From positions 496,001 to 560,000 of the forward strand of contig NZ_CANLNE010000001.1 in NCBI RefSeq assembly GCF_947492555.1: 64,000 nt of DNA, in the 5' to 3' direction. Origin of the DNA: an uncultured Roseobacter sp. (GTDB lineage: Bacteria; Pseudomonadota; Alphaproteobacteria; Rhodobacterales; Rhodobacteraceae). Below the pieces are notes generated by a model that saw only the letters and a program-made list of their open reading frames with translations, was not told the DNA's origin and did no database searches. Made by a program: the position numbers and the translations under genes. Positions 1 through 64,000 of the stretch are shown piece by piece; position 1 is the first letter of the stretch, and each line of letters begins with the position of its first letter.

Positions 1-40
1 TGCAATCTCTCGTTCTCGCCAACCTGTTGGAAAGAAAATC

Positions 41-1831
41 TTGGCTGATACTGCAAACAAACCCGGGTCACGCGAAACCTTGAAACGTCGTCTGGTGGCG
101 ATCGTCTTTGCTGATGTGGCGAACTTCAGCACGATGATGAGCGTGGATGAGGTCAAGACGACGATCTCGGTCACCAACCGGCTGGAAAAGTTTCGCGATG
201 TCATCACGTCCTACTCGGGTGAGTTCAAAGGCTCTGCGGGCGACAATGCCTTCATGGTTTTCGAAAGCGCCGTGGACGCGGTGACCTTTGCGGTAGAAAT
301 GCAAAAGACGCTGGAAGAAGAGAACAGCGGGCTGCCGGAAGAAGAACAGATCCACTTCCGCTTTGGCATCAACCTCGGCGAGATCCTGATCAGCGGCAAC
401 GAAATCACCGGCGAGAGCATCAACATCGCCGCGCGCATCGAAGCCTTTGCGGCGCCGGGACAGGTCTGCATTTCAGGCGCGGCCTATGATCACGTCTGTA
501 CCAAGCTGAAATACGGCTACGAATACCTTGGCGGTCAGGACTTCAAGAACATTGGCCGGACCATCGATGTGTTCCAGGTGCACGAGAACCCGACCACGGC
601 TGCGATGACGCCGGGGCTGCGCCGCAATCTGGAGAACTCCGCCGAGTTCAAGGAGCGCCCGGTCGCCAACCAATCCATCGTTGTCCTGCCCTTTGGGTTC
701 CAGGGCAGTGACCAGGGGGACCAGTGGTTTGCCGAAGGTCTGACCGAGGACGTGACAACCAACCTGTCGCGCTTTCAGGAGTTCTTTGTCATCGCGCGCG
801 GATCGGCCAATATGTTTGCGGATCGCACCAAGTCGCCGGCGCAGGCCGCGCGGGAACTTGGCGTGCGCTATGCGGTCGACGGCACGGTGCGCAAGGCTGG
901 CAAACGTATCCGGATCACGCTGCAGCTGCTGGATGCGCTGCAGGATCGCACCATCTGGGGTGAACAGTACAACCGCGATATCGAGGATATCTTCGATTTG
1001 CAGGACGAGATCACGCAGATCATCGTCTCCGCGACAGCAGCCCGGATCGAGGCCACAGAGCGGGACCGCATGCGCCTGTTGCCCCCTGCCAATCTCATGG
1101 CCTACGGGTTCGTGCTCAAAGGTCACAGGCATGTGCTCAAATACACCCAGCCGGAAGTGAAACAGGCGCGCCATCTCTATGAAGATGCCATTGGCAGCGA
1201 TGCACGCTACGCGCGGGCCTATGCAGCCAAATCCCGGACCTTCAATCTGGATTGGCGGTATGATTGGGCAGAGCAGCCGGATCTTGCGCTGGACGATGCA
1301 TTGAGTTTCGCCCGCGAAGCGATTGATCTGGACGAAGCGGACGCCCGTGGTTTCGGAGAGCTTGGGTTTGCCCATCTCTACCGCAAGGAGCATGATCCGG
1401 CAATCAACGCCTATGATCGCGCGCTCAAGCTCAATCCAAACGACGCCGACCTGATGTCGGACATGGCCGACGCACTGGCTCACATGGGCCGGTCAGAGGA
1501 GGCGGTGGAGCTTTTGCAGAAAGCCATGCGACTCAACCCGTTCTATCCGGATCAATACATCTGGCACCTTGGCGGCGCCTACTTCAACCTGCAGCGCTAC
1601 GAAGATGCGATCAACACTATCCAGAAAATGCAGAACCCGACCGAAGGACGCCGCATCCTTGCCGCCAGCTATGCCCATCTTGGGCGCACCAAGGAAGCAC
1701 GCGCGCAAGCAGATCTCGTACGTGAAGCGCATCCAAATTTTTCTGTGGAACGTTGGGCAGCCGTCCAGCCCGACAAGTTCGAGGAAGATGTTCAGCACTT
1801 CCTCGATGGCATGAAGCGCGCGGGCCTCTGA
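41..1831 (+). CDS. Class III nucleotide cyclase with TPR tail
   Basis: Predicted adenylate/guanylate cyclase, making cyclic nucleotide from ATP or GTP in the cytosol. The cyclase homology domain spans about residues 15-180. Both metal-binding Asp motifs are visible (FADVANFS at 23-30, GDNAFMVF at 67-74), followed by a NIAARIEAFA helix. A TolB/FlgO-like segment beginning SIVVLPF lies near residue 213, and TPR-type helices fill roughly residues 400-560. This architecture is common in alphaproteobacteria. The start given is a TTG with a GGAAAG-like site upstream, but the frame stays open to the left edge, so the true start may lie outside the window. It converges on the repeat-protein gene that follows. 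Confidence 0.88.
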   Translation: MADTANKPGSRETLKRRLVAIVFADVANFSTMMSVDEVKTTISVTNRLEKFRDVITSYSGEFKGSAGDNAFMVFESAVDAVTFAVEMQKTLEEENSGLPEEEQIHFRFGINLGEILISGNEITGESINIAARIEAFAAPGQVCISGAAYDHVCTKLKYGYEYLGGQDFKNIGRTIDVFQVHENPTTAAMTPGLRRNLENSAEFKERPVANQSIVVLPFGFQGSDQGDQWFAEGLTEDVTTNLSRFQEFFVIARGSANMFADRTKSPAQAARELGVRYAVDGTVRKAGKRIRITLQLLDALQDRTIWGEQYNRDIEDIFDLQDEITQIIVSATAARIEATERDRMRLLPPANLMAYGFVLKGHRHVLKYTQPEVKQARHLYEDAIGSDARYARAYAAKSRTFNLDWRYDWAEQPDLALDDALSFAREAIDLDEADARGFGELGFAHLYRKEHDPAINAYDRALKLNPNDADLMSDMADALAHMGRSEEAVELLQKAMRLNPFYPDQYIWHLGGAYFNLQRYEDAINTIQKMQNPTEGRRILAASYAHLGRTKEARAQADLVREAHPNFSVERWAAVQPDKFEEDVQHFLDGMKRAGL

Positions 1832-1850
1832 GGCCCGCACCCCTTTCCTG
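1820..1850 (+). terminator. Probable terminator of the cyclase gene
   Basis: Inverted repeat GCGGGCCT / AGGCCCGC with a 3-base loop (1820-1838), followed by ACCCCTTTCC. It overlaps the cyclase stop codon and lies just before the end of the convergent gene, so it may act in both directions. Confidence 0.6.
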
Positions 1851-1851
1851 A

Positions 1852-2349
1852 TTAATCGCTGGCGTCGCCGCCGCGCGCACCGCTGATCCGGGCGCCGGAA
1901 ATACGTGCCCCCGAGACCCGTGCACCTGCCACGCGGGCACCGGACACCCGGGCACCCGATACACGCGCACCGGAAACGCCACTGACACCGTCAGCAGCCA
2001 TGGCTAGAAGCACATCCTCGAACTTACCCTGATCGACATCAAGCCGGATGGTGTCGTCGGATTGCTTCACGATCCAGGCCCGCAGGTCCGCATAGAACTT
2101 CTTGTCCCGCGGATTAGGTCCGGGCACCGGCACCTTGTCGGGGTCTTTGCTCTCGCCTTTCACCATGAAAAGAACAGGTGTCGGGATCTCAAAATAAGCG
2201 CCGTCGTAGCTGAACCCGTAAATGCGGGCAAACTGTCCATCCGCCTTGCTTAGCACCTGATTGTCGCGACTGGCGGACACCACCGCCAGATCGTCGACTT
2301 CCCGTCCGAACAACACGATAGATGCAGATGTATAAAGGGATTCTTTCAT
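1852..2349 (-). CDS. Putative multicore precursor with VSGAR repeats
   Basis: A 165-residue protein of no family I recognise. Residues 1-124 form a soluble, Cys-free, mixed-charge region with no signal peptide. Residues 125-159 are seven tandem five-residue units, [V/I][S/A]GAR, followed by GGDASD. The start ATG at 2349 has an AAGGA site 8 bases upstream; an in-frame Met 48 bases further upstream has no such site. It is last in a same-strand row behind ycaO, tfuA and a metallopeptidase. That context, and the repeated short tail behind a longer leader-like domain, suggest a ribosomal peptide precursor with repeated cores, as in the thiovarsolin precursor. A competing reading is a short pentapeptide-repeat tail (A-R-V-S-G register, about two coils). 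The function is inferred. Confidence 0.75.
   Translation of the reverse strand: MKESLYTSASIVLFGREVDDLAVVSASRDNQVLSKADGQFARIYGFSYDGAYFEIPTPVLFMVKGESKDPDKVPVPGPNPRDKKFYADLRAWIVKQSDDTIRLDVDQGKFEDVLLAMAADGVSGVSGARVSGARVSGARVAGARVSGARISGARISGARGGDASD
1873..1977 (-). repeat. Seven 15-bp coding repeats (VSGAR)
   Basis: 105 bp coding for VSGAR, VSGAR, VSGAR, VAGAR, VSGAR, ISGAR, ISGAR. The nucleotide copies differ mainly at synonymous sites: Ser is TCC, TCG or AGC, and Arg and Gly codons vary. The peptide is therefore conserved while the DNA is not. A degenerate GVSG precedes the first copy. Confidence 0.95.
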
Positions 2350-2423
2350 AATGTTTGTCCTTTCGTGAGGGAAATCCGCCCCCTCAGCCTTCAGCAATTA
2401 CAGTGTTAACCTATTCTGGTTTT

Positions 2424-3680
2424 TCAGTCCATCGGAAGCATCGTTCTGACCGAATTTGCATGGCTGTCTTTTCCGAGCGGTTCGAGCTGCGGACCCACCG
2501 CAACAAGCCCGATATCGCGCATTCTGAAATTACCGAGGATGAGCTTCTCGAACCGGCCGCCGGTGTGTGCGCGATCCACGTCGAGGAAGACCTCCGCAAC
2601 GTCGACGAAATTCAGGCCCTGCTCATCCAGCCGCTCCCAGGTATCGGCCAGGTAGGTGCCCATGATATCGCGCGCATCCAGCAGCGCCATCTTGAATTTG
2701 TCCGGGTTGGCGGCATAGGCCTCGTCGAAAAGCTCCTGCATCACCGGGGCGTAATTCGACGTGGCCAGCAACTCGTCCGACAGGTGCTCCATCTGCGGCG
2801 TGATCGCCCCGTAATCGAGCAGCATTTCGTGGAAGATATCTACCAGAATATCAAAGAACGCGCCTGTCAGCGGCTGCGACAGGTGGTGCTCCTTGACCCA
2901 GCCTTTGGCGAATTCGCCCAATCTCTTGTCATTGGCTGCGATCCTGATCTGTTTGTTTTCCGAGAGCTCAGCAACACGGTTGACCGCGTTCAGCATGTAG
3001 AGATTGCCACGCGTGTTCTCGAGCAGTCGATCGACCAATGAGTTGAAATGCAAAGAGGAAATCAGCGCAACGAGGTCGGCGGCGCTCTCGTGAAAGCCAA
3101 AGTATTCGCCGGTGACATTCTGCGGATCGGGCACGCCAACCTCGGAATAGATGATCGCATGGCCCACTTCGTGGGCGATCACATCAAAGTTCAGGCTGAA
3201 GGGACGCGTCTCGCCAGCGCTGCGGTCCACGCCCATTTCAATGAAACCGTAGCCCGAATAGGCATTCTCCAGTGAATGCAGAATCGTCAGCTCCTGCCGG
3301 TCATAGCTCGCCTCTCCCTGCCACGGGATTTCCCGGTCGAAATAGTCCTCCCAGATGTCCATGACAAAGCGCACGGTGCCAAAAAGATGCGCCGTCTCGA
3401 ACTGCGGCGTGCCCGGTTCCAGATAGTCGAAATGACCGTCGGCATCCGGCATCGCCGGGGCTTCGACCTTGCCGGTCCAGGGCGGCGCCGACGGGTCCGA
3501 CCCATCAGGCGAAATACCATAGGGTTCTGTCTTGCCAATCGGAAAGATGCTGTACATCCGGCGGTCTGATGGCCCCGGCCCGACCGTGCCCGGCGCCGAC
3601 GACACCTCGACCACCTCCGGTTCGGCATATTCGTCCAGAAACTGGGGCTGTGGGAACAGTTTAAACCGCGTTCCTTGCAT
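2424..3680 (-). CDS. Gluzincin-type zinc metallopeptidase, cytosolic
   Basis: A 418-residue protein with a zinc-peptidase core. HEVGH lies at 170-174 and HESAAD at 197-202, matching the HExxH plus downstream E (ExxxD) pattern of M4/thermolysin-like gluzincins; Glu198 would be the third zinc ligand. The preceding NAYSGYGFIEMG and LNFDVIAHE also resemble the M4 active-site surroundings. There is no signal peptide or obvious propeptide, unlike secreted M4 enzymes, so it probably acts inside the cell. AAGGTGAG upstream supports the ATG at 3680. It lies 72 bp after tfuA and 74 bp before the VSGAR-repeat gene on the same strand, which makes it a candidate precursor or leader peptidase. That role is inferred. 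Confidence 0.82.
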   Translation of the reverse strand: MQGTRFKLFPQPQFLDEYAEPEVVEVSSAPGTVGPGPSDRRMYSIFPIGKTEPYGISPDGSDPSAPPWTGKVEAPAMPDADGHFDYLEPGTPQFETAHLFGTVRFVMDIWEDYFDREIPWQGEASYDRQELTILHSLENAYSGYGFIEMGVDRSAGETRPFSLNFDVIAHEVGHAIIYSEVGVPDPQNVTGEYFGFHESAADLVALISSLHFNSLVDRLLENTRGNLYMLNAVNRVAELSENKQIRIAANDKRLGEFAKGWVKEHHLSQPLTGAFFDILVDIFHEMLLDYGAITPQMEHLSDELLATSNYAPVMQELFDEAYAANPDKFKMALLDARDIMGTYLADTWERLDEQGLNFVDVAEVFLDVDRAHTGGRFEKLILGNFRMRDIGLVAVGPQLEPLGKDSHANSVRTMLPMD

Positions 3681-3752
3681 GCACTCTCACCTTCAAACCG
3701 ACCACTTACATTCTATGGCTATCGCAATCGTATCGTTCAGTCCATCACTCGT

Positions 3753-4541
3753 CTAATCGTCGCGGAAAGACAGCCCGCCGGTCAATCGGTACCCGCCGTG
3801 GGTCGCTGCGCTTTCCTGTCGCGCGCGCTGCCGCCAGCTTTGCACCGCGTCGTGCCAAAGCGCCGTCTGCTCAAAATGAAAGGACGCGGAAGGGGGCCGA
3901 TGCGCTTCCTCGGCCATGTGGCGCAGGAGAAGCTGCGCATCCAGCCGCTTCTGATCCACCTCGTTTTGTGCGATCCACGTTTGCAACGTCGGCAGCGCCG
4001 TATCCCCCTGCCCCCCGGTCTCACCGGTCCGGAAAATGCTATCCCATGTGCGGGTCTTGTAGAACTCTGTCTTGGCGCGCGCGATCAGGGTTTCGGCTGT
4101 ATTGGACGAAACGACACCCGCCTCTTGTGCGGCCTTCAGCGTCGCCCGCACATTCACCATGGCAACGCTCAAACCGGGGTACCCAACCTCTGCCGGGCCA
4201 TGCAGCAGGGCAACCTCGTCATCGTCTTCCAGCACGTCATCGCGGTAGTCATCGTAGATGGCGCCAAGGCCGATCATACCAAAGGCATCCAGTTCCGCCG
4301 CCCGCAACGCCCCCATGCTGGAGGCCCCGTAAACTGCGATCCCTTGCGTCAGTGCCCAAAGAATTTCCTTATGCCATACAGCGGGCACGCCTTCGAAATA
4401 CCCGTCGATGATGCCAATGGCACGGGGGGTCTCCAACGTTGCCAGGTAAACATCCCCCTGCTGCGCGGGTGGCCGCAGGTCGAATGTATCAAGCACCTCT
4501 GCATCCGCGCCTGCCAGCGATGGACCTGCAAAAACGATCAT
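3753..4541 (-). CDS. tfuA: TfuA-like protein, YcaO partner
   Basis: A 262-residue TfuA-domain protein. Family hallmarks are clear: VFAGPSL near the N-terminus, IIDGYFE at 44-50, VWHKEILWAL at 55-64, GASSMGALRAAEL at 72-84, and the acidic DDDEVALLHG segment followed by AMVNVRATL. TfuA proteins partner a subset of YcaO enzymes and are thought to support thioamide formation by delivering sulfur; the name comes from the trifolitoxin locus. Its ATG overlaps the ycaO stop by 4 bp (ATGA), indicating translational coupling. The C-terminal 100 residues are less conserved-looking and helical. Confidence 0.93.
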   Translation of the reverse strand: MIVFAGPSLAGADAEVLDTFDLRPPAQQGDVYLATLETPRAIGIIDGYFEGVPAVWHKEILWALTQGIAVYGASSMGALRAAELDAFGMIGLGAIYDDYRDDVLEDDDEVALLHGPAEVGYPGLSVAMVNVRATLKAAQEAGVVSSNTAETLIARAKTEFYKTRTWDSIFRTGETGGQGDTALPTLQTWIAQNEVDQKRLDAQLLLRHMAEEAHRPPSASFHFEQTALWHDAVQSWRQRARQESAATHGGYRLTGGLSFRDD

Positions 4542-5767
4542 GACCCTGCGCTTTCGCTTTGCGCCTGCACAGCGCGCGGGCCGGCCACATAGGCCACGTC
4601 ATCATGCGGCGCCTCAAGACCGGGGATGACTACGCGCACCACGGGTATTTCAAAATCCGAATGCGTCAGATCGACAACCGCAATCTCTTCGATCCCGGCC
4701 CCTTTCAGGCGGTTTTTCAACCACGCAAGGTCCTCGCCCAGCGTCCGATTGGTCGCCCCTGCGACCTGATCGAAGCGGCGTTCACCCGTGGAACCGACCA
4801 GCAGATCTTCAAAGGCCTGCGCCTTCGCCTGCCGTCCCTCGGCGCTGTATTCGTCATGAAACAGATCCTCGCGTGCGCCGGAGATGTAGTTCAACCGGGT
4901 CTGCGCCGCTTCGTTCAGCGCGCGGTGCAGGGCAATTGTCGGGTCCGGATGGGTGCCGGAGCCGAGGCCCAGATGATCCGCCTGCGCGCCGGGATCAAAG
5001 ACGATGCTCAGAAAGCTCGGCACCCCGGTATCGCAGGTCACATCCCAGATGGCACAGTCCAGCCCAGCGCGTCTGAACTTGCCCAGCGACGCCTGCAAGG
5101 CGGCATCCTCAATCGATCCCGGATCGAGCCGACTGTCGCGTTGCGCTTCGATGGGCCGTGCGTGCCAGATGGCCAACGCGTCCCGCTCCGCCACTTCGCA
5201 AATGCCATGGCAGACGGCCTCAAGCAGGTGATTGCCGGAGGCAAGGCCGTTTGTGCTGGCAGGATAGCGCCCGGCTTCGGGCGACACCGGGTGCGTGTAA
5301 TCCGCATGCACCATCTCGAAGGGTACCAGCTTGTCTTGCCCGTTCAGGATGTCAAAGGCCGTAACCCAATGCTGCCGTTCCGTGCGATGCGGGCGCGGGT
5401 GCGGCGTCTGCGGCAACCGGTCGAGATCAACAAAACGGTGCCGCGCCTCCAGATCGGCGATGCTGGCGTAGAACACCGGCGTGTCGATGCGCTCCGCGTG
5501 CCAGATTTCTATCGCTTCCATCAACGCTGAGGCCTTGGCATGCGCCAGCGTCATCCCCTTGCCCTGCGAGATCGCGATGGACCGCGCGTTGGGCCGCACG
5601 GCGATAACCACCGGCAGACCCACGCTGTCGAGCCCGGTCACATTTGCCAGCCGGGTGATGCCGAACTTGTGCTTGAGCGGCAGGATGCGCGCCAGGGTGT
5701 CGCTCGCCGCGCAGATGCGCTGCGATCCTTTGAGGAATTGCTTTTCGACATGCGCCGTCAGGTCCAT
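4538..5767 (-). CDS. ycaO: YcaO-domain ATP-dependent cyclodehydratase/thioamidase
   Basis: A 409-residue YcaO protein. ATP/Mg-binding motifs are present: SALMEAIE at 80-87 (SxxxExxE) and ICEVAERDA around 190-197 (ExxER). The IPVVRVVIPGLE segment near the C-terminus is typical of TfuA-linked YcaOs. There is no proline-rich azoline-type C-terminus. YcaO enzymes phosphorylate backbone amides to make azolines, thioamides or amidines; with TfuA next door, peptide backbone thioamidation is the best inference. I place the start at ATG 5767 because homology begins there and the 68 codons further upstream look like leader DNA. It is first gene of the set and is divergent from the cupin gene, with 175 bp between them. 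Confidence 0.93.
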   Translation of the reverse strand: MDLTAHVEKQFLKGSQRICAASDTLARILPLKHKFGITRLANVTGLDSVGLPVVIAVRPNARSIAISQGKGMTLAHAKASALMEAIEIWHAERIDTPVFYASIADLEARHRFVDLDRLPQTPHPRPHRTERQHWVTAFDILNGQDKLVPFEMVHADYTHPVSPEAGRYPASTNGLASGNHLLEAVCHGICEVAERDALAIWHARPIEAQRDSRLDPGSIEDAALQASLGKFRRAGLDCAIWDVTCDTGVPSFLSIVFDPGAQADHLGLGSGTHPDPTIALHRALNEAAQTRLNYISGAREDLFHDEYSAEGRQAKAQAFEDLLVGSTGERRFDQVAGATNRTLGEDLAWLKNRLKGAGIEEIAVVDLTHSDFEIPVVRVVIPGLEAPHDDVAYVAGPRAVQAQSESAGS

Positions 5768-5942
5768 AGGTCCGCCCGTGGGATGTGTGCTGGCGTCCTT
5801 CAAACCATATCCGGGGTGATTGCGGAACGGGAATTCGCACCTGTACCGTATGTGCGCCCAAAGGTTTTTGCGAAATCCGCTGCACTGGCGCATAAACGTC
5901 CACAGCACCGCCTTGCTGCACCCTGATCGAAAGGACCCCGAG

Positions 5943-6992
5943 ATGAGCCTAAACGACGCCTCTGAAAACACGCAGGCCCGTCAGCAGTTCTATGACGCGA
6001 TCGAGCCGGAATCGATGCGCGCACTCTGGTCGGTCATGGCGGACATCATCACGCCGGAGCCTAAATCGGACTGCATCCCGTTCAAATGGCGCTACAGCTC
6101 CGTTCGTGCGCGGCTGCTGGAGGCGGCAGAGCTGATCACGGCAAAAGAGGCGGAAAGACGTGTGCTGATCCTCGAAAACCCGGGGCTGGCGGGCAGTTCC
6201 AAGGTCACGACAAGCCTCTATTGCGGCGTGCAATGCGTGATGCCGGGGGAAGTCGCCCCGGCGCATCGTCACACGCAATCCGCCTTGCGGTTCGTGCTGG
6301 AAAGCGCGGGGGGCTTTACGGCGGTGGGCGGCGAGAAAACCGAGATGTCTTTTGGCGACTTTGTCATCACGCCAAACTGGGCATGGCACGACCACGGCAA
6401 CGACACCAATGAACCGATTTTCTGGCTCGACGGGCTGGATATTCCGGTGGTGCAGTTCTTCGACGCCTCCTTTGCCGAAGGGCTGGGCGAGAATCAGCAG
6501 CCGATCACCAGGCCCACGGGCGATAGCACGGCCCGCTACGGCGCCAACATGCTGCCGCTGGGCTATGCACAGCACACACCGACCTCTCCGATCTTCAACT
6601 ATCCTTACGCCCGCTCCCGCGACGCGCTTGAGCAGATGCGCAAATACGACGAATGGGATCCCTGCCACGGGCTGCGCATGCGCTACATCAACCCTGTCGA
6701 TGGCGGTTGGGCGATGCCGACAATCGGCACCTGTCTGCAACTGATGCCCAAGGGCTTTCAGAGTGCGCCGTATAAATCCACCGATGCGACCGTCTATGTC
6801 GGGGTGGAGGGGCGCGGACGCCTGCGTGTCCGAGACGAGGTGATCGACTGGGGCCCGAGGGATGTCGTTGTCGTCCCCTCCTGGCATGAAATCACCCATG
6901 AGACGGCGGAGGATGCGGTGCTGTTTTCCTATTCGGACCGGCCCATTCAGGAGAAACTGGGGCTCTTCCGCGAGCACCGCGGAAACGCCTAG
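5943..6992 (+). CDS. Gentisate 1,2-dioxygenase-like bicupin
   Basis: A 349-residue two-cupin protein resembling gentisate (or 1-hydroxy-2-naphthoate) 1,2-dioxygenase, which opens the aromatic ring of gentisate using Fe(II) and O2. The N-terminal cupin carries AHRHTQSALRFVLE and WAWHDHGN, giving the iron-binding histidines. The second cupin (about 255-340) keeps the fold but has fewer His. The start ATG at 5943 has AAAGGA upstream. No maleylpyruvate isomerase or hydrolase gene is adjacent, so pathway membership is not shown. It is divergent from ycaO and upstream of the lacI-type gene, from which it is separated by 189 bp. Confidence 0.82.
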   Translation: MSLNDASENTQARQQFYDAIEPESMRALWSVMADIITPEPKSDCIPFKWRYSSVRARLLEAAELITAKEAERRVLILENPGLAGSSKVTTSLYCGVQCVMPGEVAPAHRHTQSALRFVLESAGGFTAVGGEKTEMSFGDFVITPNWAWHDHGNDTNEPIFWLDGLDIPVVQFFDASFAEGLGENQQPITRPTGDSTARYGANMLPLGYAQHTPTSPIFNYPYARSRDALEQMRKYDEWDPCHGLRMRYINPVDGGWAMPTIGTCLQLMPKGFQSAPYKSTDATVYVGVEGRGRLRVRDEVIDWGPRDVVVVPSWHEITHETAEDAVLFSYSDRPIQEKLGLFREHRGNA

Positions 6993-7088
6993 CGCACCGG
7001 CATTCATCAAAAAGCGAGAAGAAAAGTTTCAGAATACAGTCTGATCTTGACCTGCGAAGGAATGCTCTTTCTATTGTAAAGCTGTAAA

Positions 7089-7102
7089 TTAACGCGCGAC
7101 AA
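7089..7102 (+). promoter_or_regulatory. Operator in front of the LacI-type gene
   Basis: TTAACGCGCGACAA, an imperfect palindrome about CGCG, lies 80 bp upstream of the regulator start. It matches the two sites before the polyol transporter operon (8226, 8248), suggesting autoregulation. Confidence 0.65.
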
Positions 7103-7181
7103 AAATTGAAAGAGGGCCTGTTCCCGAGAGTTGGCATCCTGGAATCGGATCGGTGGATGCGCCGAAGGCCAGAGTTGAGGC

Positions 7182-8213
7182 ATGAGCGAGAGCAAGATCA
7201 AGAACATGGCGGAGTTTGCGAGCGTGAGCGGGATATCCCGCCCAACGATCTCCAAATACTTCAATGATCCCAGCAGTGTACGCGCCACCATCCGCACGCG
7301 GATCGAAGCGGCGCTGGAAGAGCATGACTACCGGCCCAACATCTACGCAATGAACCAGAACCGGCGGCTGACCAAGAACATCGGCATCGTCGTGCCCTAC
7401 CTGTCGGACCCGTTCTTTGCCGAAATAGCCCGGAATATCGAACAGCGCTGCATCGCTGCGGGGTTCTGGCCCACGTTGTTCTCCTCGCACGGCTCGCGCG
7501 ATCTGGAATGCAATATTCTCGACAGTCTGCGGTCCCTGAAACCTGCGGGCGTGCTTTTTGCGCCGCTGGGGCGGGCTTCGGACAGATCGGTCATCGAGAA
7601 ATTCTGTAAGGACGTGCCAACGGTGCTGTTTGACAGTGATCTCGAAGGGATCGGCGCGGCCTTCGTGGGTTCGGACAACTTCAGTTTCGTTGCGCAAAGT
7701 GTCGAATATCTGGTGCGGTCCGGCGCCCCACCCTGTTTTTTCGAAATGCGCACCCCGGCGAACCCAAACGCAAACAAGAGGCGCAAGGCCTATATCTCGA
7801 TCATGGAGCGTCTTGGGTTCGAACCAGATGTCATCAAGGTGGACGGCGAAGGGTGGGCGTTCGAGGACATCGGATACCGGGGGGCGATGCGCGTGCTGTC
7901 GGAAGACACCCTGGCCAGCGACACCGTGCTCTGCAGCAACGACCGTCTGGCGATTGGTTTCCTCGCGGCGGCGTTTGAAAAGGGCATCCGCGTGGGGCGG
8001 GAGCCTGACAGCGCGCTGCGCGTGGCAGCCCATGACGATCACCCGTTTTCGCGATTTACCTGCCCGTCGCTGACCACCGTCGCGCATGACTACGAGGCCG
8101 TCTCCAACCGCAGTGTCGAGACGCTGTTTGAGCTCATCGAAGGGGGGGGACGACTCACCTCGCGCACTGAAAAACTCTTTGAGGCCCGGCTGATCCTGCG
8201 CGCATCAGCTTGA
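7182..8213 (+). CDS. LacI-family regulator of the polyol operon
   Basis: A 343-residue LacI/GalR regulator. The N-terminal helix-turn-helix (NMAEFASVSGISRPTISKYFND, about residues 8-29) is followed by the hinge and a periplasmic-binding-type effector domain beginning NIGIVVPYLSDPFF. It sits just upstream of, and in the same direction as, the sorbitol/mannitol ABC operon. CGCG-centred palindromes occur before both it and that operon, so it most likely represses them until a polyol binds. The effector is inferred from the neighbours. The start ATG at 7182 has a weak GGC-type site. The well-studied Rhodobacter smo locus is reported with other regulator types, so this pairing is worth noting. Confidence 0.92.
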   Translation: MSESKIKNMAEFASVSGISRPTISKYFNDPSSVRATIRTRIEAALEEHDYRPNIYAMNQNRRLTKNIGIVVPYLSDPFFAEIARNIEQRCIAAGFWPTLFSSHGSRDLECNILDSLRSLKPAGVLFAPLGRASDRSVIEKFCKDVPTVLFDSDLEGIGAAFVGSDNFSFVAQSVEYLVRSGAPPCFFEMRTPANPNANKRRKAYISIMERLGFEPDVIKVDGEGWAFEDIGYRGAMRVLSEDTLASDTVLCSNDRLAIGFLAAAFEKGIRVGREPDSALRVAAHDDHPFSRFTCPSLTTVAHDYEAVSNRSVETLFELIEGGGRLTSRTEKLFEARLILRASA

Positions 8214-8225
8214 AATCACTCAATA

Positions 8226-8261
8226 TTAACGCGCGAAAAATAAAATATTGACGCGCGTTAA
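8226..8261 (+). promoter_or_regulatory. Paired LacI-type operators before smoE
   Basis: Two sites 22 bp apart: TTAACGCGCGAAAA (8226-8239) and TTGACGCGCGTTAA (8248-8261). The second is a near-perfect 14-bp palindrome centred on CGCG. They fill the gap between the regulator stop and the smoE ribosome site and share the core TTAACGCGCG with the site at 7089. The 22-bp phasing is two helical turns, compatible with cooperative binding on one face. Confidence 0.72.
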
Positions 8262-8313
8262 AATTTTTTCGATGCTGTTGTTGGGACAATCCATAATACT
8301 AGGGAGGAATCGG

Positions 8314-9615
8314 ATGTACCTGAGAACCGCACTTTGTGCGGCGAGTGCACTTGCACTTACCGCTGGGGCTGCCATGGCGCAGTCCACCCTCACCATCGCG
8401 ACCGTGAACAATGGCGACATGATCCGTATGCAGGGGTATACGGATAATTTCACCGAAAAGACCGGGATCGCCGTGGAGTGGGTCACGCTGGAAGAGAACG
8501 TGCTGCGTTCGCGTGTGACGACCGACATCACCACAAAGGGTGGTCAGTTCGACATCATGACCATCGGTATGTACGAAACCCCGATCTGGGGTGCCAACGG
8601 ATGGCTGGTGCCGCTGGACGATCTGTCCGCAGAATATGATGTGGGTGATATCCTGCCCGCAATGGCCGGTGGTCTGAGCCATGAGGGAACGCTGTATGCG
8701 GCACCTTTCTATGGCGAAAGCTCCATGATCATGTACCGCACCGACCTGATGGAGAAGGCCGGGATGGAAATGCCGGACGCCCCCACCTGGGAATTCGTGC
8801 GCGAAGCTGCGGCGGCCATGACCGACCGGGACGCGGACATCAACGGCATCTGCCTGCGCGGCAAGGCCGGTTGGGGTGAAGGCGGTGCTTTCATCACGGC
8901 GATGTCCAACTCCTTCGGCGCACGCTGGTTCGACATGGAGTGGAATGCGCAATTTGACACCGAAGCCTGGGCCAACACGCTCAACTTCTACAAGGGTATG
9001 ATGGACGAATCCGGTCCGGCAGGCTACGCCACCAACGGTTTCAACGAGAACCTGAGCCTCTTCAACCAGGGCAAATGCGGCATGTGGATCGACGCCACGG
9101 TTGCGGCCTCCTTCGTGACGGGTGATGATTCGACTGTTGCTGACTCGGTTGGCTTCGCTCTGGCGCCTGACACGGGCCTCGGCAAGCGGTCCAACTGGCT
9201 CTGGGCCTGGGCTCTGGCGGTTCCTGCCGGGACACAGCAAGAAGCCGAAGCTAAGCAGTTCATCGAATGGGCCACCTCCAAGGACTACATCGCCCTGGTT
9301 GCCGAGAACGAAGGCTGGGCCAATGTGCCTCCGGGCGCGCGGACGTCTCTCTATGAGAACCCCGAGTACCAAAAGGTGCCCTTCGCTCAGAAAACGCTGG
9401 ACTCGATCCTCTCGGCTGACCCGACTGACTCAACCGTCGAGCCAAGCCCCTATGTGGGTATCCAGTTCGCCGCGATCCCTGAGTTTGCTGGCATCGCAAC
9501 CGAAGTGAGCCAGGAGTTCTCGGCCGCCTACGCAGGTCAGCAGTCTATCGAAGACGCGCTGGCGAAAGCACAGGCAATCACCAACGAAGCAATGGAAGCG
9601 GCTGGCTACAGATAA
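8314..9615 (+). CDS. smoE: Polyol ABC transporter, binding protein
   Basis: A 433-residue extracellular solute-binding protein family 1 member, the periplasmic receptor for a sugar alcohol. A Sec signal peptide (MYLRTALCAASALALTAGAAMAQ) covers residues 1-23. GGGAGGAAT upstream fixes the start at ATG 8314. The mature part holds the family pattern (FDIMTIGMYETPIWGANGWLVPLDD, GESSMIMYR, FNQGKCGMW). It is first gene of smoEFGK-smoS-mtlK, the order of the Rhodobacter sorbitol/mannitol operon, so sorbitol, mannitol or a related polyol is the likely ligand. It is followed by strong hairpins before smoF. Confidence 0.9.
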   Translation: MYLRTALCAASALALTAGAAMAQSTLTIATVNNGDMIRMQGYTDNFTEKTGIAVEWVTLEENVLRSRVTTDITTKGGQFDIMTIGMYETPIWGANGWLVPLDDLSAEYDVGDILPAMAGGLSHEGTLYAAPFYGESSMIMYRTDLMEKAGMEMPDAPTWEFVREAAAAMTDRDADINGICLRGKAGWGEGGAFITAMSNSFGARWFDMEWNAQFDTEAWANTLNFYKGMMDESGPAGYATNGFNENLSLFNQGKCGMWIDATVAASFVTGDDSTVADSVGFALAPDTGLGKRSNWLWAWALAVPAGTQQEAEAKQFIEWATSKDYIALVAENEGWANVPPGARTSLYENPEYQKVPFAQKTLDSILSADPTDSTVEPSPYVGIQFAAIPEFAGIATEVSQEFSAAYAGQQSIEDALAKAQAITNEAMEAAGYR

Positions 9616-9661
9616 GCCGCCCCCTTCAATCGGAGGGCGGCGGACAGTTGAGCCGCCCTCC
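9616..9661 (+). promoter_or_regulatory. Alternative hairpins between smoE and smoF
   Basis: Two mutually exclusive stems share one arm. GCCGCCC (9616-9622) can pair with GGGCGGC (9635-9641), and GGAGGGCGGC (9632-9641) can pair perfectly with GCCGCCCTCC (9652-9661). No U-tract follows directly. Hairpins here usually stabilise the upstream binding-protein mRNA or partly terminate, giving more binding protein than permease. Confidence 0.7.
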
Positions 9662-9746
9662 ACCTCTCACGTATCTTTAAGTCCTAGACCCCCAATTCTG
9701 CAGTGCTGCCCACCAGAGGCCGCTGCGCACAGAGGAGACGTGTCAA

Positions 9747-10610
9747 ATGGCCACCAAAGCCTCCCGATCAGCCGCCCGCGTGATGATGGCGCCCGCCGTT
9801 GTGCTCTTGCTGGGCTGGATGCTGGTGCCCCTGATCATGACCCTGTGGTTTTCGTTCCGCACCTACCTGCCTCTGCGCGGCGGGGATCAGGGCTGGACCG
9901 GTTTTGACAACTACGTCCGCTTTGTCACCTCCAGCTCGTTCTGGCCCGCAATTTCGACCACGCTGGTCCTGCTGATCGGCGTTCTGACCATCACCATCGT
10001 CTTCGGCATCCTGCTGGCGATCCTTCTGGATCAGCCCATGTGGGGGCAAGGAGTGGTCCGCATCCTCGTCATCGCCCCCTTCTTCGTGATGCCCACGGTC
10101 TCCGCGCTGGTGTGGAAGAATATCTTCATGGACCCGACGAACGGCCTGCTGGCCCATTTATGGCGATTCTTCGGGGCCGAGTCGGTCAGTTGGCTCTCAG
10201 ACGCCCCCATGGTGTCGCTGATCATGATCGTCAGCTGGCAGTGGCTGCCCTTTGCAACGCTGATCCTGCTGACGGCAATCCAGTCGCTCGACGGCGAGCA
10301 GATGGAAGCGGCAGAGATGGACGGGGCCTCGGTGCTGTCGCGGTTCTTCTACATCGCCCTGCCCCACCTCAGCCGTGCGATCACCATCGTGATCCTGATC
10401 CAGACCATTTTCCTGCTGGCCATCTTTGCAGAGATCTTTGTGACAACGGGCGGCGCTTTCGGCACCCGGACCCTGTCCTACCTGATCTTCCAGCGCGTGC
10501 TTGAGAGCCAGAACATAGGGCTCGGGTCCGCGGGCGGGGTCTATGCGATCATTCTCGCCAATATCGTTGCCATCTTCCTGATGCGCATCGTTGGCAAGAA
10601 CCTCGACTAA
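9747..10610 (+). CDS. smoF: Polyol ABC transporter, permease 1
   Basis: A 287-residue inner-membrane permease of the MalF/UgpA type. About six hydrophobic helices are visible, starting with VMMAPAVVLLLGWMLVPLIM. The cytoplasmic EAA loop that contacts the ATPase is seen as EQMEAAEMDGASVLSRFFY near residues 185-203. The start ATG at 9747 follows GAGGAGA. It forms the membrane channel with SmoG for the SmoE-delivered polyol. Confidence 0.92.
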   Translation: MATKASRSAARVMMAPAVVLLLGWMLVPLIMTLWFSFRTYLPLRGGDQGWTGFDNYVRFVTSSSFWPAISTTLVLLIGVLTITIVFGILLAILLDQPMWGQGVVRILVIAPFFVMPTVSALVWKNIFMDPTNGLLAHLWRFFGAESVSWLSDAPMVSLIMIVSWQWLPFATLILLTAIQSLDGEQMEAAEMDGASVLSRFFYIALPHLSRAITIVILIQTIFLLAIFAEIFVTTGGAFGTRTLSYLIFQRVLESQNIGLGSAGGVYAIILANIVAIFLMRIVGKNLD

Positions 10611-10628
10611 ACAAGGGAGGACGACGTC

Positions 10629-11459
10629 ATGGCACGTGCTGTCACAAACCAACGCAAGATGATCAACACCGGTGCTGCGTGGATCATCGGTCTGCTGATC
10701 TTCTTCCCGATCCTGTGGACGATCCTGACCAGCTTCAAAAGCGAGGCGCAGGCCATCGCCGATCCGCCGATCTTCCTGTTCTTTGACTGGACGACCGAGA
10801 ACTACTCGACGGTCATGGAGCGGTCGAACTATGGCCGGTTCCTGTGGAACTCCATCTTCATCGCCGGGGGCTCGACCATCCTGGGGATCATCATCGCGGT
10901 GCCAGCGGCCTGGAGCATGGCCTTCGTGCCCTCTAAGCGCACCAAGGACATCCTGCTCTGGATGCTGTCCACGAAGATGTTGCCGGCAGTGGGCGTGCTC
11001 TATCCGATCTACCTGCTGTTCATCCAGTTTGGCCTGCTCGACAATGTTTACGGGCTGACCTTCGTGCTGATGCTGATCAACCTGCCGATCATCGTGTGGA
11101 TGCTGTACACTTATTTCCGCGAAATTCCGGGCGAGATCCTGGAGGCAGCACGGATGGACGGCGCTACCTTGCGCGACGAAATTCTCTATGTGCTGACGCC
11201 GATGGCCATTCCCGGCATCGCCTCCACGCTTCTCTTGAACTTCATTCTGGCATGGAACGAAGCCTTCTGGACGCTCAACCTGACCGCCGCCAAGGCAGCG
11301 CCGCTCACGGCGTTCATCGCCAGCTATTCCAGCCCTGAAGGCCTCTTTTATGCCAAGCTCTCCGCTGCCTCGACGATGGCCATTGCGCCCATCCTCATCC
11401 TCGGCTGGTTCAGCCAGAAACAACTCGTCCGCGGCCTCACCTTCGGCGCAGTCAAATAA
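10629..11459 (+). CDS. smoG: Polyol ABC transporter, permease 2
   Basis: A 276-residue MalG-type permease with six predicted helices and the EAA loop [19 protein letters not shown]. It begins 18 bp after smoF behind AGGGAGGACG. It pairs with SmoF in the inner membrane. The C-terminal sequence [13 protein letters not shown] is typical of this subunit class. Confidence 0.92.
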
Positions 11460-11470
11460 GGAACGATACC

Positions 11471-12471
<1,001 letters not shown>

Positions 12472-12475
<4 letters not shown>

Positions 12476-13245
12476 CGCGACTTGACGGAAAAACGGCCCT
12501 GATCACCGGGGCCGCGCGTGGGATCGGTCTTGCCTTTGCACAGGCCTACGTCCGCGAGGGCGCGCAGGTCGCCATTGCCGATATCGACATGGCGCGCGCC
12601 CGGCAAGCCGCCGATGATCTGGGCGCTGCCGCCATCGCGGTAGAGATGGACATCACCGATCAGGCCAGTATCGACCGCGCTGTCGCCGAGACCGTGCAGC
12701 ACTTCGGCCAGATCGACATCCTGATCAACAACGCGGCCCTCTTCACCGCCGCGCCGATCACAGAAATCACCCGCGCGGACTACGCCCGCGTCTTCGATAT
12801 CAATGTGGGTGGCACGCTCTTCACACTGCAGGCGGTGGCCAAACACATGATCACCCGGGGCGGCGGCGGCAAAATCATCAACATGGCCAGTCAGGCCGGG
12901 CGTCGGGGTGAACCGCTCGTCGCGGTCTACTGCGCCACCAAGGCCGCCGTGATCAGCCTGACGCAATCGGCAGGGCTGAACCTGATCGCGCACGGGATCA
13001 ACGTGAACGCGATCTCTCCCGGCGTGGTGGATGGTGAACACTGGGACGGGGTCGATGCGTTTTTCGCCAAGCATGAGAACAAGGCGCCGGGACAGAAAAA
13101 GAAAGAAGTCGGCGAAGCTGTTCCTTACGGGCGGATGGGCACGGCGGAGGACCTCACCGGCATGGCCGTCTTTCTGGCCAGTGACGATGCCGACTACATC
13201 GTGGCACAGACCTACAACGTGGATGGTGGTCAATGGATGAGCTGA
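12472..13245 (+). CDS. smoS: Sorbitol dehydrogenase (SDR family)
   Basis: A 257-residue short-chain dehydrogenase oxidising sorbitol-type polyols to ketoses with NAD+. The NAD-binding TGAARGIG motif lies at about 12-19, NNAA near 86-89, the catalytic Ser in NMASQAG, and the YCATK motif carries the Tyr/Lys pair. It closely matches the Rhodobacter SmoS/PolS type ([19 protein letters not shown]). ATGA overlaps join it to smoK upstream and a 13-bp overlap joins it to the mannitol dehydrogenase gene. Confidence 0.9.
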
Positions 13246-14732
13246 TCCGCCTGTCGAATGCCACGTTGGCCCGGCTTCCCGCCGACGTCCGGGTGCCCAC
13301 CTACGACCGGAACGCTCTCACCCCCGGCATCGTACACATCGGGCTGGGCAATTTTCACCGGGCGCATCAGGCATGGTATCTGCACCGGCTCTTTGACGCA
13401 GGCCTCTGCCACGACTGGGCGATTATCGGTGCCGGTGTGCGCCCGCAGGACGCGGCGCAGCGCGACAAGCTGCTGGCACAGGATTGCCTGACGACGCTGG
13501 TGGAGCTCGACCCCAAGGGCAGTGCGGCAGAGGTTGTCGGCTCCATGATCGGCTATGTCCCGGTGGAACCCGGACATGCGCCGCTCATTGCGCAGATGGC
13601 GGATCCGACCATTCGCATCGTGGCTTTGACGGTCACCGAAGGCGGTTACTACATCGACCCGGCCACCGGAGGATTTGACGCGGGCCATCCCGATATTCAG
13701 CACGACGCCGCCTACCCCGAGACACCCCGCACCGCCTTTGGTGCGATGATCGCCGCCCTGCGGCAGCGCCGGGAGGCGGGCACCGGGCCCTTCACCGGGC
13801 AATGCTGCGACAACCTGCAGGGCAACGGCGATATCCTGCGCCAGACCGTGGTATCCCTGGCACGGTTGTCAGACAGCGATCTGGCGAACTGGATCGACGA
13901 CACCTGCAGTTTCCCCAATTCGATGGTCGATTGCATCGTGCCTGCTACCGGCCCGAAGGAGTTGGCTCTGGTGCAGGATATCGGCATCGACGATCAGGCC
14001 CCCGTCACCCATGAAACCTTTCGCCAATGGGTGATCGAGGACGATTTCTGTGCAGGCCGCCCGGATTGGCACAAGGTCGGCGCGACCCTCACCCGCGATG
14101 TGCACAGCTACGAAGCGATGAAGATCCGCATTCTGAACGCGGGGCACCAGATCCTCGCGAATGCGGGTGAGATCATGGGGTTGGAGACCATTGCCGACTG
14201 TATGGCGCATCCGCAGATTGCCGCGTTTTCCCGCAAGGTCCAAACCGAAGAGATTGCTCCCCATGTGTCCGCTGTGCCCGGCATGACGGCGGCGAGCTAT
14301 GTCGATCTGATTGAGCGGCGCTTTGCCAACCCCATGATCGTGGACACCACCCGGCGCGTGGCCTTTGACGGCTCTTCGCGGCATACCGGCTTTGTCCTGC
14401 CCACGGTGCGCATCGCCCTGGACGCAGGGACCGGTATCGAAGGGCTTGCGCTGGTCGAGGCGCTCTGGGCGCGGATGTGCGAGGGCACACGCGAAAACGG
14501 CACGGTGATCAGCCCCAATGATCCCCACTGGCCACTGCTTGCGGAGGCGGCCAAGGCCGCGCGCACGCGGCCTGCTGCCTGGCTGGAACAACGGCAGTTT
14601 TACGGAGACCTGGGCAGCAACACCCGCTTTGCGACCACCTTCGACCGTTGGCTCGAAACTCTCTGGTCGCAGGGATGTGCTGCCACGCTCAACACCTACA
14701 TCAGTGACGGATCAGTGGCCGCCCGCGCATAA
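13233..14732 (+). CDS. mtlK: Mannitol 2-dehydrogenase
   Basis: A 499-residue long-chain polyol dehydrogenase that converts mannitol to fructose with NAD+. The nucleotide-binding region is HIGLGNFHRAHQAWYL near 32-47. The catalytic segment MKIRILNAGHQILAN holds the Lys and the KxxxxNxxH motif of this family. The length is normal. It is last gene of the smo operon and converges with the RND gene 25 bp downstream; no clear terminator separates them. Confidence 0.93.
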   Translation: MDELIRLSNATLARLPADVRVPTYDRNALTPGIVHIGLGNFHRAHQAWYLHRLFDAGLCHDWAIIGAGVRPQDAAQRDKLLAQDCLTTLVELDPKGSAAEVVGSMIGYVPVEPGHAPLIAQMADPTIRIVALTVTEGGYYIDPATGGFDAGHPDIQHDAAYPETPRTAFGAMIAALRQRREAGTGPFTGQCCDNLQGNGDILRQTVVSLARLSDSDLANWIDDTCSFPNSMVDCIVPATGPKELALVQDIGIDDQAPVTHETFRQWVIEDDFCAGRPDWHKVGATLTRDVHSYEAMKIRILNAGHQILANAGEIMGLETIADCMAHPQIAAFSRKVQTEEIAPHVSAVPGMTAASYVDLIERRFANPMIVDTTRRVAFDGSSRHTGFVLPTVRIALDAGTGIEGLALVEALWARMCEGTRENGTVISPNDPHWPLLAEAAKAARTRPAAWLEQRQFYGDLGSNTRFATTFDRWLETLWSQGCAATLNTYISDGSVAARA

Positions 14733-14757
14733 CGGGGCGACCCACAATTTGATCCCG

Positions 14758-17700
14758 TCAGGCCTCCTGCGCGACCTTCTTGGTTTTGAACATGCTGCGC
14801 AGCGTCACGTAAAAGACCGGCGTCAGGAACAATCCCAGGAAGGTTACGCCCGACATCCCGAAAAACACCGCCGTCCCCAGTGCCTGCCGCATCTCGGCCC
14901 CGGGGCCGGATGCGATCATCAGCGGGATCACCCCAAGGATGAAGGCAAAGGCGGTCATCAGGATCGGACGGAACCGCAGACGGCTCGCCTCCAGCGCGGC
15001 CTCGACCGGGTCCAGCCCGCGTTCCTCCTGCGCCTGTTTGGCAAACTCCACGATCATGATCGCGTTTTTCGCCGCAAGACCCACCAGCACGATCAATCCC
15101 ACCTGCGTCAGGATGTTGTTGTCCATCCCGCGATAAAGAACACCCAGAAGCGCGCCGAGGATGGACAGGGGCACAATCAGGATGATGGCAACGGGCAGGA
15201 CCCAGCTCTCATAAAGTGCTGCCAGAAACAGGAAAGCAAACAGGATCGAGAAGGCAAAGATATAGGCGGCGGTATTGCCCTGGTTCCGCTCCTGCAGGGC
15301 CAGCTCAGTCCACTCAAAGTCGACCCCCGGCGGCATGATCGACTGCGCCAGTTCTTCCATCACGATCAATGCATCACCGGTCGAAACACCGGCTGCCGCG
15401 GAACCCTGAACAGGCACGGAGACCTGTTGGTTGTAGCGTTGCACCAGGGCGGGTCCGGCGGTTTCCCGGATGGACACAAGCGTGCCCAGCGGGACCAGAG
15501 CGCCGGTGGCAGACCGCACGCGCAGGGTGGAGATGTCCTCCTCCTCCAGCCGGAACCGTTCATCGGCCTGCGCACGTACCTGGAAGAGCCGCCCAAAGGC
15601 GTTGAAGTCATTCACATAGGAGGACCCGAGATTGATGGCGAGGGTTTCAAAAATCGACCCGATGGGCACGTTCAACATCTGTGCACGTACCCGGTCAATT
15701 TCCAGAAACACCTGCGGCGAGGACGCAGAGAAGGTCGTGAAAACGCCCTGCACCTGATCGGATTGCTGCGAGGCCCCCATGATTGCGTAGGCCGACCCCA
15801 GTACGCGGGACATATCGGCGCTTTCATTCTCCTTCAGCTGCAGCTTGAACCCGCCGCCATTGCCCACACCGCTGACAGCGGGTGGGGCGATGGCAATGAT
15901 GAAAGCTTCGCGCAGGCTTTGCATCCGGCCAAAGAGCTGGCCGATGATCATGCCCGCCGTGGTGCCACTTTCAGCCCGATCCTCGAAGCTTTCAAACGTG
16001 GTGAAGATCACCCCCTGATTGGTCGCATTGGTGAACGTCGCACCAGAGAAGCCGGCAAAGGCAACGGCATTGGTGACACCGGGTGTGCTCAGGGCCACCT
16101 CTGTTGCCTGTTTCATCACCGCGTCGGTGCGCTCCAGCGACGCGCCGTCCGGCAATTGCACAACGACAATGGCATAACCCTGATCCGCCTCCGGGATGAA
16201 GCCGGTGGGGACTTGCTCATTGACCAGATAGGTGGCGCCCAAAAGGCCCACGAAGACGGCGAGCGACAGGACGATCATCGCCGTGGAGCCCACCAGCAAC
16301 CGTACCACGCGGGTGTATCCGCGCGTCACGGCATCAAAGCCACGATTGAAGCCGCGCGACAGGGGTCCGGTGATCCGCGCCAGCGGACTGGGCCGTTCTG
16401 ACGCATCCTTGGATTTCAGCAGGATGGCCGCCATGGCAGGCGAGAGGCTCAGCGAGTTGATCGAGGAAATGATCGTCGCCACGGAGATGGTCACGGCAAA
16501 CTGCGTGTAGAACTGCCCGGTGATCCCCGGCACAAAGGCCGAGGGCACAAAGACCGCGATCAGCACAAGCGTGGTCCCGATGATCGCCCCTTGCACTTCG
16601 TCCATCGTGCGGGCGGAAGCATCGCGCGGACTCATCCCGTCCGCGATGTTCCGTTCCACGTTCTCGACGACCACGATGGCGTCATCCACCACGATGCCGA
16701 TGGCCAGGATCAACCCAAAGAGCGTGAGCAGGTTCAGCGTGTAGCCCAAGGCCAGCATCACCGCAAAGGTGCCGATCAGCGACACCGGGATGGCCAGAAG
16801 CGGGATCAGCGCCGTGCGCCAGTTCTGCAGGAAGACGATGATCACAATGACAACCAGCAGCACCGCCTCGAAGATCGTTTTGTAAACGGCGTTGACCGAC
16901 GCGGCGATGAACTCCGTCGGGTTGTAGACCACCTGATATTCAAGACCCGCCGGGAAGTCTTCGGAAAGCTCCTCCATCACCGATATGATCTCATCCGCCG
17001 ATGCCAGCGCGTTGGAGCCGGGGCGCTGGAAAATCCCCAGCGCAACCGCCGGTTTGTTGTTCAGATAGGAATTCGTGATGTAGGACCGTGCCCCGATTTC
17101 AACGCGCGCCACATCGCGGACCCGGACCACCCTGCCCTCTTCCGAGGCGCGCACGATGACCCGCCCGAATTCACGCGGCGTCTGCAGGCGTCCTTGCGTG
17201 GTGATCGCGACCTGAAAGGCACTGTCGCTGGCGTTCGGCGGCGCGCCCAGCGAGCCACCCGACACCTGCACGTTCTGCTCGCGCAGCGCATCGACCACAT
17301 CGCCCGCCGTCAGGCCCAACGAAGCGAGCTTGTCCGGGTCGAGCCAGACGCGGGCGGAGAATTCACGTTCTCCGAAAATGATCAGATCGCCGACCCCGTC
17401 CAGCCGGACCAACCTGTCGCGCACCCGCGACCGCGCGTAGTTCGAGACATAAAGCTGATCAAAGCTCTCGTCCGGGGACAGCATGTGCACGACCATCATC
17501 AGGTCGGGTGAGGATTTGGTTGTCGTCACCCCAAGCGACCGCACCTCCTGCGGCAGACGCGGTTCGGCAATCGCCACGCGGTTCTGCACCAGCACCTGCG
17601 CGGCATCCAGATCGGTGCCCAACTCGAAGGTGATCGTCAGGCTCATCGCGCCATCGGCTGTCGAATAGGACGACAGATAGAGCATGTTCTCGACGCCGTT

Positions 17701-17907
17701 AATCTCCTGCTCCAGCGGCGTTGCGACGGTGGCCGCAACGGTTGCGGCATCCGCCCCCGGATAGCTCGCGCGCACCACGATCGAAGGCGGCGCGATCTGC
17801 GGATATTGTTCCACCGGCAACTGGAAGTAGGAGACGATGCCGACAATGGTCAGCAGGATCGATATTACCGCGGCAAAGATCGGGCGGCTGACGAAGAAGC
17901 GACCCAT
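14758..17907 (-). CDS. RND efflux pump inner-membrane subunit
   Basis: A 1049-residue HAE1-family (AcrB/MexB-like) proton-driven exporter of drugs and hydrophobic compounds. The N-terminus MGRFFVSRPIFAAVISILL is the usual TM1. GIVVDDAIVVVENVERN in TM4 carries the proton-relay Asp pair, and GLAAKNAIMIVEFAKQ lies in TM10 with its Lys. Duplicated porter domains and the C-terminal GMSGVTFLGLFLTPVFYVTLR are intact. It follows the membrane fusion protein gene with one base between them. No TolC-type gene is nearby, so an outer-membrane channel must come from elsewhere. Confidence 0.96.
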   Translation of the reverse strand: MGRFFVSRPIFAAVISILLTIVGIVSYFQLPVEQYPQIAPPSIVVRASYPGADAATVAATVATPLEQEINGVENMLYLSSYSTADGAMSLTITFELGTDLDAAQVLVQNRVAIAEPRLPQEVRSLGVTTTKSSPDLMMVVHMLSPDESFDQLYVSNYARSRVRDRLVRLDGVGDLIIFGEREFSARVWLDPDKLASLGLTAGDVVDALREQNVQVSGGSLGAPPNASDSAFQVAITTQGRLQTPREFGRVIVRASEEGRVVRVRDVARVEIGARSYITNSYLNNKPAVALGIFQRPGSNALASADEIISVMEELSEDFPAGLEYQVVYNPTEFIAASVNAVYKTIFEAVLLVVIVIIVFLQNWRTALIPLLAIPVSLIGTFAVMLALGYTLNLLTLFGLILAIGIVVDDAIVVVENVERNIADGMSPRDASARTMDEVQGAIIGTTLVLIAVFVPSAFVPGITGQFYTQFAVTISVATIISSINSLSLSPAMAAILLKSKDASERPSPLARITGPLSRGFNRGFDAVTRGYTRVVRLLVGSTAMIVLSLAVFVGLLGATYLVNEQVPTGFIPEADQGYAIVVVQLPDGASLERTDAVMKQATEVALSTPGVTNAVAFAGFSGATFTNATNQGVIFTTFESFEDRAESGTTAGMIIGQLFGRMQSLREAFIIAIAPPAVSGVGNGGGFKLQLKENESADMSRVLGSAYAIMGASQQSDQVQGVFTTFSASSPQVFLEIDRVRAQMLNVPIGSIFETLAINLGSSYVNDFNAFGRLFQVRAQADERFRLEEEDISTLRVRSATGALVPLGTLVSIRETAGPALVQRYNQQVSVPVQGSAAAGVSTGDALIVMEELAQSIMPPGVDFEWTELALQERNQGNTAAYIFAFSILFAFLFLAALYESWVLPVAIILIVPLSILGALLGVLYRGMDNNILTQVGLIVLVGLAAKNAIMIVEFAKQAQEERGLDPVEAALEASRLRFRPILMTAFAFILGVIPLMIASGPGAEMRQALGTAVFFGMSGVTFLGLFLTPVFYVTLRSMFKTKKVAQEA

Positions 17908-17908
17908 C

Positions 17909-19036
17909 TCAGTTTTCCGCGATCAGGGGAAGGTCAACCATTTCAGGCGTTACCACGCTACCCGGACGGGCGCGCACGACGCCTTCGACCACGATTGTCT
18001 CGGACCCGTCCAGCCCGTCGCGGATTACCCGGTAGCCATCAATGCGGGGTCCGGGGCGGACCTCCAGCGGGATTACATTACCCTCGCCATCGACGCTCAT
18101 CACCAGCCGGCGGTTCTGATCGGCCACGATAGCCTCATCCGGCAGCAACACCCCCTCATAGGGCAGCGAGCCCGGCACATTCACCCGCCCAAAGAGCCCC
18201 GGCGTGAGCAATTCATTGGGGTTTTCCAACACCGCCCGGATGCGCATGGTGCCGGTTTCCCGGTCGATCCGGTTTTCGGAGAAGTCCAGATACCCCGACT
18301 GCGGCGGAATGCTTTCGTCCGACAAGGTCACCTTGACCTCCAGCCCGCCGCCGCCTTCCTGCAGCGACACGCCCCGCGCCCGGGCATCCCGTGCGTAGGC
18401 TAGGAAGTAGCGTTCATCGATGTCGAAGTAGAAATATACCGGATCGGAAGCCACAATGGTTGTCAGCACCGTCTCGTTGGCGGAAACCAGATTGCCGGGA
18501 TCGACCTGACGCCGGTCGATCCGCCCGGCCATAGGCGCGCGGATTTGCGAATATTCATAGTCCAATTGTGCCAGTTCCAGCGCCGCACGCCCCTGCTCCA
18601 GCGCGCCTTGTGCCGCGAGGTAAGCCTCGCGCCGCTGATCCACCGTGCTTTGCGGAATATTGCCGTTCTGGATCAGGGACTGCGCCCGTTCAAGCTGCTC
18701 TTCGGCGAAATCATATGTCGCCTGGGCAACGTCAATCTGCGCCTGCGCCTGTCGCAGCGCCGTGTCGAACTGGCGCTGGTCAATCGAGAACAAGAGCTGA
18801 TCCTTTTCAACCAGACTGCCGTCTTTGAAATGGACCGTCTCAAGGTACCCCGACACCCGTGCGCGCAGCACAACCTCCGCCCGGGCTTCAAAACGCCCGA
18901 CAAACTCATCGTCCTCGACAATTGTCTTCACGACCGGGTGGGCGACGGTCACTGGCGGAGGCCCCTGCTGTGCCATGACCATAGGAGAGAAAGCAGTCAT
19001 GCTGACAGCAAGCAGCATCGCGGTAAAACGTTTCAT
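17909..19036 (-). CDS. RND efflux periplasmic adaptor
   Basis: A 375-residue membrane fusion protein (AcrA/MexA-like) linking the RND pump to an outer-membrane channel. An N-terminal signal sequence ends near MVMAQQ. The paired lipoyl/hairpin halves are visible (VVLRARVSGYLETVHFKDGS, then IRAPMAGRIDRRQVDPGNLV), with a coiled-coil hairpin between them. I place the start at ATG 19036, the first codon of the signal peptide. It is first gene of the pair; the 195 bp upstream holds inverted repeats but no recognisable regulator gene. Confidence 0.93.
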   Translation of the reverse strand: MKRFTAMLLAVSMTAFSPMVMAQQGPPPVTVAHPVVKTIVEDDEFVGRFEARAEVVLRARVSGYLETVHFKDGSLVEKDQLLFSIDQRQFDTALRQAQAQIDVAQATYDFAEEQLERAQSLIQNGNIPQSTVDQRREAYLAAQGALEQGRAALELAQLDYEYSQIRAPMAGRIDRRQVDPGNLVSANETVLTTIVASDPVYFYFDIDERYFLAYARDARARGVSLQEGGGGLEVKVTLSDESIPPQSGYLDFSENRIDRETGTMRIRAVLENPNELLTPGLFGRVNVPGSLPYEGVLLPDEAIVADQNRRLVMSVDGEGNVIPLEVRPGPRIDGYRVIRDGLDGSETIVVEGVVRARPGSVVTPEMVDLPLIAEN

Positions 19037-19231
19037 ATTTGGGTCCGCCAAATGGATTCTTGCTCCGGGCAACTTAAACCCGGTTCAGAGGATTGAAAGT
19101 AGATTTATGAAAATTGGCAACTCTCCCCTGTCAATTGCTGTCAGCATGGAAGCAAAGTCGATGTCAGACGACGCCGAAAGCAGCACCTGCTGCGATATCA
19201 GTCAGTGTCTGACGTGACAGTTCGCCGCAAG

Positions 19232-20140
19232 CTATGCCTTTTCAGAAAATGCATCCGTTGCGGTGTGCAATCGCAAGTGCCGCATAAACGCGCGGGTGAT
19301 GCTGGGCACCGGGCCATGATCCGGGGTGACGAAGTAGCTGCGGTATTCGATCTGGGATGCAAAGGGGCGGAACACCAGATCGTCTGATCGGTATTGAACG
19401 ATGGGGAACGGGTTGACGATGGTCACGCCAAGACCCTCTTTGACAAGGTCCACGGCGGCAACGGAGGTCGATGCCTCCGCCACGATCCGGGGGGTACTGC
19501 GGCAGGCATGCAGCACTTTTTCCAACTGGGCCCGTCGGGCGTGGCGATGGGTCAGCGCAATCAGCGCCTGCCCGTCGAGATCTTCGGGATGGATCTCTGC
19601 ACGCCCGGCCAGGGAGTGATCCTGCCCCATGGCGCAGACGGCCGTGGAAGACCGGTAAGGTGTCAGCTTCACCCCATCGCGGGACAGCTCCACCCCGGTG
19701 ACGCCAAGGTCAAACCGCTGTTCGAGAATGCCGCGAATAACGTCTTCGGACGGGGACACATCCAGACTGATGAAAAAATGTGGGTTGGTTTTCAGAAAGG
19801 TCGCAATGTGATGCACCAGAAAGCGGTGCGCGTAGGTCGGGGGCGCAATGATCCGCAGCGATTCCTGCGCCACCTCCGGCGGGCCGTCGATCCGGTCGAG
19901 CGCCTCAAAGAGCGGATCAAGGCGCCTGTTCATCTGGGCGGCCTCGTTCGTGGGGCGCAGACGGCCACCGTCGCGCTCAAAGAGAATCCGCCCCGTGCGC
20001 GCCTCCAGATTGGCGATGGAACGGCTGATCGCGGATTGCGACAGGCCCAGCCGGATTGCCGCCTTGGAGGTCGTACCGCTCTCCATCAAGGCCCGCAATG
20101 CCTGATATTCCGGCAGGCTGTGCCATGTTTTTGTGCCCAT
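19232..20140 (-). CDS. LysR-family regulator beside dipeptidase operon
   Basis: A 302-residue LysR-type regulator. The N-terminal winged HTH is at about residues 8-66 (SKAAIRLGLSQSAISRSIANLEARTG), followed by a LysR substrate-binding domain. It is divergent from the M19 dipeptidase and dipeptide ABC operon, the classic arrangement for a LysR regulator and its target, so a peptide-derived effector is plausible. A perfect TGATA/TATCA palindrome lies in the shared gap. Confidence 0.93.
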   Translation of the reverse strand: MGTKTWHSLPEYQALRALMESGTTSKAAIRLGLSQSAISRSIANLEARTGRILFERDGGRLRPTNEAAQMNRRLDPLFEALDRIDGPPEVAQESLRIIAPPTYAHRFLVHHIATFLKTNPHFFISLDVSPSEDVIRGILEQRFDLGVTGVELSRDGVKLTPYRSSTAVCAMGQDHSLAGRAEIHPEDLDGQALIALTHRHARRAQLEKVLHACRSTPRIVAEASTSVAAVDLVKEGLGVTIVNPFPIVQYRSDDLVFRPFASQIEYRSYFVTPDHGPVPSITRAFMRHLRLHTATDAFSEKA

Positions 20141-20170
20141 TGTGCCCTCTGCGCATTCCTCATTAAGGTA

Positions 20171-20183
20171 TGATATATTATCA
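20171..20183 (+). promoter_or_regulatory. T-N11-A palindrome, LysR site candidate
   Basis: TGATA-TAT-TATCA, a perfect inverted repeat with 5-bp arms fitting the LysR T-N11-A rule, lies 31 bp from the regulator start and upstream of the dipeptidase start. AT-rich surroundings suit a promoter. Confidence 0.6.
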
Positions 20184-20252
20184 AGTCATTGTCTCTGGTC
20201 TATGAGAATTACTGACATACAGTGTCTCAGGGTTCCTTGGGGGCAAGACACC

Positions 20253-21314
20253 GTGACTGATTCCGTGACGCCAGCCATCTTTGATGGCCACAACGACGTG
20301 CTGCTGAAACTGCACCGCGCGGGCGGCCTCACGGCAAGCGAAAGCTTTGTTACCGGCCGCGATGGCGCGATCGATCTGCCCACAGCGCAAGCAGGTGGAT
20401 TTGGCGGCGGCTTCTTTGCGGTCTACGTCCCCTCACCCGTCGATCTTGACTTCAAGTTCGAAGAAATGAGCAAGCCCAGCTATGATCTGCCATTGCCGGA
20501 ACCCATTGATTGGGAAGATGCTTTTCCGGTTGTGATGGCACAGGCCGCGATCCTTTTCGATCTGGAAAAGCGGGGTGCCTTGACGGTGTGCCGGACGGCG
20601 CATGAGATCGAAGGCGCACTTGCGGATGGCCGGATTGCTGCGATCTTTCACATTGAAGGGGCCGAGGCGATTGACCCTGATCTGCACACGCTGGAGGTGC
20701 TCTATCAGGCGGGTTTGCGCTCCATCGGCCCCGTCTGGAGCCGCGAAACCATCTTTGGGCACGGCGTGCCCTTCCGCTATCCCAGCGCGCCCGACACCGG
20801 CGATGGCCTGACCGATCATGGTCTGCGCCTCGTAAAACGGTGCAACGAGCTCGGCATCATGGTAGACCTGTCGCATCTGAACGAGGCCGGGTTCTGGGAC
20901 GTGGCGCGGCATTCCACCAAACCGCTGGTGGCAACCCATTCCAATGCGCATGCGATCTGCCCGCACAGCCGGAACCTGACGGACAAGCAACTGGCCGCAA
21001 TCCGCGAGAGCGATGGGATGGTCGGTCTGAATTTCGCCGTCGCCTTTTTGCGAGACGATGGCCGCATGCTGGCGGATGTGCCGCTGGCGCAAATGCTGAA
21101 ACATCTCGATCACCTGATCGAGCATCTGGGCGAAGACCGCGTGGGCTTCGGATCGGATTACGACGGGGCCGTTGTGCCAGAGGAGCTTACCTCTTGTGCA
21201 GCGTTGCCTCAATTGAGGCAAGCGATGACAAAGCACGGCTATGACGATGCTTTGATCACCAAGCTTTGCCACAAGAACTGGCTGCGTGTGCTTAAGAAAA
21301 CTTGGGGGACATAA
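20253..21314 (+). CDS. M19 membrane-dipeptidase-family peptidase
   Basis: A 353-residue zinc dipeptidase of family M19 (renal dipeptidase-like) that hydrolyses dipeptides. Metal ligands are visible: FDGHNDVL at the N-terminus (HxD), the bridging Glu in FHIEGAEAI, and His residues in ATHSNAHAICPHSRNLTD. GFGSDYDGAVVP carries the conserved Asp. I prefer the GTG at 20253 preceded by GGGGGC; an ATG at 20202 would add 17 residues but lacks a ribosome site. It heads the dipeptide ABC operon, so uptake and hydrolysis are coupled. Confidence 0.87.
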   Translation: MTDSVTPAIFDGHNDVLLKLHRAGGLTASESFVTGRDGAIDLPTAQAGGFGGGFFAVYVPSPVDLDFKFEEMSKPSYDLPLPEPIDWEDAFPVVMAQAAILFDLEKRGALTVCRTAHEIEGALADGRIAAIFHIEGAEAIDPDLHTLEVLYQAGLRSIGPVWSRETIFGHGVPFRYPSAPDTGDGLTDHGLRLVKRCNELGIMVDLSHLNEAGFWDVARHSTKPLVATHSNAHAICPHSRNLTDKQLAAIRESDGMVGLNFAVAFLRDDGRMLADVPLAQMLKHLDHLIEHLGEDRVGFGSDYDGAVVPEELTSCAALPQLRQAMTKHGYDDALITKLCHKNWLRVLKKTWGT

Positions 21315-21367
21315 CCCCGGATGCCACGCGCAAAAATAACGGAAACGAAACAGGAGAGGTACTCAAA

Positions 21368-22963
21368 ATGAATGCATTCAACAGACTACTGACAAGCGTG
21401 GCGATTGGCCTGGCGGTCAGCGTGACGTCGTTCTCGGCGGTGGCCGAGACACCGGCGAACATGCTGGTGATCGCGCACCGGATCGATGACGTCACAACTG
21501 TCGACCCGGCGGAGAGCTTTGAATTTGCAGGCTCCGACATCAGCCGCAATGTTTATGGCCGACTGGTCAACCTCGACCCGAATGACCTGGCGGCGGGCTA
21601 CAAACCCGATCTGGCCGAAAGCTGGGATGTCTCAGAGGATGGCAAGACGATCACCTTCACCATGCGCGAAGGGGTAAAATTCCATTCCGGCAATCCGGTG
21701 CGGGCCGAAGATGCGGCCTTTTCGCTGCAACGCGCGGTGATCCTGAACAAGACGCCCGCGTTCATTCTGACGCAGTTCGGTTTCACGCCCGAGAACGCGG
21801 CCGAAACCATCCGCGCCGAGGGCAACAAGCTGATCATCACAACGGACAAGAAGTATGCGACCTCCTTCGTGCTGAACTGCCTGACCGCGACCATCGGTGG
21901 CATCGTCGACAAGGAAGTCGTGATGGCCAATGAAGTCGATGGCGACATGGGCAACACCTGGCTGAAAACCAACTCTGCAGGCTCCGGCCCCTACAAGCTG
22001 GACAGCTGGAAGCCGAATGAGAGCGTTACGCTGTCGTCGAACCCCGACTACTATGGCGGTGCGCCCGCGATGGAGCGGGTGATCGTGCGTCACGTGATTG
22101 AAAGCGCCTCCCAGCGCCTGCTGCTGGAACGTGGTGACATCGATATCGCGCGCAACCTGAACCCCGAGGACATTGCAGGGGCGTCTGCTGCCGACGGCGT
22201 GAAGATCGCGGATGAACTGAAAGGGCGTCTGATGTATTTGGCGCTGAACCAGAAGCATCCGGAATTGTCCAAGCCGGAAGTGCGGCAAGCGTTCAAGTAT
22301 CTGGTCGACTATGAAGGCATGAAGAACAGCTTTCTGAGCGGTCAGTATACGATCCACCAGAACTTCCTGCCCGCGACCTATCTGGGCGCATCCGAGGAAA
22401 ACCCCTTCTCCTACAACATCGAAAAGGCCAAGGAACTGCTGGCCGCTGCCGGTGTCGAAGGGCTTGAGGTTGAGATCGGTGTGCGCGAAGCACAGGAGCG
22501 GATCGAGATCGGCCAATCCTTCCAGAATGCCGCGGCGCAGGCTGGCATCAAGGTCAACATCACCGTGGGCACCGCCAAGCAGATCCTGGCGCGCTACCGT
22601 GCACGGGAACTGGATGTCTATCTCGGCGCCTGGGGTCCGGATTATCCTGATCCCCAGACCAATGCAGGCACCTTTGCCTATAACCCGGACAACTCCGATG
22701 AGGCCAATGCCACCGGTCTTCTGGCATGGCGCAACAGCTGGGATACCGGCGGTCTGACCGAGAAAGTTGCCGCAGCCGTCACCGAAGGCGACCGGGACAA
22801 GCGGGTGCAGATGTATCTGGATATCCAGGCCGAGTTCCGCGAGACCTCGCCCTTTGTGGTCATGTTCCAGCAGATCGAACAATCCGCCCTGCGCGACAAC
22901 GTGACGGATTGGTCGACCGGTCAGGCGGTCACATCGGCGGCGTACTGGCAGGTTACCAAGTAA
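21368..22963 (+). CDS. Dipeptide/oligopeptide ABC binding protein
   Basis: A 531-residue family 5 solute-binding protein in the periplasm. Signal peptide residues 1-27 end at AVAE. ACAGGAGAGG supports the ATG at 21368. Family patterns include DVSEDGKTITFTMREGVKFHSGNPV and the C-terminal lobe GAWGPDYPDPQTN. Its place behind a dipeptidase argues for peptide substrates, though family 5 also carries other ligands. The permease gene starts immediately at the next base. Confidence 0.92.
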   Translation: MNAFNRLLTSVAIGLAVSVTSFSAVAETPANMLVIAHRIDDVTTVDPAESFEFAGSDISRNVYGRLVNLDPNDLAAGYKPDLAESWDVSEDGKTITFTMREGVKFHSGNPVRAEDAAFSLQRAVILNKTPAFILTQFGFTPENAAETIRAEGNKLIITTDKKYATSFVLNCLTATIGGIVDKEVVMANEVDGDMGNTWLKTNSAGSGPYKLDSWKPNESVTLSSNPDYYGGAPAMERVIVRHVIESASQRLLLERGDIDIARNLNPEDIAGASAADGVKIADELKGRLMYLALNQKHPELSKPEVRQAFKYLVDYEGMKNSFLSGQYTIHQNFLPATYLGASEENPFSYNIEKAKELLAAAGVEGLEVEIGVREAQERIEIGQSFQNAAAQAGIKVNITVGTAKQILARYRARELDVYLGAWGPDYPDPQTNAGTFAYNPDNSDEANATGLLAWRNSWDTGGLTEKVAAAVTEGDRDKRVQMYLDIQAEFRETSPFVVMFQQIEQSALRDNVTDWSTGQAVTSAAYWQVTK

Positions 22964-24037
22964 ATGGCCCTCACCGAGGACAACAACCGGAGGCGCCCCC
23001 AGCGGGCGCCTCTGTCAGAGCAGCTTTGGCCCATTGCGAAAACCACGCTGCTGACGCTTGGTTCCATCGCGGTGACCCTGCTGGGGCTGCTTTTCATTAC
23101 CTTCATCATCGGGCGGGTCATGCCGATCGACCCTGTTCTGGCCATCGTGGGCGAGCGCGCATCGCAATCGACCTATGATGCGGTCTACCAACAGCTTGGT
23201 CTCGACAAACCGCTCCTGGTGCAATTCCTCTATTACATCTGGGACGTGCTGCATCTGGATTTCGGCACCTCCCTGCTGAACGCGCGGCCCGTCTCCGAAG
23301 ACATCGCACGCGTCTTCCCCGCCACGCTGGAACTGGCGACGCTTGGTATTATCTTCGGCATCGTTCTGGGCGTGCCGCTGGGCGTGCTGGCCGCAGTGCG
23401 CAAGGGCTCCTGGATCGACCAGATTGCCCGCGTCGTTGCCCTTGTAGGGTATTCCATGCCGATCTTCTGGCTGGGCCTGATGGGGCTGCTGATCTTCTAC
23501 GGCATTCTGGGATGGGTCGGCGGGCCGGGCCGCGTTGGGATTTTCTACGTTGATGTGGTGCCGAGCGTCACGGGCCTGATCCTCGTGGACGCCGCGCTCG
23601 ACGGCAACTGGGATGTCTTCAAGGACGCCTTTTCTCACATCATACTGCCCGCCTCTCTGCTGGGGTATTTCTCGCTGGCCTACATCAGCCGGATGACGCG
23701 CTCGTTCATGCTCGAACAGCTCAGCGCGGAATACATCACCACGGCCCGCGTGAAGGGCATGTCCGAGTGGGATGTGGTCTGGAAACACGCGTTCAAGAAC
23801 ATCCGCGTGCAGTTGATCACCGTCATCGCGCTCAGCTACGCCAACCTGCTCGAAGGCTCCGTGCTGACCGAGATCATCTTTTCCTGGCCGGGCATCGGCA
23901 GCTATATCACCACCGCCCTGCTGAGTGCCGATATGAACGCGGTTCTGGGCGGCACCGTGGTTGTCGGGCTGATCTTCATCCTGCTCAATATCTTTTCCGA
24001 CCTGCTCTATAAGGTCTTCGACCCGAGGGCGAAGTAA
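22964..24037 (+). CDS. Dipeptide ABC permease (DppB-like)
   Basis: A 357-residue inner-membrane permease with a short hydrophilic N-terminus, about six helices and the EAA-type loop YITTARVKGMSEWDVVWKHA. FSWPGIGSYITTALLSADM is the usual C-terminal motif. It begins directly after the binding-protein stop, and its stop overlaps the next ATG. It pairs with the DppC-like subunit. Confidence 0.94.
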   Translation: MALTEDNNRRRPQRAPLSEQLWPIAKTTLLTLGSIAVTLLGLLFITFIIGRVMPIDPVLAIVGERASQSTYDAVYQQLGLDKPLLVQFLYYIWDVLHLDFGTSLLNARPVSEDIARVFPATLELATLGIIFGIVLGVPLGVLAAVRKGSWIDQIARVVALVGYSMPIFWLGLMGLLIFYGILGWVGGPGRVGIFYVDVVPSVTGLILVDAALDGNWDVFKDAFSHIILPASLLGYFSLAYISRMTRSFMLEQLSAEYITTARVKGMSEWDVVWKHAFKNIRVQLITVIALSYANLLEGSVLTEIIFSWPGIGSYITTALLSADMNAVLGGTVVVGLIFILLNIFSDLLYKVFDPRAK

Positions 24038-24948
24038 TGTCTGAAACACAAACCCTGCGCCAATGGTTGTTGACTGAAACGCCAACCTCGCGCCGACACG
24101 CCAAACTCTCTGCGCTCTATCAGGGCTGGCTGTCCTTCCGGTCGAACACCATGGCCATGGTCGGTCTTGGCATCCTGATCGCGCTGGTCCTGATCGCCTT
24201 TGCCGCGCCCCTCCTCGCGCCGCATGATCCCTTCAGCCAGGACCTTGGCAACCGCCTGGCCCCGCTGGGCACCGAGGGGCACATCTTTGGCACGGACAGT
24301 CTCGGGCGCGATATCCTCTCCCGTCTGATCTATGGCGCGCGCATTACGCTTTACATCGTGGCGCTGGTGGCGCTGATTGCCCCCGTTGCCGGTCTGCTGG
24401 TGGGCACCGTCTCGGGCTATGTCGGCGGCTGGGCTGACGTGGTGCTGATGCGGATTACGGACATCTTTTTGGCCTTTCCCCGCCTCGTGTTGGCGCTGGC
24501 CTTTGTTGCCGCCCTTGGCGCGGGGATCGAGAACGCCGTGCTGGCGATTTCCCTGACCGCCTGGCCGCCCTATGCGCGGATCGCGCGGGCAGAGACGCTG
24601 ACCATCCGCTCCTCGGATTACATCAGCGCAATCAAGCTCCAGGGCGCGGGGCCGATCCGGATCATCACCAAACACATCTGGCCACTCTGCATCTCTTCAC
24701 TGATCGTGCGGGTCACACTCGACATGGCGGGCATCATCCTCGCCGCCGCCGGTCTTGGATTTCTGGGCCTTGGCGCACAGCCACCCAGCCCGGAATGGGG
24801 CGCGATGATCTCCGAAGGGCGCCGCTTTATCCTCGATCACTGGTGGGTGGCCACGGTGCCGGGGCTGGCGATCTTCACCGTCTCGCTGGCCTTCAACCTG
24901 CTGGGCGACGGGCTGCGCGATGTCCTTGATCCGAAGGCAGGTGAATGA
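24037..24948 (+). CDS. Dipeptide ABC permease (DppC-like)
   Basis: A 303-residue permease. The N-terminal segment and FGTDSLGRDILSRLIYGARI are typical of DppC/OppC, and the EAA loop reads YISAIKLQGAGPIRIITKH. GLGAQPPSPEWGAMISEGR lies near the C-terminus. It starts on the last base of the upstream stop codon, and its own stop overlaps the small gene downstream by 4 bp. Confidence 0.94.
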   Translation: MSETQTLRQWLLTETPTSRRHAKLSALYQGWLSFRSNTMAMVGLGILIALVLIAFAAPLLAPHDPFSQDLGNRLAPLGTEGHIFGTDSLGRDILSRLIYGARITLYIVALVALIAPVAGLLVGTVSGYVGGWADVVLMRITDIFLAFPRLVLALAFVAALGAGIENAVLAISLTAWPPYARIARAETLTIRSSDYISAIKLQGAGPIRIITKHIWPLCISSLIVRVTLDMAGIILAAAGLGFLGLGAQPPSPEWGAMISEGRRFILDHWWVATVPGLAIFTVSLAFNLLGDGLRDVLDPKAGE

Positions 24949-25406
24949 GCCAGAGGCCCAACATAACTGACTGGATACAGGCGATTGCGGTTTTGGCCGG
25001 TGTTCTTTTTGCCGTTCAGCAGATTTCATTCGCGGATGGCTTAAGCAAAAGGGATCAGGCGAAATTCGCTGCGGACCTGATCTCCAAGGGATCTGAAGCA
25101 CATATGATCGAGTCGATGGCCAACATCGTAAGGCTGGAAAAATCACCACGCGTGGCCGGACTGGCATCCTTTGATGTCCTGGTTGAGATGACGCCCATTA
25201 CCGAACTGATGATACAATGGGCGATCTGCTATGACGAGCGCCTGTGCAACCGTCGCATCGCGCTTGATCACGCCTGCCCAATTGCCGTCTACGCCGAGAC
25301 CGCAGCAGAGGGTGTATTCAAAAAGTATGACATCCCTTTCGATATTTCTGAAAGGCGCATCCGCAAATTTGAATTCTGGGATAAATGTATGGAACGTGCG
25401 ACGTGA
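24945..25406 (+). CDS. Unknown 153-residue protein inside peptide ABC operon
   Basis: I recognise no family. One hydrophobic helix lies at residues 9-29 (WIQAIAVLAGVLFAVQQ), followed by a soluble helical region with four or five Cys, including CYDERLC. The ATG overlaps the permease stop (ATGA) and its stop overlaps the ATPase GTG (GTGA), so it is translationally coupled on both sides and very probably expressed. A membrane-anchored accessory factor of the transporter is possible but not shown. Confidence 0.75.
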   Translation: MSQRPNITDWIQAIAVLAGVLFAVQQISFADGLSKRDQAKFAADLISKGSEAHMIESMANIVRLEKSPRVAGLASFDVLVEMTPITELMIQWAICYDERLCNRRIALDHACPIAVYAETAAEGVFKKYDIPFDISERRIRKFEFWDKCMERAT

Positions 25407-26257
25407 GTTTGCTGGACGTCAAAAACCTCTGGGTCAAATTCCCGTCACGTCATGGCGTTTTCGATGCCGTGCGCGGGGTGTCCTTTACACTGGGCCGCGA
25501 ACGTCTCGGGATCGTGGGCGAAAGCGGGTCGGGTAAATCCATGACCGGGCGCGCCATTCTGCGCCTGATCCGGCCGCCGGGCATAGTCGAGGCGGATCAC
25601 ATCAACCTTGAAGGGGTCGATCTGCTGCAGAAGTCCGAAAAGGACATGCGCGCCGTGCGCGGAGAGCGCATCAGCATGGTCATGCAGGACCCCAAGTTCT
25701 CGCTGAACCCCGTGATGACCATCGGCGATCAGATCATCGAAGCCTACCGGCTGCACAGTTCCGCCAGCAAGGCGGAGGCCTATACGAAGTCGCTGGAAAT
25801 GCTGGAGGCGGTGTCGATCCGCGGTCCCGAGCGCGTGATGCGCGCCTACCCGCACGAGATGTCGGGCGGCATGGGGCAGCGCATCATGATCGCCATGATG
25901 CTGATCCCCAACCCCGAGATCCTGATCGCGGATGAGCCGACAAGCGCCCTGGATGTCTCGGTGCAACGGCAGGTGCTCGACATCATGGACAAGCTGGTGA
26001 GGGAGCGCGGCATGGGCCTGATCTTCATCAGCCATGACCTCAATCTGGTTGCCGATTTCTGTGACCGGGTGCTGATCATGTATGCGGGCCGGATTGTCGA
26101 GGTCTGCGACGCGGACAAGCTGCACGACGCGCAACACCCCTATACCCGCGGGCTGCTGAATTCCCTGCCCCGGTTGGATGCGCCGCGCGACCGGCTTGAG
26201 GTGCTCAAGCGTGATCCGGCCTGGTCGGACGCGGAAAGTGTGAGTGGCCGCATATGA
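25403..26257 (+). CDS. Dipeptide ABC ATPase (DppD-like)
   Basis: A 284-residue ATP-binding subunit. Walker A is GESGSGKS, the signature is MSGGMGQRIMIAMML (Met in place of the usual Gln), Walker B is ILIADEPTSALDV, and the switch is ISHDLNLVADFCD. HPYTRGLLNSLPRLD is the start of the oligopeptide-type C-terminal extension, which is short here. I prefer the GTG at 25403, which overlaps the upstream stop; an ATG 18 bp earlier is also open. Confidence 0.93.
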   Translation: MSLLDVKNLWVKFPSRHGVFDAVRGVSFTLGRERLGIVGESGSGKSMTGRAILRLIRPPGIVEADHINLEGVDLLQKSEKDMRAVRGERISMVMQDPKFSLNPVMTIGDQIIEAYRLHSSASKAEAYTKSLEMLEAVSIRGPERVMRAYPHEMSGGMGQRIMIAMMLIPNPEILIADEPTSALDVSVQRQVLDIMDKLVRERGMGLIFISHDLNLVADFCDRVLIMYAGRIVEVCDADKLHDAQHPYTRGLLNSLPRLDAPRDRLEVLKRDPAWSDAESVSGRI

Positions 26258-26994
26258 CGATGCTGGATGTGAATGGGATGAACGTTTGGTTTGGCAAGAA
26301 CCGCGACCGGGTTGATGCAGTCAAAGGGGCCAGTTTTCAAGTTGGTACAGGAGAGAGCTTTGGCCTTGTCGGCGAAAGTGGATCGGGGAAATCCACCATT
26401 CTGCGCGCGATCACCGGGCTGGCGCCGGACTGGTCCGGCATCATTACCGTCGATGGCACGCCCATCGGCAAAAAACGTCCGCGCGGGTTTTTCAAAACTG
26501 TTCAGATGGTGTTCCAGGACCCCTATGCCTCGCTGCACCCGCGTCACTCCGTCGACCAGGTACTGGGGGAAACCCTGCATCTGCACGGGTTTGACGATAT
26601 CGACGGCCGCGTTGCGAAACTGCTCGACGATGTGGGGTTGGGGCAGAAATTCCGCTTTCGCTATCCGCACCAGCTGTCGGGGGGGCAGCGTCAGCGGGTC
26701 GCCATCGCCCGCGCATTGGCGCCCGAGCCTACGTTGCTGCTGCTGGACGAGCCGACATCGGCGCTGGATGTCTCGGTGCAGGCAGAAATCCTGAACCTGC
26801 TGGCCGATCTTCGGGCGGATCGGGGATTGACCTACCTGATGGTGTCTCATGACCTCTCTGTCGTCGGTCACATGTGCGATCGGCTGGCGGTCATGCGAAA
26901 CGGTGAGATTGTTGAGATACTAGATGTGGATGCCCTGCGCGCCTCCAATGCCGCACATCCCTACTCACAACAGCTGCTGCAAGCGTCACTCTAG
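26254..26994 (+). CDS. Dipeptide ABC ATPase (DppF-like)
   Basis: A 246-residue ATP-binding subunit, last gene of the operon. Walker A is GESGSGKST, the signature [15 protein letters not shown], Walker B LLLLDEPTSALDVS, and the switch MVSHDLSVVGHMCD. It stops soon after HPYSQQLLQASL and lacks most of the DppF C-terminal region, as in compact versions. It overlaps the previous gene by 4 bp. Confidence 0.93.
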   Translation: MTMLDVNGMNVWFGKNRDRVDAVKGASFQVGTGESFGLVGESGSGKSTILRAITGLAPDWSGIITVDGTPIGKKRPRGFFKTVQMVFQDPYASLHPRHSVDQVLGETLHLHGFDDIDGRVAKLLDDVGLGQKFRFRYPHQLSGGQRQRVAIARALAPEPTLLLLDEPTSALDVSVQAEILNLLADLRADRGLTYLMVSHDLSVVGHMCDRLAVMRNGEIVEILDVDALRASNAAHPYSQQLLQASL

Positions 26995-27192
26995 ACACAC
27001 ATCCGGGAAATCTCTGCCCGAAAGCGGCAGTCGGTACGAGTTGCTGGACCCTCGTTTGCCTGTTGACGCCGGCAATTCCTGCGGCTGCACTCTACGACAA
27101 ATTAAGATGCCAAGATGCTTTGGTCTTTGCGGGTCATCAAAATGGCAGTAAGAGGAATAGTCTTTCCACTGAAAGAAGACATAAGCGACACG

Positions 27193-28608
27193 ATGACCAA
27201 TTTTATACTGCGAGACCCCAAGGTTGTCTTTGTCCATCTACCGAAGACTGGTGGGAAAACCGTTCGCAGTGCACTGGGCGACAGTGTCGAAAACCGGTTC
27301 TTCGGTCATATTCCCGACGAATACGCGCAGCTTCTCCGATTTGCGATCATCCGTGATCCGAAAACGCGGTTTTTGTCAGCCTTTCGCATGTTCAAGTATG
27401 GCAATGCGCTGGATGGGGACGGTTACGCGGAGCCGCGGTGGCCGGATTTGACCATTTCAACCGCATTGGACGTGCTGGATGACCCGTGGATCGGCTTTGA
27501 TCGCAGCCACCGCACGCTGACATGGAACCTCAAACACCACATCTTGCCTCAAACACACCCGTTCAATTGTCTCGCGGAGGCGCAGCACATACTCCGGTTT
27601 GAAAATCTGCAGGCTGATTTTGATCAGTTATGTGCGCAGCTCGATGTTCCGTCCAAAGTCATAGAACTGCCCGAGCCGATCAATCAGCAACAGAATGAAG
27701 GTGTCTGGGGAACAGAAGACGAAGCGCGTTTTCTGAAAATATTTCAGCAAGATTACAAGGCGTTAGATTACTCTCCCGATGGGCAGTCTTCCCGCGCTTC
27801 TGCAACCAGTGCCACGGTGATCAAACCAGCGAGGGCACTGCCAACGGTGTACAAGCTTTGGTCCGCATATTTCTCAGACCGGTCAATACTGATGGACGCG
27901 GCCACAGAAGCGTTGCCGAAGGCCGATTGTCCGTTGGAACCGTTTGTGGATGAGATCATCCCCGGACAACCGGAAAGAACCTGGGCCCGCCGCGCCGATG
28001 ATCTGATGGTCCATTTCCACAAACTGCAGCCGGAGTTTGCCGGTGCGTCTCGCCTTGCGCACCTGCTGGCCTGCACAATCGTCGTGCTGCGCCGCGATCC
28101 AAAGTGCAAAACTGCAGCCACCCTCTTCTGGAGGATACTGGACGAGCAGTTTGACGTGATCCGCTCGGAATTGTCCTTGCGGTGGCTTGTGTCGATTGCC
28201 GACACCCTTGCGGATTTTGGTCGGGATACCGAGGAACGCGCAATCGGGCTGAGCGCAAGTATCTTTGCCAACACCAGCAAACTCTACGAAAGTGAACGCA
28301 TGGTCTTTCTGCCCAAGAGACCCTGGCCACCGAAGAAAAGAATGGCCAGGGGCGGCGCATTGTTCGATGGCCTGATCACCTACTGGACCGAAAAGGGTGA
28401 TTTGATCACCAACATGATCAAGCGCTCGGCGAAGATCGCGGATTTGTCACCGACTGCTGGCAAGGTCCTGATGGAAGTTGTTGAACGATTGCAAAAAGGT
28501 CCGACGGTCTACAGACGATTTGCTCTTATTCGCGGTCAGCCCCCTGTGCCTTTGCTGAGGAAAGAGGATAGAGAAGAAATGCGGCGCATGATGATGAGCA
28601 AGCTGTGA
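27193..28608 (+). CDS. Sulfotransferase-family protein with long C-terminal extension
   Basis: A 471-residue protein. The N-terminal ~200 residues resemble sulfotransferase family 2: VFVHLPKTGGKTV (residues 12-24, 5'-phosphosulfate loop of PAPS) and FAIIRDPKTRFLSAFRMF (3'-phosphate motif). Residues from about 215 onward, over half the protein, are a helical region I cannot assign. The ATG at 27193 is the first Met near the domain; an in-frame ATG at 27115 adds 26 residues. It heads a three-gene set with another sulfotransferase, perhaps sulfating a surface glycan. The AT-richer base composition than the neighbours hints at transfer. Confidence 0.75.
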   Translation: MTNFILRDPKVVFVHLPKTGGKTVRSALGDSVENRFFGHIPDEYAQLLRFAIIRDPKTRFLSAFRMFKYGNALDGDGYAEPRWPDLTISTALDVLDDPWIGFDRSHRTLTWNLKHHILPQTHPFNCLAEAQHILRFENLQADFDQLCAQLDVPSKVIELPEPINQQQNEGVWGTEDEARFLKIFQQDYKALDYSPDGQSSRASATSATVIKPARALPTVYKLWSAYFSDRSILMDAATEALPKADCPLEPFVDEIIPGQPERTWARRADDLMVHFHKLQPEFAGASRLAHLLACTIVVLRRDPKCKTAATLFWRILDEQFDVIRSELSLRWLVSIADTLADFGRDTEERAIGLSASIFANTSKLYESERMVFLPKRPWPPKKRMARGGALFDGLITYWTEKGDLITNMIKRSAKIADLSPTAGKVLMEVVERLQKGPTVYRRFALIRGQPPVPLLRKEDREEMRRMMMSKL

Positions 28609-28619
28609 GCAGTGATTAA

Positions 28620-29522
28620 ATGGTGACGACCTACGACTACCGCATGGTTTTGGGGCCACATTCTCCTGTGCCAATGCCCCTGCAAAGACTACTGGCCGCC
28701 AATCGAACGCTCCTTCATGATGTTGGTACCGAGTTTCCGAAGGTACAGATGCATCGTAAAACCATGGCCAACACACTTGGCCTGCTCACAGATGGAATGC
28801 CAGACCAGACCGCGCATGAGAATTATCTGAAAATGGTGCTGGAGCACAAAGACAGCGGATGCATCGTTTACAGTTATGGCGCATTTCTGAGTAGCCGCAA
28901 AAATGCCCTCCGGGCCGGGGTGCTTTACCCCAGTCTGGAAAAAAAGATCGCACCGTTGCGGCGCCTTACAGACGGGCAGCGGGTGACCGTTTTCTTGTGC
29001 TTGCAACATTTTACGCAGTTTATCGAATTGGAATTGAAACGCAGTCCTCATCTGCGGCATCTGGTCGACTCCTATCCGCACAGTCTCGACTTTTCCTGGG
29101 TGCATTTTGTTTGCCGTATGAGAGCAGCTTGGCCAGAAGCTCTTTTTGTCATTTTGGACGCCGAAAATCTGGCCGTGAACTGGGCTGCGACGGTTGCTCT
29201 GATTACCGGGCATCCTGATACTCATACGTTTAAGAATATTGAGGAATTCCCTGTCTCCTGCTTGGCGGAGAACGGTAGGGCCTCCTATCTTCAGGCTCTC
29301 AAGGCCTCCCCGCCACAGACGGTACCAGAATGGACAGCGATCACATCACGGTTCTTCTCGGAATACGGGTCGCACGTACCTATCATCCGGAAGGTCATCG
29401 CCAGCCCCTGGAGCAGCAATCAGATTGAGCATTCGAAACAGAAATACGAGGCTGATCTGGTCAACCTGAGAGCTTTGGACAACGTGATCATGTCCAGCGA
29501 CGTGGAGTGGGCAGAGCAATGA
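28620..29522 (+). CDS. Unknown protein between two sulfotransferase genes
   Basis: A 300-residue soluble protein with no recognised domain. VVTT/VLGPH at the start and a central DFSWVHFVCRMRAAWPEALFVILDAENLAVNW suggest an alpha/beta fold of the P-loop-like polysaccharide-modifying kind, but no PAPS motif is visible. It starts 11 bp after the first sulfotransferase gene and its stop overlaps the next start (ATGA). The context points to the same surface-modification task. Confidence 0.7.
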   Translation: MVTTYDYRMVLGPHSPVPMPLQRLLAANRTLLHDVGTEFPKVQMHRKTMANTLGLLTDGMPDQTAHENYLKMVLEHKDSGCIVYSYGAFLSSRKNALRAGVLYPSLEKKIAPLRRLTDGQRVTVFLCLQHFTQFIELELKRSPHLRHLVDSYPHSLDFSWVHFVCRMRAAWPEALFVILDAENLAVNWAATVALITGHPDTHTFKNIEEFPVSCLAENGRASYLQALKASPPQTVPEWTAITSRFFSEYGSHVPIIRKVIASPWSSNQIEHSKQKYEADLVNLRALDNVIMSSDVEWAEQ

Positions 29523-30358
29523 ATGCAGGCCGAAAGCCCGACATCGTCTGCATCGGCGCACAGAAAGCCGGAACTTCGTGGTTCCACGAGACGCTTGCCA
29601 CGCGATCCGATATCTGGGTGCCGCCGTTCAAAGAACTGCACTTCTTTGACCACAAGTTCATAGAGGAATGCCGCCGATGGGCACCTTGGCACGTCAAGAA
29701 GGGGCTGAAGGCAGCACGAGAACGTCACGTGTCCGGTGTCGCTCCTCAGGACGATGCGTATCTTGCCTATCTGGAGCGTTTGGCGACACGCCCGATCCTC
29801 AATGGGACGTGGTACAAATACGTTTTCTCGCGGGCGGGCAATGACCAGAAATGCCTCGACGTGACGCCCGAATACTCCTGCATTCCAGAAACCGGCGTGG
29901 ATTTCTTCAAACGCTTTCTGCCGGACGCAAGATTGATCTTCATCGTCAGGAATCCTCTGGAGCGGCTCAAATCGCAACTGAGGATGATGGCCCACAGGAA
30001 GAACAAGGCGCAGTTAACGGATACGGAATGGACTGCAATTCTGGAGATGCCAGCATTGAGCACCAGGGGTGACTACCTGCAGAACATTCCACGCTGGGAC
30101 GACCGTTTTTCGGAGGATCAATTGCTGTACCTGCCGTTCGGCCAGATCAAAAAAGACCCGACCGGCCTGTTGAGAACGGTTGAAAGCCACTGCGGTTTGC
30201 CCCCCAGCGAATACAAAAACGCGGACCGGCGGGTGCACCAGACCGAACCCCTGCATATTCCGAATTTCGTTCTGGATCATGTGGAAAGAAATGTAAGCCT
30301 GCAAAACCGGTTTATCGAAGATCGCTTTGGACGCACCTTCTTCATGAACACCACCTAG
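29519..30358 (+). CDS. PAPS-dependent sulfotransferase
   Basis: A 279-residue sulfotransferase of the heparan/Stf0-like class. IVCIGAQKAGTSWFHETL (residues 9-26) is the 5'-phosphosulfate-binding loop and LIFIVRNPLERLKSQLRMM the 3'-phosphate motif. It transfers sulfate from PAPS to an unknown, probably carbohydrate, acceptor. I place the start at ATG 29519, overlapping the upstream stop. It converges on the B12 uptake genes with a 52-bp gap. Confidence 0.87.
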   Translation: MNAGRKPDIVCIGAQKAGTSWFHETLATRSDIWVPPFKELHFFDHKFIEECRRWAPWHVKKGLKAARERHVSGVAPQDDAYLAYLERLATRPILNGTWYKYVFSRAGNDQKCLDVTPEYSCIPETGVDFFKRFLPDARLIFIVRNPLERLKSQLRMMAHRKNKAQLTDTEWTAILEMPALSTRGDYLQNIPRWDDRFSEDQLLYLPFGQIKKDPTGLLRTVESHCGLPPSEYKNADRRVHQTEPLHIPNFVLDHVERNVSLQNRFIEDRFGRTFFMNTT

Positions 30359-30410
30359 ACGCGAAAGCGGTTCGTATCAGTCACACCCGGTTCGAGGCCA
30401 ATTGCCAAAT

Positions 30411-31457
30411 CTATCCTCTGGCACGTCGCAGCAGCCAGACAAAAAACAGCCCGCCGATCAACCCGGTGACGATACCGATGGGCATGTCTTCAGGTGCCAT
30501 GACCGTACGCGCCAATATGTCGGCCCAGAGCAGAAAGATCGCACCGAAAAGCGCTGAGAGCGGCAGGACACGCGCATAGTCTCCGCCAACGATCAGGCGC
30601 ACGATATGCGGAACCATGAGGCCCACAAATCCGATGATGCCGGAAAAGGCAACCATGACGCCAGTGATCAATGCGCCCACGACAAAGACCATGAGGCGAA
30701 ACCGTGCAACCGGAATGCCGAGTGTCGAGGCGGTTTCATCCCCGATGGTCATCGCATTCAGGTTACCGGCATTGCGCCAGAGGTATGCACCGCAGATCGC
30801 AAATACCGCGAGCGGGTAAATCAGCTGGCCCCACTGCGCGAGCCCGAGCCCGCCCAGCATCCAGAAGACAACCGTATGGGTCGCCCTCGGGTCGCCCAGA
30901 AAGATCAGCACGTTGGCCGCTGACATGACGATGAAACTGACCGCAACACCCGCGAGGATCAGCCGGTCGGCGCTCGTGGCGGTTGCGAATTGCGACACGG
31001 CGAGCACCAGCAGTGTCGCACCCAACGCGCCGAGAAAAGCCAGAACCGGCACCGTCAGCAGCCCGATGAACATGCCCGTATGGAGCAGGGCAAGGATAGC
31101 ACCAAAGGCACCACCAGCCGAGATACCCAACAAATGCGGATCGGCCAGCGGGTTGCGCGTAACCGCCTGCAGGGAGGCACCGACCATGGCCAACCCGCCC
31201 CCCACCAAACACGCCAGCAACGCGCGCGGAAAGCGGATGTCCCAGATGATCGCTTCCCGCCCCGGCGACCAGTCAGCGATCACCGCGCCCGGCAACAGCT
31301 TGTTGGCCAGAACACCCCAAACGGTGTGCAGAGGTACCCGAATGGCGCCAACACTGACAGCCCAGGACAGTGACAGCGCCAGCACCCCGACGCCAATCGA
31401 TAGACCAAGCGGAAAGCTCAACCTGCGTGCGGTAATCGATGGGTCTTTCACCGCCAC
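30411..31457 (-). CDS. btuC: B12/siderophore ABC permease (BtuC/FecCD)
   Basis: A 348-residue FecCD-family permease with about ten helices. Typical motifs include RFPRALLACLVGGGLAMVGASLQAVTRNPLADPHLLGIS and PHIVRLIVGGDYARVLPLSALFGA. It is last gene of the riboswitch-led operon, so cobalamin or a corrinoid precursor is the likely cargo; the family alone would not distinguish B12 from iron chelates. Confidence 0.85.
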   Translation of the reverse strand: MAVKDPSITARRLSFPLGLSIGVGVLALSLSWAVSVGAIRVPLHTVWGVLANKLLPGAVIADWSPGREAIIWDIRFPRALLACLVGGGLAMVGASLQAVTRNPLADPHLLGISAGGAFGAILALLHTGMFIGLLTVPVLAFLGALGATLLVLAVSQFATATSADRLILAGVAVSFIVMSAANVLIFLGDPRATHTVVFWMLGGLGLAQWGQLIYPLAVFAICGAYLWRNAGNLNAMTIGDETASTLGIPVARFRLMVFVVGALITGVMVAFSGIIGFVGLMVPHIVRLIVGGDYARVLPLSALFGAIFLLWADILARTVMAPEDMPIGIVTGLIGGLFFVWLLRRARG

Positions 31458-31463
31458 GCGCGC

Positions 31464-32399
31464 CTAATTCGCGCGGAAGGCGGCAGCCAGCTTCTTGACC
31501 GCCTTGATATTGCGCGGCCCCGGTGTCGCCTCGACATATTCCAGCACCACGAACCGGTCATTCCTGACAGCATCGAGATCGGCAAAGGCCGGATTTTGCA
31601 TCATGAAGGCTCGTTTCTGATCCGCTGTCACGGTGCCGTAGTTCACGATCACAACGATTTCGGGGTTTCTGTCCACAACCGCTTCCCAGCCAATGGTCGC
31701 CCAGCTCTTCTCCAGATCATCCATGATGTTACGCCCCCCTGCCGCTTCGATGAGAGCGTTGGGCATGGCATAGCGCCCGGCTGTAAAAGGGGCATCCTCG
31801 CCACTGTCGTAAACAAACACGCGTGGCGGCGTTTCCAGTGCGGGCTGCGCGGCCAGAAAGCTGTCAAGGTCCGCCTGGTAGCCCCCGATCAATGCCTCTG
31901 CCCGGTCACTGACACCGAAAATCGCGCCGAGATTGCGCAGATCATTGTACATATCCGCCATGCTGGCAGCGTCTTTTTCACCGATGTGAATACAGCTTTC
32001 AGTCAGCTCGTAGACGTCGATGCCAAAGGGGGCCAAGGTCTCCGGGGTGACCTCACCACCGACTTTCATGCCATAGTTCCACCCGGCAAAGAAGAAATCC
32101 GCATCCGCCCCGATCAGAACTTCCTTGGAGGGGTATTTCGCCGAGAGTTCAGGCAGTTGTGAGACCCCTTCCCGCATCTCCTCGTCCAGCGTTTTCCACC
32201 CGGAGATACCGGTGTAGCCGACCATTTTGTCAGCCAAGCCCAGAACCAGCATCATTTCCGTTAGGTTGACGTCGTTGGAGATGGCAGCCTTGGGCGGCGC
32301 ATCGAAGACGACAGTACGGTTGCAGCTTTGCACGACAGTCTGCGCGAAGGCAGCAGTGGCCGCGAGGGAGAACGCAACAGTAGTAAAGAGAAGCCTCAT
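31464..32399 (-). CDS. btuF: Cobalamin-type ABC binding protein
   Basis: A 311-residue periplasmic binding protein of the BtuF/FhuD type with signal peptide residues 1-19 (AATAAFAQ). The helical-backbone fold pattern is seen (NDVNLTEMMLVLGLADKMVGYTG, and DADFFFAGW). The ATG at 32399 begins the signal peptide; a longer in-frame version would extend into the ATPase gene. It sits between btuD and btuC, 11 bp after btuD. The cobalamin assignment rests on the riboswitch upstream of the operon. Confidence 0.85.
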   Translation of the reverse strand: MRLLFTTVAFSLAATAAFAQTVVQSCNRTVVFDAPPKAAISNDVNLTEMMLVLGLADKMVGYTGISGWKTLDEEMREGVSQLPELSAKYPSKEVLIGADADFFFAGWNYGMKVGGEVTPETLAPFGIDVYELTESCIHIGEKDAASMADMYNDLRNLGAIFGVSDRAEALIGGYQADLDSFLAAQPALETPPRVFVYDSGEDAPFTAGRYAMPNALIEAAGGRNIMDDLEKSWATIGWEAVVDRNPEIVVIVNYGTVTADQKRAFMMQNPAFADLDAVRNDRFVVLEYVEATPGPRNIKAVKKLAAAFRAN

Positions 32400-32410
32400 G
32401 ACGATGCCTT

Positions 32411-33193
32411 TCAGACGGGGAGGTGGAAAGAGAAGTGCCGGTTGTTGCTGGGAAAAAGCTGTTCCTGACGGGCATCCACGGAGAAAGCGCCGGAAATCAG
32501 CCTTTCGGTCAGCACCTCGCTGGGGGCGCCGAAACCCATGCAACGTCCGCCTTGCAGCAACAGAACATCGTCGCAGACGCCCGCAGCGACATTGAGATCG
32601 TGCAGCGAGACCACGATGGTCAGATCCAGCTTGCGGATCAGCGCCAGCACCTCCAACTGGTGCCGGATATCGAGGTGGTTGGTGGGCTCATCGAGGATTA
32701 GCAGGCGTGGCTCCTGTGCCAGTGCCCGCGCAACCATCACCCGCTGCCGCTCGCCCCCGGACAACGTACCGAAATCGCGGTGTGCCAGGGGGGCAAGATC
32801 GAGCGTCGCCAGGGCCTTTGCCACGATTTCCGTATCCAACGCGCCTGATGTCGAATAGCCAAGCCGGTGCGGCGTGCGACCCAGCATCACGATCTCCTGC
32901 GCGGTCATGCCAAAACCGGAGGGCTGCTCTTGCAGAACGGCTGCGGTTTGACGCGCGGCGGCGCGCGGCGGCATGGACCAGATATCCTGACCATCGATTT
33001 CAACCACGCCCGACAGCGGCGCGTGGTACCTGTAGAGCAAGCGCAGCAGCGTGGACTTGCCCGCCCCATTGGGCCCGACCACTCCCAGTATCCGACCGGG
33101 TTTGACGTGAAAGCTGGTCTGGTGCAGCACCCGCGGCGCGCGTTTGGATGGCGCCCAACTCACGTCACGTACCGCAAGGTCAGCCGCCGTCAT
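32411..33193 (-). CDS. btuD: Cobalamin-type ABC ATPase
   Basis: A 260-residue FecE/BtuD-type ATPase. Walker A is GPNGAGKSTLL, the signature LSGGERQRVMVARAL, Walker B LLILDEPTNHLD, and the switch VVSLHDLNVAAG. Its start overlaps the DUF1636 stop by 4 bp. It drives BtuCF-type import; the ligand is inferred from the riboswitch. Confidence 0.88.
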   Translation of the reverse strand: MTAADLAVRDVSWAPSKRAPRVLHQTSFHVKPGRILGVVGPNGAGKSTLLRLLYRYHAPLSGVVEIDGQDIWSMPPRAAARQTAAVLQEQPSGFGMTAQEIVMLGRTPHRLGYSTSGALDTEIVAKALATLDLAPLAHRDFGTLSGGERQRVMVARALAQEPRLLILDEPTNHLDIRHQLEVLALIRKLDLTIVVSLHDLNVAAGVCDDVLLLQGGRCMGFGAPSEVLTERLISGAFSVDARQEQLFPSNNRHFSFHLPV

Positions 33194-33597
33194 GAGACAC
33201 GCTCCACCGTGTCTTCCAACGCGATGATCGCGGCGGGGACACGCGCCAGGGTACTGGTGCGCAGTTTGCCGGGACGCTCCGAGGAAGAAGACCAGCCATC
33301 GTGCAGATGCGCGTACTGCTGGGTAAAGGCAACCAGATCAATAATGTCGTCTTCAGCCGTCATGTCGCCAAAGAGATAGGTCGCTTTGCGTGTGCTGTGA
33401 AACGCCACTGTGCAGGGCCTGTCGCAACCCGCCATGCAAGCCACACCAGAGATCTCGAACGTCTCCGGTATCGCATCACCCGCCGCCGCAATGGCAGCCC
33501 GCAATCGTGCGATCAGCTCATAGCCCGGCTGGCAATTGGTGCCCGTGCGCCGACATGAGGTGCATACTGTAATTCTATGAGATGTCTGTCTGTCCAT
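33190..33597 (-). CDS. DUF1636 Cys-rich protein, B12-regulated
   Basis: A 135-residue DUF1636-type protein. The N-terminal CTSCRRTGTNC and central CMAGCDRPC give six or more Cys in thioredoxin-like-ferredoxin spacing, so it may bind an Fe-S cluster or cobalt. Members are often found with B12 transport or synthesis genes, as here. It is first annotated gene after the cobalamin riboswitch and is coupled to btuD. A small leader frame overlaps its start. Confidence 0.8.
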   Translation of the reverse strand: MDRQTSHRITVCTSCRRTGTNCQPGYELIARLRAAIAAAGDAIPETFEISGVACMAGCDRPCTVAFHSTRKATYLFGDMTAEDDIIDLVAFTQQYAHLHDGWSSSSERPGKLRTSTLARVPAAIIALEDTVERVS

Positions 33598-33667
33598 TTC
33601 GCCCTCCGCGAAGCAGCGGGGCGTCAGGCAGACATGTACTTTTAAACGGAAGACACCGTAGAACCAT
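33575..33667 (-). CDS. Possible 30-residue leader peptide after the riboswitch
   Basis: A short frame (MVLRCLPFKSTCLPDAPLLR and 10 more residues) starts at ATG 33667, six bases after a good AGGAG (33674-33678). Its stop lies 23 bases inside the DUF1636 gene in another frame. A perfect CCGGAC/GTCCGG hairpin (33681-33697) sits just before its ribosome site. It could couple translation to riboswitch state. No family is known; it may be untranslated. Confidence 0.35.
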   Translation of the reverse strand: MVLRCLPFKSTCLPDAPLLRGGRNGQTDIS

Positions 33668-33720
33668 CATGATCTCCTAACCGGACACCCCGTCCGGGTT
33701 GAGTTGCAGGCAGTGCCGAT

Positions 33721-33900
33721 GGCACCGTTGATGGCAGGTCTCCTGACTTGCGGGTCGCAGCTTACCCGATCCTTCCCGAGCCCATGGCCCAGTGGTGATC
33801 TTCGGGGTCGCTCGCCGCTTACAGTTGCGGGGGCAGTTACGGATTTGGCACCAAATGGCGAACCTCACCGTATTCCCTTTTCATTCCGGTATTTGGTGCC
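33721..33900 (-). promoter_or_regulatory. Cobalamin riboswitch
   Basis: On the minus strand all main landmarks occur in order: GGCACC at the 5' end, AAAAGGGAATACGGTG, GCCCCCGCAACTGTAAGCGG, CCACTG, then the B12 box with CAGGAGACCTGCC (33733-33752 region) and closing GGTGCC pairing with the 5' GGCACC. It precedes the DUF1636-btuD-btuF-btuC genes and should lower their expression when adenosyl-cobalamin is plentiful. No terminator with a U-tract follows, so control of translation is likelier. Confidence 0.93.
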
Positions 33901-34243
33901 GCTAGGCATCCGGAAACCATCTGCCACGTGTGTCATTGATTCTGCCGTCTGGGTCAAGCGCCCTCTTCGATGGGCGGCACGGGATCCTGCGATTTGGGCG
34001 CTAGGGTCCGCCCGCGCGGGACCGACGCCAACAGCCACTGTGCGACATCTTGACCGTGGAAGCCGCGACCGCTGTCCGACCGGGTGATCTGCACCTAAAT
34101 ACCTCCCCAATCCGTCAAATAGGACTTCACGCGCCGGTGAAAATCAGACACAAGAGCGGCAGATGCAAAGCATCGACAATCAATCATTTTGAGTACCCAG
34201 CAGCGCGCTAGGCTCTCTCGCTTTTTTCAAAGGGGGTGGCCGA
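33901..34243. other. Intergenic, divergent promoters
   Basis: 343 bp between the riboswitch and the RCC1/RTX gene with no supported gene. It should hold the promoter of the B12 operon (minus) and of the RTX gene (plus); the latter has AAGGGGGTGG just before its ATG. No clear operator was seen. Confidence 0.6.
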
Positions 34244-37200
34244 ATGGCACGCATATCTACACGAACAACGAACGGGATTCTGGTTGCGGATCAACGCAAG
34301 GATCAGGTGCTGCTGTTGCAGGATCTGGACGGGGACGGCACGGCAAGCGGCGCGGACGAGACAACGGTCTTTTTCGACGCCACGAATGCCAGCGGTCTCG
34401 ACACACCGACCAATAACGTCTTCACCGTGCATCAGGCCGAAGACAAGTCCGTTTATGTCGGAGACGGCACCAGCGATGCGATCTACCGCCTGACGGACGA
34501 AAACGGCGATGGCGATACGCAGGATGCAGGCGAGGCCGCCCTGTGGTTTTCCGCCGAGAACGCGGGTGGGTTGTCGACGATCACACCCAATGGCATCGCC
34601 GAAGGGGCGGATGGGGCGATCTACATTGCCAACGCCGGTACAACCTCGACCCCGCAGGACGCAATTTACCGCACCGTCGATCTGAACGGGGATGGCGATG
34701 CGAATGACGACGGCGAAGCAACCGTCTGGCTCGATCTCCAGACGATTATCGACACCTCCGTGCCCTTCGATCTGAGCTTTGACGGCAATGTCGCTTATCT
34801 GAATGACCTGACGGGTGCGGCCACGGATGTGATCTACCGGATCGAGGACCTCAACGGAGACGGCACCATTCAGACCGATGAGGTCACCAATTTCATCTCG
34901 GACGACATGAGTTTCGGCGCACCGGTCGATATCTCCAGTGCGGTCGGGGTGGATGGCGCGCTCTACACACTCACGTGGTTCCCGGAAGGCGACGAGGTTC
35001 TCAAGATCTACCGCCTGAATGACTTCGACGGGTCGGGTCAGATCGATCAGGTCTACGAGGCCACGGAAGTCTGGAACGCAAACATGATGCCCGATGGCAT
35101 CGCCGCCGAGATCGGCTTCTCCCTGGCCGCCGACAAGGACGGCGGGCTGATCCTGACCGCGAACAGCTTTGGCGGGGACGGCAATGTGGTCAAGCTGACC
35201 AACCTCAACGGCGACGGCGATTTCTTTGATGCAGGCGAAACCGCGATCTTCGGCTCAGACCAATATGACGGCCAGCTGATCCGCCCACGCGCGGTCGAGG
35301 CTTATGAGGGCGAGACGCAGATGGTGGCCAGCACCGTGGGCGCGGGAAATCACTTCTCGGTCTTCCTGCAGGATGGTGTGCTCTATAGCGCCGGTGAGAA
35401 CGTCGTCAGCCAGTTGGGCAACGGCAGCATTGGTTTCGACGTCAAGGCACCGCTGGCCGTGGAACTGCCTGAGGGGTTTGACAGCACGATCAAATCCGTC
35501 TCTGCTGGCATGCTTCACACGACTTTCCTGACAGAGGATGGCGATGTCTATGCCTTCGGCTTCAACAACCGTGGCCCGCTGGGTCTGGGCGATGAAGAAA
35601 GCCGCCAATCAGCCGTGAAAATCAAGGCGCTGGATGACGTCGAAATCACCGGCATCGAGAATGGCAACGGCGTGTCCTATGCCGTCTCTGCGGACGGGAC
35701 CCTCTATGCCTGGGGCAGCAACACCAACGGCCAGTTGGGCACGGGCGACCAGGACGAGCGTCTGGTGCCGACGGCGGTCGAGGCCCTGTCCGGGGAAACC
35801 GTTGTGGGCGTGACCTCCGGCACCTCCCACACCCTTGCGCTGACGGCAGACGGGCAGGTCTATGCCTTTGGCAGCAATACCGACAACCAAGTGGATGGCA
35901 GCGATGACCGCCGGGTGATTGAGCCCGTACTGGTCGATGGCCTGCCCGACGACATCGTGGGTGTCACGGCGGATGGCAAGACCTCCTTCGCGATCACCTC
36001 CGACGGTCGCGTCTTTGGCTGGGGGCAAAGCGACACGGGGCAATTGCTGCAGGGCACCGACAACGGCGATGGCACTTTTACCGCCGATCCGTCGGATGTT
36101 GCAGTGCCCGTTGAACTGATCGGCCTGCCGGAAGGGGTGATCGACGTTAAAGGCGGGGCCCGCTGGGCCGTGGCGCTGACCGAGGACGGCGATGTCTATG
36201 CCTGGGGGCCGAATGACGAGGGCCCGACAGGCGGTCTCGACGGCGATCCGGCAGCGGAAAGCGATGTCAGCTTCCTGCCCACCAAGATCGCCGAACTCGA
36301 CGACGTGAACATCGTGGAAATCCAGACAGGCCCCAACTCGATCATCGCGGTCAGCGACACAGGTGCCGTCTTCACCTGGGGCTCGAATTCGGACGGGCGT
36401 CTGGGCTATGTCTCCGACGGGTCGGTCTACACGCCGCAGGAGGTTGATTTCGACGCGAACCCTGCCCCCTTCCTCAAATCCGCAACGCCCTCCGATAACG
36501 GGCGGGATGTGGAAAACGATGCGGCCCTGACCCTGACCTTCACCGAAGAGGTTGCGGCAGGCGAAGGCGCCCTCACGCTGGTAAACCGCGACACCGGGGA
36601 GCGCATCGGGATCGACGTCACCGATGACAGGCTTGTCAGCTTTGACGGGGATACGGTGACGATCACGCCACCCTCTCATCTGCAGACGGATGCGCGGTAT
36701 GCGGTGGAGATCGAGGACGGGGCCTTTGTGGACAGCGAAGGTCAGGGCTTTGAAGGGATCGAGGAAGGCGACAGCTCGACGTTCAACTTCACCACCTCCG
36801 AAGAAGCCGCGGCCTCCGAGGATCGCTATCGCGGCACCTTCCGCGACGATCTGCTGCGTGGCGGGGCTGATGACGACCGCATCAACGGCCGTTCCGGTGA
36901 TGATCTGATCTCGGGTGGTGAAGGCGACGACCGCGTGAACGGAAATTGGGGGGATGACAACCTGCGCGGCGATGCGGGCCGGGATCGCCTCAGCGGCGGT
37001 TGGGGCAAGGATACGCTGGACGGCGGCGCGGATAACGACGTGCTGAAGGGTGGTTGGTCGAATGACGTGCTGCTGGGCGGTGACGGCGACGACCGGCTGA
37101 ACGGCGGGGTCGGCAACGACCTGCTGGACGGCGGTGCCGGGGATGACCTGATGAAGGGGGGCCGCGGTGTCGATACGTTTGTTTTCAATGGTGGGGACGA

Positions 37201-37423
37201 CGTGATCCAGGACTTCGACGCCGGGTTTGACTGGTGGTTCTTCAGCCGCCCCTCCGATCAGGTTGTGATTGACGTCGATGGCATCGACAGCTTCGAAGAC
37301 CTGATCGCCGGCGCAAGCCAGTCAGGGCGCGCAGTGACCTTTCAGTTCAGCGAGGACGACAGTCTGACCCTGCGCAATACCGATCTGAACGCGCTTGACG
37401 CGGATATGTTCAGCTTCGTTTGA
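34244..37423 (+). CDS. Secreted RCC1-repeat / RTX calcium-binding protein
   Basis: A 1059-residue modular protein. Residues 25-350 hold about six EF-hand-like loops (DLDGDGTASGADE, DENGDGDTQDAGE, DLNGDGTIQTDE and others) spaced 55-65 apart in a probable beta-propeller. Residues 350-740 hold RCC1-type repeats (YAFGFNNRGPLGLGD, YAWGSNTNGQLGTGD, FTWGSNSDGRLG). A bacterial Ig/SbsA-like domain follows at about 745-850. Residues 870-990 are RTX nonapeptides (GGxGDDxLxG). The C-terminus is type I secretion-like with no Sec signal. It probably acts outside the cell and binds calcium; its partner is unknown. No ABC exporter genes adjoin. It has its own terminator. Confidence 0.9.
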   Translation: MARISTRTTNGILVADQRKDQVLLLQDLDGDGTASGADETTVFFDATNASGLDTPTNNVFTVHQAEDKSVYVGDGTSDAIYRLTDENGDGDTQDAGEAALWFSAENAGGLSTITPNGIAEGADGAIYIANAGTTSTPQDAIYRTVDLNGDGDANDDGEATVWLDLQTIIDTSVPFDLSFDGNVAYLNDLTGAATDVIYRIEDLNGDGTIQTDEVTNFISDDMSFGAPVDISSAVGVDGALYTLTWFPEGDEVLKIYRLNDFDGSGQIDQVYEATEVWNANMMPDGIAAEIGFSLAADKDGGLILTANSFGGDGNVVKLTNLNGDGDFFDAGETAIFGSDQYDGQLIRPRAVEAYEGETQMVASTVGAGNHFSVFLQDGVLYSAGENVVSQLGNGSIGFDVKAPLAVELPEGFDSTIKSVSAGMLHTTFLTEDGDVYAFGFNNRGPLGLGDEESRQSAVKIKALDDVEITGIENGNGVSYAVSADGTLYAWGSNTNGQLGTGDQDERLVPTAVEALSGETVVGVTSGTSHTLALTADGQVYAFGSNTDNQVDGSDDRRVIEPVLVDGLPDDIVGVTADGKTSFAITSDGRVFGWGQSDTGQLLQGTDNGDGTFTADPSDVAVPVELIGLPEGVIDVKGGARWAVALTEDGDVYAWGPNDEGPTGGLDGDPAAESDVSFLPTKIAELDDVNIVEIQTGPNSIIAVSDTGAVFTWGSNSDGRLGYVSDGSVYTPQEVDFDANPAPFLKSATPSDNGRDVENDAALTLTFTEEVAAGEGALTLVNRDTGERIGIDVTDDRLVSFDGDTVTITPPSHLQTDARYAVEIEDGAFVDSEGQGFEGIEEGDSSTFNFTTSEEAAASEDRYRGTFRDDLLRGGADDDRINGRSGDDLISGGEGDDRVNGNWGDDNLRGDAGRDRLSGGWGKDTLDGGADNDVLKGGWSNDVLLGGDGDDRLNGGVGNDLLDGGAGDDLMKGGRGVDTFVFNGGDDVIQDFDAGFDWWFFSRPSDQVVIDVDGIDSFEDLIAGASQSGRAVTFQFSEDDSLTLRNTDLNALDADMFSFV

Positions 37424-37429
37424 GACATT

Positions 37430-37465
37430 GGGCGGGGGCTGGCAGTGCCGGCCCCCGCCCTTTTC
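37430..37465 (+). terminator. Strong terminator after the RCC1/RTX gene
   Basis: Perfect 10-bp stem GGGCGGGGGC (37430-37439) / GCCCCCGCCC (37451-37460) with an 11-base loop, followed by TTTTC. It begins 7 bp after the stop codon. Confidence 0.9.
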
Positions 37466-37583
37466 AATCTGGTCCCACGACTTGAAAACGGCCCGAGACC
37501 AAGCGAATAGCGTTCATATGCAGATTTATCTGGTCGAGCCACGCCCGACCACCAGAGAGAAGCACATGTTTCAGCCCGGAGGG

Positions 37584-38060
37584 TCAGACCTGCGCCAAAA
37601 GGTCCCGAAAGGCCTGTCTGGCGCGGCCCGGATGTCTGATCTTCCGCACGGCCTCCAGATTCGCAGAGGGGCCGCCCACGACAATCAGCCCTACCATGCC
37701 CATCTCATAATGTGGCACACAGATGTAGCCATAGACGCCCGGCACGGTCAGCGTGACCGCATGCGCCACGTCCAGCGAACTGTTCCACGGCTCTGCACCG
37801 TCGGGGATCATGCCCCGCTTGGAGGCGGTGTTGTGCCCCGCGTGGGTCGGATGAAAGGTCACCGTATCACCGGGCGCCACATGCAGCACGGCAGGTTCGA
37901 AAACATTGGTCTGCTGAGCATCTCCGCAGGCGGCGTTCAACATCAGAACAGCGTGCTGGTTGCCCTGTGATACCGGCGGCCTGCAGGCCTCTGCCCATAG
38001 ATATGCGGGATAGGTCGCAGCGGTCGCGGATGACAGCAAAAGACTACGGCGCGTAAGCAT
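37584..38060 (-). CDS. Pseudoazurin-like blue copper protein
   Basis: A 158-residue cupredoxin. An RR-containing N-terminus (MLTRRSLLLSSATAATYPAY) suggests Tat or Sec export. Ligands in pseudoazurin spacing are His76 (HAGHNT), Cys114, His117 and Met122; the 38-residue His-to-Cys spacing is exact. GMIPDGAEPWNSSL and PGVYGYICVPHYEMGMVG are family hallmarks. It is a periplasmic electron carrier. Its start overlaps the iron-type ABC ATPase end by 17 bp, an unusual partner. Confidence 0.92.
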   Translation of the reverse strand: MLTRRSLLLSSATAATYPAYLWAEACRPPVSQGNQHAVLMLNAACGDAQQTNVFEPAVLHVAPGDTVTFHPTHAGHNTASKRGMIPDGAEPWNSSLDVAHAVTLTVPGVYGYICVPHYEMGMVGLIVVGGPSANLEAVRKIRHPGRARQAFRDLLAQV

Positions 38061-38817
38061 GCACGGAAATCTCCTGTTTCGGGCCTTGCGCCACTTCGAT
38101 GGCCACCCGGTAGACATCGGACAGATCAGGCGTACCGAGCACGTCTGCCGGGGGCCCCTGTACCCGGACCCGCCCCTCGCCCAGCAAGATCAGATGATCG
38201 GCAAAGCGCGCGGCAAGGTTCAGGTCATGCAGCGCCACGATACCGATGGCGTTGCGTGCGATCATCTGGGTGCGGATCTGTGCAAGCACATCCAGCTGGT
38301 GGCGCAGGTCCAGCGCAGATGTCGGTTCGTCAAAGAGATAAACCTCCGACCGGCGCACCAGCGACTGCGCGACGGAGACCATCTGCGCCTGCCCGCCTGA
38401 CAGCTCCCCGATGTAGGCATCCGCCAAGTGCTCGATGCCGCCAGCCTCAAGTGCTGCGGCGACCGCCGCGACATCAGAGGGCGCGACGCGCCAGCCCGAC
38501 AGGTTCTTATGCGCCATCAGCACCACGTCAAACACGGTAAGTGCGGCGTTGGCGGCAAAAAACTGCGGCATGATGCAGACCCGCTGCAGCCGGGCCTTGC
38601 TCCGCAACGTGGCAAGATCGGTCTCCCCCAGCCAGACCGATCCGGCGGCGGGTCTGAGCAGCCCCGCGATACAACGGAAAAGTGTTGATTTGCCCGAGGC
38701 GTTGGGCCCGATCAGCGCGGTCAGCGTGCCCGGCTGCAAAGCGGCCACGCTGACCTCTTCCAGAACGGACCGGGCACCATAGGCGAAGGACAGGGTATCG
38801 ATGCGCAGCCGACTCAT
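38044..38817 (-). CDS. Iron-complex ABC ATPase
   Basis: A 257-residue FecE/FepC-type ATPase. Walker A is GPNASGKSTLF, the signature LSGGQAQMVSVAQSL (Ala-Gln-Met variant), Walker B VYLFDEPTSALDL, and the switch IVALHDLNLAARF. Its start overlaps the permease stop by 4 bp. It powers import of an iron chelate or heme; the neighbouring HemP gene favours heme or siderophore-iron. Confidence 0.9.
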   Translation of the reverse strand: MSRLRIDTLSFAYGARSVLEEVSVAALQPGTLTALIGPNASGKSTLFRCIAGLLRPAAGSVWLGETDLATLRSKARLQRVCIMPQFFAANAALTVFDVVLMAHKNLSGWRVAPSDVAAVAAALEAGGIEHLADAYIGELSGGQAQMVSVAQSLVRRSEVYLFDEPTSALDLRHQLDVLAQIRTQMIARNAIGIVALHDLNLAARFADHLILLGEGRVRVQGPPADVLGTPDLSDVYRVAIEVAQGPKQEISVHAYAP

Positions 38818-39881
38818 TGCCAGTGCTTCCGGCGCTGGCTGAGGATCAGACTGACAAAGAACGGGATGCCGATAAGCGAGGTGATCATGCCGATCGGGTA
38901 GACGATCCCCGGGGTGATCGCCTTGGACGCAATCGAGGTGCCCGACAGGATCAGCGCCCCGGCAAGGGCCGACATGGGCAAGAAACCGCGCTGGTCCTCA
39001 CCCACGATGATGCGCGCGATATGCGGACCGACGAGCCCGACAAAGGCAATCGCGCCGACAAAGGACACCGCGACAGCAGCCAAAAGCGACACACCCGCCA
39101 ACACCGAGAGACGCAGCAGCGAAACGTTGACGCCGAGGCTGGCCGCCTTCTCTTCGCCCATGCGCAGCGCGGTCAATGCCCAGCTACGGTGAATGAAATA
39201 GGGCAGCACGATCATCAGAACGGCGAGGCATACGCCAACCTTTGCCCATGTGGCGCGGGCGAGCGAGCCCAACTGCCAGAAGATGATCTGGGCCAGTTGC
39301 AGCTCTGACGCGCCATATTGCAGAAAGGCCAGCAGGGCATTGAAGGTAAAGAGCATGGCGATGCCCACGAGGATCATCGCCTCGGGCGTCACGCCGCGCA
39401 GTCTGGTGAAGCCAAAGAGCGCCAGCGATGTGAGCATCGCCAGGACAAAGGCGTTCACCGTGACGAACAGCCCGCCAACGCCGGGGATGACCGACCAGCC
39501 CAGAACGATGGCAAGGGCTGCGCCGAAACTGGCTGCCGACGACAGGCCCAGCGTAAAGGGATCGGCCAGCGGGTTGTTGAGGATTGTCTGCATCTCGGCC
39601 CCCGCGACGCCCAGCATGGCCCCAACGGCAATGGCCATGCAGGCGACCGGCAGGCGCAGGTCCCAGATGATCACCTCTTCCGTCACCGTCGCCACGGAGG
39701 GGTTGAGGATCACCGTGAAGGTGCGCCAGAAGCTCAGATCGGCAGGGCCGGTGATGACGTCGATGGTCAGCGTGACGAGCAGTATAAGAAGTGCCCCGGC
39801 AATCAGCGCGACGCGCTTGATGGAACGGGCGCGATAGCCTTCGGCTACAAAGTTCGCCGGAAGGGGTGGAACAGAAGTCAT
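38814..39881 (-). CDS. Iron-complex ABC permease (FecCD)
   Basis: A 355-residue FecCD permease with an N-terminal cytosolic tail and about nine to ten helices. LRLPVACMAIAVGAMLGVAGAEMQTILNNPLADPFTLGLS and PHIARIIVGEDQRGFLPMSALAGA are typical. I choose ATG 39881 over an in-frame start 45 bases upstream because the extension looks like leader. It lies between the binding protein and the ATPase. Confidence 0.9.
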   Translation of the reverse strand: MTSVPPLPANFVAEGYRARSIKRVALIAGALLILLVTLTIDVITGPADLSFWRTFTVILNPSVATVTEEVIIWDLRLPVACMAIAVGAMLGVAGAEMQTILNNPLADPFTLGLSSAASFGAALAIVLGWSVIPGVGGLFVTVNAFVLAMLTSLALFGFTRLRGVTPEAMILVGIAMLFTFNALLAFLQYGASELQLAQIIFWQLGSLARATWAKVGVCLAVLMIVLPYFIHRSWALTALRMGEEKAASLGVNVSLLRLSVLAGVSLLAAVAVSFVGAIAFVGLVGPHIARIIVGEDQRGFLPMSALAGALILSGTSIASKAITPGIVYPIGMITSLIGIPFFVSLILSQRRKHWQ

Positions 39882-39933
39882 GGCAAGAATCCCGCAGTGG
39901 ATGTGGCCCCGCGCGCGCGGAGCCACGGGCCGG

Positions 39934-41082
39934 TCAATTCAGAGTCACCCAGAACTGCCCGCTGTTTTCATAGGGCATGAACTTGCTGTGCAGCTCGTCA
40001 AAGGTCGCCTGCGGATCGAGATCCTCGAAATCGGCGGGGTGCAGCCATTTCGCGATCTGCTGAATGGCGATGAAGTGGTAAGGCGAGTTATAGAACTGGT
40101 GGTAGATGGAATGCATCCGCCCCTCCTGCACCGCCCGCAGGTCCTTGAAACCGGAGCGTTCCGCCAAGGCCTTGATGCGTTTAGCATTTTCGTCGGGGTC
40201 GGCCTCGTAACCCAACAGGGTGGCCGTGACCTCCGGTCTGGCTTCGGCCCAGTTCGCCCCGGTGCCGATCACGACATCCGGGTCGGCGGTCAGAATGCCC
40301 TCAAGGCTCAGATCGACCGAATAGGCATTGGCCAGTTTGGACCCGTAGTTGGTGCCGCCCGCAAGTTCGACAAAACGACCGTAGTTGTAGGGGCCAAAGG
40401 ACCAGCAGCAGAAATCGTTCTGCCACCCGGCGGCATTTTCGACCACGACCAGCGGACGCTCCTCTGCCGGGATGCCCGCGACCACGTTGGAGACCTTGCG
40501 CATCTGGGCCACATAGAAATCAATGAATTCGGCGGCGTTCTTTTCTTCGCCCAGCACACGGCCCAGCAACAGCATCGACGGGATTGCATTTTCCGTCGGG
40601 TTCTGCCGGAAATCGATGAAGGCAACCGGCACGCCTGCCTTGTCGAGCTTGTCGATCAGCCCGGTTTCCTCCGCCTTGAAGAGATTGCCGAGATCCAGCA
40701 GCACAAGATCGGCTTCGTTTTCCAGAACCGCTTCAATGCTGAAATCCCCGGCATAGGGGTTGCCGAAATTGACCATGCGCGCGGCATCCTGCGGAAAGGC
40801 CGCCTCGAATTTGCGGAAGGCATCGGGATCGTACTGGATGAGGTCGTCTTTCCAGCCGACGATCTTTTCAAACGGGTTGCTATCGGTCAGCGGCGCAATG
40901 GCATACATCATGCGCCCCTCCCCCAGAATGATCCGGCTGGGCGCCTGCGGCAGCGTGATTTCACGCCCCGCGATATCGGTGAGTGTCACAGCTTCGGCAG
41001 ATGCGTCAGGGGCGGATGCGACGAGGGTCGCACTGGCTGCTATTGCAAGAGCGAAACCATGCACATGCGGTGCAAGTGTCAT
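39934..41082 (-). CDS. Iron-complex ABC binding protein
   Basis: A 382-residue periplasmic binding protein. Signal peptide residues 1-29 end near DASAEA. VTLTDIAGREITLPQAPSRIILGEGRM is the FecB/FhuD-type start, followed by two lobes. It is first gene of the minus-strand operon binding protein-permease-ATPase-pseudoazurin and divergent from the HemP gene set, 185 bp away. The ligand is probably ferric chelate or heme. Confidence 0.9.
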   Translation of the reverse strand: MTLAPHVHGFALAIAASATLVASAPDASAEAVTLTDIAGREITLPQAPSRIILGEGRMMYAIAPLTDSNPFEKIVGWKDDLIQYDPDAFRKFEAAFPQDAARMVNFGNPYAGDFSIEAVLENEADLVLLDLGNLFKAEETGLIDKLDKAGVPVAFIDFRQNPTENAIPSMLLLGRVLGEEKNAAEFIDFYVAQMRKVSNVVAGIPAEERPLVVVENAAGWQNDFCCWSFGPYNYGRFVELAGGTNYGSKLANAYSVDLSLEGILTADPDVVIGTGANWAEARPEVTATLLGYEADPDENAKRIKALAERSGFKDLRAVQEGRMHSIYHQFYNSPYHFIAIQQIAKWLHPADFEDLDPQATFDELHSKFMPYENSGQFWVTLN

Positions 41083-41267
41083 GGTGTTCTCCTGATGTCA
41101 GCGGGGTCAGATGTGCCCGCTCTGATCGGCAGTTTTCAGTATCTTACTTTTTTTGTCAATTACTCTGTTGCTTTTTCCGATTAAATCACTCAACTTTAAT
41201 TCGAACCAGCCAGCCCTGCGATTCCGGGTGAGCCAACGCAGCAGCGACGTCTCGATCGGAGGAACCA

Positions 41268-41429
41268 ATGCAAGTTGAAGTACGCCAGACTATGGACCGC
41301 CTTTTTGACCCTCAGAGCCGCATGGAAATGATCTGTGCCGCCGTGGAATTCGGCGTGCCGACCTACCTGAACCTGGAATGGGTTCTCGACGCCGTCGAGC
41401 GGGAAGAATGGGGCGGGCTATGGTGGTGA
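41268..41429 (+). CDS. Unknown 53-residue protein upstream of hemP
   Basis: A small gene with strong GGAGG (41258-41262) 5 bases before its ATG. The product begins MQVEVRQTMDRLFDPQSRME, has one Cys and ends WGGLWW; it looks like a soluble helical protein. No family is recognised. Its end overlaps the hemP start by 10 bp (and a GTGA lies there), so it is first gene of the iron operon. Confidence 0.7.
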   Translation: MQVEVRQTMDRLFDPQSRMEMICAAVEFGVPTYLNLEWVLDAVEREEWGGLWW

Positions 41430-41587
41430 GTGTGGCAAAGGAATTCGATCATTTCTCGGTGGAAAAACTCCCCGTCTATGAGGCCCAGGACCTCACCAAG
41501 GGCGGCGATCTGGCGAAGATCAAACTTCAGGATCAGCTCTACACCCTGCGCATCACCCGATCCGGAAAGTTGATCCTGACCAAATGA
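41420..41587 (+). CDS. hemP: Hemin uptake protein HemP
   Basis: A 55-residue HemP-family protein. The C-terminus LYTLRITRSGKLILTK is the family hallmark, with GGDLAKIKLQDQ before it. HemP proteins are linked to heme and iron uptake and can act as regulators in some proteobacteria. It overlaps the genes on both sides (ATGA with the next). ATG 41420 or GTG 41426 could be the start. Confidence 0.88.
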   Translation: MVVSVAKEFDHFSVEKLPVYEAQDLTKGGDLAKIKLQDQLYTLRITRSGKLILTK

Positions 41588-42075
41588 CAGAAAAGATCCC
41601 ACATCGCGGCGGTGCGCCGGTTGGATATGTCGCGGAGCTTGGCGCTGTCGAGGCCGGTGCCGTTCTCTATCTGCGGCTCTGGTGCACGGGTCCGGACGCA
41701 CAGCGTCAGGTCTGGAACGACTTTGCCACGGCCCTGGGCCCGCAAGGTGGGCGGCAGGCACTCAAATCCTTTGAGATGCTCTGCGATCTGTGCGCACGGC
41801 ATGGGCGGCGCCCGTTGATGCGGCACAATGTGACCTGCAAATGCCTGGGCGCGGATGAATCCTGCTTTGCCAATTTCGTCGGCTACGCCAGCGACGGCGA
41901 GCGCGAAGATGCCCTGATGATCGCCACCACAATCGTGCGCCCGGATATGGCTGGCGCGCTGGTCGGTGCCGCGCAGGAATTCGGTTTCGCCCTGCGGCGC
42001 ATGGCGCTGAAGGCCGAAAGCTTCCCGCCCCCTCATTCAAACACGATCCCAAAATCAAAAACGACACTTCACTGA
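41584..42075 (+). CDS. Unknown Cys-rich protein of the iron operon
   Basis: A 163-residue soluble protein with no family I can name. Six Cys (34, 67, 70, 85, 87, 94) occur in a CxxC...CxCx6C pattern around LCDLCARHGRRPLMRH, suggesting metal or Fe-S binding. It starts on the hemP stop (ATGA) and ends 17 bp before the imelysin gene, so an iron-related role is likely by context. Confidence 0.75.
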   Translation: MTEKIPHRGGAPVGYVAELGAVEAGAVLYLRLWCTGPDAQRQVWNDFATALGPQGGRQALKSFEMLCDLCARHGRRPLMRHNVTCKCLGADESCFANFVGYASDGEREDALMIATTIVRPDMAGALVGAAQEFGFALRRMALKAESFPPPHSNTIPKSKTTLH

Positions 42076-42092
42076 AAAGGACAGTCAGAACC

Positions 42093-43370
42093 ATGAAACC
42101 TCTTACCCTTGCCACGAGTGCCTTGGCCCTGTGCGTCGGCCTCGGCACCGCAGCCACGGCGGACCCGGATGCCAGAAAAGACGAAGTGCTCGACACCTAC
42201 GCCGATATTGCCGAAGCGAAATACCAAGACAGCCTGATCACCGCACAGCGGCTGCAACAGGCGGTCACTGCGCTGGTCTCCGACCCGTCAGCTGAGAACC
42301 TGACCGCCGCCCGCGCGGCATGGGTGGCTGCGCGCGTGCCGTACCAGCAGACCGAAGTGTACCGGTTCGGCAACGCCATCGTCGATGACTGGGAAGGCAA
42401 GGTGAATGCCTGGCCGCTCGACGAGGGCCTGATCGACTATGTCGATGCCTCCTATGGCGGACCGTCGGATGAAAACGAGTTTGCCGCGCTGAACGTGGTG
42501 GCAAGCCCCACGTTCACCCTGTCGGGCAAAGAAATCGACGCCGCTGAAATCACCCCGACCCTGCTGGCGGAAACCCTGCATGAGGCGGATGGGATCGAGG
42601 CGAATGTCGCCACAGGCTATCACGCCATTGAGTTCTTGCTCTGGGGGCAGGACCTGAATGGGCACGGCGACGGCGCGGGCAATCGCCCATGGACCGATTT
42701 CGCAGCCGGAGATGCCTGCACCGGTGGCAATTGTGACCGTCGCGGGGAATATCTTGCGGCCGCCACCGATCTTCTGGCCTCCGATCTGGAATGGATGGCG
42801 GCACAGTGGGGTGATGGCGGTGCCGCGCGCACGGAGCTGACATCGAATGTCGACGCCGGGCTGGCCGCGATCCTGACCGGCATGGGCTCTCTCTCCTACG
42901 GCGAGCAGGCGGGTGAACGCATGCGTCTGGGCCTGATGCTGAACGACCCCGAAGAAGAGCACGACTGCTTCTCCGACAACACCCACAACAGCCACTACTA
43001 CGACGGCTTGGGCATCCAGAACGTCTATCTGGGCGAATACATCCGCGTCGATGGCACGCTGGTCTCCGGCCCCTCCCTCTCTGACATGGTGGCTGCCGTC
43101 GATGCCGATCTCGACGCTGAAATGTCGGGCAAGCTCGGCAACACGATGATGGCCCTGGGCCGGATCAAGACGGCAGCCGAGGCTGGTTTTGCCTACGATC
43201 AGATGCTGGATCGCGGCAATGCTGCAGGCGAGGCCCTGATCATGGGCGGCGTCAACGGTCTGATCGATCAGACCCGCTCCATCGAACGGGTTGTGGCGGC
43301 GCTGGGTCTCGACCAGATCGCCTTTGAAGGATCAGACAGCCTGGATGATCCCGAAGCGGTTTTCCAGTAA
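42093..43370 (+). CDS. irpA: Imelysin-family iron-regulated protein (IrpA-like)
   Basis: A 425-residue imelysin family (M75/EfeO-like) periplasmic protein with signal peptide residues 1-23. The GxHxxE motif is intact in GYHAIEFLLWGQD near 170, a putative iron site, and a second HNSHYYDG region occurs near 303. AAAGGACAG upstream supports the start. IrpA-type proteins are iron-responsive and thought to take part in iron uptake rather than proteolysis. The DUF1111-imelysin-DUF1513 genes that follow are the usual companions. Confidence 0.9.
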   Translation: MKPLTLATSALALCVGLGTAATADPDARKDEVLDTYADIAEAKYQDSLITAQRLQQAVTALVSDPSAENLTAARAAWVAARVPYQQTEVYRFGNAIVDDWEGKVNAWPLDEGLIDYVDASYGGPSDENEFAALNVVASPTFTLSGKEIDAAEITPTLLAETLHEADGIEANVATGYHAIEFLLWGQDLNGHGDGAGNRPWTDFAAGDACTGGNCDRRGEYLAAATDLLASDLEWMAAQWGDGGAARTELTSNVDAGLAAILTGMGSLSYGEQAGERMRLGLMLNDPEEEHDCFSDNTHNSHYYDGLGIQNVYLGEYIRVDGTLVSGPSLSDMVAAVDADLDAEMSGKLGNTMMALGRIKTAAEAGFAYDQMLDRGNAAGEALIMGGVNGLIDQTRSIERVVAALGLDQIAFEGSDSLDDPEAVFQ

Positions 43371-43417
43371 TCTGAAAAAGGTCTTGTCATCATGCGTACA
43401 TCGAAAGGTTGCACAGA

Positions 43418-43711
43418 ATGATCGTCTGCCACTGTCAAAGCATCACGGATCACGACATCCATGCCGCAATTGACTGGATGCGGGCATCCGATGACAAGAC
43501 CATCGTCACCCCAGGCAAGGTCTATCGGGCGCTTGGAAAGGCAGCGGATTGCGGCGGCTGCATGCCGCTTTTCCTCTCGACCATGCGCGCGAACGACAAT
43601 CTGGAAGTCCCCATGCACCTCCGCAATCTCAAGAGCGGAGCACCACAGGAAACCCAAAATGAACGGCGACAAGAAAGTTATCGAATATCTCAACTCCGCG
43701 CTTCGGAGTGA
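43418..43711 (+). CDS. bfd: Bacterioferritin-associated ferredoxin
   Basis: A 97-residue [2Fe-2S] protein that reduces bacterioferritin to release iron. The four Cys are in VCHCQS near the start and ADCGGC at about 47-52 (CxC and CxxC). The last 30 residues run past the normal Bfd end and overlap the bfr gene by 53 bp, so the tail may be incidental. The ATG at 43418 gives the usual MIVCHC start. Confidence 0.9.
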
Positions 43712-44144
43712 ACTGACCGCAGTCAGCCAGTACTGGTTGCACTACCGGATGCAGGAAGACTGGGGTCTGGGCCACATGGCCAAGAAATCCCGTGAAGAAA
43801 GCATCGAAGAGATGAACCACGCGGACAAGATCATTGCCCGCATCCTGTTTCTGGGCGGTCACCCGAACCTGCAGAAACTGGACCCTCTGAGAATTGGCCA
43901 GACGCCCAAGGAGACGCTCGAATGCGATCTGGCGGCGGAGCATGACGCCCACACGCTTTACACGGAGGCGCGCAAATACTGCGAATCCGTGGGAGATTTC
44001 GTGTCAAAGAACGTCTTTGAGGAATTGCTGACCGACGAGGAAGGTCATATCGACTTTCTCGAAACGCAGCTCGATCTTGTGGCCAAACTCGGTGAAGAAA
44101 AATATGCCCAGCTCAATGCGTCAAAAATGGATGAAGCCGAATAG
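43659..44144 (+). CDS. bfr: Bacterioferritin
   Basis: A 161-residue bacterioferritin, the heme-containing 24-mer iron store. Ferroxidase ligands are seen: Glu18 in LRSELTAV, Glu51 and His54 in EEMNHADK, then Glu94/Glu127/His130 regions ([20 protein letters not shown]). The heme Met is probably in the EEMNH helix. AGGAAA precedes the ATG at 43659. The longer frame upstream is out of context with Bfd. Its end overlaps the DUF1111 gene. Confidence 0.95.
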
Positions 44145-45660
44145 CATCCTGCTCGTCACCCTGGCGGTGACGGGTACCTTCGCACTGGCCGACGGTGCCA
44201 CATGGGACCTCGGCGACCCGCATCTCAATGTGATCCCCCGCACCCCGGAAGAGGCCGCACGGATTGCCGCTGTGACGGCGCTGACCAGCGATTTCACGGC
44301 GCCCACCCGGTTCGAGGATAAACCCGCCGGGGCCGCAACCGTGCGCGTAGCCAGAACGGCGGATGCGTTCTCCAAACCCTCGGGCAACATCAGCTTTGAG
44401 GATGAGTTGAATTTCAAGGTCGGCAACGGGCTCTTTCGCAAGCTCTGGGTATCCTCGCCCTCCTCGACACTGGCCTCGGATGGACTGGGGCCGCTTTTCA
44501 ATGCGCGCTCCTGCCAGCGCTGCCACATCAAGGATGGGCGCGGGCACCCGCCGGAAACACCGCAGGATAATTCGATCTCGATGTTCCTGCGCATTTCGAT
44601 CCCCGGCACGGCGGAGGACGGCATCGCCGCCATCAAGGATTACATCGCCACGGCCCCTGATCCGACTTACGGCACGCAGTTGCAGGATTTTGCCGTGCAG
44701 GGCCATGCTTCCGAATACCGGCTCGACATCACCTATGAGGAAGAAATCATCACGCTGGCCGATGGGGTGGAGGTCTCTCTGCGCCACCCGACCTATAACG
44801 CCGCCGATCTGGGTTATGGCCCCTTGCACCCTGACGCCATGCTCAGCCCCCGTATCGCACCGCAGATGATCGGTCTGGGCCTGTTGGAGGCTATCCCTGC
44901 TGCCGACATCCTGGCCAATGCAGACCCCGATGACGCCGATGGTGACGGTATTTCCGGCCGCCCCAACATTGTCTGGTCGGTTGAGTTTGATCAGCCGATG
45001 CTGGGCCGTTTCGGTCTCAAGGCGGGCAATCCCACGATCCGCGAACAGTCGGCCTCCGCCTTTGCAGGCGATATCGGCATCTCCAACCCCTTGTTCACGG
45101 CGGGCAGCGGTGAATGCACCGATCTGCAGGCCGATTGCCAGGCCGCCATCCACGGCGATGGCGATGATCGCAGCACGGAGGTGGACGCCGAGGGGTTGGA
45201 CTTGGTCACCTTTTACAGTCGCAACCTTGGCGTGCCCGCGCGCCGAAACGCAGGCGATCCGCAGGTCTTGCGGGGCAAGGAGATTTTTTACAACACCGGC
45301 TGCACCTCCTGCCATACGCCCAGCTTTGTGACCCACCGGCTGGCGGATCAGCCCGAACAAAGCTTCCAGCTGATCTGGCCCTACACGGATATGCTGCTGC
45401 ATGACATGGGCCCTGGCCTCGCCGACAACCGCCCCGAAGCACGCGCCACCGGTCAGGAATGGCGCACGCCGCCGCTCTGGGGCATCGGGCTGACGCAACA
45501 GGTCAGCGGCCACAGCTATTTCCTGCACGACGGGCGGGCGCGTTCCTTGCTGGAGGCGGTGCTGTGGCACGGGGGCGAGGCACAACCGCAGCGGGACGCG
45601 GTGATTGACCTGTCCACCGAAGACCGTGCGGCGCTGATCGCCTTTCTGGAGAGCCTATGA
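44131..45660 (+). CDS. Di-heme oxidoreductase (DUF1111, imelysin operon)
   Basis: A 509-residue periplasmic c-type cytochrome of the DUF1111/thiol-oxidoreductase-like family, related to MauG and cytochrome c peroxidase. There is an N-terminal signal sequence, and two heme sites occur, SCQRCH near 131 and GCTSCH near 391. It is normally found with imelysins in iron-uptake operons, where it may change iron redox state. I choose ATG 44131 as the first codon of the signal peptide; it overlaps bfr by 14 bp. Confidence 0.88.
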
Positions 45661-46673
45661 AGCATTTCATCCTGTCGGCGGTGGTGCTGTTGACCCCTGT
45701 TATGGCCGCTTCCCAGAGCGCGACACCTGTTATCGACGATATCCTGACGGGCCATATCCTGCCGCGTTTCGAGGTTCTGGCGGAACGCTCTCAGACCCTT
45801 GCAGAGACGGCAGCGGGGGATTGTACTCCCAGCTCTGACACCTTGCGTGGCGCCTATGGCGATGCCTTTGATGTCTGGATCGCGGCGAGCCATCTGCGCT
45901 TTGGTCCGACAGAGGTGGCGGACCGTGCCTTTGCCCTCTCCTTCTGGCCGGACAGCAGAGGGGCCACGCCCCGCGCGCTGAATACGCTGATCGCCGAGGC
46001 TGATCCGATTGCCGCATCGCCGGAAGATTACGCCGCCGTCTCCATCGCCGCGCGGGGGTTCTATGCGATGGAATTCCTGCTCTTCGATGACACCCTGATG
46101 CGGGCGGGCGATACCCAATACCACTGTCAGCTGGTCCAAACCATCAGCGCGGATATTGCCGCGCTCTCTTCGGACATTCTGAGCGATTGGCAAAACGGCT
46201 ACGCGGAGAAGATGCGGAACCCGACGTCGGGCGGTCTCTACCGCAGCGAAGAAGAAGTCCTGCAGGAGGCTTTCAAAGCGTTGACAACCGGGCTTCAGTT
46301 CACTTCGGATGCACGGCTGGGCAGGCCGCTCGGCACCTTCGACCGTCCGCGCCCGAACCGCGCCGAGGCGCGCCGCTCCGCCCGGTCGGCACGACACGTC
46401 ACCGTGAGCCTGACCTCACTGCGCGACCTCGCCCAGCGCCTTGCCACCTCTGACGCCTCACTTTCCGCGACTCTGACCAAAGATTTTGATCGGGCGCTGA
46501 CGCGGCTGGCCGCCCTGGACGATCCGGTCTTTGCTGGCGTAGCGGACCCGCAAGGGCGCGTCAGGATCGAAGTGATACAGCAATCCGTCGATGTCATTCG
46601 CGCAACCGTGCGCGCGGACCTTGGCCCAACGCTCGGCGTGGCGGCGGGGTTCAACGCGCTGGATGGGGACTGA
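45657..46673 (+). CDS. Second imelysin-family protein, variant motif
   Basis: A 338-residue imelysin-like periplasmic protein with signal peptide residues 1-19. The motif that is GYHAIE in the first imelysin is GFYAME here, so the His is replaced by Tyr while the Glu remains. It is coupled by ATGA to the DUF1111 gene and ends one base before the DUF1513 start. Its iron-binding ability may differ from the first copy. Confidence 0.85.
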   Translation: MKHFILSAVVLLTPVMAASQSATPVIDDILTGHILPRFEVLAERSQTLAETAAGDCTPSSDTLRGAYGDAFDVWIAASHLRFGPTEVADRAFALSFWPDSRGATPRALNTLIAEADPIAASPEDYAAVSIAARGFYAMEFLLFDDTLMRAGDTQYHCQLVQTISADIAALSSDILSDWQNGYAEKMRNPTSGGLYRSEEEVLQEAFKALTTGLQFTSDARLGRPLGTFDRPRPNRAEARRSARSARHVTVSLTSLRDLAQRLATSDASLSATLTKDFDRALTRLAALDDPVFAGVADPQGRVRIEVIQQSVDVIRATVRADLGPTLGVAAGFNALDGD

Positions 46674-46674
46674 G

Positions 46675-47757
46675 ATGCACGCACCCGCTACCGGACGGCG
46701 ACAGTTTTTAGGTGGGCTGCTTGCGGCAGGCCTACTGCCAAAACCAACCTGGGCAGATGTGGGCGCCCCCGCCTATCTCTCCGCAGCCGCCCACCCGGAT
46801 GGCAGCTATGTGCTCTGCGGGATTGGAGACGCGTTGGACCTGCGGTTTCAAATCCCCTTACCCGCGCGCGGCCATGCCGCCGCAGCGCACCCAACCCGCC
46901 CCAACGCCGTTGCTTTTGCCAGACGCCCGGGCACATTTGCCGTCGTGATCGACTGTGTAACCGGCCAGGTTCTGCAGGCACTGACCGCGCCCAACGGCCG
47001 ACATTTCTACGGCCACGGCGCATATTCTGCGGACGGCACCCTGCTTTTTACCACGGAGAATGACTTTGAGGCTGGCGTGGGGCGGATCGGCGTCTGGGAT
47101 GTCGCCCGCAACTACACACGCGTGGATGAATGGGACAGCGGCGGAACCGGTCCCCATGACATCAAGCGGCTGCCGGGGTCGGACACGCTGGTCGTCGCTA
47201 ATGGTGGCATCGAAACCCATCCGGACAGCGGCCGGACCAAGCTGAACATCCCAACGATGCGGCCCAACCTGAGCTATATCGCGCAGGGGCGCGTGATCGA
47301 AACTGCAGCGCTACCCCCCGAAATGCACAAGAATTCGATCCGCCACCTGGCGGTCAATGCGCGCGGTGACACCGCTTTGGGCATGCAGTGGCAGGGGGAT
47401 GGGCTGGTAAAGGCACTGGTCGGTCTGCACCGGCGCGGCACGCAGATCGTCCTGATGGAAGCGCCAGGTGAAGAAGTACAAGCAATGAACGGCTATGTGG
47501 GCAGCATCGCGTTCTCGAAGGACGGGCGCACCATCGCCGCCACCTCGCCAAGAGGTGGCAGGCTGCATGTGTATACCGCCGAATTGGCCCGTCTGGATCA
47601 CGTGACACCTCTGGAGGACGTGTGCGGGGTTGCGCCGCACGTAGATGGGTTCACTCTTACATCCGGCACCGGCAACTTGCGGAACCTGAAGGGCCCGGAG
47701 TTCCGGCAAAGTGCGTACAGCATGCTCAGCTGGGACAATCATCTGATTTCTATCTGA
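46675..47757 (+). CDS. DUF1513 exported beta-propeller protein
   Basis: A 360-residue DUF1513 protein. A Tat-type signal (GRRQFLGGLLAAG at residues 7-19) precedes a YVTN/WD-like propeller. It is the usual last member of imelysin-DUF1111-imelysin-DUF1513 operons and is presumed to act in periplasmic iron handling; the exact role is unknown. It starts one base after the imelysin stop. Confidence 0.87.
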   Translation: MHAPATGRRQFLGGLLAAGLLPKPTWADVGAPAYLSAAAHPDGSYVLCGIGDALDLRFQIPLPARGHAAAAHPTRPNAVAFARRPGTFAVVIDCVTGQVLQALTAPNGRHFYGHGAYSADGTLLFTTENDFEAGVGRIGVWDVARNYTRVDEWDSGGTGPHDIKRLPGSDTLVVANGGIETHPDSGRTKLNIPTMRPNLSYIAQGRVIETAALPPEMHKNSIRHLAVNARGDTALGMQWQGDGLVKALVGLHRRGTQIVLMEAPGEEVQAMNGYVGSIAFSKDGRTIAATSPRGGRLHVYTAELARLDHVTPLEDVCGVAPHVDGFTLTSGTGNLRNLKGPEFRQSAYSMLSWDNHLISI

Positions 47758-47935
47758 ATTATCGGGGTGCTGGCCATGCAGCATGTCATTGCGCCGGTTA
47801 CGCAGCGCACAGGCTGGCGGCCTCACGCCGACGTTTCTTTGCAGTGGGGCAGCTGTGGGAATGACAGTTGATCGCTCGGACCGAGTACTGACGTCCCCGC
47901 AGGCCGCACCGCCAGACGATTGTTGAAAGCATCAC

Positions 47936-47966
47936 GAGAAAGGCCCCGCTGCGAGACAGCGAGGCC
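47936..47966 (-). terminator. Terminator after the broken phosphodiesterase gene
   Basis: Stem GGCCCCGCTG (47942-47951) / CAGCGAGGCC (47957-47966) with one mismatch and a 5-base loop; on the minus strand it is followed by TTTCTC. It sits 50 bp beyond the pseudogene stop. Confidence 0.65.
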
Positions 47967-48014
47967 TGATGGAGACCCGTATTTGACGGGCGGACGCGCG
48001 CGCCCTGCCCTCTG

Positions 48015-48698
48015 TCAGACCCGGCGACGCAGTCCAACCAAGCCAAACAGGGCAACCACCAGAAGCGGCATGCCCGCAGGCAGCGGCACCGGGGAAACCT
48101 GATCATCATAGGCGTCGACCGCACGGCGCAGGTAGTCGGGATTGTCGGTGATGAACCCATCCAGCCCCCAGTCCAGAAAGGTTTCGGCAAGCGCGAATGC
48201 ACCCGTCTGGTCGTCCGGCCGGAAGGTCCAGCCATAGACGCTCAGACCTTCACCATGGGCAGCGGAGATCAACTCTTCGGTGGTGGTGGTGAAACTCAAT
48301 GCAACCGTTTCCGTATACAGCGACAACTGCGCCAGTGTGCCGAAAGCCCCACCGCTGCCCAGCTGCGCGACGCCCATCTCCACGCCTGCCGCGTCGAGCA
48401 GACCTGCGTAGTCGCTGAAATTGTTAAAATCGAACGACTACACGACGGATTTTTCCGGCGTGTCGTATCCCTTGTCGATCAACGTCTGGATCACCGCCCG
48501 GCTGGTATCGATATTGTCGCTATATTTGCCTTCCGTCAGGCCGGGGCGCCCCTGTGCCCGATCACCAGGGGGGGCCGCACCGGTCAGAGTGTTGTATGTG
48601 CCAACCGTCGCGGCCTGCCCCAGCGTGGCGATCAAACCGGCGAAACAGGGTGCGGTAGCGCCCAAATACGTAATTCTTTTCATGCGATCCTCATCCAT
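48015..48698 (-). pseudogene. Glycerophosphodiesterase remnant with VPLPA-CTERM tail
   Basis: Two in-frame pieces of one protein. The N-terminal piece (86 residues) has a signal-like start and then jumps from LTGAAP to a C-terminal-region sequence, lacking the HRG and E-x-D catalytic segment of GDPD enzymes. A TAG follows at 48435-48437 (VV*SFDFNNF, where related proteins have Gln, so a CAG to TAG change is likely). The C-terminal piece keeps SVYGWTFRPDD, GFITDNPD and a VPLPA-GMPLLVVALFG-RRR surface-sorting tail. An internal deletion plus nonsense mutation make it inactive. Confidence 0.8.
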
Positions 48699-49079
48699 CG
48701 GAAATCCTCGTCGATGAGACCGGACGGTAGGCAGGCCAGATGTCGTTCGGGTCGCAATGAGATGACGTATTTGTTAATTTTGGCCTGACGGATCTTTCAC
48801 AACCTCGCCGACCGTGCTCCGTAAAAGGGGCCGTAAGGAGGGATGGGATCTGTGCATGACGCCAAGGATTTGAGACGCATATTTATGTATATTTTCAGAA
48901 ACTTATCTCCTTAAGCTCAAGTGGTCGAGCAGCGATTGTAGATGGTCGCAACAGCGAAAACGCATCTTGGCGCAACAGAGCGCCATTCAAATTTCAATTG
49001 TCTGACATTTGATTCTGTGCCAGCTTTTCCGTGGGCGCGATAGAATTCCGTCATCTGCGTCCGTCAGGGAGGATGAAAA
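48699..49079. other. Intergenic, no supported gene
   Basis: 381 bp between the pseudogene and the SBP56 gene. A very short frame (about 23 residues from ATG 48842, right after GGAGGG) is too close to its ribosome site to be convincing. The SBP56 promoter should lie here; GGGAGGATGAAAA precedes its start. Confidence 0.5.
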
Positions 49080-50480
49080 ATGAACCTAAGACCAGACCCG
49101 ACGTTTTACCCCACACCGCAGATGGCCATGCAGGCCCCGGTCGAGACCTTGGCCTTTACGCTGATGCTAAGTCCCGATGGCTCGCAGCCCGACGGTCTCG
49201 CTGTGGTGGATGTGGACCCTAAATCCGACACCTACGGCCAGATCGTGCATAGCCTGTTCATGCCGAACACCGGTGACGAGTTTCACCATTTCGGCTGGAA
49301 CGCCTGCTCCTCGGCACTCTCGCCACTCACCGGCCACGCCTTCCTCGAACGGCGCTACCTGATCATCCCGGGCATCCGGTCGAGCCGCATTTACATCATC
49401 GACGTGAAAGAGCCGCTGAAAGCCAAGATTCACAAGATCATTGAGCCCGAAGAGCTCTTTGCCAAGACCGGCTATTCCCGCCCGCATACCATTCATTGCG
49501 GCCCCGAGGGCATCTATGTCTCGACCTTGGGCGGCGGTGGCGAGGATGGCACCGATGGTCCTCCCGGCATCTTCATCATGGATTGCGAGACCTTCGAGAT
49601 CCTCGGCCGCTACGAGATGGACCGCGGCGCGCAGGACAAGCACTATGACTTCTGGTGGAACCTGCCGCGCGACTACATGGTCAGCTCCGAATGGGGCCTG
49701 CCGCCGCAGTTCGAAAACGGCGTGGTGCCGGAGGATCTGCTCAGCAACAAATACGGCCATTCGATCCATTTCTGGGACCTACGCGCGCGCAAGAACATCC
49801 AGACCATTGATCTGGGCGAGAACCACCAGATGGCGCTGGAAATCCGCCCCGCCCATGACCCGGCCAAGGAATACGGCTTCTGCGGCGTGGTGGTGGACAC
49901 CACCAATCTGCAGGGCGCAATCTTCACGTGGTGGCGCAACGAAGACGGCACGTTTGAGGCGAAAAAGACCGTGACCATCGACCCTGTGCCAGCGGATGCC
50001 GACGACCTGCCCGAGTTGCTCAAGGGCTTTGGCGCCGTGCCGCCGCTGGTCACCGACATCGACCTCAGCCTTGATGACAAATACCTCTATGTCGCCTGCT
50101 GGGGTCTGGGCGAGATGCATCAATATGACGTCTCCGACCCGATGAACCCCAAGCTGGCGGGCAAGGTCGATCTGGGCGGCATCGTGGCCAAGCACAAACA
50201 CCCCAACGGCAAGGAGTTCGGCTACGGCCCGCAGATGGTCGAGATCAGCCGTGACGGCAAGCGCGTCTACTGGACCAATTCGCTCTACTCCACCTGGGAC
50301 GATCAGTTCTATCCGGGCGAGCGAGGGGCAGCGATGGTCTGTGCAGATGTAGGCGCGAACGGCGGGCTGACCCTGAACAAGGACTTCTGGGTCGAGTTCC
50401 CAGACGGCTACCGCAGCCACCAGATCCGGCTTGAGGGCGGCGACTGTTCCACCGACAGTTTCTGCTACCCGTCCGTCTAG
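49080..50480 (+). CDS. mtoX: Methanethiol oxidase / selenium-binding protein (SBP56)
   Basis: A 466-residue SBP56-family protein. MtoX oxidises methanethiol to formaldehyde, H2O2 and sulfide in bacteria that degrade dimethylsulfide or DMSP. Clear family blocks include FHHFGWNACSSAL, LIIPGIRSSRIYIIDV, RPHTIHCGPEGIYVSTLGG, KHYDFWWNLPRDYMVSSEWG and GYGPQMVEISRDGKRVYWTNSLYSTWDDQFYP, with the presumed copper-site His residues. The C-terminus is short. The usual SCO1 and MauG partners are absent; a membrane protein gene follows 4 bp later instead. Confidence 0.9.
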   Translation: MNLRPDPTFYPTPQMAMQAPVETLAFTLMLSPDGSQPDGLAVVDVDPKSDTYGQIVHSLFMPNTGDEFHHFGWNACSSALSPLTGHAFLERRYLIIPGIRSSRIYIIDVKEPLKAKIHKIIEPEELFAKTGYSRPHTIHCGPEGIYVSTLGGGGEDGTDGPPGIFIMDCETFEILGRYEMDRGAQDKHYDFWWNLPRDYMVSSEWGLPPQFENGVVPEDLLSNKYGHSIHFWDLRARKNIQTIDLGENHQMALEIRPAHDPAKEYGFCGVVVDTTNLQGAIFTWWRNEDGTFEAKKTVTIDPVPADADDLPELLKGFGAVPPLVTDIDLSLDDKYLYVACWGLGEMHQYDVSDPMNPKLAGKVDLGGIVAKHKHPNGKEFGYGPQMVEISRDGKRVYWTNSLYSTWDDQFYPGERGAAMVCADVGANGGLTLNKDFWVEFPDGYRSHQIRLEGGDCSTDSFCYPSV

Positions 50481-50484
50481 CTGA

Positions 50485-51144
50485 ATGGAGAGCATGAACA
50501 CGGCGGCGTCCCTCTGGTCCGCCGTCGTGGTCTCGGGCGTCTATCACGGAGTCAATCCCGGCATGGGTTGGCCGCTGGCGGTGTCGGCCGCCCTCATGGC
50601 GCGCAGCACCGGCAATCTCTACAGCGCTCTCGCGGCCCTCGCGGCGGGGCACTTTCTGGCCATGGCCGCGATCCTCCTTCCCTTCTCAGCGCTCATGATG
50701 CTGGTCGAGTGGCAGGCGCAAATCCAGACCGGCGCTGCCCTGCTGGTCATCGCCCTCGGGGTCTACCTGCTGATCAACCGCCGCCACCCGCGCTTCCTCG
50801 CGCGCGTACCGCCCTCACGGCTGGCGCTCTGGTCGTTCCTCGCGGCCATGGCCCACGGGGCGGGGCTCATGCTGGTGCCGATCTATCTGGGCATCTGTGG
50901 CACGCTGGAAACCGACGCGGGCCATGCCGCCGCCTATAGCCTCATGTGGAACAATGCGACCGCCGCCATCGCAGTGGCCCTTGCCCACACTGGCGCGATG
51001 ATCCTCGCAGGCGGAACCATCGCCGTCGGTGTCTACCGCTGGCTCGGGCTCAAGTTTCTGCAAAAGAGCTGGTTTAACCTTGACCTGATCTGGGCACTCA
51101 GCCTGATTCTCGTCGGCTGTATCGCCTTGGTATCAGCCCACTGA
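50485..51144 (+). CDS. Polytopic membrane protein coupled to mtoX
   Basis: A 219-residue inner-membrane protein with about six helices. GVYHGVNPGMGWPLAVSAALMAR near residues 18-40, with conserved-looking His, and AAMAHGAGLMLVPIYLG resemble metal-ion or cytochrome-maturation type transporters, but I cannot name the family. It starts 4 bp after mtoX and is surely co-transcribed. A role in supplying metal to or relaying electrons from MtoX is a guess. Confidence 0.8.
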   Translation: MESMNTAASLWSAVVVSGVYHGVNPGMGWPLAVSAALMARSTGNLYSALAALAAGHFLAMAAILLPFSALMMLVEWQAQIQTGAALLVIALGVYLLINRRHPRFLARVPPSRLALWSFLAAMAHGAGLMLVPIYLGICGTLETDAGHAAAYSLMWNNATAAIAVALAHTGAMILAGGTIAVGVYRWLGLKFLQKSWFNLDLIWALSLILVGCIALVSAH

Positions 51145-51261
51145 TTGCTGTCGCAACGATATCGTCGATTTGAAGATGCGCGGGCGCTCGCCAGCCTGCG
51201 CGCCGTGAGAAAGGCGTTGGCAGACGGACAAAACACGAGCGTTCAAACTCCTCAACAGCTG

Positions 51262-53697
51262 TCAGCTGCGCATTTTGTCAAAACATGGATCGTAAGGAGA
51301 CGGCGCAATCACCTGCGCGGCAACCGCTTCACCAATGACATCCACCGACAACGCGCTGCCATGATCCGCAAGATCCGGATCGACAAATGCGTAAGCGAGA
51401 TTCAATCCCGTCCGATGTCCCCAATCACCCGATGTGACCGTTCCGATGATACGACCATCAGCGCGCACTGATGCGCCAGAGGTCGCAGGTGCATGGCCGC
51501 ACTCAAGCGCCAGCGTTACCAGTTTCCGCCTCGGTCCGGCATCGACCCGCGCAAGCAACGCGTCCTTGCCCACAAACCCGGGCTTTTGGAGCCGGACAAA
51601 TCGGTCCAACCCGGTCTCAAAGGGATCGAACTCGGTCAGAATATCGGACTTCCAGTGCAGAAAGCCTTTTTCCAACCGCATCGACTCCACCGCGCGTGAC
51701 CCGAACCGGCGTAACCCATGGGCCTCACCCGCGCGGCACAGGGCCGCATAGGCGGCATGCAGGTTTTCGTTTGGAACATGAATTTCATAGGCAAGTTCCC
51801 CTGAGAAACTGACGCCCAGAACAGTCACCGGCGCAATACCTACATACGCCTCGCGCAGGGAGAGCCAGGGGAAGGCATCGCGCGACCAATCCCCGCGAGC
51901 GGCGGACTGCAGAACATCCCGTGCCTTTGGCCCGGCCAGCACAAGGATGGTCTGCGCATTGGTCAGCGACCGGATCGACACGTCTTCATCCGCGCGCACG
52001 TGGGCCGTGAGCCAGTCCATATCGTGATATTCGGACGCAGCCGCTGAGCCATACCAGACCCGTTCACCCCCACGATCAGAGTCCGGGAGCGTGGCAATCG
52101 TCGCCTCCGCTTTCACCATACCCTGATGATTTAGCAGATAGCCCAACCCGACCCTGCCGGGTTTTTTCGGCACGGCCCCACAGATCATGCGGTCCAGAAA
52201 CGTATGAACATCCGCCCCGGTGAGCTCAAAGCGGTTGAAGCCAGACACTTCGGTCAAACCGACGCCCGTAGCCACAGCATCGACCTCTGCCGCGACGACA
52301 TCATGGACTTCGTTGAACCGAAATCCGAGCGTTTCGGAGAAGTCAGGCGAGGGCTTTATGTACTCTACGCGTTCCCACCCGTTGACGGTACCGAATGCAG
52401 CGCCCTCGGACGCAAGGACCGCCGTCAGCGGCGTTGTTTTCATAGGTCGCCCAGCGGGGCGGTTTTCATGCGGGAAATGGAAACGAAATTCGTTCTGATA
52501 GTCTTCGATCGCCTTGAGAGCCGTCAGCTCAACCGTAGCGTGGCCAGTGAAGCGACGCGGGTCGAGCGCCCATGTGTCATACTCCGCTTCGCCGTGAACG
52601 ATCTGTTGTGCCAAGAGCCAGCCATGGCCGCCTCCTTCACCCAGCCCGGCTCGCAGGCCTATGATACAGAATGCATTTCTTTTGCCCGGGACTGGCCCAA
52701 CAAGAGGCGCGCCATCAATTGTATAGGTGATCGGGCCGTTCACGATCTCCCGAATGCCGGTCTCCATCAGAACAGGCATACGCTCAAAGGCGCCTTCCAG
52801 AACGTCGCTCACCCGGTCCAGATCATCGGGACAAAGGTCATTTGAGAAATGCGGATCGATCCCGTCCAGTCCCCAGGTGCGGCAGTCCTGTTCGTAAAAG
52901 CCGAGCAACAGGCCCCCCTTTTCCTGCCGTGAATAGTAATCGCTGATCGGGCATCGCAACAGCGGGATACGGTGCCCTGCCTCCGCAATCGCAGGAATAT
53001 CCTCGGTCAAAAAATACTGATGCTCCATCGAGGCGACCGGATGGCTGACCGCCATCATCGCGCCGATCTCATTGCAACGATAACCGCCGGCATTCACCAC
53101 AATCTCGCATCGCACATCGCCTTTGTCAGTGTGAACTGTCCAGGTGCTGTCCGGGTGCTGTGTCAACCCTGTCACCGGCGTGTGGCGGTTCACTTCGGCG
53201 CCCGCGAGGCGGGCACGGCGGGCAAGTGCCTGACAGAGCTGTGCGGGGTCAATATGACCGTCGGTTGGGTCCCAAAGCCCACCCAGCAGGTTGTCCGTGG
53301 AAATCAGCGGGTGGCGACGCGCACATTCCTGCGCGTCCAACACCTCGAAGTTGACGCCCATGCCCGCCGCCATCGACGCAAAGTGGCGATAGCCGTCCAT
53401 CTGCGCTTCGGTATTGGCTAAACGGATGCCGCCATCGCCGTAGTTATACCCCACGGGATAATCCGGATCATCACGCAATTCCTTGTAGAGGGCGATCGAA
53501 TGCGACTTCAGTCCAACCATGGTCTGCGACATGCCAAAGTTCGTAACCTGCGCCGCTGAATGCCAGGTCGTGCCCGAGGTCAGTTCATCCCGCTCGATCA
53601 GCATCACGTCGCTCCAACCCTCTCGGGTCAGGTGATAGAGAGCTGAGCATCCTGCAATACCGCCTCCGATGATGACGACCCGAGCTTGATTGCGCAT
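51262..53697 (-). CDS. FAD/GcvT demethylase-like oxidoreductase
   Basis: An 811-residue fusion. The N-terminus RVVIIGGGIAGCSALYHLTREGW (residues 5-27) is the FAD dinucleotide fold of the DAO family, and SGTTWHSAAQVTNFG is typical of dimethylglycine/sarcosine dehydrogenases. A FAO-M-type linker, then GCV_T and GCV_T C-terminal domains for tetrahydrofolate, occupy about 420-800. It likely demethylates a methylated amine and passes C1 to folate; substrate unknown. GTGGAAAACAAG precedes ATG 53697. The adjacent LysR gene upstream on the same strand may control it. Confidence 0.88.
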   Translation of the reverse strand: MRNQARVVIIGGGIAGCSALYHLTREGWSDVMLIERDELTSGTTWHSAAQVTNFGMSQTMVGLKSHSIALYKELRDDPDYPVGYNYGDGGIRLANTEAQMDGYRHFASMAAGMGVNFEVLDAQECARRHPLISTDNLLGGLWDPTDGHIDPAQLCQALARRARLAGAEVNRHTPVTGLTQHPDSTWTVHTDKGDVRCEIVVNAGGYRCNEIGAMMAVSHPVASMEHQYFLTEDIPAIAEAGHRIPLLRCPISDYYSRQEKGGLLLGFYEQDCRTWGLDGIDPHFSNDLCPDDLDRVSDVLEGAFERMPVLMETGIREIVNGPITYTIDGAPLVGPVPGKRNAFCIIGLRAGLGEGGGHGWLLAQQIVHGEAEYDTWALDPRRFTGHATVELTALKAIEDYQNEFRFHFPHENRPAGRPMKTTPLTAVLASEGAAFGTVNGWERVEYIKPSPDFSETLGFRFNEVHDVVAAEVDAVATGVGLTEVSGFNRFELTGADVHTFLDRMICGAVPKKPGRVGLGYLLNHQGMVKAEATIATLPDSDRGGERVWYGSAAASEYHDMDWLTAHVRADEDVSIRSLTNAQTILVLAGPKARDVLQSAARGDWSRDAFPWLSLREAYVGIAPVTVLGVSFSGELAYEIHVPNENLHAAYAALCRAGEAHGLRRFGSRAVESMRLEKGFLHWKSDILTEFDPFETGLDRFVRLQKPGFVGKDALLARVDAGPRRKLVTLALECGHAPATSGASVRADGRIIGTVTSGDWGHRTGLNLAYAFVDPDLADHGSALSVDVIGEAVAAQVIAPSPYDPCFDKMRS

Positions 53698-53871
53698 GAC
53701 TTGTTTTCCACCCCTCGTTTTCCAGATCACCACTCAGAAACCTGCTGACATCTGACGTCAAGACAAGGTCATCACTTTCGATATTTTCGAAACTCTGTTC
53801 TTCAAAGCACATATTTTGACGCATCTTTCGAGTGCTTAAAAAATGTGCCTTGGGAACCTTGAGCGGGTCGG

Positions 53872-54843
53872 TTAGTCGTCGCGTTCGAGCACACTGAATG
53901 CACTCGAAAGCCACGGATAGAAGGCAACAACAGGCGCAACCGCTTCACGCGCGATGATCTGCCGTATCAGGGCCGAAACCGCCCGGGCGATCCGCAGGTC
54001 AAAATCGCTGCGCGACATCAGGGAAATCTGCCTTGCAAAGGCAGCGACGGGCAAGGGTAGAAGCTGAACCCGGTCTATGAAACGCCGCGCACGGATGAAC
54101 CCCAGCGGGGTCATAACCGCCCATCCGTCACCGTTGGCGATAATTGCCATGATCGACTGCGCGCTGTCGAATGCGTATCGATTCGGAAGTGAAATTCGAC
54201 TGCGGGCAAGATGCGTTTCGATCTGAGCCCCGATAAGGTGGTTTGGATTGAACCGCAGAAATGGCAGGGCGGCCGTCCCTGAAAGCAGCGTTTCGGATTG
54301 AACCTCGAAACTCTTTGGTGCAGCAATAACAAAGGGATCACGTACAAGCGGGTTGCTTTGAATATCCGCTATGCGCTGATCCGCCTCTGACGCGATGACA
54401 ATGTCGAGCTGTCCCTTGCTTAGAAGCGATGGCGCTTCGTGACTCAGAACATTATGAATCGCCAGCCTTGCGCGCGGCATTTGACTTGCAAGCGCCACCG
54501 CGAGTTCCGGTGCTACACGACTTTCGAAGTCTTCCACGATTCCAACATGCAATGAACGGGTACCGACCAGCCCACCAATTGCTGTTTCGCTGGTGGCACG
54601 CCGCAAGTGAGGAAGACCCTTGCGCAGGTGATGCAAGGCCTCCTCCCCTTTCCGCGTCAGATGGAATGGCCGCGTCGCGCGATCGAGCAAGACCGCGCCC
54701 AACTGCTCTTCCAGGCGAGCAATGTGATGCGATACGGTAGAAATCGACAATCCCATCTCCAACGCAGCTTGCTGCATTGATCCGGAGGCCGACACCCGCT
54801 CAAATGCCTCCAAGGCTTGAAGAGAAATGCGTGGCAGGGCCAA
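53872..54843 (-). CDS. LysR-family regulator, demethylase-linked
   Basis: A 323-residue LysR-type regulator. The HTH is seen in GSMQQAALEMGLSISTVSHHIARLEEQLG (about 21-49), followed by the effector domain. It is upstream of and on the same strand as the FAD/GcvT gene, 174 bp away, so that gene is its likeliest target. The C-terminal ~60 residues are long for the family. Confidence 0.9.
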   Translation of the reverse strand: MALPRISLQALEAFERVSASGSMQQAALEMGLSISTVSHHIARLEEQLGAVLLDRATRPFHLTRKGEEALHHLRKGLPHLRRATSETAIGGLVGTRSLHVGIVEDFESRVAPELAVALASQMPRARLAIHNVLSHEAPSLLSKGQLDIVIASEADQRIADIQSNPLVRDPFVIAAPKSFEVQSETLLSGTAALPFLRFNPNHLIGAQIETHLARSRISLPNRYAFDSAQSIMAIIANGDGWAVMTPLGFIRARRFIDRVQLLPLPVAAFARQISLMSRSDFDLRIARAVSALIRQIIAREAVAPVVAFYPWLSSAFSVLERDD

Positions 54844-55200
54844 GTGAAATCCTCGAAGAGTTGCGAATTATTCGGAACTCTGCGCGACGCCACACCGCAG
54901 GTCAAACGAAATGGAGCTGATCCGCGATATCCCGTTCCGACGCCACCACAAAGCCCGGAGAGCCACGTAAGATAGATGAACAAGAGCGCCAGCACCGACA
55001 AGCAAGCCAATGGGGCCAATGCACCCGAGTTCTGAAATCGCTGGCTGAATCTGAGCAGGATCAGACCGGGAAGCCCGAATAATACCGGCGCAATTTCTCT
55101 GATTTGCGACACGATCATGCACCTCAGCGCTTTCCACATCCTTCTCCTTTTCCGTCGGCGCCACTGTTGCGCCAGCAAAACATGCGATAGGTTTCATTTC
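54844..55200. other. Intergenic between divergent LysR genes
   Basis: 357 bp, AT-richer than the neighbours. Overlapping minus-strand frames here encode a hydrophobic stretch but show no family, ribosome site or consistent reading, so I call no gene. It may be a decayed small membrane-protein gene plus two promoters. Confidence 0.45.
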
Positions 55201-55214
55201 ATGCATGAAATGAA
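55193..55214 (+). promoter_or_regulatory. Perfect 22-bp palindrome over a LysR start codon
   Basis: Arms TTCATTTCATG and CATGAAATGAA meet without a spacer and cover the ATG at 55201 and the alternative ATG at 55210. A dimeric repressor site (autoregulation) or an RNA hairpin hiding the start are both possible. Confidence 0.6.
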
Positions 55215-56034
55215 CGCCAACTGGGATGATTTAAGGCTTTTTGCGGCTGTTGCGCGCGGTCACGGGTTGGCGAAAGCCAGCAAGGCCACGGGTAAAAGCG
55301 CGCCCACACTATCGCGACGCATGCTTGACCTGGAAAGGGCCACCGGACGCGAATTGTTTCGGCGGCTACCCAAGGGGTATGAATTGACTGCTGATGGTGA
55401 GGCCCTTTTTGAAAAAGTGACTACGCTGGAGGCAGGGCTATCAACGATCTGGAACCCGCCCGCCCGTGGCAAACGCACTTTGGTCAAGATTTCAGCGGGG
55501 ACTTGGATGAGCAAGTACCTGTGCGAAAAAATGGATGCCATCGTAGGATCTGATGACAGCATTTTGGTGCGCCTCATTTCAGCCGAAGAAGTGCTTGATA
55601 TCAGTCGGAGACAGGCAATTATCGGCATCCGCAATCACCGCCCTCACCAACGGGGGCTTGCCGGTCGTCGCGTGGGCCGTGTGCGTTTTGCGTTTTATGC
55701 GATCAACAAGGATGTGAACCCGTGGGCACGGTATACGGGCAACACCCCATCTGCGGAGTGGCTCGGCAAACACGCGGATGAAAGAGAAATTATTGAAGTT
55801 ACCCACCCCCGGAACATGCTCGATTTGGCGCTTGCGGGGTCGGCGCGGGCGCTTCTTCCGACCATTGTTGGCGACAGGCAAAGCGGATTGATGAGGGTGA
55901 GCGAAACCATTGATGAGCTGGAGGGTGATCAATGGCTGGTGGTGCACGATGATGACCGGTTCAGCCCCGCGATTAGACGTACCGTGGATCGGGTCTTTGA
56001 TGTCCTGCGTGACCTGCACCGCAACCATTCATAG
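55201..56034 (+). CDS. LysR-family regulator
   Basis: A 277-residue LysR-type regulator with short effector domain. The HTH is in HGLAKASKATGKSAPTLSRRMLDLERATG (about 20-48). The start could be ATG 55201 or 55210; both lie inside a 22-bp palindrome, and the 28 codons further upstream do not look native. Its target is unclear: it is divergent from the other LysR gene and followed by a third. Confidence 0.85.
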   Translation: MHEMNANWDDLRLFAAVARGHGLAKASKATGKSAPTLSRRMLDLERATGRELFRRLPKGYELTADGEALFEKVTTLEAGLSTIWNPPARGKRTLVKISAGTWMSKYLCEKMDAIVGSDDSILVRLISAEEVLDISRRQAIIGIRNHRPHQRGLAGRRVGRVRFAFYAINKDVNPWARYTGNTPSAEWLGKHADEREIIEVTHPRNMLDLALAGSARALLPTIVGDRQSGLMRVSETIDELEGDQWLVVHDDDRFSPAIRRTVDRVFDVLRDLHRNHS

Positions 56035-56318
56035 CGAAGCTGATTATACCGCGCGCCGATTTTGCAACCCTACGCATTGAGGCAAAACGTTCGGATGAGT
56101 GGTCATTTGATTGCAGTTTCACACCCCGCAACACAGGAATTCCCTTCCCAAGAGCGGTGCAATACGAGGCATAATCACGCCTAATACCTGTTAACGTTAT
56201 GCGACATGCAAATCATACTGATGGATACGCAATGCCTTTGTGTAAAAAAGCACATCCCGACGTTGTACTATGGCCAATCTGGGTGTAGAAGACAAAAAGG
56301 TATAAGTATTTTTAATAT

Positions 56319-57218
56319 ATGGCTCGAACAGACATTCCACCGCTGACAGCTGTCCGCGTTGCAGAAGCAGCGGCGCGGCACGGCAACTTTACAGCTGCCG
56401 CTAACGAATTGGGCATGACACAGGCAGCCGTAAGCTATCAGATCAAGATCCTGGAAGAGCGCGTCGGTGCTCAGCTCTTTGAACGCCATGCACGCGGTGT
56501 CAGCCTGACGACCATCGGGCGCTCATTGACCTCCAAGGCGACTGAAGCGCTGGATATCCTTGCCGATGCTTATGCCGATGCAAAAGGGTCCAGCCAGGGT
56601 ACACTTTCCGTCAGTGTCATCCCGACCTTCGGCACCAATTTCCTCGCTCAGAGGCTTGGGAAATTTCAGATTGAATCCCCGGACATTGCCGTACGCGTTG
56701 AAGTGAGCGAAGGCCTTGTTGATTTCATGTCTGATGGATTTGACGTCGCCATCCGTGGCGGGAAAGGAAACTGGGAGGGCCTCAAAAGCCGCCTTCTTTT
56801 GCCAACAGTATTCACCCCGATGCTAAGTCCGGATCTGGCGGCAAGCATCGGGGGAGTGAAAGAGCCTGCGGACCTGTTGAAGCTGCCAATTCTTTCCGGG
56901 CATGATCCTTGGTGGCACCGTTGGTTTGAAGACGTTAATGTGGACTACTCGCCACCGCCAGAAGGCTCTGGTGGGCAGTTCGGCCCGCAAATCCTTGAAG
57001 CAAACGCGGCAATCGCCGGTCAGGGTGTGGCAATGCTGACCCCGGCCTTCTTTCAGAGCGAACTCGAAAGACGGCAACTCGTTCAGCCATTTGAAATGAC
57101 CTGCGACGATGGCAGCGGGTATTGGATTGTGTTTCCAGAAAGCCGACGGAATTCAGGGAAAATCCGTAAATTCGAGAAATGGCTTCGGAACGAAGCCGCG
57201 GCATTTCGCAAATCATAG
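56319..57218 (+). CDS. LysR-family regulator (GcvA-like)
   Basis: A 299-residue LysR regulator of the GcvA/AmpR-like group: PPLTAVRVAEAAARHGNFTAAANELGMTQAAVSYQIKILEE spans the HTH, and DVAIRGGKGNWEGL is typical of GcvA effector domains. The 284-bp upstream gap is AT-rich and without a gene. It converges on the aminohydrolase gene, so it may regulate either neighbour or a distant one. Confidence 0.9.
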   Translation: MARTDIPPLTAVRVAEAAARHGNFTAAANELGMTQAAVSYQIKILEERVGAQLFERHARGVSLTTIGRSLTSKATEALDILADAYADAKGSSQGTLSVSVIPTFGTNFLAQRLGKFQIESPDIAVRVEVSEGLVDFMSDGFDVAIRGGKGNWEGLKSRLLLPTVFTPMLSPDLAASIGGVKEPADLLKLPILSGHDPWWHRWFEDVNVDYSPPPEGSGGQFGPQILEANAAIAGQGVAMLTPAFFQSELERRQLVQPFEMTCDDGSGYWIVFPESRRNSGKIRKFEKWLRNEAAAFRKS

Positions 57219-57293
57219 AGCTTCTTTACGCGCCCAGTTTTTCCAGTGATCGAATGTCAGAAAACAGGAAAAAAGCTATATCGCACGGCTAGC

Positions 57294-57328
57294 GCGCACC
57301 GACATTTTCCAACGAAAGGCCGGTGCGC
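57294..57328. terminator. Hairpin between convergent genes
   Basis: GCGCACCG (57294-57301) pairs with CGGTGCGC (57321-57328) around a 19-base loop. It lies in the gap between the GcvA-like gene and the aminohydrolase gene and could stop transcription from either side; there is no strong U-tract. Confidence 0.4.
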
Positions 57329-57334
57329 CAGAGG

Positions 57335-58714
57335 TTAGTGCGCGCGCTGCGCCCCTCTCTTCAGAATGTCGACCGTCTGCAGGGACTTTTCGTTCAGCTC
57401 ATCCATGTCCAGCCATGGAACCGCGCCGTCCCGCACGATTTCGCGACCCGCCACAAAGGAATGCCGCAGTCTTAGCTCTCCGCCTGATATGATTGGCCCG
57501 ACGGTTCGGTCGTGCTGTCCGAAATACCGGGGGTGATCCAGACCAAGCACCAAAAGATCAGCCGCTTTTCCCGGCTCCAGAGTGCCAATGCCCGACAGAC
57601 CCAGCGCCCGGGCGCCACCGGATGTCGCCCAGTGAATAACGTTTTCGGCAGTCGTTGCATCAGCTTGACCGCCGGTCCGGTGCAGAATGAAAGCTGCGTA
57701 AAGCGTTTGCGCCATGTCCCCCGCTTCGTTCGCCGCTGTTCCATCCACGGCCAGCGACACCACGCCACCACGTTCGGCAAAGCGCGGCACGGGCGCGATG
57801 CCCGACGCCAGACGGGCGTTGGCTTGGGGACAATGCGCCATGGCTGTACCTGCTTCACTCAACATGTCGATCTCTCGCTCGTCGATCTTGACCAGGTGGG
57901 CAAACCAGACATCGTCGCCAATCCACTCCTGCTCCGCCATCCAGGGCACAGGCCGCTTACCGTATCGATCGAGCGTCGTGTTCACATAGGTATCGTTTTC
58001 CGAAAGATGGGTGTGCAGACGAATACCAAGGTGCCGGGCCGCCTGTGCCACCTCTTTCACCTCACCTTCGCGCAAATTGAAGATAGTGGTTACTGGTGCG
58101 GCTGCGATACGGGTCATTGCCGTCGGGGACGGATCGTGCCAGCGCACGACATCGCTGCTCAAACCGTCCAGCATGTGTTCGAGGCTGGTTGCCGGTGCCG
58201 GCGGGATATCGTCACGGTGCCAGGGCCGGCCATGTGTCAGACCACCGCGCCCCAGAACAAACCTCTGCCCAAACCGTGCCGCGGTTTCACATAGCACATC
58301 AGATGGATTGTAATCGTAGCGATCCGAGTAGATGTAGTGATGGTCTGCCACCGTTGTCACACCCGACAAGGCTAATTCGGCGAGTCCAATCGTTACGGTG
58401 GTGCGCATGCCCTCCTCATTCAAGTAAGGCCAAAACCGATATGGCGCCTCCATAAGCCATGGATCGAGCGGTTGGTTCAGCGCTTCGGGTACGGCTTTCA
58501 TAACGGATTGGAACAGGTGGTGGTGTGTGTTCACAAATCCGGGACAGACAACGGAATGCTTGGCATCGACCACCGTTTCGCCTGCTTCGGGTTGCAGATT
58601 ACCCATTTCGTGAATGACCCCGTCGCGCACGCGCAACGCACCGGAGAATCGTGCATGATCGCCAAGACGTCCGGTCAGCCCATGTTCGATATTGATGATA
58701 ATGAAGTTGCTCAT
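57335..58714 (-). CDS. Amidohydrolase, 8-oxoguanine-deaminase-like
   Basis: A 459-residue ATZ/TRZ-type metal-dependent hydrolase. Zinc ligands are seen in CPGFVNTHHHLFQS (His pair near 70), LHTHLSEND (near 230), FAHLV, and VDGTAANEAGD (Asp). HCPQANARLASGIAPVPRF resembles 8-oxoguanine deaminases and related N-heterocycle deaminases. The likely reaction is hydrolytic deamination of a purine or s-triazine-like base. The ATG at 58714 follows AGGTGAAGG; the 20 codons before it are not conserved-looking. Confidence 0.85.
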   Translation of the reverse strand: MSNFIIINIEHGLTGRLGDHARFSGALRVRDGVIHEMGNLQPEAGETVVDAKHSVVCPGFVNTHHHLFQSVMKAVPEALNQPLDPWLMEAPYRFWPYLNEEGMRTTVTIGLAELALSGVTTVADHHYIYSDRYDYNPSDVLCETAARFGQRFVLGRGGLTHGRPWHRDDIPPAPATSLEHMLDGLSSDVVRWHDPSPTAMTRIAAAPVTTIFNLREGEVKEVAQAARHLGIRLHTHLSENDTYVNTTLDRYGKRPVPWMAEQEWIGDDVWFAHLVKIDEREIDMLSEAGTAMAHCPQANARLASGIAPVPRFAERGGVVSLAVDGTAANEAGDMAQTLYAAFILHRTGGQADATTAENVIHWATSGGARALGLSGIGTLEPGKAADLLVLGLDHPRYFGQHDRTVGPIISGGELRLRHSFVAGREIVRDGAVPWLDMDELNEKSLQTVDILKRGAQRAH

Positions 58715-59633
58715 TGCCTTCACCTTTCTGGCAGGTTGACCAGTGGTGACAGGGCTGGAATATGCTTGATACAAGCGCGGCCTACGACGTCACCACCGTT
58801 CCCGAACCTGTTTTAAACAGTACGTTCTTATCTCCGGCTGCTTAGAGGAGAACGTCGGGAAATGGTTGGTTTCAGTCGCAGCATCTCATCGGTATCGCCG
58901 TGCTGTTTCATTGTCAAACGCCGGCGGACATAACCGGGACTGCTTTCTGCGACAGCTGACGGTCGCACCTGGTGCAGGCCGGTTGATGTCCTGCGAGACA
59001 AATCGGGACACACACAGCGTCCCACTGAACCGCAGCCCCAATACTCGCTGGACGTTTGAATTCAGCCGTTATGCCATTCTTTCAATTATTTATCCCGATG
59101 TGAACTCTCGGCCCCAGTCCGGCACCGCATGCAACACGCTCGCCGATGAGCGCCCCTCAGCGCATGGGCGATCGGCCTTTGAGGTGGACGAAAATGCAAG
59201 ACGATGTCTCAGACAGACCCACCTTGCAACGCGCCACTTTCTTCCTCGCGCCCGTTAGCAATGCTGTTGCGCTCACCCAGCACAGGATCTGATCTGCGCA
59301 CTCAAACAGGACGGCAAGGTCTTTCTCCCCGCCAACGGAATGAAGATTGACGATTAACTATGCCTTAGGTTTGCGTCGTGTGGCCTTCACAGCAGAGGGG
59401 ATTACGAGGCTCTCTCCAACGTCGAAACCCAGTGCGCACGAGAGGAAGAACAGACCATGCGGACCCATCCGCAGGACGTGAATGGCATGCTGTTGGCGAA
59501 GGTGTGACGAAGTCGCGATGCTTGCCGGAGCGCGTGACGGAGACCGCCAAGCACCTTGACAGCCTGGCCGCGAGGTCTCTAGGGGACTGATCCATTGTCA
59601 TTGCGCGGACCAAGATGTGAGTGACCCATTCCG
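58715..59633. other. Long gene-free, probably decayed spacer
   Basis: 919 bp with no frame that shows a family, a ribosome site or steady codon use. One segment near 59391-59510 reads LHSRGDYEALSNVETQCARE and onward to a stop, and looks like the end of a lost gene, but has no start. No inverted-repeat ends of an insertion sequence were seen. The LysR gene promoter must lie at its right end. Confidence 0.5.
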
Positions 59634-60488
59634 ATGAAACAGACGCTTGACCCCGACCTGCTGAGAACATTCGTCACTATCACCGAGGGCGGGAGTTTTC
59701 GGGACGCCGCGAGCAAAATCGGCCGGAGCCAGTCTGCAACAAGCATGCAAATCCAGAAGCTGGAGCAGATCTTGGGTGAATCACTTTTTACCAGGGAGCG
59801 CCCCGCTGTACGGCTCACCAAAAAGGGCGAAGCACTGCTGATCTATGCCCGCCGGATTTTACAGCTGCAGGACGAGGCTGTGTCCAACCTTGTCGGTACA
59901 GCACCCAACGATACGCTGCATTTCGGCATTCCAGACGACTACGCACGCGGCCTTCTTCCGACAATACTGACCCGTTTCGCGCAAGAACATCCTCTGATCG
60001 AAGTAACAATCACCTGCGCTCCCAGCGCGACATTGGAGAAGATGGTGGAGGAAAACACCTTGGAAGCCGCCATCGTTTCGCGTTCGGCCAAGGCAGAAAC
60101 ATGCCGGTTTCTGAAAAAGGAAGCCGTTGTATGGGTTGCATCGCCCAATCACGCCGTCGGACGTCGGGCGGTGGTACCCTTGGCCGTGTTTCAGGCAGAC
60201 TGCATGATCCGAAAGAATGCCATTGCGGCACTCGCTGCCGAGGGGCGTGATTTTCGAGTTGCCTTCAGCAGCCCAAATCTCGCAGCCCTGATTGCCGTGG
60301 TCGACTCCGGCCTTGCGATTGCAGCGATGCCGCTGTCCAGCGTACCTCCGGAATTGACGGTTTTGAAGGAACGCGAGGGCTTCCCGCCCTTGCCAAGCAT
60401 TGACCTTTTCTTGACCAGAGGCCGGATCGAGGAGCAGCCAGCTGTCGACGCCTTTGCCGACTGCTTGGGCGAGATCGAGTGGTCCTGA
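59634..60488 (+). CDS. LysR-family regulator beside phzF
   Basis: A 284-residue LysR regulator: HTH at GGSFRDAASKIGRSQSATSMQIQKLEQILG (about 19-48), effector domain after. It is upstream of and in the same direction as the PhzF, RidA and quinone-oxidoreductase genes, 160 bp away, and probably controls them. Confidence 0.9.
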   Translation: MKQTLDPDLLRTFVTITEGGSFRDAASKIGRSQSATSMQIQKLEQILGESLFTRERPAVRLTKKGEALLIYARRILQLQDEAVSNLVGTAPNDTLHFGIPDDYARGLLPTILTRFAQEHPLIEVTITCAPSATLEKMVEENTLEAAIVSRSAKAETCRFLKKEAVVWVASPNHAVGRRAVVPLAVFQADCMIRKNAIAALAAEGRDFRVAFSSPNLAALIAVVDSGLAIAAMPLSSVPPELTVLKEREGFPPLPSIDLFLTRGRIEEQPAVDAFADCLGEIEWS

Positions 60489-60648
60489 ACCGAATTGTGC
60501 CCATTTGATCGGCCCTGATAAGATCAGTATCGATCTGAATTTCGGGATTTGCAGTTCAGTTAATTCAATTTGACGAAATCTCATGACTTCGGTAGCCCTG
60601 CCGCGTAGCGTAGCAAAGCTGTGCAACCATTCGGGATTGGGGATTGGG

Positions 60649-61566
60649 ATGCAATTGAGCTATTCAGTCGTGGATGTCTTTACAGACAGCTGTTTTGGTG
60701 GAAACCCCCTGGCCGTTGTCTGGGCGCCGGAAGGGCTTGCATCACACTTGATGCAAAAGATCGCGCATGAATTCAATCTCGCCGAAACCATCTTTCTGCT
60801 GCCGCCCCGGCACGACGAATGCCATGTTCGAACACGCATTTTCACACCCCAGACCGAGCTTCCCTTTGCTGGGCACCCAACTGTCGGTGCCAGCTTCATT
60901 CTCGGGCGCGCCGGGCGCGCATTTGGCCGGGCAATCACATCTGATGTATTGCTGGAACAGAACATCGGCGCAGTGCACGCCGAGCTGCTGACCGAATGCG
61001 ATGCCGTTGTGGGCGGGATTGTCTCATCCCCGGAACCTCTGGCAATCGGTCCGGATGTCGACCCGGAACTCATTGCGCGCGCCTGCAACCTGCGCCCGGA
61101 TCAGATTGAAACCAGCCGCCACGCGCCCTGTATCTGCACCTGTGGCAATGCGCTGGTATTCGTCGAGGTGACATCGGAAGAGGCACTCAGTCAGGCCAGT
61201 CCCGTCATTTCGGAGTTCCAGCAGCACCTGCCGCGTGAACGGGCCATTGGTGTGCATCTCTACACCCCATCGACAAAAGAGGGGGTCGATTACGCGGTGC
61301 GTATGTTCGCTCCGATGGTTGGCATCACCGAAGATCCCGCCACAGGTGCTTCCAATCTCTCCCTGGTGGGGCTTCTGACCGCCCTTGCGCCCGGCAATAC
61401 GCTCAGGACCAGCTATCGCCTTGAGCAAGGCGTCCAGATGGGACGCCCCAGCCAATTGCGCGGTGATGCGACCAAGTTGGACGGTGTATTGTCGGAGTTT
61501 CGCATCGGGGGCCATTGCGTCCCGGTGGCAGAAGGCACCCTGAATATTCCGTCGTCATTCCAGTAA
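60649..61566 (+). CDS. PhzF-family isomerase-like protein
   Basis: A 305-residue PhzF/DAP-epimerase-fold enzyme. VDVFTDSCFGGNPLAVVWAP, LPFAGHPTVGASFIL and the C-terminal VGITEDPATGASNLSLVGLL are family hallmarks. The catalytic Glu is in FNLAETIF. Most PhzF homologues outside phenazine clusters are isomerases or epimerases of unknown substrate, as here: no other phz genes are near. I prefer ATG 60649 over a start 66 bp upstream. RidA follows 20 bp later. Confidence 0.88.
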   Translation: MQLSYSVVDVFTDSCFGGNPLAVVWAPEGLASHLMQKIAHEFNLAETIFLLPPRHDECHVRTRIFTPQTELPFAGHPTVGASFILGRAGRAFGRAITSDVLLEQNIGAVHAELLTECDAVVGGIVSSPEPLAIGPDVDPELIARACNLRPDQIETSRHAPCICTCGNALVFVEVTSEEALSQASPVISEFQQHLPRERAIGVHLYTPSTKEGVDYAVRMFAPMVGITEDPATGASNLSLVGLLTALAPGNTLRTSYRLEQGVQMGRPSQLRGDATKLDGVLSEFRIGGHCVPVAEGTLNIPSSFQ

Positions 61567-61586
61567 CACCAAAGAAGGATTAAACC

Positions 61587-62048
61587 ATGAGTGAAGTCGA
61601 AAAACGTCTCGAAGCCGCAGGCCACAGCCTGCCGGATGCACCGACACCAGTCGCAAGCTTTGTGCCATTTGTGAAAACCGGCAACCTGGTCTTCATGTCC
61701 GGCCAAGTGCCTCAGGGCCCCAACGGGTTCGAATACCAAGGCAAGGTTGGCGATACGATTTCCGAGGAAGACGCGATCAAGGCCGCCGAGCTTTGTATCA
61801 TGAACATGCTGGCGCAGTTGAAAGTAGCCTGCGACGGCGATCTGGACCGCGTCACCAAGGTTGTGAAACTCGGTGGGTTCGTGAACAGCGCCGAAGGATA
61901 CGTCCGTCATCCTATCGTGATCAACGCGGCGTCCGAGTTACTGATTACCGCCTTCGGCGATGCCGGACGCCATGCACGTTTTGCGCTGGGGGCCCTGCTG
62001 CCCTTTGACGTTTCAGTGGAAATCGACGGCGTCTTCGAGATCGCCTGA
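61587..62048 (+). CDS. RidA-family protein
   Basis: A 153-residue Rid (YjgF/YER057c/UK114) family protein. Members hydrolyse reactive enamines and imines made by PLP enzymes. NLVFMSGQVPQGPNG is the central strand motif and GRHARFALGALLPFDVSVEIDGVFE the C-terminal motif, with the Arg that binds substrate in GDAGRHAR. AAGAAGGATTAAACC precedes the ATG. Between PhzF and a quinone oxidoreductase it probably serves one catabolic pathway. Confidence 0.9.
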   Translation: MSEVEKRLEAAGHSLPDAPTPVASFVPFVKTGNLVFMSGQVPQGPNGFEYQGKVGDTISEEDAIKAAELCIMNMLAQLKVACDGDLDRVTKVVKLGGFVNSAEGYVRHPIVINAASELLITAFGDAGRHARFALGALLPFDVSVEIDGVFEIA

Positions 62049-62126
62049 TCCTGCCACGTCTCCGCCCGCAGTTCTGGACAAGACCAGCGCGGGCAGAAAC
62101 GGCACCTAAAACCCTAAGGAGCGAAA

Positions 62127-63104
62127 ATGGCTTATGCTATCGCCGCACGAACGCCCGGCGACCGGGACGTTCTTCACAAAATACACCTCGACGTTCCCTC
62201 GCCGCGCGCAGGGCAGGTTTTACTGAAGCAGACGGCCGTTGGTGTGAATTTCCTCGATATCTACTTTCGCAGCGGTCTCTACCCTTGGCCGGTCGAGTCG
62301 GACCTTGTGCTCGGCAGCGAAGCCGCAGGTGTTATCGAAGCCGTTGGACCAGACGTTGACGGTTTCAAAGCCGGCGATCGGGTCGCCTATACCATGCCGA
62401 ACAACGCTTACGTCAGCCACCGCGTGATCGACGCGGCACAGTTGGTCACCCTGCCAGACGAGGTGACAGACGCGCAGGCCGCCGCATCGGTTCTGAAAGG
62501 CCTGACAGCCTACTATCTCATCCATGACAGCTTTACGCCGAAAGCCGGGGATACCGTCCTGTTTCACGCGGCGGCGGGCGGGGTTGGACTTCTGGCCGGG
62601 CAGTGGCTGGCCGAAAAGGGAGTGACAACAATTGGTACGGCAGGCGGCCCGGAGAAATGCGCGATTGCCAAGACCACCGGTCGCTACACCCATGTGATTG
62701 ACTACAAATCGGAGAATTTCGCCGAAAGGGTCAGCGAGATCACCGGCGGCGAGGGTGTCGACGCAGTATATGACAGTATCGCAAAAGACACCTATCCGGG
62801 TTCGCTGAACTGCCTCAAGATGTTCGGAACGCTGGTTCTTTTCGGTCAGGCATCAGGTCCGGCAGACGATTTCAAGATTGCCGATCTCGCGGCAGGATCA
62901 TTTCGTCTGACGCGACCGATACTGTACCACTTCACGCAGGACAAGAAGTGGTTGAATGACGCGTCGCGTTCTCTCTTTGAGATGATTGCTTCAGGAAAGA
63001 TCAGTGTCGCCATCAATCAGGAACTGCCTCTGGATCAGGCGCAAAAAGCACATGAGCTGCTTGAGAACCGGCTGACGACCGGCTGCACGATCTTGCTCCC
63101 TTAG
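62127..63104 (+). CDS. Quinone oxidoreductase (MDR family)
   Basis: A 325-residue zinc-free medium-chain reductase like QorA, reducing quinones with NADPH. GSEAAGVIEAVGPDVDGFKAGDRVAY, the ATAY-like GLTAYYLIHDSF and the NADPH motif HAAAGGVGLLAGQWLAEKG are present. AAGGAGCGAAA gives a good ribosome site. Last gene of the PhzF-RidA set. Confidence 0.92.
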   Translation: MAYAIAARTPGDRDVLHKIHLDVPSPRAGQVLLKQTAVGVNFLDIYFRSGLYPWPVESDLVLGSEAAGVIEAVGPDVDGFKAGDRVAYTMPNNAYVSHRVIDAAQLVTLPDEVTDAQAAASVLKGLTAYYLIHDSFTPKAGDTVLFHAAAGGVGLLAGQWLAEKGVTTIGTAGGPEKCAIAKTTGRYTHVIDYKSENFAERVSEITGGEGVDAVYDSIAKDTYPGSLNCLKMFGTLVLFGQASGPADDFKIADLAAGSFRLTRPILYHFTQDKKWLNDASRSLFEMIASGKISVAINQELPLDQAQKAHELLENRLTTGCTILLP

Positions 63105-63125
63105 TGCGTTGAGCAGCCGTCAAAA

Positions 63126-63158
63126 CTGTCCCCTGTCCGATCAACAGGCAGGGGACAG
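63126..63158 (+). terminator. Strong hairpin after the quinone oxidoreductase
   Basis: Perfect 10-bp inverted repeat CTGTCCCCTG (63126-63135) / CAGGGGACAG (63149-63158) with a 13-base loop, 22 bp past the stop. No U-tract follows, so it may protect the mRNA end or stop transcription weakly. Confidence 0.5.
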
Positions 63159-63314
63159 GGATCGGCCCGCAAAGCCCCGTAAACTTGCAGGCTTCCAGCG
63201 TTTACTCACGAATGGTTCCACTTTTCTGCAAAAAAACGTTCGCACATTGTTCAAGCTTAACGGTTCCTAGTCGTCTGGCGGCTATGCAAACGTGGAACAA
63301 CGTAGAACTTGTCC

Positions 63315-64000
63315 GTGATCCCTGCTCAGATATTCAATCAAATCAATGATAAGTGCACTGAAGGCCTCGCACTCGCTCTGGCGTCGAATGACGACGGTGC
63401 TGTCATGGAATTCCAATGGTGCAACAAAGCCTTTTCAAAGATTACCGGCTATGACGCAGACGAGGTTTTAGGTCAACGCGGAACCATTTTGATCGGTCCG
63501 GATCTGGAGCAAGGCGTTCATCTCTACATCATCGAAAAACTGATGAACTGGGAGAATTTTTCAACCAAGGCGCTCAACAACCGCAAAAACGGCGAAAACT
63601 ATCTGCAGCGTATGGGCTGGACACACCTCTCCGATCCCGAAACCGGCAACCATTGGTGGCTCTGCTCGATCATTGAACTCGAGGAGGAACGTGCCAAACC
63701 CGCCACGCGACAGGACGATCTTTCCGCGATACCGGATCAGGCAGGCTACGCAAAAGCCGTCGAAAAAATTCATCGGCTGGAGAAGGAAAATACGCGCCTG
63801 CATGAACTTGCAAGGTCGGTGGCCAAGGACGCTAACGAAGATGCTTTGACCGGCCTGTCCAATCGGCGGCATTTCGAGGTCGAGTTGAAGACCTGGATAG
63901 GAAATCTCAAGACGCATGGAACAGAATTCGCGGTACTCTATATCGACCTCGACCGGTTCAAATTCGTCAACGATACGCTTGGTCACGATGCTGGCGACCG
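63315..64000 (+). CDS. PAS-GGDEF diguanylate cyclase, cut by window end
   Basis: Open to the right edge. A PAS domain (about residues 15-125; FQWCNKAFSKITGYDADEVLG) is followed by a coiled coil and the start of a GGDEF domain (DALTGLSNRRHFEVEL, LYIDLDRFKFVNDTLGHDAGD). It should make cyclic di-GMP; the GGDEF signature itself lies outside. The PAS core lacks the NCRFLQ Cys motif of LOV domains. I choose GTG 63315 as the likely start without a strong ribosome site; ATG 63405 is too late for a full PAS. Confidence 0.85.
   Translation, partial: MIPAQIFNQINDKCTEGLALALASNDDGAVMEFQWCNKAFSKITGYDADEVLGQRGTILIGPDLEQGVHLYIIEKLMNWENFSTKALNNRKNGENYLQRMGWTHLSDPETGNHWWLCSIIELEEERAKPATRQDDLSAIPDQAGYAKAVEKIHRLEKENTRLHELARSVAKDANEDALTGLSNRRHFEVELKTWIGNLKTHGTEFAVLYIDLDRFKFVNDTLGHDAGD

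What the first reader, a model, noticed from the sequence alone, without database searches (positions are those of the whole stretch)
1852..5767. Possible new YcaO/TfuA peptide-modification locus with a multicore precursor
Seen: four same-strand genes, ycaO and tfuA coupled by ATGA, then a cytosolic HExxH peptidase and a 165-residue protein ending in seven [V/I][S/A]GAR units and GGDASD. Known: YcaO-TfuA pairs introduce thioamides into ribosomal peptides, and the thiovarsolin precursor has repeated short cores. Inferred: the tail is a set of modified cores, one Arg-ended unit each, with a peptidase for release. The long 124-residue front domain and the peptidase differ from described loci known to me.
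Basis: partly seen in the sequence, partly recalled or inferred. Interest (0 to 1): 0.88.

Follow-up and report, generated by a model that had tools for sequence, protein, structure and literature searches.

The report
Cyclase-linked YcaO/TfuA repeat-peptide cassette
A mobile set of bacterial genes appears to make many copies of a very short peptide from one protein tail, probably modify its backbone, cut it out, and link it to a cyclic-nucleotide enzyme; the gene set is real and inherited as a unit, while the chemistry and the signalling role are still inferred.

Summary
In detail: ycaO, tfuA, an HExxH peptidase and a 165-residue protein ending in seven [V/I][S/A]GAR units lie on the minus strand at 5767-1852. 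The unit is larger: the convergent class III cyclase (41-1831) and, just upstream of it, a GNAT acetyltransferase ending at 48 belong to it. In 19 genomes of the genus, cyclase, TfuA, peptidase and tail protein occur in the same 12 and are missing from the same 7. In a class sample of 385 genomes, all 8 with a strong peptidase match have tfuA beside it. Cassettes have crossed families, and the cyclase follows cassette type, not species. The leader is conserved while tails differ: VSGAR, AYSGGK, RSSGG, LSRSGG, AVMASR, DLVGRS, MNVG or unrepeated. Between the window's units 64 codon differences are synonymous, 16 not. Best reading: a multicore RiPP-like precursor, thioamidated by YcaO-TfuA, cut by a thermolysin-like peptidase, perhaps N-acetylated, with the cyclase as receptor or output. 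Thioamidation, cleavage, acetylation and sensing are inferred. Against a YcaO-centred view, one Rhizobium clade keeps cyclase, peptidase and repeat tail but lacks ycaO/tfuA. New variant of a known kind.

The parts
1..48 (+). last 16 codons (stop included) of a GNAT acetyltransferase gene whose body lies upstream of the window (L021:5428-6048), overlapping the cyclase start
   Evidence: homologous GNAT upstream of the cyclase in 10 of 10 VSGAR/VSGAK cassettes of the genus; Pfam Acetyltransf_3 in the 6 homologues scanned of 15; the window's own copy was placed by profile, not scanned with Pfam
41..1831 (+). class III nucleotidyl cyclase with C-terminal TPR repeats, convergent with the operon; the open frame continues upstream of the window edge, so the true start may lie outside
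   Evidence: Pfam Guanylate_cyc 6.5e-9 and TPR_2 2e-14; solved relative 3MR7 aligned over residues 14-179; present or absent together with TfuA and peptidase in 19 of 19 genus genomes
1852..2349 (-). 165-aa putative multicore precursor: leader domain (residues 1-124), seven [V/I][S/A]GAR units (125-159), cap GGDASD
   Evidence: no Pfam or NCBIfam family over cut-off
1873..1977 (-). DNA of the seven 15-bp core units
   Evidence: from the translation; TRF arrays 1916-1974 and 1874-1974
2424..3680 (-). 418-aa metallopeptidase, thermolysin-like motif HExxH ... ExxxD, no signal peptide seen by eye
   Evidence: H170, E171, H174, E198 and D202 invariant in 12 aligned homologues; weak Peptidase_M4 match 0.044, below cut-off
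3753..4541 (-). TfuA
   Evidence: Pfam TfuA 1e-47; solved TfuA-domain protein 6XP8, E 6e-36
4538..5767 (-). YcaO, ATGA-overlapped with tfuA
   Evidence: Pfam YcaO 2.7e-80; solved MJ1094 6PE3, E 2e-32

Best explanation
The window holds a horizontally mobile cassette: YcaO, TfuA, a gluzincin-type peptidase and a precursor on one strand, facing a cyclase and a GNAT acetyltransferase on the other. The 165-aa protein is a multicore precursor: a conserved leader domain of about 120 residues is recognised by the enzymes, and the tail is a string of short cores. YcaO activates backbone amides with ATP and with TfuA probably turns one amide per unit into a thioamide; by analogy with thiovarsolin (thioamide between Pro and Arg of APR) I guess the Ala-Arg bond. 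The cytosolic thermolysin-like peptidase then cuts before the hydrophobic residue (R|V, R|I) and releases up to seven copies of a pentapeptide, whose new N-terminus the GNAT may acetylate (thiovarsolins are N-acetylated). With no signal peptide seen on precursor or peptidase and no exporter noticed among recurrent neighbours, the product may act inside the cell; the linked TPR cyclase is its likely receptor or output. Shown: gene content, co-inheritance, constraint on the tail. Inferred: modification, cleavage, acetylation, sensing.
For: Co-inheritance: tail protein, TfuA, peptidase and cyclase (E up to 1e-100) occur in the same 12 of 19 genus genomes and are not found in the same 7; ycaO is adjacent in all 12 loci fetched. 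Class sample: TfuA in 21 of 385 genomes, strong peptidase in 8, all 8 next to tfuA, Fisher 1.8e-11 with three weak partial matches counted as negative; Rhizobiaceae: 11 of 13 peptidase genomes, Fisher 3.6e-6. Cassette, not species, sets the type: G015/G008, same genus as the window, have cyclase 37% identical to the window's but 60% to Rhizobiaceae G736, which shares their AYSGGK tail; G766/G769 (Rhizobiaceae) have VSGAR tails and cyclase 63-64% to the window. Pairwise distances of the five proteins correlate, r 0.84-0.945 over 18 loci. A GNAT gene sits beside the cyclase in 18 of 19 such loci, and thiovarsolins are N-acetylated. Leader conserved, tails diverse. Strong amino-acid constraint on units. 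Thiovarsolin has repeated short Arg-ended cores with thioamides.
Against: No chemistry or product data. The Rhizobium LSRSGG/RSSGG clade (5 loci, one clade, support 100/100) keeps cyclase, peptidase and repeat tail without ycaO/tfuA and without the GNAT, so the repeats have a use without these enzymes. Within the genus cyclase (84-92%) and peptidase (82-84%) are more conserved than YcaO (58-73%) and TfuA (53-61%) (eight VSGAR/VSGAK loci against the window). The peptidase reaches no Pfam cut-off and both structure models failed. Type II cassettes have one unrepeated tail, so multicopy is not essential. Three type II tail proteins (L060, L095, L096) do not reach significance against the type I leader profile. 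The cyclase could simply regulate the cluster.
Confidence: 0.6

Rival explanations
1. Protein modification without release: YcaO-TfuA thioamidates the tail of a lasting protein (as in McrA or ribosomal uL16), and the peptidase is a partner or trimmer; the tail is a modified binding surface, for instance for the cyclase's TPR domain.
For: The front part is a conserved domain of about 120 residues, unlike a short leader; the closest curated models are the McrA-thioglycine YcaO and TfuA, though below cut-off; the trio cyclase-peptidase-tail persists without YcaO.
Against: Tails of different cassettes share no common length, period or sequence, as expected of cores; a peptidase gene lies between tfuA and the tail gene.
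Confidence: 0.18
2. YcaO-TfuA acts on something else (cyclase, peptidase or an unseen peptide) and the repeat protein is only the substrate or inhibitor of the peptidase.
For: Absence of ycaO/tfuA in one clade leaves repeat tail, peptidase and cyclase intact; in G267 TfuA, peptidase and tail are together while the only YcaO match of the genome is on another contig.
Against: Adjacency and tight co-inheritance in most other genomes; distances of tail protein and YcaO correlate, r 0.89; three YcaO-TfuA loci without the peptidase also have a repeat protein next to ycaO (L064, L071, L072).
Confidence: 0.15
3. The tail is an ordinary pentapeptide-repeat (right-handed beta-helix) segment and the neighbourhood is incidental.
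For: Register A-R-V-S-G resembles A[D/N]LxG (recalled consensus); weak Pfam Pentapeptide match E 0.011.
Against: 15.7 bits against a cut-off of 20.2; homologous proteins carry units of four, six or seven residues or none in the same place, so five-residue periodicity is not the shared property; co-inheritance is not incidental.
Confidence: 0.04

Closest known systems
Thiovarsolin cluster varAYTO (Streptomyces varsoviensis; PMC6511847, passages and section 19 seen)
   Same: YcaO and TfuA with a precursor of repeated short Arg-ended cores; varA, varY and varT suffice for thioamidated tripeptides; products are N-acetylated (there put down to a host enzyme)
   Different: cores APR, not VSGAR; the genes described are a heme-oxygenase-like protein, ATP-grasp ligase, amidinotransferase and MFS transporter, not a metallopeptidase, cyclase and GNAT; 'cyclase' and 'Proteobacteria' have no occurrence in its main text
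TfuA-related clusters mined across bacteria (Malit et al. 2021, PMC8120280; abstract and two of three parts of the results read)
   Same: proteobacterial TfuA-YcaO clusters, over 500 in Rhizobium, very likely include loci of this kind
   Different: main text has no 'cyclase' and one 'peptidase' passage, a prolyl endopeptidase; no multicore leader family or cyclase link in the parts I read; supplements not seen
Trifolitoxin (Rhizobium; tfuA implicated, PMC4603692 passages)
   Same: an alphaproteobacterial peptide whose production involves TfuA
   Different: its precursor and genes were not compared here; that paper calls the substrates of TfuA-associated YcaOs unknown
McrA-glycine thioamidation YcaO/TfuA of archaea
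   Same: closest curated family models for both enzymes
   Different: below the curated cut-offs; substrate there is an enzyme subunit
RRNPP peptide signalling (Rap/PlcR; recalled)
   Same: short intracellular peptides read by TPR proteins would be the same logic
   Different: no homology tested; output here would be a cyclase; analogy only

Membership tests
YcaO-TfuA thioamidated RiPP cluster | adjacent ycaO and tfuA genes of intact length | tested here: met
   overlap ATGA 4538-4541; full-length Pfam matches
YcaO-TfuA thioamidated RiPP cluster | neighbouring precursor with conserved leader and variable core | tested here: met
   homologues share the front domain while tails differ
YcaO-TfuA thioamidated RiPP cluster | thioamide in the product | not testable with these tools
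   needs mass spectrometry
Thiovarsolin family | heme-oxygenase-like gene and APR/GPR cores | tested here: not met
   cores are VSGAR; the operon is bounded by the cyclase and a gentisate dioxygenase; VarA itself was not held for comparison, and the wider flanks were not scanned for heme oxygenase
McrA-glycine thioamidation proteins (TIGR03266, NF033432) | score over the curated cut-off | tested here: not met
   YcaO 232.9 of 365 bits, TfuA 207.5 of 235.2 bits
Pentapeptide repeat protein (PF00805) | score over the gathering cut-off; five-residue period kept in homologues | tested here: not met
   15.7 of 20.2 bits; other periods in homologues
Peptidase family M4 | score over the Pfam cut-off | tested here: not met
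   14.7 of 22.4 bits; HExxH and a downstream E conserved, so thermolysin-like by motif only
Pycsar defence (PycC cyclase) | PycC-type cyclase with effector | tested here: not met
   only weak cyclase-domain similarity, about 22 bits; no PADLOC match at E 0.01 for the other four window proteins
Class III nucleotidyl cyclase | Guanylate_cyc domain over cut-off | tested here: met
   36.1 bits, cut-off 21.9; activity not testable here

The most novel reading that the evidence does not exclude
A self-contained intracellular peptide-signalling module: a multicopy, backbone-thioamidated, possibly N-acetylated pentapeptide is cut from a folded carrier and read by a TPR or STAND-type nucleotidyl cyclase, so that a RiPP controls a cyclic-nucleotide second messenger. 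Core sequence and cyclase diverge together, giving private 'codes' (VSGAR, AYSGGK, RSSGG, AVMASR, DLVGRS) that spread between bacterial families as cassettes.
Probability: 0.25. Interest if true: 0.93.

Novelty: new variant of a known kind. Interest (0 to 1): 0.78.

Why it matters
Proteobacterial YcaO-TfuA loci are numerous, but in the papers I saw the only product tied to TfuA there is trifolitoxin, and the known thioamidated RiPPs made by the pair are said to come from Actinobacteria (PMC8120280). This cassette gives a defined substrate candidate, a candidate maturation peptidase, an acetyltransferase and a linked cyclase, so the questions 'what do they modify' and 'what is it for' become testable in ordinary marine and soil bacteria. 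A peptide-modification pathway inherited together with a class III cyclase would be a new link between RiPPs and second messengers.

Tried and rejected
Profile search of the PDB gave nothing useful for the peptidase (best 8prs, E 0.011) and one hit of the tail profile to a designed repeat protein (7ue2, E 2.8e-5, no single stretch passing), taken as compositional.

Dropped from counts: weak partial peptidase matches G218, G180, G318 in the class sample (E 1e-12 to 1e-20, no cassette in the fetched regions) and G684 in the phylum sample; tail matches in G050 and G035, taken as low-complexity without further test; a 70-residue frame in L017 with a YcaO match of E 4e-4, taken as noise. Defence (PADLOC) was considered and set aside. 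A Nostoc plasmid has the peptidase beside a radical SAM and two ferritin-like proteins with no tail homologue found: not counted as a cassette. A search for VSGAR in papers listed noise. Searches for TfuA with metallopeptidase, with Alphaproteobacteria, repeat and core peptide and for YcaO with tetratricopeptide and cyclic nucleotide returned no paper; TfuA with adenylate cyclase returned two, one of which (PMC8939145, passages) names adenylate cyclases, YcaO and TfuA near one branch of graspetide clusters: a different context, but it shows that a cyclase near YcaO/TfuA has been seen. The promoter and terminator scan gave nothing over shuffles.

The tail protein of G245 had been assigned by place only; one search gives it E 6e-4 against the leader profile (scaled to 100,000 sequences).
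Full report
OBSERVATION. The four genes are exactly as described. On the minus strand lie ycaO (5767-4538), tfuA (4541-3753, overlapping ycaO by ATGA), an HExxH peptidase (3680-2424) and a 165-residue protein (2349-1852). Gaps are 72 bp (tfuA-peptidase) and 74 bp (peptidase-tail gene); the tail gene ends 20 bp from the end of a convergent gene, 41-1831 on the plus strand. Pfam gives YcaO 2.7e-80 and TfuA 1e-47; the peptidase and the repeat protein reach no family. The nearest solved structures are TfuA-domain protein 6XP8 (E 6e-36), YcaO MJ1094 6PE3 (E 2e-32) and, for the cyclase domain, 3MR7 (E 3e-24).

THE REPEAT IS UNDER SELECTION. The window gene has seven units; over the 21 pairs of units 64 codon differences are synonymous and 16 are not. 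Across 12 homologous genes (the window, eight of its genus, G188, and Rhizobiaceae G766 and G769) 88 units were cut out with the pattern [VIMLA][SAG][GA][ATN][RKN], and 73 read [V/I/L]SGAR. The pattern limits the letters a unit may have, so this fraction is an upper view; units that break it (such as the last of G766) are left out. The leaders of the same 12 proteins average 56% pairwise identity, range 41-82%. Synonymous differences between units exceed the others in all 12 genes; G016 (55:36) and G012 (44:33) are the weakest and G188 (84:0) the strongest.

THE CASSETTE. Searching 19 genomes of the genus separately for the cyclase (E up to 1e-100), TfuA and the peptidase profile gives the same 12 positive and the same 7 negative genomes; the tail protein was found in the same 12. 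In the 12 fetched loci the genes, ycaO included, lie together; ycaO was not searched for in the 7 negative genomes. Two of the 12, G015 and G008, carry a different version: tail AYSGGK, TfuA with an extra C-terminal part, and cyclase only 37% identical to the window's. Their cyclase is 60% identical to that of G736, a Rhizobiaceae genome with the same AYSGGK tail. Conversely Rhizobiaceae G766 and G769 have VSGAR tails and cyclase 63-64% identical to the window's. The cyclase therefore travels with the cassette. Pairwise distances of the five proteins correlate with r from 0.84 to 0.945 over 18 loci (Mantel p 0.0001 each); shared ancestry contributes, but the cross-family cases cannot be explained by species descent. 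In a tree of 53 YcaO proteins the label 'with peptidase' (36) or without (17) needs 4 changes, against 14.6 in shuffles; near-copies add to that contrast.

A SIXTH GENE. Clustering the unlabelled frames of 43 cassette loci showed one further recurrent gene: a GNAT acetyltransferase read in the direction of the cyclase and directly upstream of it in 15 loci (L021-L030, L045, L083, L089, L090, L092; Pfam Acetyltransf_3 in the 6 of 15 scanned). L031, L032 and L086, the AYSGGK loci, have a different GNAT directly after the cyclase. Of 19 loci with TPR cyclase plus ycaO, 18 thus have a GNAT; L047 has none found, and neither have the YcaO-less loci. In the genus the first GNAT is beside the cyclase in 10 of 10 VSGAR/VSGAK cassettes; G015 has a copy on another contig, G008 and the 7 cassette-less genomes none. 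In the window only its last 48 bases are visible. Thiovarsolins are N-acetylated peptides, so acetylation of the released peptide is an obvious guess. The gentisate dioxygenase beside ycaO is found in 2 of 43 loci, the window's and its near twin G002. LacI-type regulators (10 loci) and sugar-importer-like ABC permeases (7 loci: L017-L019, L021-L024) also recur, at varying places; among the 22 largest clusters I saw no exporter by eye.

HOW COMMON. In a sample of 385 genomes of the class the peptidase profile hit 11, of which 8 strongly (E below 1e-100); the other 3 are partial and without cassette. TfuA occurs in 21 of the same 385 genomes, 25 loci. All 8 strong peptidases are next to tfuA (Fisher 1.8e-11); ycaO is adjacent in 7 of 8, the exception G267 having its only YcaO match on another contig; a tail protein is beside the peptidase in 7 of 8, the exception G105 being cut by a contig end. 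In 121 Rhizobiaceae genomes the peptidase is in 13 and TfuA in 31; 11 of 13 are adjacent. In a 299-genome phylum sample the only hit outside the class was weak. In plasmid records the peptidase is in 132 records, 118 of them Rhizobium; I opened six of these hits: five from Hyphomicrobiales, each with AAA-cyclase, YcaO, TfuA, peptidase and tail, and one Nostoc without.

TWO TYPES AND MANY TAILS. Type I has a TPR cyclase, usually convergent, and repeated tails: VSGAR/VSGAK, AYSGGK, RSSGG, LSRSGG. Related loci G245, G389 and G267 have AVMASR, DLVGRS and MNVG repeats, the first two with an AAA-type cyclase upstream and the last with no cyclase found; G182 has a TPR cyclase and an Arg-rich tail without clear units. 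Type II has a cyclase-AAA_16 protein upstream on the same strand and one unrepeated tail, for example ...PGKRSPTMYASRMMMGHRGGRL. A profile of 22 type I leaders with the repeats cut off (E scaled to 100,000 sequences) finds the leaders of L047, L050 and L051 (E below 1e-20), L033 (8e-13), eleven other type II leaders (7e-9 to 4e-4, L049 of the repeat kind at 6e-4 among them), but not L060, L095 and L096 (0.14 to 0.76), which are tied to the family only through L057 (BLAST).

RESULTS AGAINST A SIMPLE READING. The repeat protein hit 49 plasmid records, 47 of them Rhizobium. I opened four: all have cyclase, peptidase and an SRSGG-repeat tail, and none has ycaO or tfuA within about 9 kb. Genome G724 is of this kind and has no TfuA and no YcaO match anywhere, at 88% completeness. 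These five peptidases form one clade (100/100) inside type I (the tree has no outgroup), so a single loss is the simplest account. G773, also without TfuA or YcaO, is a fragment at a contig edge. Hence repeats, peptidase and cyclase form a core that can do without YcaO-TfuA, and thioamidation may be an enhancement. In line with this, cyclase and peptidase are better conserved within the genus than YcaO and TfuA.

A WIDER LINK TO CYCLASES. Of the 25 TfuA loci of the class sample, 13 have a Guanylate_cyc protein within 6 kb; with 225 such domains in 95 Mb of these 21 genomes about 3% would be expected per locus (P 4e-14 if loci were independent, which they are not quite; G188 by BLAST to the window's cyclase). 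Seven of the 13 have no peptidase. Of the remaining 12 loci, two have a Ser/Thr kinase-AAA_16 protein (L066, L069) and three a BTAD-TPR protein (L073, L075, L077) nearby; the other seven (L046, cut by a contig end, L050, L061, L070, L071, L072, L074) gave no BLAST match to the reference cyclases in the fetched stretch and were not scanned with Pfam. So signal-transduction proteins with TPR or AAA_16 modules are a recurrent neighbour of YcaO-TfuA in this class. Whether they sense the peptide or merely regulate the cluster is open.

MECHANISM. Most likely: leader-guided modification of each unit by YcaO-TfuA (inferred from the family; thiovarsolin shows the reaction on Arg-ended repeated cores, PMC6511847, passages and section 19), then release by the cytosolic gluzincin, then perhaps N-acetylation. 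Thermolysin-like enzymes prefer a hydrophobic residue after the cut (recalled), which fits R|V and R|I here. Neither precursor nor peptidase shows a signal peptide by eye, so an intracellular role is more likely than a secreted antibiotic; exporters elsewhere in the genomes were not tested. The cyclase's TPR region is a plausible peptide reader. Steps shown: gene set, linkage, constraint. Steps inferred: thioamide, cleavage site, acetylation, receptor.

NOVELTY. The main text of the global TfuA survey (PMC8120280) has no occurrence of 'cyclase' and one passage with 'peptidase', a prolyl endopeptidase; I read its abstract and parts 1 and 2 of 3 of its results and no supplements. Its Rhizobium clusters very likely include some of these loci. 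A graspetide survey (PMC8939145, passages) mentions adenylate cyclases together with YcaO and TfuA near one ATP-grasp branch. My paper searches listed no paper whose title or shown abstract describes a cyclase- and metallopeptidase-linked YcaO-TfuA cassette with this leader family; the library lacks most subscription papers. I class it as a new variant of a known kind.

Noticed in passing
L064:7847-8800 (-), beside ycaO-tfuA and a cyclase-AAA_16 gene: 317-aa protein with 20 AGRWA[V/I][T/S]P-type units directly upstream of ycaO: another multicore precursor candidate, without the peptidase.
   Followed up: partly
L071:7755-8153 and L072:7746-8183 (-): Small proteins with two and three [G/A]GKQRFA units directly upstream of ycaO-tfuA in two genomes of another family: a further multicore precursor candidate.
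   Followed up: partly
L074:8737-10113 (-) and 10466-11728 (-): Two proteins with a Nif11-like front (my reading by eye) and long low-complexity repeats next to a YcaO-TfuA pair.
   Followed up: no
L066:541-4146 and L069:8233-11784: Ser/Thr kinase-AAA_16 proteins beside peptidase-less YcaO-TfuA loci, where other loci have cyclases.
   Followed up: partly
L073, L075, L077: Conserved set: BTAD-TPR protein, a 136-aa protein, a divergent YcaO clade, TfuA and a protein of about 365-371 aa.
   Followed up: no
L055:5965-12154 (Nostoc plasmid): The same peptidase family beside a radical SAM enzyme and two ferritin-like proteins, without YcaO: possibly the peptidase with another modification set.
   Followed up: no
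L017:9600-9932, L018:9618-9998, L019:9616-9954, L020:9591-9917: YcaO-less Rhizobium cassettes carry a further small protein of 108-126 aa after the tail gene; the one scanned (L019) has no Pfam match.
   Followed up: partly
G015:C3:697650-698261: An orphan copy of the VSGAR-type GNAT (75% identical) in a genome whose cassette is of the AYSGGK type: perhaps a remnant of an exchanged cassette.
   Followed up: no
window 5943-6992 (+): Gentisate 1,2-dioxygenase (NCBIfam over cut-off) divergent from ycaO, followed by what read like a LacI-type regulator and sugar ABC transporter genes; found beside the cassette in only 2 of 43 loci, so ordinary metabolism.
   Followed up: yes
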